From positions 1-64,000 of the forward strand of contig NZ_SRIO01000015.1 in the NCBI RefSeq assembly GCF_004684205.1: a stretch of 64,000 nt of DNA, given 5' to 3'. Positions 1-64,000 of the stretch are shown here, one piece after another. The notes under the pieces are model-generated. The model searched no databases. It saw only the letters and a list, made by a program, of their open reading frames with translations, and had not been told where the DNA came from. The number at the start of each line of letters is the position of its first letter. The first letter of the stretch is position 1. A program made the translations under genes and the position numbers. This DNA is from Candidatus Macondimonas diazotrophica (lineage in GTDB: Bacteria > Pseudomonadota > Gammaproteobacteria > UBA5335).

Positions 1-22
1 GAGAGACGGAGACGGCTAGAAG

Positions 23-96
23 TGGAGCGGGTGATGGGAATCGAACCCACGCCATCAGCTTGGGAAGCTGAGGTTCTACCATTGAACTACACCCGC
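23..96 (-). tRNA. tRNA-Gly (CCC anticodon), CCA encoded
   Basis: The minus strand folds as a full cloverleaf: 7-bp acceptor stem GCGGGTG/CACCCGC, D arm with GTTC/GAAC, anticodon stem TCAGC/GCTGA enclosing loop TTCCCAA (anticodon CCC, reading GGG), and T arm GTGGG-TTCGATT-CCCAT. The discriminator T is followed by a genomically encoded CCA. It is transcribed away from thiS. Nothing else is seen before it in the window. Confidence 0.95.
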
Positions 97-223
97 ATAG
101 CTGCGGATTTTCAGGCGTTTCGGGCGTGATGTAAAGCGGCTGGCAGCGCACTCCCCCGCAATTCCGGGCGGGTCTTGGGGTAAAATTGCGGGTTCCGCAT
201 TTTACTGCCACCGCGGTGCCGCG

Positions 224-442
224 ATGACCGACACGATTTCAATCGAACTCAACGGCGCGCCGACGATGCTCGACGCGGATCTTACCCTGGCCGACCTGCT
301 GCTCCGCGAGGGTCTGCTCGAGCGGCGCATCGCCGTGGAATACAACGGCGAGATCATCCCGCGCAGCCGCTACCCCGACATCCGCCTCCAGGCCGGGGAC
401 CGGCTCGAGGTGGTGCATGCCATTGGTGGTGGCGCGACATGA
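224..442 (+). CDS. thiS: ThiS, sulfur-carrier protein for thiazole synthesis
   Basis: A 72-residue beta-grasp, ubiquitin-like protein. ThiS is adenylated at its C-terminal glycine by ThiF, receives sulfur as a thiocarboxylate and donates it to ThiG in the cytoplasm. The family features are the N-terminal LNG turn, the central PRS segment and the C-terminal VVHAIGGG tail. The tail does not end at the di-glycine: the codons run GGT GGT GGC GCG ACA TGA, so two residues (Ala-Thr) follow. The gene stops about 18 bases before the preferred thiG start, so the two are an operon. A TAAAAT -10-like hexamer lies at 181-186, with no good -35. I am sure of the family; the tail is odd (see findings). Confidence 0.93.
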
Positions 443-459
443 CCGACGGAGAAGCTCCC

Positions 460-1275
460 ATGACCTCGACCGACCTCAATCCGCCTACCGACCGGCCGCT
501 GACCCTGGCCGGCCGCACCTATGGCTCGCGACTGCTGGTGGGCACCGGCAAGTATCGCGATCTCGCTGAAACCGAACAGGCGGTGGCCGCGAGCGGCGCC
601 GAGATCGTCACGCTGGCCGTGCGTCGGGTGAACATCGGTCAGGACCCCAAGGCGCCCAATCTGCTCGATGCGATTCCGCCAGAGCGTTACACCCTGCTGC
701 CCAACACCGCGGGCTGCTTCGATGCCGACAGCGCGGTGCGCACCTGCCGGCTGGCGCGCGAACTGCTGGGCGACTATCGGTTGGTGAAGCTGGAGGTCCT
801 GGGGGACGAGAGAACGCTCTATCCCGACGTGCGGGCGACGCTGAAAGCCGCCGAGATCCTGATCCGGGACGGCTTCGAGGTGATGGTCTACACGAGTGAC
901 GACCCCATCGTGGCGCGCGAACTGGAAGCCATGGGTTGCATCGCCATCATGCCGTTGGGCTCGCTAATCGGCTCGGGAATGGGCATCGTCAATCCCTGGA
1001 ACATCCTGACCATCGTCGAGCAGGCCAAGGTGCCGGTGCTGGTCGATGCCGGCGTCGGGACGGCGTCCGATGCCGCCTTCGCGATGGAACTCGGCTGCGA
1101 CGGCGTGCTCATGAACACGGCCATTGCCGGCGCGCGCGAGCCCGTGCGCATGGCGCGCGCCATGGCGCTGGCCGTCGAAGCCGGGCGCGAAGCCTTCCTC
1201 GCCGGGCGCATTGCACGCAAGCGTTTCGCCAGCGCCTCTTCGCCCGTCGATGGGCTGTTCTTCACCCGGCCCTGA
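460..1275 (+). CDS. thiG: ThiG, thiazole synthase
   Basis: Condenses 1-deoxy-D-xylulose 5-phosphate, ThiS thiocarboxylate and dehydroglycine (from ThiO or ThiH) into the thiazole phosphate of thiamine. A 271-residue TIM barrel. Visible marks are LLVGTGKY near residue 25, the Schiff-base lysine in LVKLEVLGD (K110), and the phosphate-binding loops PLGSLIGSG and DAGVG in the C-terminal half. The ATG at 460 is preferred because GGAGAA lies 6-7 bases upstream. An in-frame ATG at 439 would overlap the thiS stop and add seven residues. Followed closely by trmB, a common gammaproteobacterial order. Confidence 0.95.
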
Positions 1276-1287
1276 GGATCGATCGTG

Positions 1288-2007
1288 ATGCCGTCCACCC
1301 TTCGTCCAGTGCGTAGCTTCGTGCGCCGCCAGGGTCGCATGACCCCCGCCCAGGAGCGCGCCTTCACGACGCTGATGGATTGCTACGCCGTCCCGGCGCA
1401 ACCCGAAACGGTAGATCTGCCCGAGCTGTTCGGCCGGGTGGCGCCGACACTGCTGGAGATCGGCTTCGGAACCGGCGAAGCGCTGGTCGAGTTCGCACGA
1501 ACGCACCCGGACTGGAACGCGCTGGGCATCGAGGTCCATCAGCCCGGCGTGGGGCGATTGCTCAATGCCGTGGACAAGGAAGGCCTCGCCCATGTGCGCG
1601 TGCACGCCGAAGACGCCGTGCCGTTTTTGTCGAATCGCCTGCGCCCGAGCCAGTTGGACCGGATCCATGTGTTCTTCCCCGATCCCTGGCCCAAGAAACG
1701 CCATCACAAGCGCCGCCTCATCCAGCCGGACTTCATCGCGCTGCTCAGCCGCCACCTCAAACCCGGCGGGGTCTTGCACTTGGCCACCGACTGGGAGGAG
1801 TATGCGTACCAGATGGCCGAAGTTCTGGGCAACCGACCGGAACTGAACAGTGCCAGCCAAGAAGCGTTCATTCCCCGCCCGCCCGAGCGGCCGCTGACCC
1901 GTTTCGAACAGCGCGGCCAGCGCTTGGGTCATGGTGTGTGGGACCTATGCTGCACCCGCGCGTCGGATGAGAACGCGGCGGACGTCCCGAGAAGTGCGGA
2001 GGGTTAA
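1288..2007 (+). CDS. trmB: TrmB, tRNA (guanine46-N7)-methyltransferase
   Basis: SAM-dependent enzyme that makes m7G46 in the variable loop of tRNAs. The 239-residue protein has the SAM loop LLEIGFGTGE near residues 56-64 and the TrmB signature PDPWPKKRHHKRR at about 131-143, which contributes tRNA binding. The C-terminal third holds TDWEEYAYQM and the TRFEQRGQRLGH segment typical of the family. The start could be GTG at 1285 or ATG at 1288; GAGG at 1274 serves either. It follows thiG by 12 bases and precedes the kinase gene by 3, so all are probably one transcript. Confidence 0.94.
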   Translation: MPSTLRPVRSFVRRQGRMTPAQERAFTTLMDCYAVPAQPETVDLPELFGRVAPTLLEIGFGTGEALVEFARTHPDWNALGIEVHQPGVGRLLNAVDKEGLAHVRVHAEDAVPFLSNRLRPSQLDRIHVFFPDPWPKKRHHKRRLIQPDFIALLSRHLKPGGVLHLATDWEEYAYQMAEVLGNRPELNSASQEAFIPRPPERPLTRFEQRGQRLGHGVWDLCCTRASDENAADVPRSAEG

Positions 2008-2010
2008 GCC

Positions 2011-2928
2011 ATGTCGAAGCTACACCCGGTCATTGCCGTCACGGGTTCTTCCGGAGCCGGCACCAGCACCGCCCGGCTCGCTTTCGAGCACATGTTCACG
2101 CGCATGAACCTGCGCGCGGCCATCGTCGAGGGCGACAGTTTCCACGCCTACGACCGGGAAACCATGGCCCAGCAGCTGCATCGAGCCAGCGTGCGCGGCG
2201 AGCGTTTCAGCCATTTCGGCCCCTCGGCCAACCTGTTCGACAAACTCGAAGAATTGTTCCGCAGCTACGGCGCCAGCGGTCATGGCGAATCGCGCCGCTA
2301 CCTGCATACCGACGCAGAAGCCTGCGCTTTCGGACAAAAAGCCGGCACGTTCACCCCGTGGACGCCCCTGCCGACGGACACCGACCTGCTGCTCTATGAA
2401 GGCTTGCACGGTGGTCTGGTGACCGACCGGGTCAATGTCGCCCAGCATGTCGATCTGTTGATCGGCCTGGTTCCCACCATCAATCTGGAGTGGATCCAGA
2501 AGATCCATCGCGACACCAACGAACGCGGCTACAGCCCCGAGCGTGTCAAGGAAACGATCCTCCGTCGCATGCACGACTACGTGCACTACATGGTCCCGCA
2601 GTTCTCCCAGACCGACATCAACTTCCAGCGCGTGCCCACCGTCGATACCTCCAACCCCTTCATCGCCCGCGACATTCCGACTCAGGATGAAAGTTTCGTG
2701 GTGATCCGTTTCAAGAATCCGCGCAAGTGGCCGGTGCATTTCCCGGAAATGCTGGCCATGGTTCAAGGCTCCTTCATGTCGCGGCGCAACACCATCGTCG
2801 TGCCTGGGGGAAAGATGGGCATGGCGATGGAAATCATCCTGATGCCGATCCTGGAGCAAATCATGCGCACTCGCGACAACGCCCGGCGCCGCAGCCGCAA
2901 AAAGATTTCGCCGCCCGAAACACGCTGA
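2011..2928 (+). CDS. prkB: Phosphoribulokinase, proteobacterial (PrkB/CbbP) type
   Basis: Predicted to phosphorylate ribulose 5-phosphate with ATP to ribulose 1,5-bisphosphate, the substrate of RuBisCO. The 305-residue protein starts with a P-loop GSSGAGTST (12-20), followed by VEGDSFHAYDR, FGPSANLFD, LLYEGLHGG and PTVDTSNPF, all hallmarks of the bacterial class I family. It has a basic C-terminal tail (RRRSRKK). No RuBisCO, carboxysome or other Calvin-cycle gene lies in the window. The same subfamily occurs in non-autotrophs such as E. coli (prkB), so autotrophy is suggested but not shown. Three bases separate it from trmB. Confidence 0.9.
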   Translation: MSKLHPVIAVTGSSGAGTSTARLAFEHMFTRMNLRAAIVEGDSFHAYDRETMAQQLHRASVRGERFSHFGPSANLFDKLEELFRSYGASGHGESRRYLHTDAEACAFGQKAGTFTPWTPLPTDTDLLLYEGLHGGLVTDRVNVAQHVDLLIGLVPTINLEWIQKIHRDTNERGYSPERVKETILRRMHDYVHYMVPQFSQTDINFQRVPTVDTSNPFIARDIPTQDESFVVIRFKNPRKWPVHFPEMLAMVQGSFMSRRNTIVVPGGKMGMAMEIILMPILEQIMRTRDNARRRSRKKISPPETR

Positions 2929-2945
2929 GCCATCCGGAGGTCTGC

Positions 2946-3992
2946 ATGGACTACCGCCCCCTCGGTCGCACGCCCCTCACCACCAGCCTCATCGGGCTGG
3001 GCACCATGACCTGGGGGGAGCAAAACAGCGAAGTCGAAGCCCATGCCCAGATCGCGCAGGCGCTCGATGCCGGCGTCAACCTCATTGACGCGGCCGAGAT
3101 GTATCCGGTCCCGCCGCGTGCCGAGACCCAGGGCCGCACCGAAACCATCCTCGGCAATTGGCTGGCCCGCAACCGGTCGCGACGCGATGACCTGATCATC
3201 GCCACGAAAGTGTCAGGCCGCGCGGATTGGTTGCCCTGGATTCGTGATGGACAAACCCGCCTGACGCGCGGCCAGATTACCGCTGCGCTCGATGCCAGCC
3301 TCGGCCGGTTGCAAACCGACTACATCGATCTCTATCAGTTGCACTGGCCGGACCGGGAAACCAACTTCTTCGGTCAGCTGGGCTATGAGCGTTCGGAAAG
3401 CGAAGCGGCCACCACGCCACTGTTGGAAACCTTGTCTACACTCGACGACCTGGTTCGCGCCGGCAAGATCCGGCAGATCGGCGTGTCGAACGAAACGCCC
3501 TGGGGACTGATGCGGTTTCTGGAAATTTCGGAGCGGCTCGGCCTGACGCGCATGGCCAGCATCCAGAACCCTTACAACCTGCTCAACCGCACCTTCGAGG
3601 TCGGCCTTGCCGAAATCGCCCATCGCGAGGATGTGCCGCTTCTGGCCTATTCGCCGCTGGCCTTCGGCGTGTTGAGTGGAAAGTACCTGGATGGGGCGCG
3701 CCCGCCCGCCGGCCGCCTCACCCGCTTCGAACGCTTCCAGCGCTACACCAACCCCCAGGCTGAAGCCGCTACCGCCGCGTATGTCGAGCTGGCGCGATCC
3801 CACGGACTGGAACCGGCGCAAATGGCGCTAGCCTATGTGCTGTCCCGGCCGTTCGTGAGCTCTGCCCTGATCGGCGCAACCACGACCGCTCAACTTGCCA
3901 GCAATCTTGCGGCGAGCGAGATTCGATTGCCCGATGCGCTCATCGCCGAAATCGAAGCCATTCATCGAGAACACCCCAATCCAGCCCCTTGA
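2946..3992 (+). CDS. Aldo/keto reductase, Tas-like
   Basis: NADPH-dependent oxidoreductase of the AKR superfamily, probably acting on aldehydes or ketones; the substrate is unknown. The 348-residue protein shows the catalytic tetrad at D48, Y53 (LIDAAEMYPVP), K88 (IIATKVSG) and H133 (YQLHWPDR). It has the KIRQIGVSNETPWG segment and the late ALAYVLSRP and IGATTTAQL cofactor-binding stretch. Length and motifs fit the E. coli Tas/YajO-like group. The start is the ATG with GGAGG six bases upstream; the open frame continues upstream inside the kinase gene but that part is not translated. Separated by 17 bases from the kinase gene. Confidence 0.88.
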   Translation: MDYRPLGRTPLTTSLIGLGTMTWGEQNSEVEAHAQIAQALDAGVNLIDAAEMYPVPPRAETQGRTETILGNWLARNRSRRDDLIIATKVSGRADWLPWIRDGQTRLTRGQITAALDASLGRLQTDYIDLYQLHWPDRETNFFGQLGYERSESEAATTPLLETLSTLDDLVRAGKIRQIGVSNETPWGLMRFLEISERLGLTRMASIQNPYNLLNRTFEVGLAEIAHREDVPLLAYSPLAFGVLSGKYLDGARPPAGRLTRFERFQRYTNPQAEAATAAYVELARSHGLEPAQMALAYVLSRPFVSSALIGATTTAQLASNLAASEIRLPDALIAEIEAIHREHPNPAP

Positions 3993-4135
3993 CCCGAAAA
4001 GTCTCTCTTTTTCGAACTTTTCCGGCGTTTCCAGCCGCAGTTCCGCGGAACTTCAAGGACTTCAGTCGGTCCATTTGAACGAATCACGCCATTTGACTCG
4101 CTGGAACAGCGAATACCCACTGCGGGAGGTACCTC

Positions 4136-4456
4136 ATGTTCGGACAACGCAAATCGATGACCGACCAAGCCCGTGCCAAAGCGCGCAAGGCCAGCCAGGA
4201 ACTGAATCTGGATGCGCTCGATGACCTGCTCGATGACTTTGAAGCGATCACCATGGAGCGGTTGCAATCCCTGCGCGACAGCATTCGCAAGCGCACGGAT
4301 CAGCTCCGCTGGGACGATTTGCGCGACAACGCCCAGCAGGAATTCAATCGGGCCAGTGAACAGACCGGTCGCTATGTTCGGCGCCATCCATGGCAGGCCG
4401 TTGGGCTGGCGGCCTTGGTGATCCTCGCGATCACGAGCCTGAAAGATCGCTCCTGA
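4136..4456 (+). CDS. ElaB/YqjD/DUF883 family membrane-anchored protein
   Basis: A 106-residue protein with a long charged amphipathic helical region (about 10-80) and one C-terminal transmembrane helix (HPWQAVGLAALVILAI) followed by KDRS. This is the architecture of YqjD/ElaB/YgaM proteins, which in E. coli sit in the inner membrane, bind ribosomes and are made in stationary phase under RpoS. A GGGAGG site precedes the ATG. It heads a trio with YqjE- and YqjK-like genes, the same order as E. coli yqjDEK, which supports the call. A direct role is inferred only from the family. Confidence 0.8.
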   Translation: MFGQRKSMTDQARAKARKASQELNLDALDDLLDDFEAITMERLQSLRDSIRKRTDQLRWDDLRDNAQQEFNRASEQTGRYVRRHPWQAVGLAALVILAITSLKDRS

Positions 4457-4484
4457 GCGGCAAGACCACCCAAGGATCCCAACG

Positions 4485-4856
4485 ATGGCCACTCCCACAC
4501 TCGGCGTTCAGGTCCGCCGTCTCGTCGCGCTTCTGGCCGAGACCGCCGGGACCCGAATCGATTTGGCGCGGCTGGAAATGACCGAATGGCGCGGCCACTG
4601 GGCTCGGGTCCTGGTGTTTTCCATCGGCGCATCGCTCAGTGGGTTCTTTGCAATCCAGACTCTGGTGATCGCCATTCTGGTGGAATGCTGGGACAGCTGC
4701 CGGGAAACCGCGGCGTGGTCGCTGGCGGGGGCGTTTGGCCTGGCGCTGCTGATCTGCCTCACCGGCCTGTATTTTGGGATCAAGGGCGGTCGCCGGTTTC
4801 TTCCCGCGACGCTCGAAGTATTGCGGGAAGATCTGGAGAACCTGAAAGATGAATAA
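4485..4856 (+). CDS. yqjE: YqjE-like phage-holin-superfamily membrane protein
   Basis: A 123-residue inner-membrane protein: an N-terminal amphipathic segment (LVALLAETAGTRIDLARLEM) followed by two transmembrane helices (about 43-66 and 76-97) and a short acidic tail. This matches the YqjE/putative Actinobacterial Holin-X family. The function is not established; it is usually found with YqjD-like ribosome-hibernation-associated proteins. It starts 28 bases after the YqjD-like gene and overlaps the next gene by eight bases, indicating one operon. Confidence 0.78.
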   Translation: MATPTLGVQVRRLVALLAETAGTRIDLARLEMTEWRGHWARVLVFSIGASLSGFFAIQTLVIAILVECWDSCRETAAWSLAGAFGLALLICLTGLYFGIKGGRRFLPATLEVLREDLENLKDE

Positions 4857-5226
4857 CAAGCGCCCATCGTCCACACAGACTCGAGCATCCGACAAAGCCC
4901 GGCTGCTGCGCCGGGCGGAACGCCAGCGCGGCCGCCTGCGCAGCCAGGCCGATCGGTTGCGTTCCCGGCTGGACCCGCGAACCCTGCTGAGCGGCGATCA
5001 ACGCCCCGGCGCCGAACGGGCCGTCGCGTCGTCCTCGTCGAAGTTCTATCCGCTCGTGGTAGGCGCCGTCGGCTTGATCGTTCCGCGCTTGATCCGGCGC
5101 CATCCGGTGCTGCGAGTCGCTGCTTTGGGATGGAGCGCGTACCAATTCCTGAGCGGGTTTCGGCGCGAATCCGGGTCCACGCAGCCTGGCAGGCGCGGCC
5201 GGACCCGCGCTGAGCGCATCGACTAA
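4849..5226 (+). CDS. YqjK-like small basic protein
   Basis: A 125-residue, strongly basic protein. The first half is Arg/Gln-rich (KARLLRRAERQRGRLRSQ). A hydrophobic segment (FYPLVVGAVGLIVPRLI) and a second short hydrophobic patch (VLRVAALGWSAYQFL) follow, then a basic tail. The ATG lies within the last codons of the YqjE-like gene, indicating translational coupling. Position and composition fit YqjK-like proteins; the activity is unknown. Confidence 0.65.
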   Translation: MNNKRPSSTQTRASDKARLLRRAERQRGRLRSQADRLRSRLDPRTLLSGDQRPGAERAVASSSSKFYPLVVGAVGLIVPRLIRRHPVLRVAALGWSAYQFLSGFRRESGSTQPGRRGRTRAERID

Positions 5227-5289
5227 AACGCTCGCGGGCTCGCGGGTCCGCACGAGGGGCGACTCGAAACGACGTCACTTGGCCACGCG

Positions 5290-5323
5290 GCACGGGGGTG
5301 CGATCATTGCCCCCGGGCCGTGC
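5290..5323. repeat. Stem-loop downstream of the YqjDEK trio
   Basis: GCACGG and CCGTGC form the outer arms, with an alternative inner pairing of five G against five C. It lies 64 bases after the YqjK-like stop. It could end that transcript, but no T-run follows, so this is a weak terminator candidate. Confidence 0.35.
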
Positions 5324-5374
5324 GCTGTCGGTGATGCGCCCCCCAAACGGCCAGGCCGCTGGGAACACATCGCG

Positions 5375-5396
5375 CTGGACCGCCCGGGCGATCCAG
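5375..5396. repeat. 22-bp near-perfect palindrome
   Basis: CTGGA-N12-TCCAG with the centre CGCCCGGGCG is self-complementary except for one C/A pair. It lies about 70 bp upstream of the sulfotransferase start. It may be an operator or part of an RNA structure; no known consensus is recognised. Confidence 0.4.
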
Positions 5397-5420
5397 CATT
5401 TGCGGCCGAAAAGAAGAATT

Positions 5421-5436
5421 CCGGAAAGGATTCCGG
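5421..5436. repeat. Inverted repeat CCGGAA-N4-TTCCGG
   Basis: Perfect 6-bp arms around AGGA, 31 bp before the sulfotransferase ATG. The position suits an operator or a leader hairpin near the ribosome-binding site. It is the third inverted repeat in the 241-bp spacer 5227-5467, which otherwise contains no gene. Confidence 0.4.
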
Positions 5437-5467
5437 GAGCGAACCGTGACCCAAGGAAGGATTGATC

Positions 5468-6568
5468 ATGAAATCGCTGCTGCATGGGCTCGCCATCCTG
5501 ATCGCGGGCGGCTTGCTGTATCTCATCGGGCTAATGGTCTGGGTCGAGATCCAGCGACGCGGGGATCGTTACTTTGCGCGCCCGCTCGCCGAGCGGCGCC
5601 GGTTCGTCCAGCGCCTCAAATGGCACGCCCGCTACGTTCGACCGATCTTCGAGGCGATCGCGCGCCTCAAGCGCCCGACCAAAGTGCCGCTCATGCGCTA
5701 CGGCCGGGTTACGGGACCTTTGATGATGAGCAGCAAGAAATCCTACGCGGGCACGCTGCATTACCAGCCGGAGGCGGCTGACATCTTCATCGCCACCCAG
5801 ATGAAATGCGGCACCACCTGGATGCAGCAGATCGTCTTTGAAATCCTGCACGGCGGCGCGGGCGATCTGTCCGACGCCGGCTATCGCCACATGTACGCGG
5901 TGAGTCCCTGGATCGAGACCAGCCCGACCTCCAGCGTGCCGATGGCGCGCGCTCCGCTCGTCGGCCCGCGCCGCAACCGCATCATCAAGACCCATATGCC
6001 GGCCCAGCTCATTCCGCACAGCGATCTGGCCAAATACATCTACGTCACGCGCCATCCGGTCAGCTGTTTCGCCAGCTGCGTGGATTTCATCTATAAGGGC
6101 ATGGGGCCGCTGACACCAACGCGCGCAGACATGCTCGACTGGTTCTGCAGCGACGACATGTGGTGGATGTCCTGGCCGGACAACGTCGAGAGCTGGTGGC
6201 AGCGCAGCCAGCAGCATGCCAACGTGCTCTTCGTGCATTACGAGGATCTGAAACGCGATCTGGAAGGCGGAATCCGCCAGGTGGCTGCCTTCCTCGCGGT
6301 CCCGCTGACCGACGCCCAGGTCGCCACGATCGTGCACAAGGCCGGTTTCGACTACATGCGCGAGCACGAGGAGGAATTCGAGATGTTCGCACCCAATCTG
6401 TTCAGCGTGTCGACCCCCGAAAACATCCGCTACATGCAATCGGGCGCGCTCGACCGGCACAAGGACGCCGGGCAAGCCGAACGCGAACGCATTCTCGCCT
6501 TCTGCCGGGCCCGGCTCGCCAAGGCCAGCTACCCGGCGGAGCGGTTCTATCCTGACCTCGCACCATAG
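5468..6568 (+). CDS. Membrane-anchored SULT-type sulfotransferase
   Basis: Predicted to transfer sulfuryl groups from PAPS to an acceptor hydroxyl or amine. The 366-residue protein has an N-terminal transmembrane helix (about 5-26), a basic linker, then a Sulfotransfer_1 domain. This carries the 5'-phosphosulfate loop MKCGTTWMQQ (112-121), IIKTHMP (172-178) with the catalytic histidine expected at H176, and the 3'-phosphate loop YVTRHPVSCFAS (192-203). VHYEDLKRD and a degenerate C-terminal region follow. The ATG at 5468 has AAGGAAGG 6-8 bases upstream. The Lys of the canonical PKSGTTW loop is kept as MKCGTTW. The acceptor is unknown and no PAPS-synthesis gene is nearby. Such eukaryote-like sulfotransferases are uncommon in bacteria. 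Confidence 0.85.
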   Translation: MKSLLHGLAILIAGGLLYLIGLMVWVEIQRRGDRYFARPLAERRRFVQRLKWHARYVRPIFEAIARLKRPTKVPLMRYGRVTGPLMMSSKKSYAGTLHYQPEAADIFIATQMKCGTTWMQQIVFEILHGGAGDLSDAGYRHMYAVSPWIETSPTSSVPMARAPLVGPRRNRIIKTHMPAQLIPHSDLAKYIYVTRHPVSCFASCVDFIYKGMGPLTPTRADMLDWFCSDDMWWMSWPDNVESWWQRSQQHANVLFVHYEDLKRDLEGGIRQVAAFLAVPLTDAQVATIVHKAGFDYMREHEEEFEMFAPNLFSVSTPENIRYMQSGALDRHKDAGQAERERILAFCRARLAKASYPAERFYPDLAP

Positions 6569-6724
6569 CGTCGAACGGAGAGCGGTGTGACCGGATTCGC
6601 CTGCACCCGACGGGATCCGGTCTGCGGACATCCACAGCCCGCGTGGTGGCCGAATCCGCTCAGTTTGATTACTGTTTCATGACAGCCCGCGCCGCCGTGC
6701 CGCTCCTGAAAGGTCGGTCAACCC

Positions 6725-7354
6725 GTGAAACACGCGAAACTCCCCGATCGCCGCCGATGGTCAGCGTGGCGCCTGGTGCGCATTGGCTTGACATGCGGAA
6801 GCGTGGCATCGATCAGCGTGGTGCTGACCGGATGTCAGGGATTGCTGCCGCGCACCTCGAGTGAGGTGCGTGATTCCTGGGCCGATTTCGGGCAGGCCCA
6901 TGACGCCATTGAACGCATCGTGCCGTATGACACCGAGCGCGCCGAACTCGCCGCCAAAGGTCTGGAACCGGGAAAGAATCCCGCCATCACCCTGCTCAGC
7001 TTTGCGGACGTTTCCCAGCGATTCGCTTTGGGCAGCGCACTGACACCCGAGTCACTCGATCGGGGCCTGTCGGACTGCTTCGCTGCCGGCAAGCGCTGCA
7101 CGGGCTATTCCGTCTCGGTGCATCAGGTCAAACGCCGCCGGGTCGGCAATTTCTGGCTCGATGCCTTCAACTTCGTTCGCATCACCGACTCCACCGGCTG
7201 GACATTCAATGCCTTGGTTCTTTTCGTGGACGATCAGGTCGTCTACACCTTGATGGGCGGTCAACCCCGCATCAGCGAACGGGATCAGGTCCGCAATCCG
7301 CTGGGCCCGCTGCAAAGCTGGGGCGACGTCCTCGCCAAGCGATCATTGAACTGA
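6725..7354 (+). CDS. Unassigned lipoprotein
   Basis: A 209-residue protein beginning with GTG and an Arg-rich n-region, a hydrophobic stretch and a lipobox LTGC (Cys37), so it is probably lipidated and envelope-located. The mature part contains FGQAHDAIERIVPYDTERAEL and a C-terminal RNPLGPLQSWGD segment. There are two cysteines (CFAAGKRC) that might pair in the periplasm. I do not recognise a characterised family. A 156-base spacer separates it from the sulfotransferase and 16 bases from the convergent PepSY gene, so it may be monocistronic. Confidence 0.7.
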   Translation: MKHAKLPDRRRWSAWRLVRIGLTCGSVASISVVLTGCQGLLPRTSSEVRDSWADFGQAHDAIERIVPYDTERAELAAKGLEPGKNPAITLLSFADVSQRFALGSALTPESLDRGLSDCFAAGKRCTGYSVSVHQVKRRRVGNFWLDAFNFVRITDSTGWTFNALVLFVDDQVVYTLMGGQPRISERDQVRNPLGPLQSWGDVLAKRSLN

Positions 7355-7370
7355 CGCGACGGGACGCTGT

Positions 7371-8846
7371 TCACCGTGCCGCTCGACCGTGTCCGGCAGG
7401 TCTCGGCTGCGGTGTGGCCGCGTGGCGCTGTTGCCGGCGCCAGGCCATGAACGCGAGGATCGCGCCGAGGGCAATCGCACCATTGACCGCCCCGGTGGCC
7501 GGGTTGCCGGGCCGGTAGCCGAAAGTTGCCAGATGCGTGGCCAGAACGGCGAACAAGGCGACGGCCAGACTACCGATCAGGCGACGCCGGAGCGCAACGG
7601 CATCCGGCCCCAGCCCACTCGCTGACAACGCAAAGGCCAGGGCGGCCATGAGTCCCCACCACGGCCCCACGCCCAGCAGCGCTGTCCACGCCGCCCCGGC
7701 GAGCGCCAACGGCCAGCCCCACACCCAGGCGATCCACCCCCGATGCATCCAGCTCTCGTGCGCCCGTTTGGTGATCCACAGATTGACCCCGGTCACGCAC
7801 AGCACCGTCAGTCCCAGACCCAGCAGGCCATACAACCACGGTGTCAGCCAGCCGCCGAACTGGCCGAAATGCAGCCGGTACACCGAATAGGCCAGTTGCC
7901 GCCCGACCGGTCCGCTAGCCAGTGCCTGATCGTCGATGAAGCGGCCATCCCGCGTGAATCGATAGATTTCCGAATAGACCAGTCTGCCCGGCAAGGTGGC
8001 TGCGATCTCCACGAGGGCGCGCGGTGTCCCCGGGTTTTGCAGCGCGATGTAGATCGGCTCGGCCGCAGGTTCGCGCGCGCGCAGCGCCTGCAGCGCCCGC
8101 CCGAGATCCAAGGGCGCCGCAGCATCTTGCGCAGGCTCGATGTCCGCGCCGTAAACGAGATCGTAGACCGCTTCGCGGTCATTCTGGTGGAACACGGCGG
8201 CATAGCTGCTGAAAAACACGCCGGCCAGCCCCATGAAGGCGCCGGTCAAGGCGATCATGAGCGCGAAAGGCAGGCCCCACACACCGATGCGATTGTGCAG
8301 ATCCACCTGGAAAAGCCGCCCGGAAGCGCCACTACGCCAGCGAAAGGCGTCGCGGACGAGATTGGGATGGGCCAGAACGCCGGACAGCAGCAGGGCGCCC
8401 AGCATGATGCCGGTTATGCCGACCAGGATCAGTCCCCAGGTCTCGGCCAGATGCAACCGGACGTGCAGGGCCTGAACCAGACTGCTCCAGGGCGCCGCAA
8501 GCCGCTCGCCCAATGCGCCATCAGCTGTCACGAACCACTCGTCCTCCAGACCGCTGATATGGACATGCAGTCGCGGCGCGGTGGCCGTTGGCAGGATGAG
8601 GTAGAGCGTGTCGGGCGGCGTGGCCTGTTGCGCAAGAGCGGCCGCGACGGCCTGATGGAGCTGGGCCGGCGAGTACGCGAGGCGCTCGTCGATGTGCGGT
8701 TGCTCCCAGCGTTCGAAATCGCTGAAGAACACGGTCAGCGTGCCGGTCAGGCACACCACATACAGCAACGCGCCCAGCGCCAGGCCCAGCGCAGAATGCG
8801 CCTGCAGGGATTGCCGCACGGTGGCGGCCGCACGAATCGCCTTCAT
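7371..8846 (-). CDS. PepSY-associated transmembrane protein, likely siderophore-iron reductase
   Basis: A 491-residue inner-membrane protein: N-terminal helix (about 18-40) that ends in a PepSY-TM start (HSALGLALGALLYVVCLTGTLTVF), a periplasmic PepSY region, then several helices including WGLPFALMIALTGAFMGLAG and YGLLGLGLTVLCVTGVNLW, and a C-terminal bundle of four helices. Proteins of this family (PiuB, FoxB-type) are iron-regulated and several are linked to reduction of ferric siderophores. It overlaps the preceding membrane-protein gene by four bases (ATGA), and is the last gene of the TonB-receptor operon. Confidence 0.8.
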   Translation of the reverse strand: MKAIRAAATVRQSLQAHSALGLALGALLYVVCLTGTLTVFFSDFERWEQPHIDERLAYSPAQLHQAVAAALAQQATPPDTLYLILPTATAPRLHVHISGLEDEWFVTADGALGERLAAPWSSLVQALHVRLHLAETWGLILVGITGIMLGALLLSGVLAHPNLVRDAFRWRSGASGRLFQVDLHNRIGVWGLPFALMIALTGAFMGLAGVFFSSYAAVFHQNDREAVYDLVYGADIEPAQDAAAPLDLGRALQALRAREPAAEPIYIALQNPGTPRALVEIAATLPGRLVYSEIYRFTRDGRFIDDQALASGPVGRQLAYSVYRLHFGQFGGWLTPWLYGLLGLGLTVLCVTGVNLWITKRAHESWMHRGWIAWVWGWPLALAGAAWTALLGVGPWWGLMAALAFALSASGLGPDAVALRRRLIGSLAVALFAVLATHLATFGYRPGNPATGAVNGAIALGAILAFMAWRRQQRHAATPQPRPAGHGRAAR

Positions 8847-9382
8847 CCGGGCACCGCCATGTGCAGCACCAGACCGCTGGCGCCGGCCAAGCCGACCATG
8901 GTCATCAGCGGCCGCACCCTATTGGGGGCAGCCAAAGCCCAGAAGGTCAACGTTGGCCAAATCACGAGAAACAGCAGCATCGCCACCACCAGCCGGTCGG
9001 CAGGATCACCGGGAAGACCCGCAGCCCCTGCCACCCCGACCAGCAATGCCGCCAGCCCAGCCAAGGGACCGGCCAGCACGAACGGCCCGATCGCTCGCCC
9101 GGCCTGCGCCAAGCCCGCACGGGGTGCACGCTGCCGGGCCTTCGGCTCGACGGGCGCATGCCTGAACTCGCGGTTCAGAAATACCGCCACCCAAGCCAAA
9201 ACGGTCCAGGAAACCAGCCAGTAGACGGCCGCGTACTCGGGGCCATCCCGACTGACCCATAAGATCAGCGCTGCAAGGGTGGCGATCAACGCCACCCCCG
9301 CCGCGACCGGGCGGCGCTGTTTCCAGGAGAAAAACAGCGCCGCCACCGCCAAGAGCTGCAGCGAGAGGATGATCACCGCCAT
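8843..9382 (-). CDS. Small integral membrane protein, iron-operon associated
   Basis: A 179-residue protein with about five predicted helices: 1-20, 27-45, 52-70, a pair around 98-128, and 132-175 containing two more hydrophobic stretches, separated by one basic loop (RHAPVEPKARQRAPR). I do not recognise the family. It lies between the TonB receptor (59-base gap) and the PepSY gene (ATGA overlap), so it probably acts in ferric-siderophore handling at the inner membrane. A 12-bp palindrome GGGTGATCACCC sits just upstream of the ATG. Confidence 0.65.
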   Translation of the reverse strand: MAVIILSLQLLAVAALFFSWKQRRPVAAGVALIATLAALILWVSRDGPEYAAVYWLVSWTVLAWVAVFLNREFRHAPVEPKARQRAPRAGLAQAGRAIGPFVLAGPLAGLAALLVGVAGAAGLPGDPADRLVVAMLLFLVIWPTLTFWALAAPNRVRPLMTMVGLAGASGLVLHMAVPG

Positions 9383-9441
9383 GGGTGATCACCCGGGCCT
9401 GCCACAGCGGTACGCCCATTGCTGTTCACTTATAAAGCCCC

Positions 9442-11583
9442 TCAGAAGCTGTAGCGCAAACCTGCCGTGACCGTGCGCTCCTCGCCGAACCAGCAATTGT
9501 TGGCGTCATAGCAGCTGTAATAGCGCTCGTCGAACAGATTGGTCGCGGTAAGAGACGCCGTGAAGCCCTCCAGACTGCTCGACACCTGGCCGAGGTCATA
9601 CAGCAGATTCATGTCCACTAGGGTGTGCGATGGCACGGTATCGGTATTGAGGGCATCGAGCTGGGTCTCGCCCAGATAACGCACGCCAGCGCCGAGTTCG
9701 GCACCGGCCACTGCGCCCTGCGTGAACCGGTAGGCCACCCACAGCGCAGCCATCTCCTCGGCGACCCAGACCGGTGTCTTGCCTTCCAGGCCATTGTTGT
9801 CCTTGGTGATTTCCGCGTCGAGCACGGTGGCGCTGAATGCGACCGCGAGATTGGCCAACGGCCGGCTGGTGAGATTCAACTCAACCCCCTGAGAGCGCGT
9901 CTCCCCGGCCTGGATGAGATCGTTGGGACCACCATCGGGATCGCGGGTGATGTCGTTTTCCTTGGTGATGGTAAAGCCGGCCAGCGTCGCACTGTGACGA
10001 CCGTCGCCGGAGGTAAACTTGAGGCCGGTTTCCCACTGGGCTGCTTCGGCCGGGTCGAAGCGCTCGCCCCGGCGATTGCTGCCGGCCAGCGGCTCAAAGC
10101 TTTCCGAATAGCTGACGTAGGGCGCCCAGCCATTGTCGAACTGATACAGCGCACCGACGCGCCCGGTGAAATCGTCCTGATCAAAGTCATCATCCACGGA
10201 GGACCCATACTTGTCGCCGGATTCGCTCGATTCGTAGCGGTCGTAGCGGCCACCGCCGAGGAAGACCCACCGACCGGCCCGAACCTGGTCCTGGAGGTAG
10301 ACCCCGGTCTGCTCATACGACAGATCGAAATCCGCACCAAAGGCGAAACGGGAGTTGAATGCCAGCGCCTGCGGATCGATCGCGCGGTTGTTCGGGTTGA
10401 ACAGATCGATGGGAACCGTCGCCGCATCCTTGTACAGGATGCTGGAATCGAGCTTCAGATAATCAACACCCACCAGCAGATTGTGCTGGACACGTCCCCA
10501 ATCAATCCGGCCGGAAAGTTGGTTGTCGATGGTGATGCCCTCGCTTTCCTCATCGGTGAGGTAGGCACGCCGCCCCAGTGTGCGATTGTCGGCCGCCAGG
10601 CCGGTGTTGTAGGTGTTTTCCTGATACACGCTGCCATCGAAGTAGCGCGCGTTCTGCAGGAAGTTCCAGCGATCGTTGAACTGGTGGCTGATCTTGTAGC
10701 CTGGCATCAGAACGTCGCGGTCGAAGGTGTTGTAGTTGGCATCGCCTGCGTAGAAGTCCGGATCCAGTCGCCCGTTGGGATTGTCGTAGACGGTGCCACG
10801 GGCGGGAATGGCGTTGTAGATTCCCGCCGACGGGTCCTGCTGCAGATAGAGGTTGAAGTTCAACAGCGTGGCATCCGTCACCTGCCAGTTCACGGACGGC
10901 ACGAACAGATAGCGTTCCTCCTCGGAGGTCACCGCCTGCCCGTCGCGCTGGCGTCCCAGCGCCACCACGTTGTAAGACACGGATGGATCACCGATGGTGC
11001 CGGTGAACTCACCCTTGGCCTCGAGCAATTCACGGGTTCCGAATTCGACTCGCAGGTCGTTGTAGCGGGCCGTGTCCGGCTGCTTGGCAATCAGATTGAC
11101 CAGCCCACCCGGCGGCTGGTTGCCGTAGAGCACCGACGTCGGCCCCTTGAAGACCTCGATTGCCTCCACGGCCCACGGATCGATCTGCGGCACCAGGTTC
11201 CAGCCGTTGTTCAGCAGCAGCAAGCCGTCATAGGCCGTCTTGGCTTCCTGGAAACCGCGAATGCTGTATTGATCCAGCCGCGTCACCGCCCCACCGCGCA
11301 ACTCCGGCGTAACCCCCGGCGTGTAGCGCAAGGCCTCGCTGATCGAATCACCTCCGCGCGTTTCGATCGCCTCGCGATCGACCACATCCACGCTTCCCGG
11401 CGTTTCCGACGGCTCCAGCGCTGACTTGGTGGCGGTGCTGCGAGACAGGTCCCCCTGTACGATCACCGGCACCAGCGCCGTGTCCTCATTCGCAGATTGC
11501 GCCGCGACGGGATTTGCCACACCCGACATCACGCCCACGGAGACCAGGGTGAGGGAAAGCGGCATCGATGAGATGGACGACAT
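9442..11583 (-). CDS. TonB-dependent hydroxamate-type siderophore receptor
   Basis: Outer-membrane ferric-siderophore receptor of 713 residues. A signal peptide ends near VAAQS (about 29). The plug domain follows (about 50-165: ETPGSVDVVDREAIETRGG, LRYTPGVTPELRGG, IRGFQEAKTAYDGL, VFKGPTSVLYGNQPPGG), then the 22-stranded barrel ending in the terminal aromatic RYSF. The late sequence YYSCYDANNCWFGEERTVTAGL, with a Cys pair, is typical of FhuA/FoxA/FhuE-like receptors for hydroxamates. AAGGAAG precedes the ATG. The promoter region carries a Fur box. It follows a hydroxamate biosynthetic operon, so it probably imports that siderophore. Confidence 0.92.
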   Translation of the reverse strand: MSSISSMPLSLTLVSVGVMSGVANPVAAQSANEDTALVPVIVQGDLSRSTATKSALEPSETPGSVDVVDREAIETRGGDSISEALRYTPGVTPELRGGAVTRLDQYSIRGFQEAKTAYDGLLLLNNGWNLVPQIDPWAVEAIEVFKGPTSVLYGNQPPGGLVNLIAKQPDTARYNDLRVEFGTRELLEAKGEFTGTIGDPSVSYNVVALGRQRDGQAVTSEEERYLFVPSVNWQVTDATLLNFNLYLQQDPSAGIYNAIPARGTVYDNPNGRLDPDFYAGDANYNTFDRDVLMPGYKISHQFNDRWNFLQNARYFDGSVYQENTYNTGLAADNRTLGRRAYLTDEESEGITIDNQLSGRIDWGRVQHNLLVGVDYLKLDSSILYKDAATVPIDLFNPNNRAIDPQALAFNSRFAFGADFDLSYEQTGVYLQDQVRAGRWVFLGGGRYDRYESSESGDKYGSSVDDDFDQDDFTGRVGALYQFDNGWAPYVSYSESFEPLAGSNRRGERFDPAEAAQWETGLKFTSGDGRHSATLAGFTITKENDITRDPDGGPNDLIQAGETRSQGVELNLTSRPLANLAVAFSATVLDAEITKDNNGLEGKTPVWVAEEMAALWVAYRFTQGAVAGAELGAGVRYLGETQLDALNTDTVPSHTLVDMNLLYDLGQVSSSLEGFTASLTATNLFDERYYSCYDANNCWFGEERTVTAGLRYSF

Positions 11584-11620
11584 GGCGTTGAGCTTCCTTC
11601 TATTTAATGCTGACGCAAAT

Positions 11621-11639
11621 GATAACTAGAATCATTATA
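11621..11639. promoter_or_regulatory. Fur box and -10 region upstream of the TonB receptor
   Basis: The 19-mer GATAACTAGAATCATTATA matches 15 of 19 positions of the Fur consensus GATAATGATAATCATTATC. On the minus strand the same stretch contains a perfect TATAAT (11634-11639), so Fur binding would block the receptor promoter. It lies about 40 bp before the receptor ATG. Confidence 0.75.
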
Positions 11640-11746
11640 TAAATTAAGAGCAATGAAACCACACTCACCTCCTCCCCTACAGGCCAACCCCAGCCACCGG
11701 TGTTCCATCCGGCTTCAGCCGCGGCGCAGGACCGGCCCGGAATCGG

Positions 11747-12940
11747 TCAGTCGGGCTGGCCGCGGCCCCGTGGCACGCCGTCAGGCACGGCCGGAACGTC
11801 CCCAATCGCCCATCCGCCGCGCATCAACCCAGCGGCGCGGCGCACGGCGTATTCGATCAGCAGGGTGGCGGCGATCATGACGGGCATCATTCCGGCGACC
11901 TGCCAAACCCCCAAAGTCTGATATCCGATCAGGCCCATGGCCCAACAGATCAGGGTCCACTGCACCACATAAAGCGTCGTGACATGCCGACTCAGATAAG
12001 TCAGGGCAGCACGAAACCCGCGCTGATGGCGCAAAGGCACGGCGAGAAACCGAGCGCCGAGGTAGAACACGCACAGCCCGGCACCGATCAGGTACACCGC
12101 CCCACCCGGCCCGGTGTGGAAAAAGTCATTGAAGTGATAATCCCAGTCGGTCATCGTCACCAGGCCACCCCCGATCAACAGGATCAGCCCAAGTGCGCCA
12201 GCCGCGCGCAGCAACGCCAGCTCGTCTCGCCCGTGCTCCCGATAGACCATGCCCAAAAACATCCCCACCAGAATGTTGGCAATCCAGGGAAACACCGGGA
12301 AATACACGTTCCACTCGGTTCCCCACAACAGATCCAGGACGGCATCCACCGGCGGATACCCGATACGTGTTCCGCGGACCAGCGCCGAAAATCCGACGGC
12401 CCCGAAAGCGAGCGCCAGGACGCCATATTTGTGGGTCACGAAGTGCCGAACCAGGCCGATCAGGAAGAACGAGATTCCCGCCATGGCCAGGATATCGCCC
12501 GTGCCGATCAGATAAAGGGCCTGGGTCAGCGTCAACGGCGAGTGCCAGCCGTAGGCCGCGATGAATGCCTCGGGCATGGTGCCGAAAACATAAATGGGCA
12601 CGATGAACTTCAACACATTCAGGCCGTAGGCCACCAGCAGAATGACGGCGCCGCGGCGCAGCGCGCTGCCGAGACGCTGATCGCGCACCACCATGAACGA
12701 GAACCCCATGGTGATCAGAAAGGCGCAAGCCCCTTGCCCGGCGACGTGCACCCAATGCCCGAAGCTCGAATCCGCCTGCGCCTCACGGCTTCCGAACATC
12801 CACAGGGTGTGCACGGCGATCATGAAAAAAACCGCAGCGCCGCGCGCCAGATCAATGGAAAACACCCGCTGGCTAGCGGCGGGTGGCGCAGTATCCGGCA
12901 CCACGTCCGTGTGGACCAGCGGATCGGCACGAACCGTCAT
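11747..12940 (-). CDS. Multi-pass acyltransferase-like membrane protein (DUF1624/HGSNAT-like)
   Basis: A 397-residue inner-membrane protein with about ten helices. It begins with RVFSIDLARGAAVFFMIAVHTLWMFG, the pattern seen in heparan-alpha-glucosaminide N-acetyltransferase-like (DUF1624) and related membrane acyltransferases, where the first-helix Arg and His are conserved. A conserved-looking VFPWIANILVGMFLG stretch and a C-terminal basic loop follow. The ATG at 12940 forms an ATGA overlap with the synthetase stop and has GGAG 7 bases upstream. It is the last gene of the biosynthetic operon. A role in acylating the siderophore or moving an intermediate is inference from position. Confidence 0.65.
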   Translation of the reverse strand: MTVRADPLVHTDVVPDTAPPAASQRVFSIDLARGAAVFFMIAVHTLWMFGSREAQADSSFGHWVHVAGQGACAFLITMGFSFMVVRDQRLGSALRRGAVILLVAYGLNVLKFIVPIYVFGTMPEAFIAAYGWHSPLTLTQALYLIGTGDILAMAGISFFLIGLVRHFVTHKYGVLALAFGAVGFSALVRGTRIGYPPVDAVLDLLWGTEWNVYFPVFPWIANILVGMFLGMVYREHGRDELALLRAAGALGLILLIGGGLVTMTDWDYHFNDFFHTGPGGAVYLIGAGLCVFYLGARFLAVPLRHQRGFRAALTYLSRHVTTLYVVQWTLICWAMGLIGYQTLGVWQVAGMMPVMIAATLLIEYAVRRAAGLMRGGWAIGDVPAVPDGVPRGRGQPD

Positions 12941-15366
12941 GATGTGCTCCAAGGGGTTGGGCGGTGAGCCGCAAGAGGGTTGTCCAGCTGTCCGGCAAAG
13001 GACAGTCCTTCGAAAGGATCAGCCAGATCGATCAGCTGCTGGTTGTTCCGCAGTTGAAGCCGGTTCAGACAGGACAGATCGAAGCGCTCGACGAACAGGT
13101 CCCGTTCGGCAAACCGCCCGGCGAGCTCCGGATGCGCCTGCTGGTAATCGATCACACAATCCGCCACCCGAGCCCAGAAGCGGGCCGGGGAATAGCCTGC
13201 CTGATCGAGCAGAATGGCACTCAGGTATCGGAAAAAGCAGTCGAACACATCAGTGAAAATGGACAGGGTTTCCTTGTCCTCGGGCATCTTGACCGCGATC
13301 CGGGCGATTTTTCCCGGAACCGGAGTGTGCCCATTGAGCACGGCAACTTCCTCGCCGATGTCTTTCATGATCGCCCCAACCGGCACATCGTCTTCGATCA
13401 CCAGGATGACGTTCTCGCCATGGGGCATGAACGCCAGCCCATAGCGGAAGTAACAGTGCATGACTGGCACGAGGTAGGCCCGAAAATAGCGGCTGAGCCA
13501 CGCATCCACTGATTGCCCCGAACGCTGGATCAATGCCGGCAACAGAGCATCGCCGCGCGCATCGATGTGCAGCAGGGCGGCCATGGTCATCAGGCGTTGG
13601 TTGGCGCCGAGCCGGGACACCGGGCTCTCTCGCCACAAGGCGGCCAGTGTCTTGTTCAGATGACCGCGGCGCAGCGACGCCGCAGCGTAGGTCGGATGGC
13701 GGTAGCCGATGCCCGCAACCTCCCGCAATACGCTGAATCCCTGCCGCTGCAACTCGGCATCCTCCGCCACCAGTTTTGCCACCCAGTCGTTGACGGCCGG
13801 ATTGGTCTGCATGTAGTCAGCCGACAGCCCGCGCGTGAACCCCATGTTCAATACCGACAGCGCCATCTTGACGTAGCGTTTGCCGGGGTTGCTGATGTTG
13901 AACAGGGTCCGGATGGACTGCTGAGCCAGATAGGCATCATCCCCGGGACCCAGATACACCAGATCGCCGGTAGCCAGTTCCCCCGCATACAGGTGCGAAA
14001 GCTTGTTGACCCATTGCCAGGGGTGGACGGGAATCCAGAGATAGTCTTCCGGCGCCCGCCCCTGATCGGTGAGCTGCTGCTCGAAACGCCGCCGCGTCGT
14101 CAGATCCAGCTCCTCGCCCATCAGCTGCTGGTAATCCAGATCCCGGCTGCCGGTGAACCGCGCGCGGCTCCGATGCGCAGCCAACCAGACGAGCTGCATC
14201 GGCGCTGCGGCCTCCGGCGCATAGCGCTGCATGTCGCGGGCATCGAAGCCGATCCGGCCACTGTTGGCGATGAATGCCGGATGCCCCTCGGTCATGGCCG
14301 TCTCGATGGTCTGCAGGTCTGCCCCGGCCAGCTCCTCCGCCGACCATGGGCACGCCTGGTATTTCCGCGCCCGGGCGGCGGCCGTGGCCGCGATTTCCTC
14401 GACGTATACCGGCAGGTTCTGCGGCTTGATCCCGAGCGTCTCGGCGAACTCCACGATGAACTCGGCGGCGTCCAGCACCCCAGGCTCGCCGTGGACGCGT
14501 CGCTGGATGGAGGCCGGATCGATGTCCCAGTGATCGAGTGGCAGCCGTCGGGCCTTGAAGGTGTACCGGACTGCGCCATCCGGGCTGGTCAGCTCGTAGC
14601 GTCCCCATTCGCCCTGCCAACCGGTCTGCAGCGGCCGGACGATGCGCTCGTGGGAAAACTCCGCCAGCGCTTTGCGCACCAACGCGCGATTGGCCGTCTG
14701 CCAGTGCATGCTGTCAATCATCTGGACCGCGTCAGCAGTCGCCACGGGGGTATCCTGGTTGGCCAGCGCCGTGCGCCACCGGCAAGCCGCCTCGAACTGG
14801 TCTCGCGTGCAAAACGCCAGATAGGCGGTTTTCTCGCCCATCTGCACCACCTGCCGATGAATGAATCCAACGCGCCGGTTCAAGGCATGAATCTTGTGAT
14901 TCCGCCAGTCCGGCTCGACCACCACGCGACGCGTCCCAGGCAAGCTGAACAGATAGGCCATGACCGTGCGCATCACGGCCAGACTGAACCCGTGCAGCGG
15001 CTGATCGGCCGGCGCGATGAGCAGATGCATGCCCACATCGCCCGGCCGGACGCTGTAGCAACCGCCCACCGGATCGGTGGCCGGATCATAGCGTTCCACC
15101 AAAAAGGCCGGCGCGTCGTTGAACAGGCCAATGTAGGCGGCACAACCCGACTTGGCCTTCAGCTCAGCGTAGAACGCCGCAACATCCGACACCGAAGACT
15201 CCGGCATGCCCCAGTAGCGCGCATAAGGCGCACTGGTCCAGCGCTGGACTTGCCAGGCATCCTGCTCCGGCACCAGAGGGCGTAGGGAAAATTCACCGAG
15301 CGGATCGGTGCGGCAGAACAACCCCGGGGCATTCAGGCCGAGGGCATGCGTGCGAGTGATGGCCAC
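12937..15366 (-). CDS. Fused GNAT acyltransferase - IucA/IucC siderophore synthetase
   Basis: A two-domain enzyme of 809 residues with a GTG start. Residues 1-200 form an IucB-like GNAT acyltransferase (FSLRPLVPEQD, DVGMHLLIAPADQPLHG, FSLPGTRRVVVEPDWRN, LNRRVGFIHR), expected to acylate an N-hydroxy-diamine. From about 215 comes an NRPS-independent synthetase: EGHPAFIANSGRIGFD, IPVHPWQW, SIRTLFNISNPGKRYVKM, and the C-terminal FhuF-like part with HGENVILVIEDD and KDIGEEV. Such synthetases adenylate and condense carboxylates with hydroxamates. A similar fusion is known for BibC of bisucaberin biosynthesis. The gene overlaps the MFS gene by 34 bases and the next gene by four. Confidence 0.88.
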   Translation of the reverse strand: MAITRTHALGLNAPGLFCRTDPLGEFSLRPLVPEQDAWQVQRWTSAPYARYWGMPESSVSDVAAFYAELKAKSGCAAYIGLFNDAPAFLVERYDPATDPVGGCYSVRPGDVGMHLLIAPADQPLHGFSLAVMRTVMAYLFSLPGTRRVVVEPDWRNHKIHALNRRVGFIHRQVVQMGEKTAYLAFCTRDQFEAACRWRTALANQDTPVATADAVQMIDSMHWQTANRALVRKALAEFSHERIVRPLQTGWQGEWGRYELTSPDGAVRYTFKARRLPLDHWDIDPASIQRRVHGEPGVLDAAEFIVEFAETLGIKPQNLPVYVEEIAATAAARARKYQACPWSAEELAGADLQTIETAMTEGHPAFIANSGRIGFDARDMQRYAPEAAAPMQLVWLAAHRSRARFTGSRDLDYQQLMGEELDLTTRRRFEQQLTDQGRAPEDYLWIPVHPWQWVNKLSHLYAGELATGDLVYLGPGDDAYLAQQSIRTLFNISNPGKRYVKMALSVLNMGFTRGLSADYMQTNPAVNDWVAKLVAEDAELQRQGFSVLREVAGIGYRHPTYAAASLRRGHLNKTLAALWRESPVSRLGANQRLMTMAALLHIDARGDALLPALIQRSGQSVDAWLSRYFRAYLVPVMHCYFRYGLAFMPHGENVILVIEDDVPVGAIMKDIGEEVAVLNGHTPVPGKIARIAVKMPEDKETLSIFTDVFDCFFRYLSAILLDQAGYSPARFWARVADCVIDYQQAHPELAGRFAERDLFVERFDLSCLNRLQLRNNQQLIDLADPFEGLSFAGQLDNPLAAHRPTPWSTS

Positions 15367-16520
15367 AGGCGACTCCCGAACAGCACAAGGAAAACAGCAG
15401 CGGTCAGCGTGAATCCAGCCAGGGCGACGAAGAACGGCATCTGCAGACTGTACCCAGACACCACTGATCCAACCGCAAACGATGCCATGAGCACCCCGAC
15501 ATTCTGGAAGATGTGGATCTTGCTGAAATCAATGGCGTAGTGATGGCGACTGCTCAGCTCGAACACCAGCACTTCAAGCCGCACAGTGCCCTGGAACAGC
15601 GCCCAGCCGAAAATGACGCGACCCAGGACAATGGCCACCGGATGCGGCACGCTCTGAATGGCTGCACCGATCATGGCGACGACCAGCGCCTGGAGTACGA
15701 TCGAAAAGCTGCTCCGCTCACGTTTGGAGCGGCTGTTCAGCCACAAACCCACCAAGGCCACCCAGGCCGGAATGGCGTAGATAATCCCGGCCACGAGTTC
15801 GCTGCCGCCCAGGGCGACCGATTCCCAGTAGCGGGAAAAGAACGGCCGCATCATGAACGCGCTGAGATAGAACAACAGACTGATCACGCCCAGCTGGATG
15901 ATCAGCGGATTGCCCGTCGTTGCGACCGGCTCTACCTCCACCGGCGTGTCGAGAGGCGCTTGCCGCCAGGCGATGGCGCGCGCGCGGATGATCAGGCTGC
16001 ACACGACGACCTGCAGCGCGTCAGTTGCGGCCATGATGAGATAGATGACGCGCGGCTCGGCAAACTCCAGCATGGCCCCACCGAGTAGCGCGCCGCCGAT
16101 GGCACCGAAGTGCATCAGTACCGAGAACATTCCGGCCACACCCAAATGCCGGTCCTTTTCCTCCAGCCGCATCACCATTGGATAGATCAGCAGGTAGCTG
16201 GCCTTGAACACGAGCATGGTCTGGGTGATGACCCAGAAGTGCAGCAGCGATTCGGTGAAATACGCGGCAATCCCGAGACTTCCCGCAGCAATCTGCGTCA
16301 CCACCCAGATATGGAACTCGTTGATGCGTCGCGCCAGCTTGGCCCAAAACGGCAGCGCCACCATCACCGTGAAGCAGCAGGCGGCGATGTAGAATCCAAC
16401 ATGCTCCGGGCTGGTGTTGCCGAATTCCCGGGCGAAGAACTGCGGATAGAACGGCAGCAGCATGGTGTCGGCCACTACGGACACCAGCGTCAGCAGGATC
16501 AGACCGTGTTTGAGCGTCAT
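15333..16520 (-). CDS. MFS transporter, probable siderophore exporter
   Basis: A 395-residue inner-membrane protein with about twelve helices, starting MTLKHGLILLTLVSVVADTMLLPFYPQFF. It has the loop after helix 2 (FWAKLARRINEF), a corresponding second-half loop (LNSRSKRERSS), and no ATP-binding domain. Position between the N-hydroxylase (ATGA overlap) and the synthetase fits an AlcS/IucE-type exporter of the siderophore made by the operon. Substrate is inferred only from the operon. Confidence 0.8.
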   Translation of the reverse strand: MTLKHGLILLTLVSVVADTMLLPFYPQFFAREFGNTSPEHVGFYIAACCFTVMVALPFWAKLARRINEFHIWVVTQIAAGSLGIAAYFTESLLHFWVITQTMLVFKASYLLIYPMVMRLEEKDRHLGVAGMFSVLMHFGAIGGALLGGAMLEFAEPRVIYLIMAATDALQVVVCSLIIRARAIAWRQAPLDTPVEVEPVATTGNPLIIQLGVISLLFYLSAFMMRPFFSRYWESVALGGSELVAGIIYAIPAWVALVGLWLNSRSKRERSSFSIVLQALVVAMIGAAIQSVPHPVAIVLGRVIFGWALFQGTVRLEVLVFELSSRHHYAIDFSKIHIFQNVGVLMASFAVGSVVSGYSLQMPFFVALAGFTLTAAVFLVLFGSRLWPSLARMPSA

Positions 16521-17881
16521 GAGGCCACCCGATCGAGCGCACGCGAAGGGGTCGCCAGATCGCCCGGCACGCCGAACTCCTGGAAGGCGATGCGTTCTTC
16601 GATGGGATAATGTTCCACCCCGGTCATCGCCCTGATGATGTGCGAATTGCGATAGCAGGCCATGCCCAGATCCGGCGTGACGAAGCCATGCGTATGCAGC
16701 TCGGCGTTCTGGACGAAGATCTCCTCGCCGGCACGGTCGATGGTGTAGTTCTGCGCAACGGCGAAGCGACCAGCCGTGTCGAAGCGGATCCGTCCGGCAA
16801 TCCCGGCCAGGAAGGCCGGCGGGGTGTATCGATAGCCGGTTGCCAGGATCAAGCCGTCGGTGCCCAGCACATAGTCACAGCCCTGCTCGGTGTGGTGCAG
16901 CGATAACTGAAGCTCGCCGCCGACCCGCACCAGGCCGCGCAATTCACTGTTGGTGAACAGCCGAACCCGCTGGCCCAGATCCTCGCCCCGCGCATCCATG
17001 ACCAGCCGCTTCTGGTAGAGCAGCTCATGGATGTCGTTGATCAACGAGCCGTTGATGCCCTTATAAAGATTGGTCTGGCTGGCGATCAGCGTATCGCGCG
17101 TCCGGGTGGGCAGGGCATGGAAATAGCGCACGTATTCGGGCGAGGTCATCTCCAGGGTGAGCTTGGTGTATTCCAGCGGCACGAAGCGCGGCGAGCGCGT
17201 CACCCAGTTGAGCGTGTAGTCGTGGCGCTCGATGCCCTGCAAGAGATCGACGAAGATCTCCGCCGCACTTTGGCCGCTGCCCACCACGGTGATCTGACGC
17301 AAGCGCTTGAGCGCTTCGTGCCGGTTCAGGTAGTCGCCGGCGTGATGCACATGGGCAGCCTTTCGGATCTCGGCTTCACAGCACGTCGGCCACCAGGGCG
17401 CGGGACCCGTCCCGAGAACCAGCCGTGCCGCCCGGTATGTGACCGGCGCACCACTGCGCACATCGCGCGTGGACACCTCGTAGCAGCCGCCGGGCTCGTC
17501 GTAGCGGATCGCTTCGACGCGCGTATTCCAGCGGATGCTGCCCAGCTGCGCTGCCGCCCATCGGCAATAGCGGTTGTATTCGCGCCGCAGCAGGAAAAAG
17601 TCCTCCCGGATGTAGAACGAATAGATCCGGCCCTGGCGCTTGATGTAATTGAGAAAGCTCAGTGGATGGGTCGGATCGGCCAAGGTCACCAGATCCGACA
17701 GAAACGGCGTTTGCAGGTGCGCGTCATCGAACATCACGCCGGGATGCCAATCAAATTCGGGATTCTGGTCGACGAAGATTCCGTCCAGTCCCGCGATGGT
17801 CGAGGTCAGGCAGGCCAGGCTGAGGTTGAACGGCCCGACGCCGATCGCCAGGAAATCGTGGATTCGTTGCGCGGCGCTCAT
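16517..17881 (-). CDS. Lysine/ornithine-type N6/N5-monooxygenase (diamine N-hydroxylase)
   Basis: FAD- and NADPH-dependent N-hydroxylase of 454 residues, IucD/AlcA/PubA-like. It shows the FAD motif LAIGVGPFNLSLA (12-24), substrate-loop WHPGVMFDDAHLQTPFLSDLVT (around 46-66), NADPH motif VVGSGQSAAEIF (199-210), and the late LILATGYRYTPP. It should hydroxylate the primary amine of putrescine or cadaverine made by the upstream decarboxylase. The ATG at 17881 lies one base after the decarboxylase stop (TGACATG) with GGAG upstream; the longer open frame is not needed. The last gene boundary is an ATGA overlap with the exporter. Confidence 0.9.
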   Translation of the reverse strand: MSAAQRIHDFLAIGVGPFNLSLACLTSTIAGLDGIFVDQNPEFDWHPGVMFDDAHLQTPFLSDLVTLADPTHPLSFLNYIKRQGRIYSFYIREDFFLLRREYNRYCRWAAAQLGSIRWNTRVEAIRYDEPGGCYEVSTRDVRSGAPVTYRAARLVLGTGPAPWWPTCCEAEIRKAAHVHHAGDYLNRHEALKRLRQITVVGSGQSAAEIFVDLLQGIERHDYTLNWVTRSPRFVPLEYTKLTLEMTSPEYVRYFHALPTRTRDTLIASQTNLYKGINGSLINDIHELLYQKRLVMDARGEDLGQRVRLFTNSELRGLVRVGGELQLSLHHTEQGCDYVLGTDGLILATGYRYTPPAFLAGIAGRIRFDTAGRFAVAQNYTIDRAGEEIFVQNAELHTHGFVTPDLGMACYRNSHIIRAMTGVEHYPIEERIAFQEFGVPGDLATPSRALDRVAS

Positions 17882-17882
17882 G

Positions 17883-19457
17883 TCAGTTGACTCCACAGAT
17901 CCGGGCGTCGCCCTGCAGTGCAGGCGAACAGGCATCCAGAAACGCCTGACCGTGCGTGCGCAATGCGCTCAGCACTGCCCGAATGTCGGTCAGCGTGGTT
18001 GCCGGATTGAGCAGGGTGAACTTGAGATACGACCGACCCGCCTCCCGGGTGGCGGCAACCAGTGCCCGGCCATCCCGCATCAAGGCCTTGCGGATGGCGG
18101 CATTCAACTCGTCGAGCAGCGCCGGATCGGTTACGCCCGCGGGCCGGTAGCGGAACACCAGCGTGCTAAGCTCAGGCCGGTGCAGGACCTCGAAATCCGC
18201 ATCCTGTGTCAGCAGGGTGTGCGCCGCCTGAGCCAGCGCCATGACCTGCTCGAACGCCTCCCCCAACTTGTCGGGCCCCAATACCCGCAAGGTCATCCAG
18301 AGCTTCAAGGCATCGAAACGGCGTGTGGTCTGAAGGCTCTTGCACACCAGATTCGGCGTCTTCTCTTGGGTTTGGCTGCGCGGGTTGAGATAGTCGGCGT
18401 GATAGGTCAGACAGGACAGATGATCGCGGTCCTTGACCATGAACGCGCTGCAGCTCACCGGCTGGAGAAAGGACTTGTGGAAATCCACCGTGACCGAATC
18501 GGCCTGCTCGATGCCCGCCAGTCGTTCGCGACAGTTGGGAGACACCAGCAAACCGCAACCATAGGCCGCATCGGCATGGAGCCACAGCCCCGCCTGCCGG
18601 CAGATCGGCGCCAGCTCCGCGATGGGATCGATGCTGCCGAAGTCTGTCGAGCCCAGCGTCGCCACCACGGCGATCGGCGTGTGCCCGGTTCGTCGGCATT
18701 GATCGATGGCGTTCGTCAGCGCCACCGGTGACATCCGGTAGTCGGCATCGCAGTCCACCGGAACGACGGCGTCGGCCCCGAGACCGAGAACGGAAGCCGC
18801 TTTCTGCAGGCTGAAGTGAGCGATTCGCGAGGCCAGGATGCGGAAGCGCGCGGCCTCGGCCGGGAGCCCCTGCTTCTGGATGCTGTACCCGTCGAGCCGC
18901 ACCAGACTGTAGTGGTCCCGGGCCAGCAGCAGGGCCATCAGGTTGGATTGCGTCCCGCCGCTGGTGAAAACCCCGTCTGCCCGGGCATCGAAACCGATCC
19001 GCCGGGCCGTCCAATCGATGAGGTGCTGCTCGATCAGTGTCGCGCCCGCGCTCTGGTCCCAGGTATCGACCGACGAATTCACCGCCGCAGTGATGAGCTC
19101 CGCTGCCACCGCCGGATAGGCGATGGGGCAGTTCAGGTGCGCCATGTAGCGCGGATGATGGAAATACACCGCGTCATGCAGATACAGCTTTTCGAGTTCA
19201 TCGAGCGCCGCTTCGAACGACGCCAGAGGCTGGTCGAGCCCGACGGCTTCGAACGCGGTCGCCAGCTCGGCCGGTAGAACGCCCGAAAACGGCTGCTGAA
19301 CCTGATCGAACCGCCCCAACAGAGTCTGCGTCACCTGCCCGACGGCGCTCGCGAAATCGGCTGCATTGCGGCCGTTGAGTAGCCCGCTGTCGATCCAGTC
19401 CTGTGAACGACCCCATGGCGCATCGTCGATCACCTCAACCCGTTTCCCCATCGACAT
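17883..19457 (-). CDS. PLP-dependent decarboxylase for siderophore diamine
   Basis: Group II pyridoxal-phosphate decarboxylase, 524 residues, like L-2,4-diaminobutyrate decarboxylase and DesA-type lysine decarboxylases. Key features: SVDTWDQS (129-136), TSGGTQSNLMAL (165-176), the PLP-contacting HADAAYG (294-300), and the Schiff-base lysine VDFHKSF (K328). Adjacent to an N-hydroxylase and an NIS synthetase, it probably supplies cadaverine or putrescine from lysine or ornithine. Which amino acid is used cannot be read from the sequence. It is the first gene of the operon, 40 bases from a promoter overlapped by a Fur box. Confidence 0.85.
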   Translation of the reverse strand: MSMGKRVEVIDDAPWGRSQDWIDSGLLNGRNAADFASAVGQVTQTLLGRFDQVQQPFSGVLPAELATAFEAVGLDQPLASFEAALDELEKLYLHDAVYFHHPRYMAHLNCPIAYPAVAAELITAAVNSSVDTWDQSAGATLIEQHLIDWTARRIGFDARADGVFTSGGTQSNLMALLLARDHYSLVRLDGYSIQKQGLPAEAARFRILASRIAHFSLQKAASVLGLGADAVVPVDCDADYRMSPVALTNAIDQCRRTGHTPIAVVATLGSTDFGSIDPIAELAPICRQAGLWLHADAAYGCGLLVSPNCRERLAGIEQADSVTVDFHKSFLQPVSCSAFMVKDRDHLSCLTYHADYLNPRSQTQEKTPNLVCKSLQTTRRFDALKLWMTLRVLGPDKLGEAFEQVMALAQAAHTLLTQDADFEVLHRPELSTLVFRYRPAGVTDPALLDELNAAIRKALMRDGRALVAATREAGRSYLKFTLLNPATTLTDIRAVLSALRTHGQAFLDACSPALQGDARICGVN

Positions 19458-19495
19458 TACACACCCCCAAAGCGGATCATGGTTACGTGCCGTAG

Positions 19496-19523
19496 ATTAT
19501 AATGATTCTCATTCGCTATTCAA
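19496..19523 (-). promoter_or_regulatory. Sigma70 promoter of the siderophore biosynthetic operon
   Basis: On the minus strand, TTGAAT (19518-19523), a 16-base spacer and a perfect TATAAT (19496-19501) form a good promoter about 40 bases before the decarboxylase ATG. The Fur box at 19498-19516 covers the spacer and part of the -10. Confidence 0.7.
19498..19516. promoter_or_regulatory. Fur box, siderophore operon
   Basis: TATAATGATTCTCATTCGC matches 14 of 19 positions of the Fur consensus, with the core AATGAT-NN-TCATT intact. It lies on top of the promoter, which predicts repression when iron is abundant. Confidence 0.72.
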
Positions 19524-19620
19524 CAAGATTATTTTTCTCACTTGTAGGGCATCTGCGGGTAACGGTTACCCAAGCACCGCGGCGGGTTAAACTAGCCCTT
19601 TAGGCACCCCCCTGACCCTC

Positions 19621-21465
19621 ATGCTGCTATCTCTGCACAACGTCGATCTGCGCCTGGGCGGCCCCATGCTGCTGAATCAGGCGTCGCTCACCGTGAATCC
19701 CGGCGAACGGCTCGCCCTACTGGGGCGAAACGGCGCCGGAAAGTCGTCTCTGTTGCGGCTCATCGCCGGCACGCTGACGCCGGATGCCGGGCACTGCCGG
19801 CTTCAGAGCGGCGCACGCGCGACCCTGCTGGCCCAGGAGGTCCCCACCGAGTGGACGGGAACCGTCGCCGCAGTCATCGAGGCGCTGTTCGCCGCTGCAC
19901 ATGGCGCCGACGCCCCGCCAACGCCGCCCTGGCACACCGAGCGCTGGCTCTCGGAGCTGGGTGTCGATCCGGCAGCCGACTTTGCCGCGCTATCGGGTGG
20001 CATGAAGCGCCGCGCCCTGCTGGCCCGCGCACTGGCCGATGAACCGGATCTGCTGTTGCTCGACGAACCCACCAACCACCTCGATCCCGCCCAGATCGAA
20101 TGGCTGGAGAATCTGCTGCTGCAACGCTTCAAGGGCAGTCTGATTTTTGTGTCCCACGATCGCCGCTTCATTCGCCGCCTGGCCGGGGGCATCCTGCACC
20201 TGGATCGTGGCCAGCTCACCCGCTGGCCTGGGGATCTCGATCACTACATCGAGGAGCGCGAGGCGGCTCTGGCCATTGAAGATCGACACAACGCGCTGTT
20301 CGACAAGCGGCTGGCTCAAGAGGAGCAATGGATTCGACAGGGCATCAAGGCGCGCCGCACACGCAACGAAGGCCGGGTTCGGGCACTCGAAGCCCTGCGG
20401 CGTGAACGTGCGCAACGACGCAACGCCATGGGACAGGCCCGGATCGAGCTCGAGGCGGCCACGCCATCGGGGCGGCTGGTCGTGGAGGTCGACAGCATCG
20501 GTCATCGCTTCGATCCGACCCGCAACCTGATCACCGACTTTTCGACCACCGTCATGCGCGGCGACAAGATCGGCATTGTGGGACCGAATGGCTGCGGCAA
20601 GACCACGTTGCTGCGCATCCTGCTGGGCGAACTCGCGCCGGATCAGGGACAGGTGCGCCATGGAACGCGGCTGGAAGTCGCCTATTTCGATCAGCTCCGG
20701 ACCGCACTGAATGATGATGAACGGCCGATCGATATCATCGGAGGCGGCAAGGAGACGGTGACGATCAATGGGCGCGAGCGGCATGTGATCGGCTATCTGC
20801 AGGATTTTCTGTTCTCCCCCGAACAGTCCCGCGCCCCCATTGCCAAACTCTCCGGTGGTGAACGCAACCGCTTGCTGATCGCTCAGCTTTTTGCCCGGCC
20901 CGCCAACCTGCTGGTGCTTGACGAACCGACCAATGATCTCGATGTCGACACCCTGGAACTGTTGGAAGAACGGCTCGTCGCCTTCGACGGGACACTGCTG
21001 ATCGTGAGCCACGACCGTGAGTTTCTGGATCGCGTGGCCAGCAGTTGCATCGTTTTCGAAGGCGCTGGACAGGTAAGCGAGTACATTGGCGGTTACAGCG
21101 ACGCTCTACGGCAGAGCGAAGCGCGCGCAAGCGCGACCCAGCCTTCCGCGGCGTCACCCGCCGCGCCCAAGCCCGTGCCGCCATCGCCGCCCAGCAGCAA
21201 GCGCAAACTCAGCTACAAGGATGAGCGGGAGCGCCTCGCGCTCCCCGAACGCATCGAACGCCTCGAAGCAGATCTGGAGCGCCTGGGCTCGCGCATGGCC
21301 GATCCGGATTTCTACCGCCGCGATGCGGCGGATATCGCCGCCGACCAGCACACGCTGCAGGAGCTGGAAGCTGCCCTTGTTGAGGCCTATGAACGCTGGG
21401 AATCGCTGGAAGCCCAAGCCCAGAGCGTACGCGCTCAGGAACCTGAACGACGCAGCAGCACATAA
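19621..21465 (+). CDS. uup: ABC-F ATPase, Uup-like
   Basis: A 614-residue cytosolic twin-ATPase without membrane domains, of the ABC-F family that acts on ribosomes. The first domain has Walker A GRNGAGKS (35-42), signature LSGGMKRRA and Walker B LLLLDEPTNHLD; the second has GPNGCGKTT, LSGGERNRL and LVLDEPTNDLD. A linker between the domains and a C-terminal coiled coil (YKDERERLALPERIERLEADLERL) mark the Uup subgroup, implicated in ribosome function and tolerance of branched DNA. The 3' end overlaps the convergent Smr gene by 31 bases. Confidence 0.9.
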   Translation: MLLSLHNVDLRLGGPMLLNQASLTVNPGERLALLGRNGAGKSSLLRLIAGTLTPDAGHCRLQSGARATLLAQEVPTEWTGTVAAVIEALFAAAHGADAPPTPPWHTERWLSELGVDPAADFAALSGGMKRRALLARALADEPDLLLLDEPTNHLDPAQIEWLENLLLQRFKGSLIFVSHDRRFIRRLAGGILHLDRGQLTRWPGDLDHYIEEREAALAIEDRHNALFDKRLAQEEQWIRQGIKARRTRNEGRVRALEALRRERAQRRNAMGQARIELEAATPSGRLVVEVDSIGHRFDPTRNLITDFSTTVMRGDKIGIVGPNGCGKTTLLRILLGELAPDQGQVRHGTRLEVAYFDQLRTALNDDERPIDIIGGGKETVTINGRERHVIGYLQDFLFSPEQSRAPIAKLSGGERNRLLIAQLFARPANLLVLDEPTNDLDVDTLELLEERLVAFDGTLLIVSHDREFLDRVASSCIVFEGAGQVSEYIGGYSDALRQSEARASATQPSAASPAAPKPVPPSPPSSKRKLSYKDERERLALPERIERLEADLERLGSRMADPDFYRRDAADIAADQHTLQELEAALVEAYERWESLEAQAQSVRAQEPERRSST

Positions 21466-21989
21466 AGCGCGCCGGTTCCGCCATCGGATGACGGTGCCGA
21501 ACAGAACGCCAGCACTTGGTCGCAACGCGCGAGCCATCGATTGACTGCGGCCTTGAGCACGCTGCGGCCCTGCGGCGACCGCAGGCCCTTACCGTGCACG
21601 ATGCGCACGCAATGGATCTGCTGCGTGCGACATTCGCACAAGAACTGGTTGAGCGACTCATGCGCCTGGGCTTGCGTCAGGCCGTGCAGATCGATTCCGG
21701 CCTGGATGGCATAGCGACCCCGGCGCAGCCGCCGCAACAACTGGCTTTGCACGCCAGCACGCAGGTAGCGCAACTCCTCGCCGGTTTCCAGGTCGGGGTC
21801 GATGGGGCCATACAGCGATTCATGGAGCACCGCCGCTTCACCTGCTTGGTGACGGTGGGCCCGCGCGGGGATCGGCGGGAGCGTGACGGCACTGAACGTG
21901 TGAGTAAGTGGCACGACATCGGCCACAGCCTCGCGAAACAGGGCCGCATCGTCATCCGGCAAAGAGTGGTCGGATTTCGCCATGAGCAT
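21435..21989 (-). CDS. Smr-domain protein (SmrA/YdaL-like)
   Basis: A 184-residue protein with a variable N-terminal region and a C-terminal Smr (small MutS-related) domain: GIDLHGLTQAQAHESLNQFL, CVRIVHGKGLRSPQGRSVLKAAVNRWL, and a final GGTGALYVLLRR. Smr domains bind or nick nucleic acids; the LDLHG-type motif is present as IDLHG. Two ATGs six bases apart (21989, 21983) are possible starts; no strong ribosome-binding site decides. Transcribed towards uup and divergent from surE. Confidence 0.85.
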   Translation of the reverse strand: MLMAKSDHSLPDDDAALFREAVADVVPLTHTFSAVTLPPIPARAHRHQAGEAAVLHESLYGPIDPDLETGEELRYLRAGVQSQLLRRLRRGRYAIQAGIDLHGLTQAQAHESLNQFLCECRTQQIHCVRIVHGKGLRSPQGRSVLKAAVNRWLARCDQVLAFCSAPSSDGGTGALYVLLRRSGS

Positions 21990-22110
21990 TCCCACGCAAC
22001 GCGCCGCTACCGACTGAAAGAGCGCTTCCAGTATAGTGTGTTCCCATTCCACATGGACACCGGAGTGGCTCCGATGCCCGCGGCGTCCGGCTCAACATGG
22101 GACCTTGATC

Positions 22111-22866
22111 GTGCGCATCTTGCTGAGCAATGACGACGGCTGCCAGGCCCCCGGACTGCGGGCGCTGCACCACGAACTCGCCCGCTTCAACGAAGTGGTC
22201 GTGGTTGCACCGGACCGTAACCGCAGCGGGGCCAGCCATTCCCTGACCCTGAGCCGCCCCCTGCGGGTGGCCCGCCATGGTGAAGACCCTGTGTATTGCG
22301 TCGATGGGACACCCACCGACTCGGTTCATCTGGCGATCACCGGCCTGCTCGACCACACGCCGGACATGGTCGTCTCGGGCATCAACGACGGCGCCAACAT
22401 GGGCGACGACGTGCTCTATTCCGGCACGGTCGCCGCCGCAATCGAGGGGCGCTCGCTGGGCTATCCGGCTATGGCCATCTCTCTGGTCGGTGAGGAATGC
22501 CGACATTTCGACAGCGCGGCACGGGTCGCCCGCGTACTGGTCGAGCGACTCGCACACACGCCGCTGCCCGCCGACACCATACTCAACGTCAACGTCCCGG
22601 ATGTCCCCTTCGAGGCCCTGACAGGCTTCGAATCCACGCGGCTGGGCCGGCGGCACCGGGCCGAGGGCGTGATCTGTTCAACCGATCCCCGGGGCCGACC
22701 CATCTACTGGATCGGCCCGGCGGGAAGCGAGGCCGATGCCGGCCCCGGGACCGATTTTCATGCCGTGACACATGGCCGCGTCTCGATCACACCGGTTCAG
22801 GTCGACCTGACCCAATACACGGGCATCGATACCGTCGGCCGCTGGCTCGCCGGACTCGGGTCATGA
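22111..22866 (+). CDS. surE: SurE, 5'/3'-nucleotidase
   Basis: Metal-dependent nucleoside monophosphatase, 251 residues, involved in stationary-phase survival. The metal site is visible as LLSNDDG (4-10), SGASHSLTL and [21 protein letters not shown]. The start is the GTG at 22111, giving the usual [11 protein letters not shown] terminus; the open frame upstream codes for nothing resembling SurE. The stop overlaps the pcm ATG (ATGA). The order surE-pcm-yqaA-nlpD-rpoS is the conserved gammaproteobacterial stationary-phase cluster. Confidence 0.95.
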
Positions 22867-23525
22867 GCGAAGCGGTTCTGCGCGGCAGCGGCATGACTTC
22901 GCTGCGCACGCGCAAGCGCATGGTGGAGCGCCTCGTTGCGCGCGGCATTCGCGATGAGCGGGTGCTGGATCTGATGGCTCGCATGCCGCGCCATCTGTTC
23001 GTGGAAGAAGCACTGGCCAGTCGAGCCTATGAAGATCTGGCATTGCCGATCGGCTTCGGACAAACCATTTCGCAGCCGTACATGGTAGCGCGCATGACCG
23101 AAGCGCTGCTGCAAAATGGACCGCTTGAGCGGGTCCTGGAAGTGGGAACCGGCTCGGGGTTCCAAACGGCGCTACTGGCCAGTCTGGTGCCGCAGGTCTA
23201 CAGCGTCGAACGCATCGCGCCACTGCTGGAACAGGCGCGCCGCAGATTGACCCGGATGCGCATCGCCAACGTACGCTTTCATCACAGCGATGGACATTGG
23301 GGCTGGCCGGAACATGCGCCCTTCGATGCCATTCTGGTGGCAGCCGCGCCGAACGAGATTCCCGAGTCCCTGCTCATGCAGCTCAGGATCGAGGGCGCCC
23401 TGGTGATTCCCGTCGGCAGCGGCGTCAACCAGCGCCTGATGCGTTACACCCGCACGCCGTTCGGTTTTGCGGATGAAACCCTGGAAACCGTCCATTTCGT
23501 ACCTCTACAGGAAGGCGTCGGATGA
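22863..23525 (+). CDS. pcm: Pcm, protein-L-isoaspartate O-methyltransferase
   Basis: Methylates L-isoaspartyl residues with SAM so that damaged proteins can be repaired. The 220-residue protein contains the family segment [15 protein letters not shown], the SAM motif [16 protein letters not shown], and [11 protein letters not shown] near the C terminus. It overlaps surE by four bases and yqaA by four, so the three are translationally coupled. Confidence 0.95.
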
Positions 23526-24094
23526 AGCTCTTTACCTGGCTCTATGATCGGATGATCCTGGCCGCAGCCCATCGTCGAGCACCGTGGTATCTAGGCGCCG
23601 TGAGCGTGGCCGAGTCCTCGTTCTTCCCCATCCCGCCCGATGTGATGTTGATGCCCATGGTACTTGCCCGGCCCCAACAGGCCTGGCGGTTGGCAACCCT
23701 CACGACCGTATGCTCGGTGCTGGGCGGCGTCCTGGGTTATGCCTTGGGATATTTCGCGGTGGAAAGCGTGCTGCCGCTCATCGAGCGGGCGGGTTACGGG
23801 GCGGGTTGGCACCAGGTCCAGACGCTTTACCTGGAATGGGGAATCTGGATCGTTTTCCTGGCGGGATTCTCACCTATCCCCTACAAGCTGTTCACCATCG
23901 CTTCGGGGTTCATGGCACTGCCCTTGATTCCGTTTATCCTGGCATCGCTGGTGGGGCGCGGCGGGCGATTCTTCCTGGAAGCCATTCTCGTCTCGCGCCT
24001 CGGCCCGCGCATGCAGGACAGCGTACGCCGCTCGATGGAGTGGATCGGTTGGGGCCTGGTGGCCACCGCGATTCTGTTCTACCTGATCGTATAG
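23522..24094 (+). CDS. YqaA family (SNARE-associated/DedA-like) membrane protein
   Basis: A 190-residue inner-membrane protein with about four to five helices. It begins [25 protein letters not shown] and contains the family hallmarks ESSFFPIPPDVMLMP and FSPIPYKLFTIASG, which resemble the re-entrant loops of DedA/VTT proteins that move lipids. Its precise cargo is unknown. It lies in the conserved pcm-yqaA-nlpD order, eight bases before nlpD. Confidence 0.88.
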   Translation: MKLFTWLYDRMILAAAHRRAPWYLGAVSVAESSFFPIPPDVMLMPMVLARPQQAWRLATLTTVCSVLGGVLGYALGYFAVESVLPLIERAGYGAGWHQVQTLYLEWGIWIVFLAGFSPIPYKLFTIASGFMALPLIPFILASLVGRGGRFFLEAILVSRLGPRMQDSVRRSMEWIGWGLVATAILFYLIV

Positions 24095-24101
24095 ATGACC
24101 C

Positions 24102-24863
24102 ATGGCCGAAGTTGATCGATTTCCCAAATGGATGAACCAGTGGACCGGGCACGGATTGGCGCTGGTCCTGAGTGTCCTGCTCGCTGGCTGCGCCGGCGCC
24201 TTGAACTGGCCCACACGAAGCGACAGTGGTGCGCCCCCAACCGCCCCCGTCACACGTGCGCCCTCACCGCCCTCAGCCCTCCCCCCGGAGCCGACCCACT
24301 GGCAGACCTATACCGTGCGGGCAGGAGAAACCCTGAATCTGATCGGTGCCCGCTATGGCGTGACCGGCGAGGATCTCGCCCGCTGGAACCGTCTCAGCAA
24401 CCCCAACCTGATTCATGTCGGCCAACGCATCAAGGTACCCGCCACGGCCGCCTCGTCTTCTCCCGCCTTCCGGACCGGCGAGCCCATTGCGTCGGGCATC
24501 GACTGGCAATGGCCGGTGCGCGGTTCGGTGCTGACCCTGTTCCAAGGCGAAGGCGGCAGCAAAGGAATCGATATCGGCGGCTCGACCGGCATGGCCATCG
24601 CGGCGGCCGCCGATGGTCGGGTGGCCTACGCGGGGAGTGGACTCAAGGGTTACGGCGAGCTTATCATCATCAAGCACAACAATAATTTCCTGAGTGCTTA
24701 CGCATACAACAGGACGTTGCATGCGCAGGAAGGAGACACGGTGCAGGCCGGCCAGACGATTGCCGAGATGGGAGAGGGCCCGAATCGGCAACCGAGCCTG
24801 CATTTCGAGATTCGTTACAACGGGCAGCCGGTCGATCCGCTCCAGTATCTGCCGGCACGCTGA
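24102..24863 (+). CDS. nlpD: NlpD, LysM/LytM lipoprotein, amidase activator
   Basis: A 253-residue lipoprotein with lipobox LLAGC (Cys30), a Pro-rich linker, one LysM peptidoglycan-binding domain (about 69-112) and a C-terminal LytM/M23 domain (about 140-253). The LytM metal ligands are degenerate: the expected His before GIDIGG is Lys, and the final motif is SLHFE instead of HLHFE. That is typical of NlpD, which is not an enzyme but activates cell-wall amidases such as AmiC at division. In related bacteria rpoS is also transcribed from a promoter within nlpD; I did not locate one here. Confidence 0.92.
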   Translation: MAEVDRFPKWMNQWTGHGLALVLSVLLAGCAGALNWPTRSDSGAPPTAPVTRAPSPPSALPPEPTHWQTYTVRAGETLNLIGARYGVTGEDLARWNRLSNPNLIHVGQRIKVPATAASSSPAFRTGEPIASGIDWQWPVRGSVLTLFQGEGGSKGIDIGGSTGMAIAAAADGRVAYAGSGLKGYGELIIIKHNNNFLSAYAYNRTLHAQEGDTVQAGQTIAEMGEGPNRQPSLHFEIRYNGQPVDPLQYLPAR

Positions 24864-24943
24864 CCGTCGACGAATCAGGTCGTCCTTCTGCATCTCGGGT
24901 TGCGTGAAACCGAGGAGCCCCGGCAAGGGCAAGGAGGACGATC

Positions 24944-25954
24944 ATGGATGACGTCAATACCACCCCCACGAAATGGAACGAAACCGAAACGCTTGCCTTG
25001 ACGCATTTCGGTAACAGCGATGAAAACGACGAAGAACGCGATGACCCAACGGAGGGCGCGCTGGCCTCGCCACTGAGTGAGGAAGACGCCGCCCTCGAGT
25101 CCTGGGGCATCGACGACAGCAAGTCGCTCGACCTGACTCGCCTTTATCTGAACGAAATCGGCCATTCCCCGCTACTGACCGCCGCAGAGGAAGTCTACTT
25201 CACCCGCAAGGCCCAGCAGGGCTGCGGGGCCTCGCGGGCGCGCATGATCGAGAGCAACTTGCGCCTGGTGGTCAAGATCGCCCGACGCTATCTCAATCGC
25301 GGCCTGCCCCTGCTCGACTTGATTGAGGAAGGCAATCTCGGCCTGATCCACGCAGTCGGCAAATTCAACCCCGAACTCGGCTACCGTTTCTCGACGTATG
25401 CGACCTGGTGGATCCGCCAGACCATCGAACGAGCCTTGATGAACCAGACGCGCACGGTTCGGCTGCCCATCCATATCATCAAGCGGATCAACGGCTATCT
25501 GCGCACCGGCCGGCAGCTGAGCCAAGCCAGCCAGCGCGCGGCGTCCATCGACGAGATCGCTCGCGAGATGGAATGCCCCGTGCAGGAGGTCGAACGCATG
25601 TTAGGGCTCAACGAGCGAACCACGTCCATCAGCACGTTCAGCTCAGCCACCGACGAACGCTCGCCTCTCGACACCGTCGCGGATGAAAATGGGGTCGATC
25701 CGGCCCTTTATGTACAGGACTCCGACCTCAAGCACGGCCTTCGGGGCTGGCTCGACCGGCTCTCCGCCAAGCAGCGCGAGGTCATCGAACGGCGTTTCGG
25801 GCTCAATGGCCACGAACGCGCCACCTTGGAGCAGGTCGGCAAGGATATCGGCCTGACCCGCGAGCGGGTCAGGCAAATCCAGGTCGAGGCGCTGGGCCAT
25901 CTGCGCCGCATCGTCGAGAGCGAGGGATTGACTGGCGATACGCTGTTCTGCTGA
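24944..25954 (+). CDS. rpoS: RpoS, stationary-phase/general-stress sigma factor
   Basis: Sigma70-family factor of 336 residues. Region 1.2 ([22 protein letters not shown]) is followed by region 2 ([37 protein letters not shown], then [19 protein letters not shown]), region 3 ([15 protein letters not shown]) and the region 4 helix-turn-helix ([23 protein letters not shown]). A strong AAGGAGG lies 7-8 bases before the ATG. The adjoining nlpD and surE-pcm genes confirm identity as rpoS rather than rpoD. Possible targets in this window include the sHSP and YqjD-like genes. Confidence 0.96.
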
Positions 25955-26013
25955 GGCCAATCGCCACCTCGCACCTCCCGAGTGGTGACCGTCGCGTCAT
26001 CATTCAGGATCGG

Positions 26014-26394
26014 TCAGGCGATCTGTACCGCAATCTTGTGCGGTTGCGCATGTTCGGCCTTGGGTATCCGCAATTTCAGTACGCCATTGACCAGTTCAGC
26101 CGTCACTTTTTCGGGATCCAACTCCTTGGAAAGCGTGAACACACGCCGATAGCGGGGCAGCGCCACTTCCGTATGATGGACCGCCATCCCGTCGGGAACA
26201 TCCAGCGCCACCTGCCCTTCCAGCGCCAAGGTATCCCCGTCGATATGGATGTCCAGCGCGTCTTTCGGAACACCGGGCATGTCGGCCATCAGGGTGATGC
26301 CGCCGGCGTCCTCGACCACATTGACCAGAGGCAGTAATGTCGCCATGCCTTCGTCGGACGCGACCGCTTTGCGCGTTTCGATCTGTTGATTCAT
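26014..26394 (-). CDS. Hsp20-family small heat-shock protein 1
   Basis: A 126-residue alpha-crystallin-domain chaperone that holds unfolding proteins. The domain spans about 22-125: PLVNVVEDAGGITLMADMPGVPKDALDIHIDG, YRRVFTLSKELDPEKVTAEL and NGVLKLRIPKAE. The family's I-x-I tail is weak here. A GGAGGAG site precedes the ATG. It follows the second sHSP gene by 15 bases, so both share the promoter near 26900. Confidence 0.9.
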   Translation of the reverse strand: MNQQIETRKAVASDEGMATLLPLVNVVEDAGGITLMADMPGVPKDALDIHIDGDTLALEGQVALDVPDGMAVHHTEVALPRYRRVFTLSKELDPEKVTAELVNGVLKLRIPKAEHAQPHKIAVQIA

Positions 26395-26409
26395 CGCACT
26401 CTCCTCCGA

Positions 26410-26841
26410 TTATTGGATGGTGATCCGACGCGGCTGAGTTAGCTCGCGGCGTGGAATTCGCACATGCAGGACACCATCGCGATAGCGTGCTTCAACCGCA
26501 CTCGGGTCGACATCCTCGGGCAGACTCACCACACGACGAAACCGGCCTGAGAATCGTTCATCAATATGAACCATGGCTTGCGCCGGAGCCGGTTCTTCGG
26601 CGCGCTCGCCACTGATGGTCAGCACGCCTTTTTCGATCTGAACATCGAGGCTCGCTGGATCCAGGCCGGGCGCAAAGGCATACACCTCGACCGAGGCCGG
26701 CGTGGAACCGACGTTCATTGCCGGATAGCGGCGCGCCACACCGCGGATTGTGGGCGAATAGCCAGCGGCACGATCCAGTTCATTCTGCATGCGCTCGAAC
26801 TCTGCAAACAGATCGCGCGGGAAAATGCTGCGATAGATCAT
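26410..26841 (-). CDS. Hsp20-family small heat-shock protein 2 (IbpA-like)
   Basis: A 143-residue sHSP: an N-terminal arm ([22 protein letters not shown]), the alpha-crystallin domain (about 40-135; [63 protein letters not shown]), and a C-terminal I-T-I motif (RRITIQ) that mediates oligomer contacts. It is the promoter-proximal gene, divergent from cbpA. Pairs of sHSPs usually co-assemble; that is inference here. Confidence 0.9.
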
Positions 26842-26896
26842 GATTCATCTCCTCATTCAGGGGGTGAGCGTTTCCTGTCCCCATTGCATGACGCAA

Positions 26897-26924
26897 GATG
26901 TGTCCGATGCCACCGTGTTTCAAG
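26897..26924 (-). promoter_or_regulatory. Possible sigma32 (heat-shock) promoter for the two sHSP genes
   Basis: On the minus strand CTTGAA (26919-26924), 14 bases, then GACACATC (26897-26904) resemble the sigma32 elements CTTGAA and CCCCAT. The distance to the ATG is about 55 bases. The -10 match is only moderate. A CTTGAT at 26927 on the plus strand may serve cbpA but is weaker. Confidence 0.35.
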
Positions 26925-26983
26925 CCCTTGATATCATCAAAACAAGCCGCACATCGCGAGCATCATCACTGTGGAGGCGATGC

Positions 26984-27919
26984 ATGCAATATCAGGACTA
27001 TTACAGCGTTCTCGGCGTGCCTCGGGATGCCACGGCTGCCGACATCAAGAAAGCCTTCCGCAAACTGGCCCGCAAATACCACCCGGACATCTCGAAGGAA
27101 GCGGACGCCGAACAGCGCATGAAGGAGATCAACGAAGCCAACGCTGTGCTGTCCGATCCGGATAAGCGCGCCGCCTACGATCAGCTGAGCCAGAGCTACC
27201 GGCCGGGACAGGATTTCCGACCACCACCGGACTGGGATGCCGGCTTCGAATTCTCCGACGGTACTTTCAATTCGCGTGAAGCGGCCGATTTCTCGGACTT
27301 CTTTGCCGAGTTGTTCGGACAGATGGGGGGCGGCCGTCAGCAGCAGCACGGCTTCCGCGCTCGCGGCCAGGATCATCACGCCAAGGTGTATCTCGATCTC
27401 GAGGACACATTCCATGGCGCCGTACGGGAGATCAGTCTGCGGACACCCAAAATCGATCCTCAAGGCCGCGTCACCCTCGGAACCCGGACCTTGAGCGTGC
27501 GGATTCCGAAGGGGGTCCGTGATGGCCAGTTGATCCGGCTCTCGGGACAGGGCGAGCCGGGGCTCGGCGGGGCGCCTGCCGGCGATCTGCTGCTGGAAGT
27601 GCATTTCAAGCCGCATCCGCGCTTTCGCATCGAGGAGCGCAATCTGTACCTCGACCTGCCCGTGACGCCGTGGGAAGCGGCGCTTGGCGCAATCATTCCC
27701 ATCGACCTGCCCGGCGGCACCGTCAAGGTTCGCATCCCAGAAGGATCGCAGAGCGGTCGCCAGCTTCAGGTTCGCGGCAAGGGCATTCCAGGCGAGCCGC
27801 CGGGAGACATGATTCTCGACATTCGGATCGTGACGCCACCGGCCAACACCGCCCGTGCACGTGAACTCTATGAAACGATGGCAAGGGAATTGGCATTCAA
27901 TCCGAGGCAGAGGAGCTGA
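26984..27919 (+). CDS. cbpA: CbpA, DnaJ-like co-chaperone (curved-DNA-binding)
   Basis: A 311-residue class B J-protein. The J domain (4-70) has the HPD motif (KYHPDIS) needed to stimulate DnaK; a Gly/Phe-rich linker and two C-terminal substrate-binding beta domains follow; no zinc-finger cysteines occur. The ATG at 26984 has GGAGG 7 bases upstream and gives the normal [12 protein letters not shown] start. It is followed by cbpM, whose product specifically inhibits CbpA, which makes the CbpA assignment firm. Confidence 0.92.
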
Positions 27920-27923
27920 TGCA

Positions 27924-28232
27924 ATGAATGACGACCAGATCTCAACCGACGATCCCCTGGTGCAGGATGAGCTGACGGCAGAACAACTGGCGGCCATCTG
28001 CTGCGTCGAAGATGCCTGGGTGATGACCCGCGTCGAACTGGGACTGTTTCCACAGGCCCATCAGGCCACCGGTGCCTGGCGACTCCCCTCCTCGTCCTTG
28101 CAGCGCGCACGCCGCATGCGCCAGATCGAACGCGATTTCGAGGCGGTCCCGGAACTCGCCGCCCTGATGGCTGATCTCCTAGAGGAAATCGATACGCTTC
28201 GAGCACGGCTGCGGCGAGCAGGGAGGATGTGA
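27924..28232 (+). CDS. cbpM: CbpM, chaperone modulator
   Basis: A 102-residue protein of the MerR_2/CbpM family. It begins with an acidic segment, then a helix-turn-helix-like region (LTAEQLAAICCVEDAWVMTRVELGLF), and ends with a helical part (LAALMADLLEEIDTLRARLRRAGR). CbpM binds the J domain of CbpA and inhibits its activity. The ATG lies four bases after the cbpA stop with AGGAG upstream. Confidence 0.88.
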   Translation: MNDDQISTDDPLVQDELTAEQLAAICCVEDAWVMTRVELGLFPQAHQATGAWRLPSSSLQRARRMRQIERDFEAVPELAALMADLLEEIDTLRARLRRAGRM

Positions 28233-28260
28233 GGCCCTCCCCCAAACGCCCGGCTGAGGT

Positions 28261-28641
28261 TCAACCTCCCGCTTCAAGCATCAGCAGCGCCACCACCACG
28301 CGATCCTCGGCGAGCAGGACATTGAATGTCCGGCACGCCGCGCCGGTATCCATGACTTCGATGCCGACCCCGCGCGATTGCGGCTCGAACAGGAGTTCGC
28401 GCGGCGGGAAAATCAGGCGCGATCCAGTGCCGAGCAGGATGATTTCAGGTGCATGAGCGAGCAACCGCTCCAAGTGGCGTGATTTGAGCTGCGCCACGTC
28501 CGATGGTATCCCATCGAGTTCCAGCGCCTGAGGCGCCACGATCAGGCTCTGGTGATAACTCACCTCGTTGATGCGGATCTCGCCGCTGCCATACCCCCGG
28601 ATGCGATTCTGGGCGTTGGGATTGTCCCGGTGCAGTTTCAT
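28261..28641 (-). CDS. Mth938-like (DUF498) domain protein
   Basis: A 126-residue protein of the Mth938/NDUFAF3-like fold: IRGYGSGEIRINEVSYHQSLIVAPQ, HAPEIILLGTGSRLIFPPRELL, GIEVMDTGAACRTFNVLLAEDRVVVALLML. The family is widespread next to alaC/hom in gammaproteobacteria; in mitochondria a homologue aids complex I assembly. The bacterial role is not established. It is transcribed opposite to alaC, with about 120 bases between the two start regions. Confidence 0.85.
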   Translation of the reverse strand: MKLHRDNPNAQNRIRGYGSGEIRINEVSYHQSLIVAPQALELDGIPSDVAQLKSRHLERLLAHAPEIILLGTGSRLIFPPRELLFEPQSRGVGIEVMDTGAACRTFNVLLAEDRVVVALLMLEAGG

Positions 28642-28760
28642 GGGCTCGACCTCGCGATCATGCGAAATGATTGACAGGGCAACACACGGGCTTTACGTTT
28701 GATCATTTTACAAATTCGCCTTTGGCCAAGAGGCCGGGCCCCACTTGGACCACTACCTCC

Positions 28761-29969
28761 GTGATCGAAGATTTTCCCCGTATCCAGCGGTTGCCGCCCT
28801 ATGTTTTCGCCATCGTGACGGAACTGAAAAACGCCGCACGCGCCAGAGGCGAGGATATCATCGACTTCGGCATGGGCAATCCCGACCAACCCACGCCGCA
28901 GCACATTGTCGACAAATTGGTTGAGGCAGTGCAGCGCGAGGACACCCATCGCTATTCCCAGTCGCGCGGCATCCCCCGCCTGCGCCGAGCGATGGCCAAT
29001 TGGTACCAGCGCCGCTACGACGTGCAGCTCGATCCACAGGACGAGATCATCGTGACCATTGGCTCGAAGGAAGGTCTCGCGCACCTCGCACTGGCGACCG
29101 TCGGGCCCGGCGATTCGGTCCTGGTGCCCAATCCCGCCTATCCCATCCATCCCTATGGCTTCGTCATCGCCGGCGCCGACATCCGCCATGTACCGCTGGT
29201 GCCCGGCATCGATTTCTTTGCCGAGCTCGACCAAGCCATCCGCAATTCCTGGCCCAAGCCCAAGATGCTGGTACTCAACTTTCCGGGCAACCCGACCACG
29301 CAGTGCGTGGACCTCGATTTCTTCGAGAAAGTGGTGGCCATCGCGCGCGAGCATCAGATCTGGGTCATTCATGATCTCGCCTATGCGGATTTGGTGTTCG
29401 ACGGCTACGTCGCACCCTCCATTCTGCAAGTCCCGGGAGCCAAGGATGTGGCGGTGGAGTTCTACACCCTGTCCAAGAGCTACAACATGCCCGGCTGGCG
29501 CGTCGGCTTCATGTGCGGCAACCCCACTCTGGTGGCCGCGCTGGCCAAAATGAAGTCCTATCTGGACTACGGGATCTTCACGCCGATCCAGGTTGCCGCC
29601 ATCACCGCGCTGGAGGGACCACAGGACTGCGTGGAGGAAATCCGCCGCACCTACCAGCTGCGCCGCGACGTTCTGTGCGAAGGACTGAATCGGCTGGGGT
29701 GGGAAGTGGAGAAGCCCCGCGGGACGATGTTCGTCTGGGCGCGCATCCCTGAACGCTACCGCGACATGGGATCCATCGAGTTCAGCAAGCTTTTGCTCAG
29801 TGAAGCGAAGGTCGCCGTATCCCCCGGCATCGGTTTCGGCGAGTACGGGGATGATCATGTACGTTTCGGCCTGATCGAAAATGAACACCGCACTCGCCAG
29901 GCGGTCCGGGAGATGCGCCGCCTGTTCCGACGCACCCCGGCCGGCAGCGCTCAAAGCCAGGGAATCTAA
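28761..29969 (+). CDS. alaC: AlaC-type pyruvate/glutamate aminotransferase
   Basis: PLP class I aminotransferase, 402 residues, that forms alanine from pyruvate in E. coli. Typical segments: [56 protein letters not shown], the PLP-lysine motif [15 protein letters not shown], and VSPGIGFG. I chose the GTG at 28761, which gives an N terminus aligned with AlaC; the frame stays open upstream to 28671. The TAA overlaps the hom ATG by one base (TAATG). Confidence 0.9.
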
Positions 29970-31288
29970 TGGACAGCGAAACAGTCAACATCGCCCTTCT
30001 GGGTCTAGGAACGGTCGGCGGCGGCACGCTCCAGATCCTCCAACGCCATGCGGATGCCATCGAGCGGCGCACCGGTCGCCGGGTGAAAGTCCGGCGCGCG
30101 CTGGTGCGCGACCCCAGCAAGCCGCGGCCGCCAGAAGCGGCGGATATCGCCGTGACCACCGACATCAACGAGATTCTGGACGATCCGTCCATCAGCATCG
30201 TGGCCGAACTGGTGGGCGGCTGCGACCCGACCCGCGATTGGATCATGCGCGCCATCACCAGCGGCAAGCACGTTATCACCGCGAACAAGGCACTGATTGC
30301 GCAACACGGCAACGAGCTCTTCGCCGCCGCCGACAAGCATGGCGTCATCGTCGCGTTCGAAGCCGCTGTCGGGGGGGGCATTCCGATCATCAAGACCATA
30401 CGGGAAGCCTTGGCCGGCAATGACATTCAGTCCGTCGCCGGCATCGTCAACGGCACCACCAACTATATCCTCACCCAAATGCGCGACTGCGGGCTGGATT
30501 TCTCCGAGGCCCTGGCACAGGCCCAGGAACTGGGCTACGCGGAAGCGGATCCCACGTTCGACATCGGGGGTATCGACGCGGCACACAAGCTGACCATCCT
30601 TGCAGCAATCGCCTTCGGCACGCCCTTGAATTTCGCCAATGTGGCGATCGAGGGCATTGACACCATCAGCGCCGAAGATATCGACTACGCCGAAACCCTC
30701 GGGTACAGCATCAAGCACCTGGCCATCGCGCGCCGGGATGCCGAGGCGGTCGAGCTGCGCGTGCATCCCACCCTGATCCCTCAGCGGCATCTGCTGGCAC
30801 GAGTCGATGGGGTGATGAATGCCGTCTTGATCGAGGGTGATGCGGTCGGCGAAACGCTGTTCTACGGCGCCGGAGCCGGCGCCCTCCCCACAGCCTCGGC
30901 CGTCGTTGCCGATCTCGTCGACATCCTCCGCCTGCTGTCCGCCGAACCGGATCACCGGGTTCCCTATCTGGGTGTGCGTCCCGGTGCCATCGCGGATCTG
31001 CCGCTGCGTCCCCTGGCGTCCATCCACTCGGCCTACTACCTGCGCCTGGCGGTCGAGGACCATCCCGGCGTGGTTGCGGACATCACCCGCATTCTGGCCG
31101 ATCATGCCATCAGCATCGAGGCCATGCTGCAGCGCCCCGATCCCGCGCATCTGGACACCATGCCCATCATCCTGCTCACTCATCGGGTCTGGGAACACGC
31201 CATGGATCAAGCTCTTGAAGCCATTTCGCGGCTTTCCAGCGTGCGCGGCGCCATCACTCGCATCCGTGTCCAGACCGATGCGGCGTGA
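29969..31288 (+). CDS. hom: Homoserine dehydrogenase
   Basis: NAD(P)-dependent reduction of aspartate semialdehyde to homoserine, the branch step to threonine and methionine. The 439-residue monofunctional enzyme has a Rossmann start ALLGLGTVGGGTLQIL, the NADP loop, KALIAQHGNELFAAA, the catalytic region AAVGGGIPIIKTI, IVNGTTNYIL and ADPTFDIGGIDAAHKL, and a C-terminal ACT domain (YYLRLAVEDHPGVVADITRIL) for feedback inhibition by threonine. It overlaps alaC by one base and precedes thrC by 27. Confidence 0.95.
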   Translation: MDSETVNIALLGLGTVGGGTLQILQRHADAIERRTGRRVKVRRALVRDPSKPRPPEAADIAVTTDINEILDDPSISIVAELVGGCDPTRDWIMRAITSGKHVITANKALIAQHGNELFAAADKHGVIVAFEAAVGGGIPIIKTIREALAGNDIQSVAGIVNGTTNYILTQMRDCGLDFSEALAQAQELGYAEADPTFDIGGIDAAHKLTILAAIAFGTPLNFANVAIEGIDTISAEDIDYAETLGYSIKHLAIARRDAEAVELRVHPTLIPQRHLLARVDGVMNAVLIEGDAVGETLFYGAGAGALPTASAVVADLVDILRLLSAEPDHRVPYLGVRPGAIADLPLRPLASIHSAYYLRLAVEDHPGVVADITRILADHAISIEAMLQRPDPAHLDTMPIILLTHRVWEHAMDQALEAISRLSSVRGAITRIRVQTDAA

Positions 31289-31315
31289 TCCCCCATTTCC
31301 TTCTGCGAGATCCTT

Positions 31316-32458
31316 ATGACCACCGCTTCGCTCTATACCGGATTGATCGACAAGTACCGCGATCGGCTGCCGCTCCCCGCCGACGCCCCGGCAGTAAGCC
31401 TGTGCGAAGGGCAAACACCGCTGATCCGTCTGGCCAACATCGAGCGCGATCTGGGCGGCGATCTGGCGATCTACGCCAAGTTCGAGGGACTCAACCCGAC
31501 TGGATCCTTCAAGGATCGCGGCATGACGGTGGCCGTGACCCAGGCGGTGGCCGAGGGTAGCCGCGCCATCATCTGCGCCTCCACCGGCAACACCTCGGCC
31601 TCGGCAGCCGCCTATGCCGCCCGCGCCGGACTGACCGCCTTCGTGCTTATCCCGGAGGGCAAGATCGCGCTGGGCAAACTGGCCCAGGCCATGGCGCACG
31701 GCGCGGTGGTGCTGCAGATCCAGGGCAATTTCGACGACGGCATGCGCCTGGTGCGGGAGGTCGCGGCCGAGGCACCCATCACCATCGTCAATTCGATCAA
31801 TCCTTTCCGCCTGCAGGGCCAGAAGACTGCCGCCTTCGAAATCGTCGAGGCACTCGGGCGCGCGCCCGACTATCACTGCCTGCCCGTCGGCAATGCCGGC
31901 AACATCACCGCCTACTGGATCGGCTATTCGGAGCTGGCTACGGCGGGCGGCGAAACGACCACGATCGGCTGCAGCCACTGCGCGGGCCAGTGCCCCTATC
32001 CGCGCGAGCCCGTCATCACCGCGCGTCCGCGCATGCTGGGCTATCAGGCCACGGGTGCCGCCCCCTTCCTCAAGGGTGGCCCAGTCGAGCACCCCGAGAC
32101 CGTGGCCACGGCGATCCGCATCGGCAACCCCCAGAGCTGGTCCGGCGCGCTGGCCGCACAACAGGAATCCGGCGGCTGGTTCGCGGCTTTCACGGATGAT
32201 GAAATCGTGGAGACACAGAAGTACCTCGCACGGCGCGAGGGCGTGTTCTGCGAACCGGCTTCGGCGGTCTCTCTGGCGGGCGCATTGACCGATATCCGCG
32301 CCGGTCGGATCGCCCGTGGGAGTACGATCGTGTGTACCCTGACGGGCCATGGCCTCAAGGATCCGGACTTGGCGATTGCACGCATGCAGGGCCCAGTGGT
32401 TCGGGTGGCGGCCGAGCGTTTGGCCGTCGAGCAGGCCCTGCTTCCTCATCTGAGCTGA
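31316..32458 (+). CDS. thrC: Threonine synthase with a Cys-rich insertion
   Basis: PLP enzyme converting O-phosphohomoserine to threonine; 380 residues. The PLP-lysine motif is [10 protein letters not shown]; the [18 protein letters not shown] loop and the phosphate-binding [14 protein letters not shown] are present. After [10 protein letters not shown] comes [23 protein letters not shown] before [15 protein letters not shown]; related enzymes usually run straight from the first segment to RPRMLG. The roughly 20-residue insert has three cysteines (C-x2-C-x3-C). The rest aligns normally through [15 protein letters not shown] and TGHGLKDP. Forms an operon with hom. Confidence 0.92.
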
Positions 32459-32464
32459 TTTCAC

Positions 32465-33475
32465 ATGACACGCAGCTCGGTAACCCTGCTGGTGCCGGGG
32501 CTGGCCGAGCCGCCCCGGGATGTTGGCGATTTCCCCGCGACGCCGGCGCTCGACCGGCTCTTTGCACGGGCACGGGCGACCCCAGATCCGGAAACGGGTT
32601 TCGAGCGCGCACTCGTCCAGGGATTTTTCGAGACAGCCCAGGCACCCTGGGCGGCGCTCTCCTCGTGGGGCGATACCGGCGCCCCGCCCCGGGGGGCCGT
32701 GCTCCGGGTCGAGCCCCTGCACTTGCAGGCCGGCACCCATCATCATGTGCACTTCGATCAGGCGCGCCTCGATCTCGACGCCCAGGAAAGCGCTGCCATC
32801 GTGAATCGCCTGAACGCCTTCCTGGAGGCAGAGGGCATGACCCTGAAGGCGCCGTCACCCGGACGCTGGTATCTGCATTTGCCCGCCGCGCCCGCCATGA
32901 CGACCCAACCGCTGCATCACGGTCTGACACCGGGCACCTCACTCTGGATGCCCACCGGGCCTGATGCGGCTGAGTTCAAACGCCTCGTCACCGAACTGCA
33001 GATGCTATTGCACGACCATCCGGTCAATGTCGCGCGCGAACGGCTGGGTCAGCTGCCTGTCAACAGCCTGTGGCTATGGGGTGAGGGCACGCTTCCCCCA
33101 GATGGTCGCGCACCATTCGATCTCATCGTAGGCGCCGAGGCGATCGGCCGGGGACTGGCCCAGGCAAGCGGCGCGGCCTGGTACGCCAACGGGTCCACGC
33201 TGGGCCAATCCATTCCGATCCTGCCGCAGCGCGTCCTCTGGGTCGTCGACGCATTGCTGCGCCCGGCGCTCTGGAACGAACCGGAAGACTGGGTGCGCGC
33301 GCTGGTTCGGTTTGAACGCGATCTCGCAACACTGACCAGAACCTGTTTTCACCACGCGAACATCACACTGCGCCCGCTGGCGGGCCACGCTTATCACGCC
33401 CGTCCAGGGTCTTTCTGGCGCTCGTGGCGTCGGGCGCGCCCCTTCATTCGGCGACTTGGCCCGTCGCAGCCCTGA
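32465..33475 (+). CDS. RpfE-type protein, phosphoglycerate mutase-like
   Basis: A 336-residue cytosolic protein like the proteobacterial RpfE/'regulatory protein' family, distantly related to 2,3-bisphosphoglycerate-independent phosphoglycerate mutase. Recognisable pieces: TLLVPGLAEPP, GAVLRVEPLHLQAG, a central LPVNSLWLWGEG, and FHHANITLRPLAGHAYHARPG. The mutase metal ligands are not evident, so enzymatic activity is doubtful. It starts seven bases after thrC, so it is in the hom-thrC transcript. Function unknown. Confidence 0.7.
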   Translation: MTRSSVTLLVPGLAEPPRDVGDFPATPALDRLFARARATPDPETGFERALVQGFFETAQAPWAALSSWGDTGAPPRGAVLRVEPLHLQAGTHHHVHFDQARLDLDAQESAAIVNRLNAFLEAEGMTLKAPSPGRWYLHLPAAPAMTTQPLHHGLTPGTSLWMPTGPDAAEFKRLVTELQMLLHDHPVNVARERLGQLPVNSLWLWGEGTLPPDGRAPFDLIVGAEAIGRGLAQASGAAWYANGSTLGQSIPILPQRVLWVVDALLRPALWNEPEDWVRALVRFERDLATLTRTCFHHANITLRPLAGHAYHARPGSFWRSWRRARPFIRRLGPSQP

Positions 33476-33511
33476 GGCCCGGGGACATTCGACCTCATCC
33501 TGCGCACAAGG

Positions 33512-33537
33512 AACCGCCGGCGTCGAGACCGGCGGTT
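33512..33537. terminator. Stem-loop between convergent genes
   Basis: Perfect 9-bp arms AACCGCCGG/CCGGCGGTT around an 8-base loop, placed between the converging RpfE-like and AlkB-like genes. It could end transcription from both sides. No T-run follows. Confidence 0.55.
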
Positions 33538-33559
33538 GTCGATCCGGGGTGGGGGTGCC

Positions 33560-34792
33560 TCAGGTGGCGACAGCGAGCGCCTCCTCGTGCGCTGCGGCAG
33601 CCAGGAGTTCGGGCCGTCCGCTGCGCAGATTGGCTTCGTGCGCCAGCTGCCGTTCTTCCGGCGAGGCATAGACCCGATCCCATTCGAGCAGCGCCGGCGA
33701 CCAGGTGCGATGCCACAATGCCGGGATGATGGCCAGACCAATGGCCCGGAAATAGCCCATGTTGTGGGGCAAGCGCGGCGCGTGCACATCCTCCAGACGC
33801 CAGAACTCACGCTGGGGGTCCAGATGATGCTGGGAATGGCGGCCGATGTTGTCGACGAACCAGTTGGTCACGCGATTGAACGAATCCCAGGAATGGTGCG
33901 CCTTGATCTCCGATCCGGGCACGCGAACGATGCCGTAGTGCTGGCTGTAGGTGCCGAGCTTGTAGCCGAAATGAGCGTTGAGCACGGCGAGCAGGAACCA
34001 GAACAGCCCCAACAGACCACTGACTGCAAAGACGAACAACACCAGTGCGGCCTCCGCCACCCACCCCTGCAGCAAACGGTTGCGCCAGCTCATGGCCGCT
34101 AGCCCCATCTTGTCCAGCCGATCCTTCTCGATGGCCCAGGCCGTTTGATAATCCTGGGGCGCGGTGCGCAGGAAATAGCGATATACGCTCTCACCGCGGA
34201 AGGCCGTGCTGGAATCAGCTGGCGTTCCGACCGTGAAATGGTGGCCATAGGGGTGCTCGATGGCGTAATAGGTAAACAGCCCAAAGAGGGAGCAGGCGCG
34301 CGAGCTGAAGACCGAATAGGGCTCCCAAGTGCGGTGGGACAGCTCATGGCCAATGGATACCGAGCCGATCGAGGCGATCTGAGAAAACAGCAGCGCACCG
34401 ATGAGGTAGCTGCCCCAGCCGTCTCCGGCATGGGCGGCAACCATGTCGAACCCGCTCAGGGACTGCACCCACGTGGCCAGACCGAGCAGGTCGCCGCCGT
34501 TGTGTCCATGCGCCAGCATCCAAATGAACGCCCAGAAAGCCACGAGGCTGACGGGGAGATAAGTCCAGAGCATCCACACGAAGATGCGCGGGTGCCCATA
34601 GGCACGGGTCTGCTCGTCATTGCCGGACACCCGTTCGGCCAGGGAAAGTCCCAGAAGAACGGCAAGGACGCCGACCAGGACATTGGCCGGCCCGACGATG
34701 AGCGCATAGATCACGCCCAGAGACAGGGCGATCGGAACAAAAAAACGCAGGTAAGCCCACCCCGAACGGGCAAGCGCCATGATGCCGTCCAT
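33560..34792 (-). CDS. AlkB-like integral-membrane di-iron hydroxylase
   Basis: A 410-residue membrane protein of the fatty acid desaturase/alkane hydroxylase superfamily. It has several N-terminal helices and the eight-histidine clusters GHELSHR (148-154), EHPYGHH (179-185), TYSQHYG (281-287) and GRHSQHH (317-323), which bind two irons. AlkB proteins hydroxylate terminal C-H bonds using rubredoxin electrons. The canonical motifs are HELxHK, EHxxGHH, NYxEHYG and LQRHSDHH, so Gln replaces Glu in the third and the fourth is altered. The ATG has AGGAGGAG upstream. No rubredoxin gene is visible nearby. A relative such as an aromatic side-chain hydroxylase is possible. Confidence 0.72.
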   Translation of the reverse strand: MDGIMALARSGWAYLRFFVPIALSLGVIYALIVGPANVLVGVLAVLLGLSLAERVSGNDEQTRAYGHPRIFVWMLWTYLPVSLVAFWAFIWMLAHGHNGGDLLGLATWVQSLSGFDMVAAHAGDGWGSYLIGALLFSQIASIGSVSIGHELSHRTWEPYSVFSSRACSLFGLFTYYAIEHPYGHHFTVGTPADSSTAFRGESVYRYFLRTAPQDYQTAWAIEKDRLDKMGLAAMSWRNRLLQGWVAEAALVLFVFAVSGLLGLFWFLLAVLNAHFGYKLGTYSQHYGIVRVPGSEIKAHHSWDSFNRVTNWFVDNIGRHSQHHLDPQREFWRLEDVHAPRLPHNMGYFRAIGLAIIPALWHRTWSPALLEWDRVYASPEERQLAHEANLRSGRPELLAAAAHEEALAVAT

Positions 34793-34945
34793 GTTGTCTC
34801 CTCCTGGACCACGCCCAATCCGCTGGGTGGCCTCGTTATATGAATATCAATCCCACTTCAGCTTGCGCCCACCGTTCAGCGCCGTCAAGCACCTGATCTT
34901 CAAGGTGATCGGCATCTCCGATGCGGACAAGCTGGCCGGGATCCA

Positions 34946-34981
34946 GAGGGTGTCATGGCCTTGCTGGGCCGCAACACCCTC
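34946..34981 (-). terminator. Stem-loop after the acyl-CoA ligase gene
   Basis: GAGGGTGT/ACACCCTC arms with an inner GGCC/GGCC pairing form a long hairpin eight bases after the ligase stop on the minus strand. No T-run follows. It would uncouple the ligase from alkB. Confidence 0.5.
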
Positions 34982-34988
34982 GTGATCT

Positions 34989-36608
34989 TCAGGCTTCCTG
35001 CGCCTTCAGATCCAGTACATAGTCACGATAGCGCTGACGCAGATCCGCCTTGAGGATCTTGGCCATGGCGTTCTTGGGCAGCTCGTCCACAAAGACGACA
35101 TGGCGTGGACTCTTGTAGTCCGCCAGATGCTGCCGGCAGAAGGCATTGATGGCCTCGGGGGTCAGAGAGCCCTCACCGCCCTTGAATCCCGGTTTCGGTG
35201 CGATCACAGCCAAGACATCCTCGCCGAGATCCGGATGGGGCACACCAATGACAGCCGCTTCCAGCACCTCAGGCATCTCCAGCAGCACGCGTTCCACCTC
35301 GACGGCAAAGATGTTGTAGCCGCCGCGCAGCACCATGTCCTTCTTGCGATCTGTCAGATACACGTAGCCGTCCGGCGCGATGTAGCCCACGTCGCCGGTA
35401 TGTAGCAGCTCGCCGCGCCAGAGTTCCTGAGTGTTTTCCTCGCCCTTGTAGTAGCTGCGCCGCTCGATCCCCGAGCGGAAGCAGATCTCGCCGATCTCGC
35501 CCTGCGGCAGGGTGTTGCCGTTGTCATCGACGATCACCACCTCGCAGCCCACCGGTTTGCCCACCGAGCCCGGGTGATCGAGGATGTCGCGTGGGTTGGG
35601 CCCCAGCATGCAGGCTGCACCGGCGCCGCCCTCGGTCAAGCCATAGCCGTTGAGCATCATCACCTTGGGCCAGACTTCCAGCATCTTGCGCACCGTGTCC
35701 GGCTGGATCGGCGCCGCGCCGAAGAACACGAACTTGAGCGAGCTGTAGTCGTAGTCCTTCACCGATGGATGCTTCATGGCGAGATTCAGCATGGTCGGCA
35801 CGCCCATGATCGAGGATGCGCGGTGCCGCTCGATCGAGGCCAGCAGCTGCTCCGGATCGAAGCGTGGCAGGACCAGCTGCGTAATGCCGGCGCGAATGCT
35901 CATCAGCATCAAGCCGTGGCAGCCAGTGAATCCGAACAGCGGCACGGCGTGCAACAAGCTTTCACCGAACAGTGCGGACAGGATCTGGGCCAGATTCTGC
36001 TGACCAGGCTGGTCCGCGAGATTACCTTCGGGCACCAATACCCCTTTGGGCATTCCCGTCGTACCAGAGGTGTAGAGCAGGTCGGCCGGATCCCGATCGG
36101 TCGGGGGTGGATCGAGCAGTGGAACATCGGTCGACCCCTCGCTCACGACGTTTCCCAGCGGCGTAAAGCCATCGATCGCCTCGCTACCGGTCACGAAGAA
36201 GTGCTTGAGATTGAACTGCCCCGGCCGGCCTTCGATCTCGACCGGCTTGCCTTGGGCGAGGGGAATCAATGCTTCCAGATGGCGCGGACCGCTGATCAGC
36301 GCCACAGCATCGCTGTGCTCGAGCACGAAGTACTTTTCCGGCATGGCCCAGCGCGTGTTGATTGGAACCGGCACCGCGCCGAGCTTGTGAATCCCAAAAT
36401 AGCTCGCATTGAACAAGACCGCCTGGTCATTGGCGAGCACCAGGGCAACCTTGTCGCCGCGCTTGACGCCGGCCTTGTGCAACTGATGCGCAATGCGGCT
36501 GCTGGCCACATCGAGCTCGTGGAATGTGACCTCGCCATCCTGGGCGATAACCGCCTTTTTGTCGGGCTTTTTCTGAACGGATTGATGCAACAGATCGATG
36601 ACGGCCAT
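34989..36608 (-). CDS. Acyl-CoA synthetase (class I adenylate-forming)
   Basis: A 539-residue ligase activating a carboxylic acid to acyl-AMP and then acyl-CoA. It contains the P-loop LLYTSGTTGMPKG, the A5 motif MLNGYGLTEGG, the A7/A8 region HTGDVGYIAPDGYVYLTDRKKDMVLRGGYNIFAVEVE, and the catalytic lysine in PKNAMAKILKADL. The overall type is medium/long-chain fatty acid or aryl acid. The start is the ATG at 36608, with GGAGGAG upstream; an upstream ATG would translate the ribosome-binding site itself. Next to the AlkB-like gene, a role in channelling oxidised hydrocarbon is inferred. Confidence 0.85.
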   Translation of the reverse strand: MAVIDLLHQSVQKKPDKKAVIAQDGEVTFHELDVASSRIAHQLHKAGVKRGDKVALVLANDQAVLFNASYFGIHKLGAVPVPINTRWAMPEKYFVLEHSDAVALISGPRHLEALIPLAQGKPVEIEGRPGQFNLKHFFVTGSEAIDGFTPLGNVVSEGSTDVPLLDPPPTDRDPADLLYTSGTTGMPKGVLVPEGNLADQPGQQNLAQILSALFGESLLHAVPLFGFTGCHGLMLMSIRAGITQLVLPRFDPEQLLASIERHRASSIMGVPTMLNLAMKHPSVKDYDYSSLKFVFFGAAPIQPDTVRKMLEVWPKVMMLNGYGLTEGGAGAACMLGPNPRDILDHPGSVGKPVGCEVVIVDDNGNTLPQGEIGEICFRSGIERRSYYKGEENTQELWRGELLHTGDVGYIAPDGYVYLTDRKKDMVLRGGYNIFAVEVERVLLEMPEVLEAAVIGVPHPDLGEDVLAVIAPKPGFKGGEGSLTPEAINAFCRQHLADYKSPRHVVFVDELPKNAMAKILKADLRQRYRDYVLDLKAQEA

Positions 36609-36820
36609 GACGTTCTCCTCCATGACTGAGCTGGCCAGCCGGCAGTGCGGCCTTCCTCTCTTCTTTCGGCCGACTATCCTGCGGCCTTGATGGCGAATCT
36701 ACCATACTAGTCGTTCAAGAACGGGGCGTATAGCGTCGGAGTACCGCGCGCCGTATTGGCTGCGGAGCAGCGTGCCCAATAAGCGCTGACGGCAAGCAGG
36801 CTCGCCGGTGAAGGGCACCG

Positions 36821-36845
36821 CCCCGAATCAGGTCACGATTCGGGG
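36821..36845 (-). terminator. Hairpin spanning the ectR stop codon
   Basis: Perfect 9-bp arms CCCCGAATC/GATTCGGGG around a 7-base loop; the TGA of ectR is in the loop. A short second stem CGGTG/CACCG lies downstream on the minus strand. A terminator function is likely though no T-run is present. Confidence 0.5.
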
Positions 36846-37435
36846 CTCGAGGAGAGCTCTTGCTGATCCAGGGCGCCGATCGCCAGCATCGGTGCCGCAT
36901 CGATATGCCCGGCGTCCATCATCCCGGCAACCCTCTGCAGTGCAGCCAGGATCATGTGCTGTTCCCAGCTCTGCAGCGCGTTGAATTCACGAATGAAATG
37001 CTCTTGGAGCGGCTGCGGGGCATCACGCAAAACATCCTCTCCGTCCGGCCCCAAACGCAAGAACACCTTCCGCTTGTCACTGCGCGCCCGCTCTCGAACG
37101 ATGAGCCGGCGTGCGGACAAGCGATCGAGGATGCTGGTCACAGTGCCTTGGCTGAGACTGATCTGACGCGCCAGATCGCCTACGGTAATTTCACCCTTCT
37201 GATGAATCGTTCGCAGCACCAGTAGTTGCGGGGCCGTCAGCCCAGCGGTTTTCATGAGATGACGGGAGCGCAGATCGGTCGCTCGCATAATGCGACGCAG
37301 CGCGACCAAGACCTCAGCAATGACCTCCACAGAAGACTCCCGTGAGATTCGGCAATGGCGAGACCACGATTCTAGCAGCGCGCCGAGGTCCGCAGACCAT
37401 GCAGCCTGACGATCGCGCCACGATGGATTCGTCAT
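36833..37435 (-). CDS. ectR: MarR-family regulator, probable EctR
   Basis: A 200-residue winged-helix repressor. MarR fold: LRSRHLMKTAGLTAPQLLVLRTIHQKGEITVGDLARQISLSQGTVTSILDRLSARRLI, then the wing VRERARSDKRKVFLRLGPDGEDVL, and a C-terminal dimerisation helix. It is divergent from ectA with a 270-bp spacer that contains the ectoine promoter. In Methylomicrobium the MarR-type EctR represses ectABC-ask by binding at the -10 region. The ATG at 37435 gives a normal MarR N terminus; the long open frame upstream runs through the promoter and is unlikely to be translated. Control of the neighbouring fatty-acid genes instead cannot be excluded. Confidence 0.75.
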   Translation of the reverse strand: MTNPSWRDRQAAWSADLGALLESWSRHCRISRESSVEVIAEVLVALRRIMRATDLRSRHLMKTAGLTAPQLLVLRTIHQKGEITVGDLARQISLSQGTVTSILDRLSARRLIVRERARSDKRKVFLRLGPDGEDVLRDAPQPLQEHFIREFNALQSWEQHMILAALQRVAGMMDAGHIDAAPMLAIGALDQQELSSSPES

Positions 37436-37485
37436 AACGACGCGGCACCTGCCCAGCGGGTCTGGAGTGCGGCCCAGTGACCAAG

Positions 37486-37514
37486 TTGCCCGGATAAAGA
37501 ATTTTGTATACAAT
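37486..37514 (+). promoter_or_regulatory. Sigma70 promoter of the ectoine operon
   Basis: TTGCCC (37486-37491), a 17-base spacer and TACAAT (37509-37514; five of six matches to TATAAT). It would start transcription near 37521 and leave a leader of about 185 bases before ectA. Confidence 0.6.
37504..37513. promoter_or_regulatory. Perfect palindrome, candidate EctR operator
   Basis: TTGTATACAA is perfectly self-complementary and has the TTG-N4-CAA layout of many MarR operators. It overlaps the last bases of the spacer and the -10 of the ectoine promoter, the same placement reported for EctR1 in Methylomicrobium. Confidence 0.5.
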
Positions 37515-37705
37515 GGATTTTTTCGGCGTGAATTGTACCCGCCAGAAACTGACACACAATAGCCAAGAAAACAAAAGCTGCATAGACAATAATATATCAC
37601 CATGCCCGACACGGATCAGCGCTTGGCGAAACTGTTTACCAAGTTGAACTCTCGGGTATTTGCATTGCATAGAAACGAGTTTATTCGAGAAACCGAGATC
37701 GAATC

Positions 37706-38266
37706 ATGAAACCCTCTCATCATCCCGAGCCTTACCCTATGGGGAACGGCGCCGGCGATGCCCATCCGGCGCTGCACCTGCGTAGCCCCACTCCGGACGA
37801 TGGCGTGGCGGTTTTCGAACTGATTGCCCGCTGCCCCCCTTTGGATCCCAATTCCCGTTACTGCAATCTGCTGCAGTGCAGCCACTTTGCCCAGACCTCG
37901 ATCATCGCGCACGCGGAAAACGCCGCGAAGGCTTTGGGTTTTGTCTCGGGCTATCGGGTTCCGGACCGCCCCGACACCCTCTTTGTCTGGCAGGTCGCAG
38001 TGGATGAGGCAGCACGGGGCACCGGCTTGGGCTCACGCCTGCTGGAGGCACTACTCACCCGGCCTGCGCTGGCGGATTGCCGTTATTTGGAGACCACGAT
38101 CGGCCCCGACAATCGGGCATCCTGGCGACTGTTCGAGCGGCTGGCCAAGCAGTTCGGCGCGGTAATCGAGACGACCACTTTGTTTGAATCCCAACGCCAT
38201 TTCTCCGGGCTGCACCCGGATGAAATCCTGCTCCGGATCGGACCGCTCGAACGAATCGCGGACTGA
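37706..38266 (+). CDS. ectA: EctA, L-2,4-diaminobutyrate N-acetyltransferase
   Basis: GNAT enzyme of 186 residues making N4-acetyl-L-2,4-diaminobutyrate from diaminobutyrate and acetyl-CoA. Family landmarks: LHLRSPTPDDGVAVFELI, PPLDPNSRYCNLLQCSHFAQTSIIA, WQVAVDEAARGTGLGSRLL (acetyl-CoA loop) and TIGPDNRASWRLFERLA. First gene of the operon ectA-ectB-ectC-ectD-ask on the plus strand. The leader is divergent from ectR. The N terminus carries a poorly conserved 18-residue extension typical of the family. Confidence 0.94.
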   Translation: MKPSHHPEPYPMGNGAGDAHPALHLRSPTPDDGVAVFELIARCPPLDPNSRYCNLLQCSHFAQTSIIAHAENAAKALGFVSGYRVPDRPDTLFVWQVAVDEAARGTGLGSRLLEALLTRPALADCRYLETTIGPDNRASWRLFERLAKQFGAVIETTTLFESQRHFSGLHPDEILLRIGPLERIAD

Positions 38267-38326
38267 TCACATCTCGTCAAAGCCAATAAGAACAACACAA
38301 CACAATCCACCGTGGAGGTATGACCC

Positions 38327-39601
38327 ATGGAGATTTTCAACGAACTTGAATCATCCGCGCAGTCTTATGCGCGTTCTTTCCCGACGGTTTTCAACCGCGC
38401 CCAAGGCGCCGCTCTCCATGACGAGAACGGCATGAGCTACATCGACTTTCTCTCGGGTGCAGGCTCACTGAACTATGGCCACAACCATCCCGTGTTGAAA
38501 AATGCCTTGCTGGCCTACATCCAGAACGACGGCATCACCCACGGGCTGGATATGCATACCGCAGCGAAAGCGGATTTCCTGCGCGCGTTCCGCGACTGCA
38601 TCCTGGTCCCGCGCTCGCTGGATTACCGCATGCAGTTCACCGGACCGACCGGCGCCAATGCGGTCGAAGCGGCGCTGAAGCTGGCCCGCAAGGTCAAAGG
38701 CCGCTCTTCGATCATTGCCTTCACCAACGGTTTCCATGGCGCCACGCTGGGCGCGCTGGCCGCCACCGGGAATCAACATCACCGAGGTGGCGCCGGCGTC
38801 CCGTTGACCGGGATCACCCGCATGCCATATGCCGGCTATCTGGGTCGCGACGCCGATACCCTGCGTTATCTCGACAAGATGCTGTCCGACCCGTCGAGCG
38901 GCATCGATCACCCGGCAGCGGTCCTCGTCGAAACCATCCAGGGTGAAGGCGGACTCAACGCGGGCAGCCCGGTGTGGCTGCAAGGCCTGCAACGGCTATG
39001 CCGCAAGCACGATATGCTCCTGATCGTCGATGACATCCAAGCTGGATGTGGACGAACGGGCACCTTTTTCAGCTTCGAGCCTGCTGGCATCACGCCCGAC
39101 ATGGTGACGCTGTCCAAATCCCTGAGTGGCTACGGCCTGCCGATGGCCCTGCTGCTCTACCGGCCCGAACTCGATATCTGGAAACCCGGCGAACACAACG
39201 GCACGTTCCGCGGAAACAACCACGCCTTTGTTACCGCGACGGCGGCGCTGGAGCATTTCTGGCGTGACGAGACGTTCGCCGAATCGGTGCGCGCCAAAGC
39301 AGCCCTGATGACCCAAGGGCTGCAGCGGATCAGCGAGCGCGTCGGTGTCACGCATCTGCGCGTCAAGGGCCGCGGTCTGATGCAGGGGCTGGAATGCAAT
39401 GACGGCGAGACCGCCTCGCGCATCAGTCAGGCCGCATTCCAGCGAGGGCTGATCATCGAGACCTCCGGCAATCGCGGACAGGTGCTCAAATGCCTGTGCC
39501 CGCTCACCATAACCGACGCCGAACTGGGTGAAGGATTGAGCCGGCTGGCTGACAGCGCCCTAGAGGTGTTAAGCGGCACGTTGGCCGCCTGCGCCTCCTG
39601 A
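38327..39601 (+). CDS. ectB: EctB, L-2,4-diaminobutyrate aminotransferase
   Basis: Class III PLP aminotransferase, 424 residues, converting aspartate semialdehyde and glutamate to diaminobutyrate and 2-oxoglutarate, the first committed ectoine step. Evidence: [91 protein letters not shown] and the PLP lysine in [16 protein letters not shown] lies nine bases before the ATG. It follows ectA by 60 bases. Confidence 0.96.
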
Positions 39602-39641
39602 ACCGGCTCCGCTCCAATCACGAACAAGAGGCCATTCAAGC

Positions 39642-40040
39642 ATGATCGTTCGCCATCTTCCTGAAGCCATCGCATCCGGCCGTCGCATCCAGAGCACAGG
39701 GTGGGAAAGCACCCGGCTCGTGCTCAAGAATGACAATGCCGGTTTTTCGTTCCATATCACCACGATCTACCGTGGCGCCGAATTGCCGATGCACTACCGC
39801 AACCACATCGAATCGGTGTACTGCATCAGCGGCAGCGGCGAGATCGAAACCGTCGCCGATGGGAAGATCTATCCCATCGCCCCGGGCACGATCTACGTGC
39901 TGGACCAGCACGACCAGCACATCCTGCGCGCCGAGACCGAAATGGTCATGGCTTGCGTATTCAACCCACCGCTACACGGCACCGAGGTTCATGACGCCGA
40001 TGGCGTTTACCCGCTCGAAGCCGAAGCGGTGACTGACTAA
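39642..40040 (+). CDS. ectC: EctC, L-ectoine synthase
   Basis: Cupin enzyme of 132 residues that cyclises N4-acetyl-diaminobutyrate to ectoine by loss of water. Family marks: [77 protein letters not shown] and [19 protein letters not shown]. The metal-binding Tyr/His/Glu residues of the cupin (E, Y, H in the central strand motifs) are present. Forms the core of the operon; 24 bases separate it from ectD. Confidence 0.96.
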
Positions 40041-40064
40041 GCAGCAAGACTCAGGAGATGACTG

Positions 40065-40985
40065 ATGCCCTCGGAAGCGATAGACCGCTATCCCTCCCGC
40101 GCCGGACGCCCTGCTTCGGTGACGCCTCGGACAGATCCCGTCGTTTATGCAGACGCGAATCGGGAACCACCCCTAGCGCGGCGCACCATCGCCAACTATG
40201 AGAATCAGGGATTTCTGAATCTTTATACCTTGTTCACCGATGCGGAGATCACCGCCATGCAGGCCGAACTCGCGCGCCTGCGCCATGACGCGCTGATCAT
40301 GCAACGCAGCGAGGCGATCCGTGAACAGGAAACCGGCGACCTACGCTCGTTGTTTCGCGTTCACCAGCTCAGCCCGCTGTTCGCCGCCGTTGCCGCCGAT
40401 CCGCGGCTGGTGGACCTGGCCCGCTACATCCTTGATGACGAGGTTTATATCCACCAGTCCCGGCTTAATTACAAGCCTGGCTTCGGTGGCAAGGAGTTCT
40501 ATTGGCATTCGGACTTCGAAACCTGGCATGTGGAAGATGGGATGCCGCGTATGCGGGCGCTGAGCGTCTCCATTTCGCTCACACCCAATCACGCCCACAA
40601 TGGCCCCCTGTTGCTGATTCCCGGCTCCCATCGCCGTTACGTGGTGTGCACCGGCGAAACACCGGAGAACCACTACCAGAAGTCCTTGGTGAAGCAGGAA
40701 ATCGGTGTCCCAAGCAAGCGTTGCCTCCGTCAGCTCGCCGAACAGGGCGGTGGCCTGGTCGCGGCGACCGGCCCAGCCGGCACGGTCACCGTGTTCGACT
40801 GCAATACGATGCACGGCTCCAACGGCAACATCACGCCTGATCCGCGCAGCAACGTGTTCTTTGTCTATAACGCCATGAGCAACCGCCTCTGTGAACCCTA
40901 TTGTGGCCACCCGCCTCGACCTGGATTCATTGCGGCCCGCGGCGAAGTCGAGCCCGTCCGCCCCACTCCGTTGCGGATTGGCTGA
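40065..40985 (+). CDS. ectD: EctD, ectoine 5-hydroxylase
   Basis: Fe(II)/2-oxoglutarate dioxygenase of 306 residues that makes 5-hydroxyectoine. The signature region FYWHSDFETWHVEDGMPRMR (about 144-163) carries the first two iron ligands (His, Asp); the third is in DCNTMHGSNGNITPDPRSNVFFVYN. The oxoglutarate Arg is in the same stretch. Presence means that the organism can make hydroxyectoine, a better protectant under heat and desiccation. Between ectC and the dedicated aspartate kinase gene. Confidence 0.95.
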   Translation: MPSEAIDRYPSRAGRPASVTPRTDPVVYADANREPPLARRTIANYENQGFLNLYTLFTDAEITAMQAELARLRHDALIMQRSEAIREQETGDLRSLFRVHQLSPLFAAVAADPRLVDLARYILDDEVYIHQSRLNYKPGFGGKEFYWHSDFETWHVEDGMPRMRALSVSISLTPNHAHNGPLLLIPGSHRRYVVCTGETPENHYQKSLVKQEIGVPSKRCLRQLAEQGGGLVAATGPAGTVTVFDCNTMHGSNGNITPDPRSNVFFVYNAMSNRLCEPYCGHPPRPGFIAARGEVEPVRPTPLRIG

Positions 40986-41051
40986 GATGGCTGAGCCGCG
41001 GGCTCGCCGGTCCCTCCTCGGGGACCCACGAATACAAGGAAAATCAACACC

Positions 41052-42488
41052 ATGACCCATACGGTGGAAAAGATCGGCGGCAGCTCGATGAGCAACTATG
41101 CTGCCGTGCGAGACAATATCATTCTGCGTCCCGGTAACCGATACAACCGCATCTTCGTCGTCTCGGCTTACAGTGGAATCACCAACCTGTTGCTCGAACA
41201 CAAGAAAACGGCCCAGCCCGGGGTATTCGGTTCGTTCGCTAATGCCCGTGATGAAGCGGCTTGGCGCGGCGAGCTGGCCAAGGTTCGCAAGCAGCTGCTT
41301 GAGATCAATCACGCCCTATTCACCGCCGCCATGGATCGCGCCGCGGCAAAATCCTTCATCGAGGAACGGCTGACGGCCGCCGAAAATTGCCTGAGCGACC
41401 TGGACCGTCTGTGCCGACACGGGCATTTCCAGCTCGACAGCCATCTCGCCACAGTCCGCGAAATGCTGGCCAGCCTCGGGGAAGCCCACAGCGCGTGGAA
41501 TCTCAGCCGACTGCTGGCCAATGAAGGGGTTCGCACCCGCTTTGTCGACCTCACCGGCTGGCATGCCGATGCCGACGCACCGGTTCCTTCACTGGATGAG
41601 CGAATCCGCCGCAGCTTCCAGAACATCGACCTCGCGCGCGAGCTGCCGATCGTCACCGGTTACGCCCATTGCGATGAAGGACTCATGGCGCGCTTCGATC
41701 GCGGTTACAGCGAAATGACGTTCAGCCGAGTCGCCGTCGTGACCGGCGCTGCCGAGGCCATCATTCACAAGGAATACCACCTGAGCAGCGCTGACCCGCT
41801 GGTCGTGGGTGCCGAACGCGTCGTCCCGATCGGGCGGACCAACTACGATGTCGCCGACCAGCTCGCCAACCTGGGCATGGAGGCGATCCACCCCCGGGCC
41901 GCCAAAGGCTTGCGGCAAGCCGGCATTTCCCTGCGCATCAAGAACACCTTCGAACCCGAGCACGGCGGCACGGTGATCACGCATGACCACGTCAGCGAAA
42001 AGCCCTGCGTCGAAATCATTGCCGGGCGCAAGAACGTCTATGCGCTGCAGCTGTTCGATCAGGACATGATGGGCCGTTTCGCGCATTACGATCACGCCCT
42101 GCTCACCACGCTGGAGCGCTTTGGTGCCGACATCATCACCAAGGACTGCAATGCCAACAGCCTGACACACTACTTGGCGTGCAACCTCAAGACCGTCAAG
42201 CGAATCCAGAAAACACTCGTGGAGCGTTTCGGGGAAGCGGAAATCGACGTACGCCGCGTGGCGCTGGTGTCCGCCATCGGCAGCGACATGCAGGTGCCGG
42301 GCCTGTTGGCGGAAACTGCCGCGGCCCTGGCCGAGGCAGGCATCTCCATCCTGGCCATGCACCAGTCGCTGCGGCAGGTCACCATGCAGTGCGTCATCGA
42401 CGAGCGCGATTACGACACGGCGATCCGGGCGCTGCACCGCCGATTGATCGAGCCGCACGACCACGGCATCGCGATCTGCGCCGCCTGA
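41052..42488 (+). CDS. ask: Ectoine-type aspartate kinase Ask_ect
   Basis: Phosphorylates aspartate to supply aspartate semialdehyde for ectoine. The 478-residue protein starts HTVEKIGGSSMSNYAAV (the kinase KxGGSS motif), with central DLTGWHADADAPVPSLDERI, IVTGYAHCDEGLMARFDRGYSEMTFSRVAVV, and C-terminal ACT domains (VALVSAIGSDMQVPGLLAETAAALAEAGISILAMHQS). It belongs to the isoenzyme found in ectoine operons, which is usually insensitive to threonine/lysine feedback. It follows ectD by 66 bases and closes the operon. Confidence 0.93.
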   Translation: MTHTVEKIGGSSMSNYAAVRDNIILRPGNRYNRIFVVSAYSGITNLLLEHKKTAQPGVFGSFANARDEAAWRGELAKVRKQLLEINHALFTAAMDRAAAKSFIEERLTAAENCLSDLDRLCRHGHFQLDSHLATVREMLASLGEAHSAWNLSRLLANEGVRTRFVDLTGWHADADAPVPSLDERIRRSFQNIDLARELPIVTGYAHCDEGLMARFDRGYSEMTFSRVAVVTGAAEAIIHKEYHLSSADPLVVGAERVVPIGRTNYDVADQLANLGMEAIHPRAAKGLRQAGISLRIKNTFEPEHGGTVITHDHVSEKPCVEIIAGRKNVYALQLFDQDMMGRFAHYDHALLTTLERFGADIITKDCNANSLTHYLACNLKTVKRIQKTLVERFGEAEIDVRRVALVSAIGSDMQVPGLLAETAAALAEAGISILAMHQSLRQVTMQCVIDERDYDTAIRALHRRLIEPHDHGIAICAA

Positions 42489-42552
42489 TCCCGGCCAGCG
42501 CCACCGCTCCGACCCCAAGGCTGTAGCCGGTCGGGGCGGGGGAGCGCCGGTA

Positions 42553-44166
42553 TCAGGACACCCCCCGAACGGGCTCCAGCACCTGTTCGAACAGGGTGGC
42601 TCCGTTCAGATCCTTCAAAGCCACTGTCATGATGTTGCTTTCAGCATCGATGTCGACTTGGCCGAAGAACTGCAGGCCGGCCGAGGGTGGCAGATTGGCC
42701 TGACCGGCCGGCGGGGATTTCTCAAACACCACCTCGGGACCAAACGTTCCATCCAGCTTACCTGGCCCGAATGTGCCGGCGTTCAGCGGACCGCTGACGA
42801 ACTCCCAGAAAGGCGAAAAATCACGAAACGCAGCCCGATCCGGATGGTAGTAATGCGCCGCTGTGTAATGCACATCCGCGGTGAACCACACGACGTTGGC
42901 AATCCGGTGGCGGTGGATGAAGCGCAATAGCTTGGCGACCTCCAGTTCGCGGCCCGCTGGGCGACCGTCGTTGCCGTTGGCGCCGTTCTCGAAGAAGGTG
43001 CCGTCGCGCACGATCAAGCCAATGGGCATGTCCGAGGCGATGATCTTCCAGGTCGCGCGCGACCGGCGCAGGGCATCCATCAGCCAATCGAGCTGTTCGC
43101 TGCCCAGAAAATCCGCCTCGGGCCCCGAACGCCGTTGGTCATTGAGGCTATTTGGGCCACGGAAACTACGCAAATCGATCCGGAAGACCTCCGCGCTGGA
43201 TCCGCATGGAAAACTCTGATAGAGCCGGCCCCGCTCGCCGAAGCGCACCGGCATGTAGTCGACAAAGGCCTGGTGTCCGCGCGCTGCCAATAGATCCACA
43301 CGGGTTTCGGTATATCGCGCATCGTTCAGAATTTCACCCGGATACCAATTGTTGACGACCTCATGGTCATCCCACTGCGCGATGATCGGCACTTCGGCAT
43401 TGAAGCGCCGCAGATTCTCGTCCATGAGGTTGTACCGATAGTTGCCGCGAAACTCGTCCAGTGTTTCGGCGACCTTGGACTTCTCCGGCGTCACCACATT
43501 GCGCCAGGTTGATCCATCCGGAAGCGCCACTTCGGCCTGAATCGGCCCATCGGCGTAGATGCAATCCCCAGAGTGAATGAAAAAATCCGGCTCCACCGCA
43601 CGCATGGTTTCGAAGATCCGCATTCCGCCAAGATCCGGATTGATGCCCCAGCCCTGCCCGTTCACATCGCCGGACCAGACGAAGCGAACGCCCCGTTGGT
43701 TGCGGGCGCGCCACCCGAGCCGGGACAGCCCCGGCAACGCCGGCACACTCAGACGCCCCGAAACCTTCTCGCTCCGCAATGCCTCACCCAACAGATCCTC
43801 AAAAAAGACCCGGTAGTGAACCTCCTGGCCTGGATTCAGGCCGGCGACATCCAGCTTGGCGGTGAAATCCCCCTCGGGCAACGCCGCCGGACCGCGCAGC
43901 AGACGCGCACCGCGAAAATCCGGGCGATCGGCGATCTCGACCCACATGCGCGCGGGCCGATCCGCACGCGACCAGATGATCGCCCGGTCGAAACGCACAT
44001 CCCCCGCCTGGACGCCATAGGGCATGGCGACCTGACCGCCGGTCGGTGTCGCGCCCAGCACGCGAAGCGGCAAACCGCCCAGCGTGGCGACACCGGCCAG
44101 CGCGCCGGCCTGCTTGAGCAGTCGGCGACGTGAAGGATTGGCGACGAATGATGGCTTGCAGGTCAT
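42553..44166 (-). CDS. phoD: PhoD-type alkaline phosphatase/phosphodiesterase
   Basis: Secreted Ca2+/Fe3+-dependent phosphoesterase, 537 residues. The N terminus is a Tat signal: SRRRLLKQAG followed by a hydrophobic stretch to VLGATP. The mature part has a PhoD_N domain (about 45-140) and a metallophosphatase domain with SGDVNGQGWGIN, FFIHSGDCIYADGP, IAQWDDHEVVNNW and WFTADVHYTAAHYY. It releases phosphate from esters in the periplasm or outside. The ATG at 44166 has GGGAG upstream; the longer frame is not needed. A possible Pho box lies 91 bp before the start. Confidence 0.88.
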   Translation of the reverse strand: MTCKPSFVANPSRRRLLKQAGALAGVATLGGLPLRVLGATPTGGQVAMPYGVQAGDVRFDRAIIWSRADRPARMWVEIADRPDFRGARLLRGPAALPEGDFTAKLDVAGLNPGQEVHYRVFFEDLLGEALRSEKVSGRLSVPALPGLSRLGWRARNQRGVRFVWSGDVNGQGWGINPDLGGMRIFETMRAVEPDFFIHSGDCIYADGPIQAEVALPDGSTWRNVVTPEKSKVAETLDEFRGNYRYNLMDENLRRFNAEVPIIAQWDDHEVVNNWYPGEILNDARYTETRVDLLAARGHQAFVDYMPVRFGERGRLYQSFPCGSSAEVFRIDLRSFRGPNSLNDQRRSGPEADFLGSEQLDWLMDALRRSRATWKIIASDMPIGLIVRDGTFFENGANGNDGRPAGRELEVAKLLRFIHRHRIANVVWFTADVHYTAAHYYHPDRAAFRDFSPFWEFVSGPLNAGTFGPGKLDGTFGPEVVFEKSPPAGQANLPPSAGLQFFGQVDIDAESNIMTVALKDLNGATLFEQVLEPVRGVS

Positions 44167-44503
44167 GGCGCTTCTCCCGAGCGAATCCGAAGGAATGGAT
44201 GACAATCCACGAACGCCATTCCAGGAACAGCGCCCGAACCAATCTCGCGGAAAGGCTTTACATCGCCTTGACAACCGTATTGCAGGTCGTTGTCAGTGAC
44301 CGGGGAAGTCCAACCGGGCGCATTCGAGGGAGAATCCGGATCGGGATGGGCGTCCGCGCAGGCGCGCGTCCGGCCGATCGGGCACGCAGCGCCTTAGAGC
44401 AATGCGCTGCAGCGGGGCTCATGGGTAACAGGGAATGGGCGACCCCGCGTTGCCTGGGAGCCCGTGTCAGGCCAAAGCGATGAGCCGGGCCAAGCGCCAG
44501 CGC
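44167..44503. other. Intergenic region between phoD and rsmB, no gene seen
   Basis: The 337 bases hold the phoD upstream region, including the possible Pho box, and the tail region beyond rsmB. No ORF shows a family-like protein. Several GC-rich stretches occur but no convincing terminator. Confidence 0.6.
44257..44274 (-). promoter_or_regulatory. Candidate PhoB box upstream of phoD
   Basis: On the minus strand TTGTCAA-GGCG-ATGTAAA gives two 7-mers in direct orientation 11 bp apart, as in the PhoB consensus CTGTCAT-N4-CTGTCAT. The second half matches weakly. Confidence 0.35.
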
Positions 44504-45826
44504 TCAGCGGTGCAAGGAGACCCGGCGCAGACGTGCATAGAAAAACCCGTCGGCCTCGTCCTCACCCGGCAGATTCTGCCGGCCCGCGCCGGCCAGATGG
44601 CCCCAGGTGGTCACCAACGGCTCGACCACCGCCTCGGGATGTCCGGCAAGGAACGCGCTGAGCACCGCTTCGTTTTCGGCCCGCAGGACCGCGCAGGTCG
44701 CATAGAGCAGCACGCCATCCGGCGCCAGCAGGTTCCACGTCGTTTCGAGCAGTGCCTGCTGGCGCCCGGCCAGATTGGTGATGTCCGCGGGGCGGCGCAG
44801 CAGTTTGATATCGGGATGGCGACGGATCACGCCGGTCGCGGAACAGGGTGCGTCGAGGAGAATGCGATCGAACGGCCGACCGTCATGCCAGGTCTCCGGC
44901 ATGGACAGATCGGCGCAGCGGATCTCGGCGGTGAGCCCAAGCCGGCTCAAGGTGTCCTGGACGCGTTGCAGTCGCGCCGAATCGATGTCCAACGCCACCA
45001 GATCAAGATCCGTCGTTCGCTCCAGAAGATGCGCCGTCTTGCCGCCCGGCGCCGCGCAGGCATCGAGCACCCGCATGCCGGGCGCTGCATCCAGAAGCGG
45101 CGCAGCCAGCTGAGCGGCGCTGTCCTGCACGCTGACCCAACCCTGCTGGAAACCCGGCAGCTGGTCGACGGCTACCGGAGAGGCGAGGATCAGGCCGGTT
45201 TCGGTATGCGGGGCCGGATGGCTTTCGAGCCCGTCGTCCCGCAAGCGCGCGGCGTAGGCCGCACGATCCATGTGCCGGGCATTCACGCGCAAGGTCATCG
45301 GGGCCTGGCGATTGTTGGCGGCCAGGATGGCTTCCCAATGCGCCGGCCAGTCATGCCGGATTTGCGTGATCAGCCAGTCCGGATGGGCATGACGGGCCTG
45401 GACATCGCTCATGCGCTCGGGATCGAGCACCGCCGAATCGCGCAGCACGTTGCGCAACACCCCATTCACCAGGCCGCGTGCCCAATCCTTACCGAGCAGG
45501 CGGCACGCGCCAACCGTGGCATGCACCACCGCATGTGGCGGCATACCCAGCGCGTCGATCTGGTGTAAACCGACCCACAACAATGCTTCCAGATCGACGT
45601 CCCGCGCCTTGAGCGGTCGAGACATCAACTCGCCCAGTACCGCACGGTAGCGCAGACCAAAACGCAGACTCCCATAGCAGAGCTGTTGCAGCAGGCCACG
45701 CTCTGCCGGTGCCACGGCGGCCAAGGCCGGCGGCAGCACCGTACTCAGGGATGCGCCGCGACCCACCACAGCAGCGATCACGCGCGCCGCCTCGGCCCGC
45801 AACTCAGAACCGCGCTCAGCACCCAA
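44504..45826 (-). CDS. rsmB: RsmB, 16S rRNA (cytosine967-C5)-methyltransferase
   Basis: SAM enzyme methylating C967 of 16S rRNA; 440 residues. An N-terminal NusB-like RNA-binding domain (about 8-140: [45 protein letters not shown]) is followed by a Rossmann methyltransferase with [35 protein letters not shown] and the second cysteine motif [12 protein letters not shown]. The catalytic cysteines in PCS and TCA are present. The likely start is TTG at 45826, which overlaps fmt by 11 bases; no ATG gives a suitable N terminus. Confidence 0.9.
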
Positions 45827-46748
45827 GGTGGATCCCCAGCAGCGGCCGACCCCGTGCCAACTCGATGGCCGGCAACGGGCGTCCGCCAGGAAGCTGCGCC
45901 TGATCCAACCACAAACGGCCCGACCCGGTGGCGACGGCAACACCGTCGCGGTTCGCCTGCACGACGACACCCGGGGCAGCGCCCGGACAGGGAGTTGCGT
46001 CCGGATGCGCCCGCCAGATGCGCAAGACCTGGCCTTCAAGCCGGGTTTGCGCCACAGGCCAGGGATTGAAGGCACGGATCTGCCGATCGATCAGCACGGC
46101 GGGCTGCTGCCAATCAATCCAGGCTTCGGCCTTTTCCAGCTTGGCGGCGTAGGTCGCCCCCTGCTCGGGCTGCGGTTCGGCGATCAAACGCCCATCGGCG
46201 AGTGCCGGCAACGCCGCCATCATCACTTCGGCCGCCAGCCCGGCGAGCCGATCATGCAGTTCTCCGGCATTCTCGTGCGCACCGATGGCACATGCCCGGC
46301 GCATCAGCATCGGGCCGGTGTCGAGCCCCAATGCCATCTGCATCAGGGTAATGCCGGTTTCGGTATCGCCAGCCAGGATCGCCCGCTGAATCGGCGCGGC
46401 GCCGCGCCAGCGGGGCAACAAGGAGGCATGCAGATTCACGCAACCGAGCGTCGGCAAATCGAGCACCGGCTGCGGGAGCAGCAAGCCATAGGCAATAACG
46501 ATCATCAGATCCGGCGCCAGCGCCGCAAGCTCGGCCTGAACCGCCGGATCGCGCAGCCGGGTGGGCTGAAACACCGGTAGGCCCAGCTCGATTGCCAGCG
46601 CTTTGATCGGGGACGCCTGGAGGTGTCGCCCGCGTCCAGCCGGACGATCAGGCTGGGTGTAGACGCTGGTCAGTTCGTGCCCGCTCTGTGCCAGAGCCTG
46701 AAGCGTGGGAACCGCAAACTGCGGTGTGCCGGCAAAGACGATACGCAT
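45816..46748 (-). CDS. fmt: Fmt, methionyl-tRNA formyltransferase
   Basis: Formylates initiator Met-tRNA with 10-formyl-THF. The 310-residue protein begins [19 protein letters not shown], contains [13 protein letters not shown], the folate/catalytic segment [24 protein letters not shown] with the HxSLLPxxRG motif, ETGITLMQM and LDTGPML, and a C-terminal oligonucleotide-binding-like domain. In an operon with def and rsmB, a universal bacterial order. 98 bases separate it from def. Confidence 0.95.
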
Positions 46749-46846
46749 GAAAACTCCGCTCGAAGGCCGCGCGAAGCGACGTCAACTGCTAGGGTGGGGC
46801 TGTGGGGTCAGACGCCGCTCATGAACGGCACGCATGCAGCTGGATT

Positions 46847-47368
46847 CTAGCCGGAGATCCCTGCAGGCTCAGCAGCACGCTGCTGTTTACGCAGCTTTTT
46901 CTGGATACGCTGCCGCTTGAGTTCCGAGAGGTAGTCGACGAACAGCTTGCCGTCGAGGTGATCGATCTCATGCTGAATACAGACCGCCAAAAACCCATCG
47001 GCATCGAATTCGAGCAGCTCGCCATCCCGGCCCAGCGCGCGCACCCGGATCTGCTCGGCTCGCCGCACGGACTCGTAGAATCCGGGCACCGAGAGGCAGC
47101 CTTCCTCGCTTTCCTGCAGTCCGTCGCGAGCAACAATCTCCGGATTGACCAGATATAGCGGCTGGTCGCGCTCGTCGGACACATCGGCCACCAGCATGCG
47201 CTGGTGAATATTCACCTGCGTGGCCGCCAATCCCACCCCTTTGGCCTCATACATCGTTTCCAGCATGTCATCCAGCATGCGGCGCACGATGTCGTCAACC
47301 TGGGCTACCGGTACGGCGCGGCGACGCAGGCGGGGATCGGGAAAATGAAGAATATCGAGTATGGCCAT
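46847..47368 (-). CDS. def: Def, peptide deformylase
   Basis: Iron/zinc enzyme that removes the formyl group from new proteins. The 173-residue protein carries the three motifs [16 protein letters not shown] and QHEIDHLDG, which provide the Cys and two His metal ligands. The start at 47368 gives the usual [16 protein letters not shown] terminus; the upstream open frame is antisense to the LysM gene. First gene of def-fmt-rsmB and divergent from the LysM lipoprotein with 133 bases between starts. Confidence 0.95.
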
Positions 47369-47501
47369 GGCGTTTCGTAAAGTCGGCAGCAGTTGCGTCG
47401 TTAACCTTATCGGCATCCGGCGGTCGAGCCCGATCCGGATTCCGGGAATGATGTTCATTATACCCTTGTTACACAGGGGGCACGCACGCAAGAGGGATGC
47501 T

Positions 47502-48677
47502 GTGTTGATCCTGAAACCACCGCAGCCGATATCTGGTCTCTTGACTGGCGCCTTGGCGACGCTATTGATCGCCTGCACCGCTCCCGCCCCATCGGACGAG
47601 CCGGCGCGCGCGCCTCTGGCACCCCCGGAACTTCGCTCACCGCCCGCCGAATCGGCGCAGGCCGTTCCCATCGGCCAACCATCTGCGTCCGCGTCGACGC
47701 CCTCTGCGCCAATCGTCTGGCGCCCCGATCGCCCGCTCCGTTACACCGTCCGCAAGGGCGATACGCTATGGGATATCGCCGGACGCTTCCTGCGTGATCC
47801 ATGGCGTTGGCCGGAGGTCTGGCACGCCAACCCGCAGGTGCGCAACCCCCATCGCATCTATCCGGGCGACGTGCTGGAGTTGGCCATGGTCAATGGCCAG
47901 CTCATGCTGCAACCCGCAGAGCCACCGATCCCTGTCACCCGGCTGTCACCGCGGATCCGGCGCGAACCCCTGGATGAGGCCATCCCGGCCTTGCCTTATG
48001 AGCGGATCGAGCCCTTCCTGACCCAGACGATGCCCATTGATCGCGAGGGACTGAAAAATGCGCCTTATGTTCTAAGACCAATGCACGCCGAACAACTCAT
48101 CATGGGAGCCGGCGACCGGCTGTACGTCCGCGGCACCGATGCTCCGGCAGGATCGGCATTTCAAGTGGTCGAGGACAAAGGTGTCGCACTGATCGATCCG
48201 GACAACCGGAAACGCCTCGGTCATCAGGTCGACGTTCTGGGAACGATTCGCATCCTGCAGGCTGGCGATCCGGCCGAAGCACTAATTATCCAGAGTCGCC
48301 GCGAAGTGCGCGTCGGCAATAGACTGCTCCCGGTACCGGAATCGCCGATGACGCCCGATCTGCTGCCCGGTGCGCCCACCAACCCTGTTTCGGGCCGGAT
48401 CCTCCTGCTGTCCAACGCGATCGCCCGGGCCGGACAGTATCAGTCTGTCACGCTGGGCCTCGGGAGCGCCGAAGGTTTGCAAGTCGGACATGTCCTGAGC
48501 ATCTATCGCGGTGAACGCTCCATGCGCGATCCCGTGCGGGGCGGACAGGTCACCCTGCCTCCGGCAGTCATCGGCGAGGTCTTGGTATTCCGGGTTTCCG
48601 AGCACTTCAGCCAGGCGCTGATCGTGCGCAGTACGCGCGGCATTCAGGTCGGTGATCGGGTCGCCAACCCTTCATGA
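47502..48677 (+). CDS. LysM-domain lipoprotein of the def/dprA locus
   Basis: A 391-residue envelope protein with lipobox LLIACT and a Pro/Ala-rich linker, then a LysM domain (about 80-130: [48 protein letters not shown]). A long C-terminal part ([36 protein letters not shown]) resembles proteins encoded beside dprA in many gammaproteobacteria. It probably anchors in the outer membrane and binds peptidoglycan; the function is unknown. The start may be GTG 47502 or TTG 47505, with AGAGGGA upstream. Its stop overlaps the dprA ATG (ATGA). Confidence 0.82.
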
Positions 48678-49807
48678 GCCGATCCGGCGGCACCGATCAG
48701 GCTGAACAGGCCGCAGCGCTGGCCCTCGTGCGCATGCCCGGCGTGGGGCCGGCGACTTTCGACCGGCTGATCACGCATTTCGGAAGCTGTCAGGCTGTGC
48801 TCAGTGCAGGAGAACCGGCGTGGATACGGGCCGGTGTACCTGCGCCGATTCGAGCCGTGTTACGGGCACCGAACTGGCCCTTGGTTGAAGCCGATCTGCG
48901 CTGGCTGGAGCATCCGGGCCATCATCTGTTGCCGCTGGGAGCACCACACTACCCGTCCCAACTGGCCTCCCTGCCAGACGCCCCGCCACTCCTGTTCATC
49001 CGCGGCGATCCGGACGTGCTCAGCCACCCGGCCGTGGCCATTGTCGGAAGCCGTAATCCCACCGGCAACGGCCGCCGCCTGGCCACTGAATTCGCCGATG
49101 GACTGGCGCGCTACGGGCTCGTCATCATCAGCGGCCTGGCGCTCGGGATCGATGCCGCCGCCCACCGCGGCGCATTGCGTGCTGGCGGCCTTTCGGTCGG
49201 CGTATGTGGCACCGGATTGGACATGGTCTACCCGCGAACACATGCCGCACTGGCCGAACAACTGGTCGAGGAAGGCGCACTGGTCAGCGAATGGCCACCC
49301 GGAACCCCCGCACTGCCCGCCCATTTTCCGCGGCGCAATCGCATCATCAGCGGTCTGGCGCTGGGGACTCTGGTCGTCGAGGCCGCGCCGCGCAGCGGAT
49401 CGCTGATCACCGCCCGGCTCGCCGCCGAGCAAGGTCGCGACGTTTTTGCCATCCCCGGGAGCATCGACAACCCCCTCGCTCGCGGCTGCCACGCACTGAT
49501 CCGCCAGGGCGCCAAACTGGTCGACTCAGTCTCCGACATTCTTGAAGAGCTGCCGGCGCAGCTCTCCGATGTGGTCCACGATCCGTCGTTCGAAGGACCT
49601 GCGCACCAAGGCGAAGTCGCCGACACGCGGCTTTCGCCTGAGACACAAAGCCTCCTTGAAGCGATGGGTTACGACCCCATCAGCCTGGATGAGCTGGTCG
49701 AGCGCCTCGGATTGACGGCGCAGACGCTTTCCTCCATTCTCCTGAGCATGGAATTACAGGGTCTCGTGGAGACCTTGCCCGGCGGACGCTTTGGGCGGCT
49801 GCGCTAA
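48674..49807 (+). CDS. dprA: DprA, DNA-processing protein
   Basis: Loads RecA on incoming single-stranded DNA during transformation. The 377-residue protein has an N-terminal helix-hairpin-helix/SAM-like part (LALVRMPGVGPATFDRLITHFGS), then an extended Rossmann DprA domain (AIVGSRNPTGNGRRLATEFADGL, VISGLALGIDAAAHRGAL, VCGTGLDMVYPRTHAALAEQL, FPRRNRIISGLALGTLVVEAAPRSGSLITARLAAEQGRDVFAIPGS). A C-terminal winged-helix-like part is present. It does not show that the cells are naturally competent; no com genes are in the window. Confidence 0.95.
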   Translation: MSRSGGTDQAEQAAALALVRMPGVGPATFDRLITHFGSCQAVLSAGEPAWIRAGVPAPIRAVLRAPNWPLVEADLRWLEHPGHHLLPLGAPHYPSQLASLPDAPPLLFIRGDPDVLSHPAVAIVGSRNPTGNGRRLATEFADGLARYGLVIISGLALGIDAAAHRGALRAGGLSVGVCGTGLDMVYPRTHAALAEQLVEEGALVSEWPPGTPALPAHFPRRNRIISGLALGTLVVEAAPRSGSLITARLAAEQGRDVFAIPGSIDNPLARGCHALIRQGAKLVDSVSDILEELPAQLSDVVHDPSFEGPAHQGEVADTRLSPETQSLLEAMGYDPISLDELVERLGLTAQTLSSILLSMELQGLVETLPGGRFGRLR

Positions 49808-49821
49808 TGACGGGGAGAATG

Positions 49822-50304
49822 ATGAAAGAGAGCATGCTCGATGTGCTTATTTACTTGTTCGATCACTACATGGACGAGGAAGCGGATCTGGGTGCCGATC
49901 GTGACAATTTGACCGAAGAGTTGGAAGCCGCCGGCTTCCGGGATGGCGAAATCCATAAAGCTTTCGAGTGGCTCGATGCTCTGGCCGCTCACCGGGAGCG
50001 CAGCGAATGCGAGCCCCCTGTAAGCCAGAATCAGTCGGTTCGGATCTTTTCCGATCGGGAAATGGAGCATCTCGACGCCGAGATGCGCGGCCTGCTGCTC
50101 TACTTGGGACAGAATGGCATCCTGACCCCCCTTCACCGTGAAATCGTCATCGAACGCGTCATGGCACTGGAAGAGGACGACATCGACCTGGAACAGGTCA
50201 AATGGGTCGTTCTCATGGTGTTGTTCAACATGCCGGGGCAGGAAGGGCCCTACGCCTGGATGGAGGATTTCATGTTCGAAGAGCAGGTTGGCCTCTTTCA
50301 TTGA
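49822..50304 (+). CDS. smg: Smg family protein (DUF494)
   Basis: A 160-residue cytosolic protein of the Smg/DUF494 family: MLDVLIYLFDHYMDEEADLG, LDALAAHRERSEC, IFSDREMEHLDAEMRGLLLYL, IVIERVMALEEDDIDLEQVKWVVLMVLFNMPGQE. Its role is not established; it is conserved between dprA and topA. Alternative starts at 49807 and 49819 overlap dprA; I use 49822, which gives the usual N terminus just after GGGGAGA. Confidence 0.88.
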   Translation: MKESMLDVLIYLFDHYMDEEADLGADRDNLTEELEAAGFRDGEIHKAFEWLDALAAHRERSECEPPVSQNQSVRIFSDREMEHLDAEMRGLLLYLGQNGILTPLHREIVIERVMALEEDDIDLEQVKWVVLMVLFNMPGQEGPYAWMEDFMFEEQVGLFH

Positions 50305-50316
50305 CCTACCCCACAA

Positions 50317-50336
50317 ACCGCCCCTTTGCGGTCTTT
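50317..50336 (+). terminator. Short hairpin with T-tract after smg
   Basis: ACCGC/GCGGT with a 6-base loop followed by CTTTT, 12 bases after the smg stop. The stem is only 5 bp, so termination would be partial at best. Confidence 0.35.
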
Positions 50337-50385
50337 TCCCCAGCCGTCCCTGTTGGGGACCTCAGCCATTCCAGAATATGTCCTC

Positions 50386-52683
50386 ATGAGTCATTACCTC
50401 CTCATCGTCGAATCTCCCGCCAAGGCCAAGACCATCAACAAATATCTCGGCAAGGACTTCCAGGTCCTGGCCTCCTATGGCCATGTGCGCGACCTGATCC
50501 CCAAAGAGGGCGCCGTGGACCCCGCGCACGGCTTCGCGATGAAGTACGAACCCATCGCCCGCAGCAGCAAGCACCTCGACGCCATCGCCAAAGCCCTTGA
50601 AAAGACCGATATCGTTTACCTGGCCACTGACCCGGACCGGGAAGGCGAAGCGATTTCCTGGCATTTGCAGCAGCTCTTGGCCGACAAGGGTCTGCTCAAA
50701 GACAAACCGGTGCAGCGCGTGGTGTTTCACGAAATCACTCAGCGCGCGGTCGCCGAGGCCATCCAGCATCCGCGTGATATTTCCACCGATCTGGTCAATG
50801 CCCAGCAGGCGCGCCGCGCCCTGGATTATCTGGTGGGCTTCAACCTCTCCCCCCTGCTCTGGCGCAAAGTGCGACGCGGCCTGTCCGCCGGTCGGGTCCA
50901 GAGCCCTGCCTTGCGGCTGATTGTCGAACGGGAAGAAGAAATCGAGCGCTTCGAGGCACGCGAGTACTGGTCAGTCCAGGCACAACTCGCAATGGAAACC
51001 CATCGCTTTCCAGCCCGGCTGATCCAGTTCGACGGTGAGAAGATCGAGCAATTTTCCATCACCGATCAATCATCCGCCGAGCGGGTGCGCAGCCGCTTGC
51101 TGGAAGCAGCCCAAGGCGCGCTATCCGTGGAACAGGTGCTGCGCAAACAGAAGCGACGCAACCCGGCCGCGCCTTTCATCACCTCGACCCTGCAGCAGGA
51201 AGCCGCACGCAAGCTTGGCTTTACGGCCAAACGCACGATGCAGATCGCGCAGCAGCTCTATGAAGGGATTGATCTGGGCGGTGAACAGGTCGGTCTGATC
51301 ACCTACATGCGCACCGACTCGGTGGCATTGGCACAAGATGCGGTACAGGAAATCCGCACCTTCATTGGCGATCGCTATGGTGCCGATCAAATTCCAGCCC
51401 AGCCACGTGTTTACAAAACGCGCGCCAAGAACGCGCAGGAAGCGCATGAGGCAATTCGCCCCACCTCGGTCGAGCGGGATCCGGACACTCTGCGCCGTGC
51501 CCTGAGCCCCGATCAGGCCAAGCTCTACGACTTGATCTGGAAACGCACGGTTGCCAGCCAAATGGTGCACGCCACCTATGACACCGTCGCCATCACGCTG
51601 AAGGCCGGCGATGCCGGTCAGTTTCGCGCCACAGGCCAAACGCTCGTGCATCCAGGCTTCATTGCGGTCTACCAGGAAGGGCGCGACGAACAAAGCGACG
51701 AGGATGAGAACCGGGAGTTGCCAGCGCTTGCCGAAGGACAGGCGGTTCCCCTCGAAGACATCCAGAATGAACAGCATTTCACCGAGCCGCCCCCGCGATT
51801 TTCCGAAGCGACACTGGTCAAGGCGCTCGAAGAATTCGGCATCGGTCGACCATCGACTTACGCCAGCATCATTTCCACCCTGCAGGACCGCGAATATGTG
51901 GTGCTGGACCGCAAGCGCTTCGTGCCGACCGATGTGGGCCGCATCGTCAACCGCTTTCTGACCCAGCATTTCACCCAGTATGTGGACTACCAGTTCACCG
52001 CGCGGCTGGAGGATCAGCTCGACGCCATTTCTCGGGGCGAGCGCGACTGGGTGCCGGTGCTGGAAGACTTCTGGGCCCCGTTCAAGCACCGGGTGGATGA
52101 GACGCTGGAGAATGTCTCCCGAGCCGACGTCACCACCGAAGCGCTGGAAGAAGCCTGTCCCAAATGCAGCAAGCCGCTTGCCATTCGCCTAGGCCGGCGC
52201 GGCCGCTTCATCGGCTGCAGCGGCTACCCGGACTGCGACTACACCCGCAATCTCGAGGACAAGGGCGAGGAAGCCCCGCCCGAGCGGGTGGAAGGACGTG
52301 TCTGCCCCGAGTGCAGCTCGGCCCTTGAAATCAAACACGGCCGCTACGGCAAGTTCATTGGCTGCAGCAGTTACCCCAAGTGCAAGCACATCGAGCCCCT
52401 GGTCAAGCCACTCGAAACCGGTGTCACCTGTCCGGAATGCAAGGAAGGCGAATTGCTGCAGCGTAAGTCCCGCTACGGCAAGCTGTTCTATTCCTGCAGC
52501 CGGTATCCGACCTGCAAATATGCCGTCTGGAATCCACCGCTGGCCGAACCCTGCCCGCAGTGCGGCTGGCCGATTCTCACCCTCAAAACTACCAAGCGCC
52601 GCGGCACCGAAAAGGTCTGTCCCCGCAAGGAATGTGGCTACGCGGTCTCCGCTGAGGATACGGCGCTGGCGAATGCTGACTGA
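50386..52683 (+). CDS. topA: TopA, DNA topoisomerase I
   Basis: Relaxes negatively supercoiled DNA. The 765-residue protein has a TOPRIM domain (MSHYLLIVESPAKAKTINKYLGK to DPDREGEAI), the active-site tyrosine in TYMRTDSVAL, AHEAIRPT and GRPSTYASII. Four zinc-ribbon units follow from about residue 588 (CPKC...CSGYPDC, CPEC...CSSYPKC, CPEC...CSRYPTC, CPQCG...CPRKEC). The ATG at 50386 gives the standard N terminus; open frame upstream is not needed. It overlaps tsaC by 11 bases. Confidence 0.96.
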   Translation: MSHYLLIVESPAKAKTINKYLGKDFQVLASYGHVRDLIPKEGAVDPAHGFAMKYEPIARSSKHLDAIAKALEKTDIVYLATDPDREGEAISWHLQQLLADKGLLKDKPVQRVVFHEITQRAVAEAIQHPRDISTDLVNAQQARRALDYLVGFNLSPLLWRKVRRGLSAGRVQSPALRLIVEREEEIERFEAREYWSVQAQLAMETHRFPARLIQFDGEKIEQFSITDQSSAERVRSRLLEAAQGALSVEQVLRKQKRRNPAAPFITSTLQQEAARKLGFTAKRTMQIAQQLYEGIDLGGEQVGLITYMRTDSVALAQDAVQEIRTFIGDRYGADQIPAQPRVYKTRAKNAQEAHEAIRPTSVERDPDTLRRALSPDQAKLYDLIWKRTVASQMVHATYDTVAITLKAGDAGQFRATGQTLVHPGFIAVYQEGRDEQSDEDENRELPALAEGQAVPLEDIQNEQHFTEPPPRFSEATLVKALEEFGIGRPSTYASIISTLQDREYVVLDRKRFVPTDVGRIVNRFLTQHFTQYVDYQFTARLEDQLDAISRGERDWVPVLEDFWAPFKHRVDETLENVSRADVTTEALEEACPKCSKPLAIRLGRRGRFIGCSGYPDCDYTRNLEDKGEEAPPERVEGRVCPECSSALEIKHGRYGKFIGCSSYPKCKHIEPLVKPLETGVTCPECKEGELLQRKSRYGKLFYSCSRYPTCKYAVWNPPLAEPCPQCGWPILTLKTTKRRGTEKVCPRKECGYAVSAEDTALANAD

Positions 52684-53266
52684 ATCGGTCCCGACCCGCC
52701 AGCAGTTGCGCCATGCGGGCTCCCTACTGCGCAGCGGGGCAATCCTTGCCTACCCCACCGAGGGTGTCTACGGTCTGGGTTGCGACCCGGAATGCCCGCA
52801 AGCCCTGCGCCGATTGCTGGCACTCAAGGGACGCCGGGAAGACAAGGGCCTGATCCTGCTGGCGGCGAACATCAACCAGCTCGAAGCCTATATGGGGCCT
52901 CTGCTGCCCGCGCAGCGCGCTCGCCTCGAAGCCAGCTGGCCGGGTCCGGTGACTTGGATCGTTCCGGCCCAGCCGGACCTCGATCCCCTGCTCACCGGGG
53001 GGCGGCGGACACTGGCGATGCGCGTGACCGCCCACAATCCCGCCGCTGCGCTGTGCCGGTCTTTTGGTGGCGCCGTGGTGTCTACCAGCGCCAATCGCAG
53101 TGGTCACCCACCCGCGCGTTCGCGCGTCGCCCTACGCCGCGCGCTGGGCAACCTTCCCTGTCTGCCCGGGCCGCTCGGCGGTCTCCCCGGACCGACCGGC
53201 ATCTATGATTTGGCAACGGGCCGCTGTCTGCGTCCCGCACCCGCCCCCCACAAGGAAACGCCATGA
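52673..53266 (+). CDS. tsaC: TsaC (YrdC/Sua5), L-threonylcarbamoyladenylate synthase
   Basis: Makes threonylcarbamoyl-AMP from threonine, bicarbonate and ATP for the tRNA t6A37 modification. The 197-residue single-domain form shows [84 protein letters not shown]. Start ATG 52673 lies within the end of topA; this overlap suggests translational coupling. It overlaps hemF by four bases. Confidence 0.94.
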
Positions 53267-54198
53267 GTACCGATCGGGTCGATGTCGCGGCGGTCAAGGC
53301 CTATTTGCTGGATCTTCAGTCGCGTCTGTGCAGCGCAGTCGAAGCCGTCGAAGACGGCACGCGTTTCCACGAGGACCTGTGGGAACGCCCGGATGGCGGC
53401 GGTGGCCGCACCCGCGTGCTCGCGGATGGCCCGCTCATGGAACAGGCCGGGATCAACTTTTCCCACGTACACGGCCATCAGCTGCCGCCGTCGGCGACCG
53501 CCCAGCGGCCGGAACTGGCCGGCTGCTCCTTCCAGGCGCTTGGCGTATCCTTAGTGTTCCATCCCCGCAACCCGCATGTCCCCACGACCCACGCCAACGT
53601 ACGCCTGTTCGTAGCCGAGCGCCCCGGCGCCGCGCCGGTGTGGTGGTTCGGCGGCGGCTTTGACCTCACCCCCTACTACCCTGTCCACGAGGACGTCCTG
53701 CACTGGCACCGCACCGCGCGTGCGGCCTGTGCCGACTACGCGCCCGACGCTTACGATCGTTTCAAGGCGGCCTGCGACCGCTATTTCTATTTGCCGCATC
53801 GCGGCGAAACCCGCGGGGTCGGCGGGCTGTTCTTCGATGATCTGAATGAAGGCGGTTTCGATCGCTGCTTTGCCTTCCTGCGCCAGGTGGGGGATCAGTT
53901 CTGGCCAGCCTATGCGCCGATCGTCGCCCGGCGCCGTGACACACCTTATGGCGAGCGGGAGCGATCCTTCCAGCTCTACCGCCGTGGGCGCTATGTGGAA
54001 TTCAATCTGGTCTATGACCGCGGCACGTTGTTCGGGCTGCAATCGGGCGGACGCACTGAGTCCATCCTGATGTCGCTGCCGCCGCTGGCACGCTGGGCCT
54101 ACGACTGGCATCCGGCGCCCGACAGCGCGGAGGCCGTGCTTATCCGCGATTATCTGAAACCGCGCGACTGGTTACAGGAGACTGGCGAAACGGCTTGA
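53263..54198 (+). CDS. hemF: HemF, oxygen-dependent coproporphyrinogen-III oxidase
   Basis: Converts coproporphyrinogen III to protoporphyrinogen IX using O2 in haem synthesis. The 311-residue protein has [105 protein letters not shown]. It is the aerobic isoenzyme, so the organism respires oxygen. ATGA overlap with tsaC; last gene of this strand's cluster. Confidence 0.96.
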
Positions 54199-54339
54199 GC
54201 TAGACCATGCTCGATACCGTCCGGTCTTATCCGGCACTATCCCATTCCCGGTCGGGCGGAGCGAACCCGGTAATCTTGCAATCCGCCCCTATTCAGGGCA
54301 ATTTTGACCGCCCACGGATCCACAGGAGCAGCAGAGGCC

Positions 54340-55206
54340 ATGAGCCAGGGAACCAGCAAGGATTACGAAGCCTCCATCGTCCAGTATTACGATGAAAGCG
54401 CTATTGACTACCGCATGCTGTGGCGCTTGGATCGATGCATGGCGCTACACTTCGGTTACTGGGATGAAACCACCAAAGGTGTTTCCGACGCGCTGTTGCG
54501 CGAAAACCAGATTCTCGCCGAACGGGCCGGTATCACCGACCAGGACACCGTGCTCGACGCCGGCTGCGGCGTGGGCGGCAGCGCCATCTGGCTGGCGCGT
54601 GAGAAAGGGGCGCGGGTCACGGGCATCACCATCACGCCTCATCAGGTCGATGCCGCCTACAAGAACGCGAAACGCCACAACGTCAGCGACAAGGTGATGT
54701 TTGAGCGGCGCGATTTCGTCGCCACGGGCTACCCCGACGCCAGCTTCGACGTGGTTTGGGCCGTTGAATCGGTCTGCCACGCCGAAGACAAAGCCGATTT
54801 CGTGCGCGAGGCCTATCGTGTGCTCAAGCCGGGTGGCCGGCTCATCTTGGCGGACTTTTTCGCGGCGCGCGACCGGTTCAAGCCTGAGGAACAGCAGCTC
54901 ATGGATGAGTGGGCCTCGGGCTGGAGCGTCAAGGCCTTCGGCTACAGCGGCGCATTCCGTGACGCGCTGGAACAAACCGGTTTCACCGACATCCAGATGC
55001 AGGACGCGAGCGACAACATTCGCCCCTCTGCCAAACGGCTCTATCAATACGCCGTGCTGTCCCGCTGGGGCGGCAAGCTCCTGATGTTCCTGCGCATCCG
55101 AACCAAGGCCCAGGACGGCAACATCCGCGCCGTACATCGCCAGTGGAAAGCCCTCAATCAGGGTCTCTGGCACTACTGCATCTTTCAGGCGCGCAAACCC
55201 GCCTGA
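54340..55206 (+). CDS. SAM-dependent class I methyltransferase (tocopherol/sterol-type)
   Basis: A 288-residue methyltransferase. The SAM-binding motif I is VLDAGCGVGGSAIWLA (about 81-96), with ITITPHQVDAAYKNAK and the motif IV-like DVVWAVESVCHAEDK, and LKPGGRLILADFF. It resembles sterol 24-C- and gamma-tocopherol-type enzymes, which methylate small lipid-like acceptors. The acceptor is not known and no partner gene adjoins it. It begins 141 bases after hemF and ends with a 12-bp hairpin, so it appears to be monocistronic. Confidence 0.8.
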   Translation: MSQGTSKDYEASIVQYYDESAIDYRMLWRLDRCMALHFGYWDETTKGVSDALLRENQILAERAGITDQDTVLDAGCGVGGSAIWLAREKGARVTGITITPHQVDAAYKNAKRHNVSDKVMFERRDFVATGYPDASFDVVWAVESVCHAEDKADFVREAYRVLKPGGRLILADFFAARDRFKPEEQQLMDEWASGWSVKAFGYSGAFRDALEQTGFTDIQMQDASDNIRPSAKRLYQYAVLSRWGGKLLMFLRIRTKAQDGNIRAVHRQWKALNQGLWHYCIFQARKPA

Positions 55207-55217
55207 TCAAGGCCTCC

Positions 55218-55248
55218 AAGCGCGGGCAGCGAGCGGCTGTCCGCGCTT
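55218..55248 (+). terminator. Stem-loop after the methyltransferase gene
   Basis: AAGCGCGGGCAG/CTGTCCGCGCTT is a 12-bp stem (one G-T pair) with a 7-base loop, 12 bases after the stop. There is no T-run. Confidence 0.55.
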
Positions 55249-55585
55249 GCGGTATTCGCTCACCATTCATGTGTCCGTCGAGCCGGTATTGATGTCGATA
55301 GCCGGTGGGTGCGTCCGGGGCTTTTCTTGGCCATCCGACTGGTGATGAGTTGGCGATCCAGAATGCCGCTCACAGACCAAATGACGTCAGACGCATCAGC
55401 TCGATTCACCGCCACCGATCCCTACGCCACGTCGGCCCCGCGAAGTACCCGGATCAAAAGACGAACCAGACTGCAACGCAACACCATTGGAAACAACCGA
55501 TTCGATGGACGGCCGATTGGGAACGCGTGGGCCAGAGGATTGCCGAGATTGACGCCCGTGGCGGAGCGCGACCCAAATGGGTCAC
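55249..55585. other. Intergenic region, no gene seen
   Basis: Between the methyltransferase hairpin and the urtE stop. Short open frames (for example 55309-55596) have no start signal, no family resemblance and run into urtE antisense, so I see no gene. Confidence 0.6.
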
Positions 55586-56296
55586 TTAAACGCTGAGATG
55601 GGCCTGAACGAGCGTGTCAGTCAAGCCGTCGATGGCGCCGCCAGCCACCACCCGCCCCCGTTCAAGGATATGGAAGTGGCTGGCCGTGCTGCGCGCGAAG
55701 GCCAGCTTTTGTTCCACCAGAACCACGGTCAGGCCTTCCTCGCGATTAAGGCGGCGAATGATGCGACCAATGTCGGCGACGATGTTGGGTTGGATGCCTT
55801 CGGTGGGCTCGTCCAGAATCAGCAGCCGCGGGCGCAGCACCAGCGCGCGGCCGATAGCGAGTTGCTGCTGCTGGCCGCCCGACAGATCACCGCCGCGCCG
55901 ATGACGCATTTCATGCAGCACCGGGAAAAGCTCGTAGATGCGATCCGGAATCCCCCGGCCGCGGGGGCGCGCCGCTGGAAGCCCGATCTGAAGGTTTTCT
56001 TCCACCGACAGTCGGGGAAAGATTTCTCGCCCTTGCGGCACGAAACCGATACCGCGCCGCGCCCGGTCATAGGCTGGCCGCCCGCCGAGATCGACGCCGT
56101 CGAAAAGAATCTTGCCCGCCCGGGCAGCCAATTGCCCCATGATGGTCCGCATCAGCGTGGTCTTGCCAACCCCGTTGCGCCCCATGACACAGGTACATGA
56201 ACCTTCTGCGATATCCAGATCGATATCTGAAAGAATCCGGCTCTGCCCGTAAGCCTGATTGAGACCCACGAGGCGCAGCAGAGGCGCTGTGTTCAT
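55586..56296 (-). CDS. urtE: UrtE, urea ABC transporter ATPase
   Basis: A 236-residue LivF-type ATPase: Walker A GRNGVGKTT, DLSGGQQQQLAIGRAL signature, Walker B LLILDEPTEGIQ and the H-loop region. Cytosolic; pairs with UrtD to energise the UrtB-UrtC permease. Its length and the EGIQPNIV stretch match UrtE. The ATG overlaps the urtD stop (ATGA). Last gene of the urt operon. Confidence 0.93.
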   Translation of the reverse strand: MNTAPLLRLVGLNQAYGQSRILSDIDLDIAEGSCTCVMGRNGVGKTTLMRTIMGQLAARAGKILFDGVDLGGRPAYDRARRGIGFVPQGREIFPRLSVEENLQIGLPAARPRGRGIPDRIYELFPVLHEMRHRRGGDLSGGQQQQLAIGRALVLRPRLLILDEPTEGIQPNIVADIGRIIRRLNREEGLTVVLVEQKLAFARSTASHFHILERGRVVAGGAIDGLTDTLVQAHLSV

Positions 56297-57117
56297 CCCA
56301 TCACCTCCCCCAGATAGACTTCCTGTACCCGCGGATCGGCCTGAATCTGATCCATGCTGCCTTCGGCCAGCACACTGCCTTGGTGCAACACGGTGACCTT
56401 GCGGGCGATGGCGCGCACGAAGGCCATGTCGTGCTCGACCACGATGACCGAATGCTTGCCCGCCAGGGTATTGAGCAACTCGGCGGTGCGCTCCACTTCA
56501 CCGGGTGTCATTCCGGCCACCGGCTCGTCCACCAAGAGCACCCGGGGGTTCTGCATGAGCAGCATCCCGATCTCCAGCCACTGCTTCTGGCCGTGGGACA
56601 ACAAGCCGGCCAGCCGGTCCCGTTCAGCTGCAAGGCCCGTCAGCCCCAGCACCTCGTCGAGCTGCTGACGCTGCGCCACCGTGGGACGCGCGACGAGGCT
56701 GACGCGCACCCGCTTGTCCGCCTGCATGGCGACTTCCAGATTCTCAAAGACGGTCAGCTGCTCGAATACGGTCGGTTTCTGGAATTTACGACCGATGCCG
56801 GCAGCCGCGATTTCCCAAGGCTCACGGCGCAGGCAGTCGAGGGTCTGACCGAACCAGACGCTGCCTTCATCCGGCCGCGTCTTCCCAGTGATCACATCCA
56901 TCATGGTGGACTTGCCCGCCCCATTCGGGCCGATGATGCAGCGCAACTCACCCTCATCCACATACAGAGACAGGTTGTTCAGCGCCTTGAACCCATCAAA
57001 GCTGACACTGACCGACTCCATGTACAACACGACGCCATGACCGGTATCGAGCCGGTGTGCCAGATCGGTCTGCGGCGTCGGCGCGCTCCGGTTCTGCAAC
57101 CATTCCGGCAAACGCAT
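56293..57117 (-). CDS. urtD: UrtD, urea ABC transporter ATPase
   Basis: A 274-residue LivG-type ATPase: Walker A GPNGAGKST, LLSHGQKQWLEIGMLL (signature with His in place of the second Gly, as in UrtD), Walker B VLLVDEPVAGMTP, and VEHDMAFVRAIARKVTVLHQGSVL. The start at 57117 overlaps the urtC stop (ATGA). An upstream open frame overlaps urtC and is not part of the gene. Confidence 0.93.
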   Translation of the reverse strand: MRLPEWLQNRSAPTPQTDLAHRLDTGHGVVLYMESVSVSFDGFKALNNLSLYVDEGELRCIIGPNGAGKSTMMDVITGKTRPDEGSVWFGQTLDCLRREPWEIAAAGIGRKFQKPTVFEQLTVFENLEVAMQADKRVRVSLVARPTVAQRQQLDEVLGLTGLAAERDRLAGLLSHGQKQWLEIGMLLMQNPRVLLVDEPVAGMTPGEVERTAELLNTLAGKHSVIVVEHDMAFVRAIARKVTVLHQGSVLAEGSMDQIQADPRVQEVYLGEVMG

Positions 57118-58259
57118 CAGGCTTTCCCTCCCCGCCGACGGGAAATCAAGCTCCACAGCCCACCGGGCAGCCACAGCGTGACCCCGATGAAAATGGCCGC
57201 CAGGAAAAACAACCAAAGCTCCGGGTAAGCCGCAGTCAACCAACTCTTGGCGCCGTTGACTGTCAATGCACCCAGCATGGGGCCGACCAGCGTGCCGCGT
57301 CCGCCCACCGCGACCCAGACCGCCATCTCGATCGAGTTGGCCGGCTGCAATTCACTGGGATTGATGATACCGACCTGCGGCACATAGAGCGCCCCGGCGA
57401 TGGCGCAGAGTACGGCGGAAAGCGTCCAGACGAACAGCTTGTAATGCAGCGGGTTGTAACCCATGAACATCAGCCGGTTTTCAGCATCCCTTAGCCCGAC
57501 GAGCACGCGACCCAGCTTTGACCGAACCAAGTACCGGCACAGCACATAGGCGCCGGCTAGCATGAGCACGGTCAAGGCGAACAAGGCCGCTCGTGTGCCC
57601 GGCTCCTGCAGGGAAAACCCCATCAGCATCTTGAAGTCGGTCAACCCATTGTTTCCACCGAGGCCCGCTTCGTTCAGGAAAAACAGCAGCATCATGGCGT
57701 AGGTAAGTGCTTGGGTGATGATCGAGAAATACACACCCCGGATACGCGAGCGAAACGCCAGGTATCCGAACAGAAAGGCAAACAGTCCGGGCAGCAGAAG
57801 CAGCATCGACAACGCCCACAGTGGATGCCCGAAGCCGCTCCAGAACCACGGCAGGCTGTCGCGTTGCAGAAATTCCATGAACGGTGGAAAGGCCGTGCGG
57901 TAGAGTCCGGCCTGGGCCGCTACCTGACTGAGATGCATGCCCATGATGTAGCCACCCAGCGCGAAGAAGACGCCATGGCCAAGGCTGAGGATGCCGCAAT
58001 AGCCCCAGATCAGGTCCATGGCCAGCGCCACCAGTGCATAGCAGGCGAATTTCCCCAACAGCGGCACCAGATAGTCCGGCACATGCAACGCACTATCGGG
58101 CGAAAGCGCAAGATTGGACAGCGGGATGCCGCCGGCGACCAGCAGTACCAGCAGCCCGAAGATCGCCCAACCCCGGGTGCTGAAAATGGCCGGATGGAAC
58201 GACCCGGAAAAGGTCTTTGCAGGTTCCGCAACCGGCTGAGCGAGACTTGTCGTGTCCAT
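57117..58259 (-). CDS. urtC: UrtC, urea ABC transporter permease
   Basis: A 380-residue LivM-type permease with about nine helices, including WGYCGILSLGHGVFFALGGYIMG, LMLAGAYVLCRYLV, and a final YPELWLFFLAAIFIGVTLWLPGGLW. The EAA-like loop RDAENRLMFMGYNP is typical. It forms the channel with UrtB. Three bases separate it from urtB; overlap with urtD. Confidence 0.93.
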   Translation of the reverse strand: MDTTSLAQPVAEPAKTFSGSFHPAIFSTRGWAIFGLLVLLVAGGIPLSNLALSPDSALHVPDYLVPLLGKFACYALVALAMDLIWGYCGILSLGHGVFFALGGYIMGMHLSQVAAQAGLYRTAFPPFMEFLQRDSLPWFWSGFGHPLWALSMLLLLPGLFAFLFGYLAFRSRIRGVYFSIITQALTYAMMLLFFLNEAGLGGNNGLTDFKMLMGFSLQEPGTRAALFALTVLMLAGAYVLCRYLVRSKLGRVLVGLRDAENRLMFMGYNPLHYKLFVWTLSAVLCAIAGALYVPQVGIINPSELQPANSIEMAVWVAVGGRGTLVGPMLGALTVNGAKSWLTAAYPELWLFFLAAIFIGVTLWLPGGLWSLISRRRGGKA

Positions 58260-58262
58260 CGA

Positions 58263-59882
58263 TCAGGCCTCCACCGCGCGGCCGCGCATGGCGAACAACC
58301 CCTGTGGGCGGCGCTGAATGAACAGAATGATGAGCACCAGCACCAGCACCTTGCCCATCACCGCGCCGATCTGGGGTTCCAGGAACTTGTTCAGAACCCC
58401 AAGACCGAATGCGCCGACGAAGGTGCCCGCCAACTGGCCGACCCCGCCCAACACGACCACCATGAAGGAATCGACGATATAACCCTGACCGAGATCCGGC
58501 GCCACATTGTCCAGCTGAGACAGGGCGACCCCGCCCAGACCCGCGATTCCCGAACCCAACCCGAACGTCCAGGCATCGACGCTCGCCGTGTTGATCCCCA
58601 TCGCCGCGGCCATCGGCCGGTTCTGGCTCACCGCGCGAACGTTGAGACCCAAGGCGGTACGCTGCAAGAGAAGGTAGGCCATCAGCAGGACCAGCAGGGC
58701 AAAGGCGATGATCGCCAGACGGTTGTAGGTCAGCACCAAACCGTCCGCCACCGCCCAGCCACCCGCCAGCCAGGACGGATTGGCAACACTGACGTTCTGG
58801 GCGCCGAACACCAGGCGAACGGCCTGGATGAGCGCGAGGCTGATCCCCCAGGTGGCCAGCAGGGTCTCCAAGGGGCGGCCATAGAGGTGGCGAATCACCA
58901 GCCGCTCGAGTGCGATCCCCACCAGAGCCGTCACCGCGAACGCCAATGGAATGGCCATCAGAAGGTACGCGTCCTGCCACGCGGGCGCGTGACTCTGGAA
59001 CAGGCGCTGCACCACATACGTGGTGTAGGCACCCAACATCAGCATCTCGCCATGGGCCATATTGATGACGCCCATCAACCCGAAGGTGATGGCCAGACCC
59101 AAGGCCGACAGCATGAGAATGCTGCCCAGACTCAAGCCGTAGAACACGTTGGCGGCCTGCCGAACCATCCATTGCTGCCGATCGATCCGATTCAGCGCCC
59201 GCACCGCTTCCTGGCGCACGGTTGCATCGGCTTCCGCTTCGCCGCTCAGTGGCTCGATTCGGGCGCGATAGGCCAGCCGGCCGGACTCGCCAAGCAGCTG
59301 AACGGCTTCCCGGCGCTTGGCGGGATCCGCGTTTTCCAGATCGAGCTGCGCGACCGCCAAAGCCAGCCATTGTTGAATATCCGGGTTCTGCTCGCGATCG
59401 AGCGCCTCACGCAGCGCCGGTTCGGCATCCGCGATGGGCTTCTCCGCCATGGTGATTGCACCGGCGAGCCGTTGCCCGGCATCCGGCGAAGTGATCTGCA
59501 ACTGCGCCAGCGCGTTGGCCAGTTGTCGTCGGGAGGAATTGGTGAGGATGGGCGCGCTGAGCGAAGCCTCCTCTGGTGCCGGTTGTCCGGTCAGGACATG
59601 GCGCCATCCCTCCGCTGTATGGCGATAGACACCGGCAGCATGGTCGACTTGCAGCTGCCCCCGCGAGAGCGCATCCAGCACCGTCAGTGCACGTGGATCG
59701 TCGGTTGCGGCAAGCGCCTCGATGGCGTCGCGCACATCCCCTGCGCTGCCCAGACCGAGTACCGCAATACCCGGCGCCAATGGATCCGCTGCGCCTGCGG
59801 GTACCGGTGAAGGTGTTGCGAAAACCAGGCTGCTCCATGCCCAGAGTACAGACATAAAGACGAGCCATCGTGCCGCTGTCAT
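58263..59882 (-). CDS. urtB: UrtB, urea ABC transporter permease
   Basis: A 539-residue LivH-type permease. It has an N-terminal signal-like helix, then a periplasmic-type extension of about 200 residues (the UrtB-specific region with HEAT-like repeats), then eight or so helices: ANVFYGLSLGSILMLSALGLAITFGLMGVINMAHGEMLMLGAY, LLATWGISLALIQAVRLVFG, VRAVSQNRPMAAAMGI, and SFMVVVLGGVGQLAGTFVGAF. Start ATG at 59882. Follows urtA by 68 bases that contain a hairpin. Confidence 0.92.
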   Translation of the reverse strand: MTAARWLVFMSVLWAWSSLVFATPSPVPAGAADPLAPGIAVLGLGSAGDVRDAIEALAATDDPRALTVLDALSRGQLQVDHAAGVYRHTAEGWRHVLTGQPAPEEASLSAPILTNSSRRQLANALAQLQITSPDAGQRLAGAITMAEKPIADAEPALREALDREQNPDIQQWLALAVAQLDLENADPAKRREAVQLLGESGRLAYRARIEPLSGEAEADATVRQEAVRALNRIDRQQWMVRQAANVFYGLSLGSILMLSALGLAITFGLMGVINMAHGEMLMLGAYTTYVVQRLFQSHAPAWQDAYLLMAIPLAFAVTALVGIALERLVIRHLYGRPLETLLATWGISLALIQAVRLVFGAQNVSVANPSWLAGGWAVADGLVLTYNRLAIIAFALLVLLMAYLLLQRTALGLNVRAVSQNRPMAAAMGINTASVDAWTFGLGSGIAGLGGVALSQLDNVAPDLGQGYIVDSFMVVVLGGVGQLAGTFVGAFGLGVLNKFLEPQIGAVMGKVLVLVLIILFIQRRPQGLFAMRGRAVEA

Positions 59883-59915
59883 GGATATCGGCCCTCGCGA
59901 AGAAATGAAAACAGG

Positions 59916-59939
59916 GCCGCCACTCCAGCGAGTGGCGGC
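59916..59939 (-). terminator. Hairpin between urtA and urtB, likely attenuator
   Basis: Perfect 9-bp arms GCCGCCACT/AGTGGCGGC around CGCTGG, 11 bases after urtA, followed on the minus strand by T-rich sequence (CTGTTTTCATTTC). It would reduce read-through into the permease genes and protect the urtA mRNA, giving more binding protein than permease. Confidence 0.6.
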
Positions 59940-59950
59940 GCCATCATCCC

Positions 59951-61183
59951 TTACTCCTTGATGTAAGGGCTCCAAGGTTCAGCGCGGATGGGACCCTTGG
60001 TCTTCCAGACAATCTGGAACTGGCCGTCCGATTGGACTTCGCCGATGAACACCGGCTTGTGCAAATGATGGTTTTTCTCGTCCATCTTCACGGTGAAGCC
60101 GGACGGTGCCTTGAAGGTCTGGCCGGCCATGGCCTTGCGCACCGCATCGACCTCGGTGGTGCCCGCCTTTTCGACGGCCTGCTTCCACATGTGCATGCCG
60201 ATGTAGGTCGCTTCCATCGGGTCATTGGTGACACGGCTGTCACCACCCGGCAGCTTGGCCTTCTTCACATAGGCCTTCCACTTGTCGATGAAGGATTTGT
60301 TCTCCGGGGATTTGATCGACATGAAGTAGTTCCACGCCGCCAGATGACCGACCAGCGGCTTGGTGTCGATGCCACGCAACTCTTCTTCGCCCACCGAGAA
60401 GGCGACGACGGGAATGTCCTCGGCCTTGATACCCTGGTTGCCCAGTTCCTTGTAGAAGGCCACGTTGGAATCGCCGTTGATGGTCGAGACCACAGCCGTC
60501 GGCTTGCCGGCAGAGAATTCCTTCACCTTGGCGACGATGGTCTGGTAATCGCTATGACCGAAAGGCGTATAGGTCTCCCAGATGTCGGCTTCGGCCACCC
60601 CTTTGGACTTGAGGAAAGCGCGCAGGATCTTGTTGGTGGTCCGGGGATAGACATAGTCGGTACCCAGCAGCACCCAGCGCTTGGCGCCACCACCGTCCTC
60701 GCTCATGAGGTATTCCACCGCGGGGATGGCCTGCTGATTAGGCGCCGCACCGGTATAGAACACGTTCTTCGACTGCTCCTGGCCTTCGTACTGAACCGGA
60801 TAGAACAAGAGCCCATTGAGTTCCTCGAAAACCGGCAGGACGGATTTACGGGAAACCGAAGTCCAGCAGCCGAACACCACGTCGACCTTGTCGCGGGTCA
60901 ACAGCTCACGCGCCTTCTCGGCAAACAGCGGCCAGTCGGACGCTGGATCCACCACCACCGGCTCGAGCTGTTTGCCCATCACGCCGCCGCTCGCATTGAT
61001 TTCCTCAATGGTCATCAGCGCCACATCCTTCAGCGAGGTCTCACTGATGGCCATGGTGCCGGACAGGGAATGCAGCACACCGACCTTGATGGTCTCCGCG
61101 GCCTGGGCCAGCGAACTGGCCGCGGCCAATGCAATCGCGAGCAACGCCGTACGAACCCGGCGGAGCGATTTCGCCTGAGTCAT
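59951..61183 (-). CDS. urtA: UrtA, urea ABC transporter substrate-binding protein
   Basis: A 410-residue periplasmic binding protein. Sec signal peptide (about 1-28, cleavage near AQA-AE), then the UrtA sequence: ETIKVGVLHSLSGTMAISETSLKDVALMTIEEINASGGVMG, VVFGCWTSVSRKSVLPVFEE, LLFYPVQYEGQEQSKNVFYTGAAPNQQ, and WGTDYVYPRTTNKILRAFL-like segment. It binds urea (and short amides) and hands it to UrtBC. The start has GGAGA upstream. The 73-base space before it holds a strong terminator of the porin gene. Confidence 0.93.
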   Translation of the reverse strand: MTQAKSLRRVRTALLAIALAAASSLAQAAETIKVGVLHSLSGTMAISETSLKDVALMTIEEINASGGVMGKQLEPVVVDPASDWPLFAEKARELLTRDKVDVVFGCWTSVSRKSVLPVFEELNGLLFYPVQYEGQEQSKNVFYTGAAPNQQAIPAVEYLMSEDGGGAKRWVLLGTDYVYPRTTNKILRAFLKSKGVAEADIWETYTPFGHSDYQTIVAKVKEFSAGKPTAVVSTINGDSNVAFYKELGNQGIKAEDIPVVAFSVGEEELRGIDTKPLVGHLAAWNYFMSIKSPENKSFIDKWKAYVKKAKLPGGDSRVTNDPMEATYIGMHMWKQAVEKAGTTEVDAVRKAMAGQTFKAPSGFTVKMDEKNHHLHKPVFIGEVQSDGQFQIVWKTKGPIRAEPWSPYIKE

Positions 61184-61215
61184 GGAAGTCTCCTTGACTG
61201 TCACTAATCCGTTGG

Positions 61216-61250
61216 AAAAACGAAAACGCCCCCTGTCGAAGCAGGGGGCG
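61216..61250 (-). terminator. Rho-independent terminator of the porin gene
   Basis: CGCCCCCTG/CAGGGGGCG is a perfect 9-bp stem with loop CTTCGA, followed on the minus strand by TTTTCGTTTTT. It starts 7 bases after the porin stop and ends before urtA, so urtA is reached only by read-through or its own promoter. Confidence 0.85.
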
Positions 61251-61256
61251 CAGGTC

Positions 61257-62009
61257 TCACATCACGTCGAAGTCGTAGGTGATGCTGAAAACCATGGTGT
61301 CGCCCTGATCCACTTCATCCCGGGTTTCGCCACCCAGGATGTAGGTCAGACCCATGGTGGCACCGGTTTCGCCAATGGGATGAGACAGCGTGAAGTTGGC
61401 ATGACGGAATCCGGAATCCTGCAGCGTGGCGCCGCCCAGCTCGTCATTGTCGTCGTCGTCGTAGGTGTAGTAACCGAGATCGATGGCGAAGGTGAAGTCC
61501 GACGGCAGATCGAAGGCATAGCCGGCCGTCCAGTAGATGTCGCCCTGGTTGCCCCATAGGCCATCGTTGAGCAGGTACTGCATCTTGGCGTAGGCGCCCA
61601 TGTAGGACACACCCAACACCGCCTCAGTGAGGTCAGAGTCATCAACGCTCACGTAGTAGTACTGAATCAAGCCGATGTCGAAGGTGACATCGCCCACGGT
61701 CGGCGCATAGCCGAAGTAGAAGTCGTTTTCGAATCCGGTCGCTGCGGTCGTGTCGCTGCCGGTTTCGTAGTTGTAATCCAGGCTCGAACCCCAGTAGCCA
61801 GCGTAGAACCCGCTGTCATGGGAATAGTCGAATCCCCCCTGCAGAGCCGGATCGTCGCTTTCGGCGTCGTTGGTCACGCCACGCAGCACATACTTGGAAA
61901 ATACGCCGATATTGCCGCTGACGGCTGCTTGAACCGGTTGCGCCGCAACAGACAAGACGCCCAAGGCGGTCATGCCCATGATGTGGCGGCTGAGGGAAAT
62001 TTTCTTCAT
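61257..62009 (-). CDS. TorF-family outer-membrane porin
   Basis: A 250-residue outer-membrane beta-barrel of the TorF/TIGR02001 (gcw_chp) family. Signal peptide (MKKISLSRHIMGMTALGVLSVAAQPVQA, about 1-28), then SGNIGVFSKYVLRGVTNDAESDDPALQGGFDYSHDSGFYAGYWGSSLDY and repeated barrel strands (IDLGYYTYDDDDNDE; NFTLSHPIGETGATMGLTYILGG), ending in the aromatic YDFDV. Very acidic loops. It lies upstream of urtA under the same sigma54/NtrC control, so it probably admits urea or other nitrogen compounds. Confidence 0.82.
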   Translation of the reverse strand: MKKISLSRHIMGMTALGVLSVAAQPVQAAVSGNIGVFSKYVLRGVTNDAESDDPALQGGFDYSHDSGFYAGYWGSSLDYNYETGSDTTAATGFENDFYFGYAPTVGDVTFDIGLIQYYYVSVDDSDLTEAVLGVSYMGAYAKMQYLLNDGLWGNQGDIYWTAGYAFDLPSDFTFAIDLGYYTYDDDDNDELGGATLQDSGFRHANFTLSHPIGETGATMGLTYILGGETRDEVDQGDTMVFSITYDFDVM

Positions 62010-62096
62010 GTGGCTAGCTCCTACATTGGTAACCCTGAGAAACCGGCCGCCTTTGGCCGGTCGGGACGCCTGATTTTTTCGGGTCCACGGAGCTAG

Positions 62097-62112
62097 AGCA
62101 GAATTTGTGCCA
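62097..62112 (-). promoter_or_regulatory. Sigma54 promoter of the porin-urtABCDE unit
   Basis: TGGCACAAATTCTGCT on the minus strand: -24 GG and -12 GC are spaced by exactly 10 bases and TGGCAC is perfect. It lies about 90 bases before the porin ATG. Confidence 0.8.
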
Positions 62113-62188
62113 CTGGCTTGGGAAAAGCCCAAAATGTGTTTTGTCACAGAATCGACATGGGTGGATGACACCGATGATTCCGCGCATC

Positions 62189-62203
62189 GCACAATAATGG
62201 TGC
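62189..62203. promoter_or_regulatory. NtrC-type binding site 1
   Basis: GCACAATAATGGTGC resembles the NtrC consensus GCACYAWWTTGGTGC (both half-sites intact). It is about 80-100 bp upstream of the sigma54 promoter. Confidence 0.7.
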
Positions 62204-62219
62204 GAACGCTCTCGGTCGC

Positions 62220-62234
62220 GCACTAAATATGTGC
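62220..62234. promoter_or_regulatory. NtrC-type binding site 2
   Basis: GCACTAAATATGTGC is a symmetrical NtrC-like site. Its centre is 31 bp from that of site 1, three helical turns, the spacing of paired sites such as those at glnA. Confidence 0.65.
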
Positions 62235-62313
62235 AATACAAGCAGCGAGCCAGCCTTGCCTCTCCGTATCCTCATGTCCCGCCCCGAAAAGAGCAGCCTC
62301 GCCTGTCAAAGCA

Positions 62314-62928
62314 TCACCGCCCGAGCAAGCCCTCCCGTTCGATAAAGGCAATCACCTCCGGCAATCCTGCACCCGTCTTGAGATTGGTGAACATGAAGGG
62401 GCGTTCACCACGCATTCGGCGCGCGTCGCGATCCATCACATCGAGAGAAGCCCCCACATGTGGCGCCAGATCCGTCTTATTGATGATCAGCAGATCGGAT
62501 CGGGTAATCCCGGGCCCACCCTTGCGCGGAATCTTGTCGCCCGCCGAGACATCGATCACATACAGCGTGAGATCCGACAGTTCCGGGCTGAAGGTGGCCG
62601 CCAGATTGTCACCCCCACTTTCAACGAAAACCAGATCGAGATCGGGTAAACGCTGACTCAATTCGGCGACCGCGGCGAGATTCATAGAAGCATCTTCCCG
62701 AATCGCGGTATGCGGACATCCCCCGGTCTCCACGCCGATGATGCGCTCGGGCGCCAATGCACCGCTGCGAGTCAGAAACTCCGCATCCTCACGGGTGTAA
62801 ATGTCATTGGTCACGACGGCGATCTGGTAGCGCGTACGCAACTGCTTGCACAATGCGTCGACCAGCGCCGTCTTGCCGGAGCCCACCGGCCCCCCGATGC
62901 CCACCCGCAATGCCGTTTTGCGATTCAT
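62314..62928 (-). CDS. ureG: UreG, urease accessory GTPase
   Basis: GTPase of 204 residues that delivers nickel to urease. It has P-loop GGPVGSGKT (12-20), [14 protein letters not shown], the metal-binding Cys-Pro-His in [28 protein letters not shown] and NKTDL. The usual neighbour ureF is missing: the next gene upstream is a Zn alcohol dehydrogenase, so the rest of the urease cluster must be elsewhere or absent. UreG ends 305 bases before the porin gene. Confidence 0.94.
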
Positions 62929-62997
62929 TCCTGTCCTCTCATGCTGTGCGTGATGTCCATTCGGAATGGATACAGGACCATCCGATCGTTTCGTGCT

Positions 62998-64000
62998 TCA
63001 TTGGGAATCTGTCGTCAAGGTCGCCATATCGATGACAAAGCGATATTTGACATCGCCCTTCAACATACGCTCGTAGGCCGCATTGATCTCTTTCATCGAA
63101 ATCAGTTCGATATCCGACACGATGCCGTGATCGGCGCAAAAATCCAGCATTTCCTGGGTTTCCTGAATGCCCCCGATCAGCGAACCGGCGATCTGGCGAC
63201 GCCGAAAGATCAGGTTGAACACCTGGGGCGCGGGATGCGGCTCGGCGGGCGCACCCACCAGTGTCATGGTACCGTCGCGCTTGAGCAACTGGAGATAGTC
63301 ATCCAGCCGGTGTGGCGCTGCCACGGTATTGAGAATGAAGTCGAAGCGCCCCCGTTGCGCATCCATCTGCGCCTTGTCCTTGGAAATCACGACCGTATCG
63401 GCACCCAGCCGCTGGCCATCCGCCTGCTTCCCGGGTGAGGTAGTGAACAACGTCACCTCGGCCCCCATGGCATGGGCGAGCTTCACGGCCATGTGCCCCA
63501 GACCGCCCAAACCGACCACGCCCACACGTGTCCCTGGCCCGACGCCCCAATGGCGGAGCGGCGAATAAGTGGTGATCCCGGCGCACAGCAACGGCGCCAC
63601 TGCTGCGATCTGATCCGCATCGTGACGAATCTTCAGCACAAACGCGTCTTTGACCACAATGGTCTGGGAATAGCCGCCATAGGTATTCTCGCTGCCCGGC
63701 CCTCGACCGTTATAGGTCGCGACGAACCCCTGCTCGCAGTACTGCTCCAACCCCTCGGCGCAGGAGGGGCAATGCTGGCAGCTGTCGACCATGCAGCCAA
63801 CACCGGCGAGATCGCCGACCTTGAAGCGGGTCACCTCGCCACCAACCGCCGTCACACGCCCGACGATTTCATGACCAGGGACGCTGGGATAGAGCGTATT
63901 CGACCATTCGTTGCGCGCCTGGTGCAGATCCGAATGGCATACCCCGCAGTTGAGAATCTGGATGACGACATCCTGCGGACCCGGATCGCGACGCTCGAAA
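62998..64000 (-). CDS. Zn-dependent alcohol dehydrogenase (YahK/CAD type), 5' end outside window
   Basis: Medium-chain dehydrogenase, C-terminal 334 residues visible; the N terminus lies beyond position 64000. Catalytic zinc ligands: NCGVCHSDLH and PGHEIVGRV; structural zinc cysteines in GCMVDSCQHCPSCAEGLEQYC; cofactor motif VGVVGLGGLGHMAVKLAHAM. Matches NADPH-dependent aldehyde reductases of the cinnamyl alcohol dehydrogenase group (YahK, AdhA). Ends 69 bases before ureG on the same strand. Physiological substrate unknown. Confidence 0.88.
   Translation of the reverse strand, partial: FERRDPGPQDVVIQILNCGVCHSDLHQARNEWSNTLYPSVPGHEIVGRVTAVGGEVTRFKVGDLAGVGCMVDSCQHCPSCAEGLEQYCEQGFVATYNGRGPGSENTYGGYSQTIVVKDAFVLKIRHDADQIAAVAPLLCAGITTYSPLRHWGVGPGTRVGVVGLGGLGHMAVKLAHAMGAEVTLFTTSPGKQADGQRLGADTVVISKDKAQMDAQRGRFDFILNTVAAPHRLDDYLQLLKRDGTMTLVGAPAEPHPAPQVFNLIFRRRQIAGSLIGGIQETQEMLDFCADHGIVSDIELISMKEINAAYERMLKGDVKYRFVIDMATLTTDSQ

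Follow-up and report, generated by a model that had tools for sequence, protein, structure and literature searches.

A candidate EctR operator over the −10 element of the ectABCD-ask promoter in Candidatus Macondimonas diazotrophica

Introduction

The closest described system is EctR1 of Methylomicrobium alcaliphilum 20Z. As in the DNA studied here, its MarR gene lies upstream of the ect cluster (PMC5924519). EctR1 represses the ect genes, and at the distal of their two promoters it binds over the −10, to an A/T-rich pseudo-palindrome of two 8-bp half-sites set 2 bp apart, a layout that our site shares (PMC5924519). A preliminary description of our site had already noted that EctR1 binds over the ect −10 in Methylomicrobium, and the same source states this (PMC5924519).

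Related MarR-type systems share parts of this arrangement. CosR of Vibrio, like EctR, is a MarR-type repressor, in this case of ectABC-asp, and is 51% identical to EctR1 (PMC7876524). The CosR consensus, quoted in PMC8070244 as TTTGA-NN-TCTAA, has the same TTTG left half as our site. CosR is described as acting globally, on several osmolyte systems (PMC7876524), whereas the core pattern of our site is single in its genome. SlyA/MarR-family operators (TTAGCAAGCTAA) also pair a winged-helix MarR protein with a short TTAG/CTAA inverted repeat (PMC8070244), but they serve other target genes and have other central bases. No printed cross-genome logo of the EctR operator was found in the literature searched, which covered few subscription papers.

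Here, we analyze a stretch of 64 kb from Candidatus Macondimonas diazotrophica (the window). We propose, with a probability of about 0.9, that positions 37486-37514 are a sigma-70-type promoter of ectABCD-ask and that positions 37502-37514 within it are the operator of EctR, a MarR-type repressor encoded divergently. This promoter-operator arrangement is already known for EctR, and the window is another example of it.

Results

The region lies between ectR and a divergent ectABCD-ask cluster. On the plus strand are ectA (diaminobutyrate acetyltransferase, 37706..38266; TIGR02406), ectB (diaminobutyrate-2-oxoglutarate transaminase, 38327..39601; TIGR02407), ectC (ectoine synthase, 39642..40040; PF06339 and, above its curated cut-off, NF009806 (PRK13290)), ectD (ectoine hydroxylase, 40065..40985; TIGR02408) and ask (aspartate kinase of the PRK09181 type, 41052..42488; NF006614), with each TIGR model and NF006614 likewise matched above cut-off. 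On the minus strand is ectR (36833..37435 as the longest ATG frame), whose product aligns with those of its relatives and contains a MarR winged-helix domain (PF01047, E 2.8e-16). Seventeen NCBIfam families match this protein, all below their own cut-offs and none of them an EctR model, and a search of solved-structure sequences returned MarR relatives only. Over the aligned part, it shares 59% identity with EctR of Methylotuvimicrobium buryatense 5G (L118). In a tree built on few columns, with 70 of 134 inner branches open, its nearest neighbors are the proteins of loci L061 and L062, followed by other ectA-linked proteins. The window EctR thus appears to group with the EctR proteins of the studied lineages. 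The domain match and the likeness to EctR agree with the preliminary description, which had called the MarR neighbor an EctR, and the curated cut-offs identify the operon as ectABCD-ask.

The ectR gene probably starts at a GTG at 37330, giving a product of 165 aa, rather than at the ATG at 37435. Three features make this start likelier: GGGAG stands 6 nt 5' of the GTG; the resulting N-terminus, MEVIAEVLVALRR, is similar to MNRIEEVLVALRR of L003, from the same-family genome G004; and strong similarity between the longest-ATG product and its relatives begins only at about residue 38. With the GTG start, ectR and ectA would be separated by about 375 bp, and the operator would lie close to the midpoint. 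We also observe a 35-codon frame (MPDTDQRLAKLFTKLNSRVFALHRNEFIRETEIES) on the plus strand at 37603-37710; its terminal ATGA shares bases with the start of ectA, an overlap of the kind seen in translational coupling. Neither L061 nor L062 yielded such a frame.

Taken alone, the promoter match and the palindrome are weak evidence. The −35 hexamer TTGCCC (37486..37491, plus strand) and the −10 hexamer TACAAT (37509..37514, plus strand) were found by the promoter scan with a spacer of 17 bases, just as the preliminary description had placed them between ectR and ectA. Similar −35 hexamers occur at the two nearest loci: TTGGCA in the same N17 register at L062, and TTGCCA one base nearer the −10 (N16) at L061. 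The perfect palindrome claimed to lie over the −10 is likewise present, as TTGTATACAA at 37504-37513. It is a single copy in the window, with 0 in 100 shuffles, and a single copy in the host assembly (2.8 Mb, 94 contigs). Across the 1.2 kb scanned, however, shuffles predict 0.5 (sd 0.8) promoter matches of such quality against the 1 found. Perfect 10-bp palindromes of any sequence number 89 in the window, which scales to about 0.4 in 270 bp. The elements become convincing because a homologous site is conserved in relatives.

Relatives were collected by EctR searches of a genome collection and from named genome records. This gave 153 ectR loci in which 120 or more residues align, mostly best-scoring ones: the named-record sample is 80 of 539 confirmed relatives, and three of the genome-collection searches contributed the best 30 places each from 43, 113 and 163 matching genomes, the latter two lists overlapping. 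The counts leave out ectR matches with fewer than 120 aligned residues or E above 1e-4 (L025 included), L001, L002, L059 and L141 (the window again), and L058, L161 and L162 (repeats of L003, L061 and L062, respectively). We found ectA divergent from ectR at 118 of the 153 loci and on the same strand at one (L046); the other 34 have no ectA in the fetched flank. Removal of 13 exact duplicates left 105 distinct intergenic regions, among which same-genus near-duplicates stay (e.g., Microbulbifer).

The site is conserved across most of these regions. The pattern TTTNGTGTACNAT, which is neutral at positions 4 and 11, was derived from the first relatives, themselves among the 105, so that its counts are partly non-independent of its discovery: at least 9 of 11 positions match in 84 of the 105 regions, against 8.7 in dinucleotide shuffles, and at least 10 of 11 in 56, against 0.35. 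No site reaches 9/11 in 21 regions. Of the 84 sites, 64 have TACNAT, i.e., the −10 itself, as the right half of the operator. When a matrix is built from 81 of the sites, excluding those of the window, L061 and L062, its top match in the 64 kb, on both strands, is 37502-37514 with 16.85 bits; the next match has 10.78 and the consensus 26.6. In M. buryatense, which is related to the studied species M. alcaliphilum, the site is TTTAGTGTACTAT.

The core pattern is rare in whole genomes. There is one match to TTWGWRTACWAT in each of the host genome (G000), G374 (L061) and G375 (L062), the latter two being the genomes of the two best EctR matches, and it always lies between ectR and ectA. For the reversed control, a single match is found in four genomes together. 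The fourth genome, G004, has no match to TTWGWRTACWAT; the site has diverged there (at L003), and is thus not universal even among near relatives. Two further sequences of the host genome, CTTTGTGTACAAC and TTTTGAGTACAAC, fail to match TTWGWRTACWAT at the final base; the latter is close to the beginning of a rho-like frame. A regulator of the CosR kind would have several operators at osmolyte genes; the host has one TTWGWRTACWAT match in its 2.8 Mb and 94 contigs. This single match points to a local rather than a global regulator, although weaker sites may exist. Loose matches say little about this: at up to 3 mismatches, TTTTGTATACAAT has 87 + 80 matches in the host genome, compared with 48 + 58 for its reversed control.

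The window site is best read as a standard EctR operator with three changes. The conservation in 84 of 105 regions, the TACNAT right half, the matrix rank and the uniqueness of TTWGWRTACWAT all suggest that TTTTGTATACAAT (37502..37514, plus strand), centered on the palindrome, is the predicted EctR operator over the −10 of ectA. The preliminary description, in naming the palindrome a probable EctR operator, was very probably right. The inverted half-sites of the operator follow the 8-2-8 layout, as AATTTTGT-AT-ACAATGGA. The operator of M. alcaliphilum 20Z reportedly reads TATTTAGT-GT-ACTATATA, letters attributed to Mustakhimov et al. 2010; nothing relevant to them was among the literature matches listed.

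The three changes are all found elsewhere in the family. Compared with the family consensus TTTAGTGTACTAT, the window site differs at 3 of 13 positions (A4T, G7A and T11A), which together make the middle 10 bp completely symmetric. The window is alone among the 84 sites in having a perfect 10-bp palindrome. T4 occurs in 11 of the 84 sites, 8 of them beside an EctR with the ordinary helix (Ala97; 8/80), and A11 occurs in 22. The rarest change is A7, seen in only two sites (the window and L176); position 7 of Ala97-type sites is G in 76/80 and A in 1/80. The site was earlier thought to define a new operator variant. That claim is not supported, given that the site aligns in register at 10/13 positions and that T4, A11 and A7 are each seen at other loci. 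We also rejected a new operator class: the 10/13 consensus positions are in register, and T4 and A11 occur elsewhere singly or together. Both the T4 of ordinary-helix sites and the TTTG left half of the CosR consensus argue that the site is not a separate class.

A change in the EctR protein may accompany the altered left half. Residue 97, which by alignment with MarR proteins would lie within the recognition helix, is glycine in the EctR proteins of the window and of L061 and L062. Among ectA-linked proteins, T4 is found with 3/3 Gly97 versus 8/80 Ala97. The chance of this pairing is about 0.0017 when calculated by hand on the assumption of independent rows; the three carriers are neighbors on the tree and form only 1 independent pair, so the covariation stays a suggestion. 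A single comparison thus underlies the possible specificity shift of Gly97 with T4. It is rather unlikely that the window, L061 and L062 form a subgroup with a matched shift, in which a helix change from SQATVT to SQGTVT and a left-half change from TTTAG to (T/G/A)TTTG would weaken cross-recognition with ordinary EctR operators.

Gly97 also occurs away from ectA. It is present in 7 of the 153 EctR-like proteins, and 4 of these are not beside ectA. By eye, the 500 bp upstream of three of them (L004, L052 and L054) contain no clear canonical site. Two of these loci, L004 and L052, each encode a Gly97-helix EctR-like protein, lack ectA within the flank fetched and are nearly identical over an upstream stretch around CTTTGTATCGTAAACAATTTTAG. 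This stretch is a possible self-operator with wider spacing.

Some relatives show other site arrangements. In 12 of the 105 intergenic regions (L073, L075, L092, L126, L177, L178, L180, L184, L195, L202, L206 and L209), an EctR-type site ending in A directly follows a TATAAT-like box; four of the 12 score 8/11. A site just downstream of the likely −10, and not on it, is likely to represent a second promoter-operator layout. Many relatives, such as L032, L033, L035, L063, L064, L103 and L119, have a second inverted repeat (TTTAG....CTAA) about 14-24 bp downstream of the first operator, with the spacing judged by eye. Under a strict pattern, a second downstream operator is present at 19/80 Ala97 sites and at 0/3 Gly97 sites, the window included. 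TTGTAC at 37533-37538 of the window lies 29 bp off center and was rejected as a second operator. At L003, a poor operator match (2181-2193) is followed by a perfect 12-bp palindrome, TCTAATATTAGA (2203-2214), centered 21 bp downstream of it; this is perhaps a second or replaced operator.

Discussion

We suggest that EctR represses the ect operon by steric block. In the most likely working, an EctR dimer on TTTTGTATACAAT would occlude the −10 at low salt, blocking access of RNA polymerase, and high salt would relieve this block. We infer binding, repression and salt response at the window site by analogy with studied EctR systems. In M. alcaliphilum without ectR, the ect genes are still salt-induced (PMC5924519); EctR may therefore not be the salt switch.

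Other readings of the locus can be weighed against this one. The preliminary description had raised the possibility that the MarR protein controls the neighboring acyl-CoA ligase and alkB-like genes instead, in which case its adjacency to ectA would be incidental. The ectR, ligase and alkB-like genes do share a strand in the window, and a MarR-alkB link exists in the genus, since in G003, which belongs to this genus, a different MarR gene diverges from an alkB homologue. At that locus (L025, 12-1878), the MarR protein is 27% identical to the window EctR over 126 residues, and the alkB homologue is 49% identical to the alkB-like gene of the window. This MarR is not an EctR by similarity, and no EctA match was found in G003. 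Against control of these neighbors, 0 of the 152 other ectR loci have an acyl-CoA ligase or alkB-like gene (tblastn, E<=1e-20), in a sample where about half of the loci extend some 1.5 kb past ectR, so that the position of the ligase is visible and that of alkB, 2 kb away, often is not; ectA, by comparison, is divergent at 118 of 153. We regard this reading as highly improbable. We give as little credence to the idea that the promoter is real but the palindrome arises incidentally from an A+T-rich −10, with EctR binding elsewhere in the intergenic region. TACAAT is by itself a good −10, and the position of the operator is not fixed, given the 12 regions in which it follows a TATAAT-like box. 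However, the left half and center, which lie outside the −10, are also conserved (T2 in 79, T3 in 78, G5 in 78 and G7 in 76 of 80), and of the top 8 matrix matches in the window, the only ones to fall within the ectR/ectA region are 37502-37514 on its two strands.

Autoregulation would add to an EctR operator over the ectA −10 and not replace it. The site lies between divergent genes, a minus-strand −10 for ectR (TACAAA) could coincide in part with its palindrome, and EctR of M. alcaliphilum is reported to control its own gene (PMC5924519). On the other hand, no minus-strand promoter passed the scan of 1.2 kb, and for Methylophaga thalassica no EctR autoregulation is reported (PMC5924519). That the same site also controls ectR is a tentative proposal, somewhat less likely to be true than false.

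The window offers a clean, testable EctR operator beyond the handful of methylotrophs that EctR studies have covered (PMC5924519). The comparison gives the appearance of the EctR operator across 105 distinct intergenic regions, second layout included. A defined and conserved operator would also make for straightforward reporter and binding assays for the signal of EctR, which is reported to be unknown (PMC5924519).
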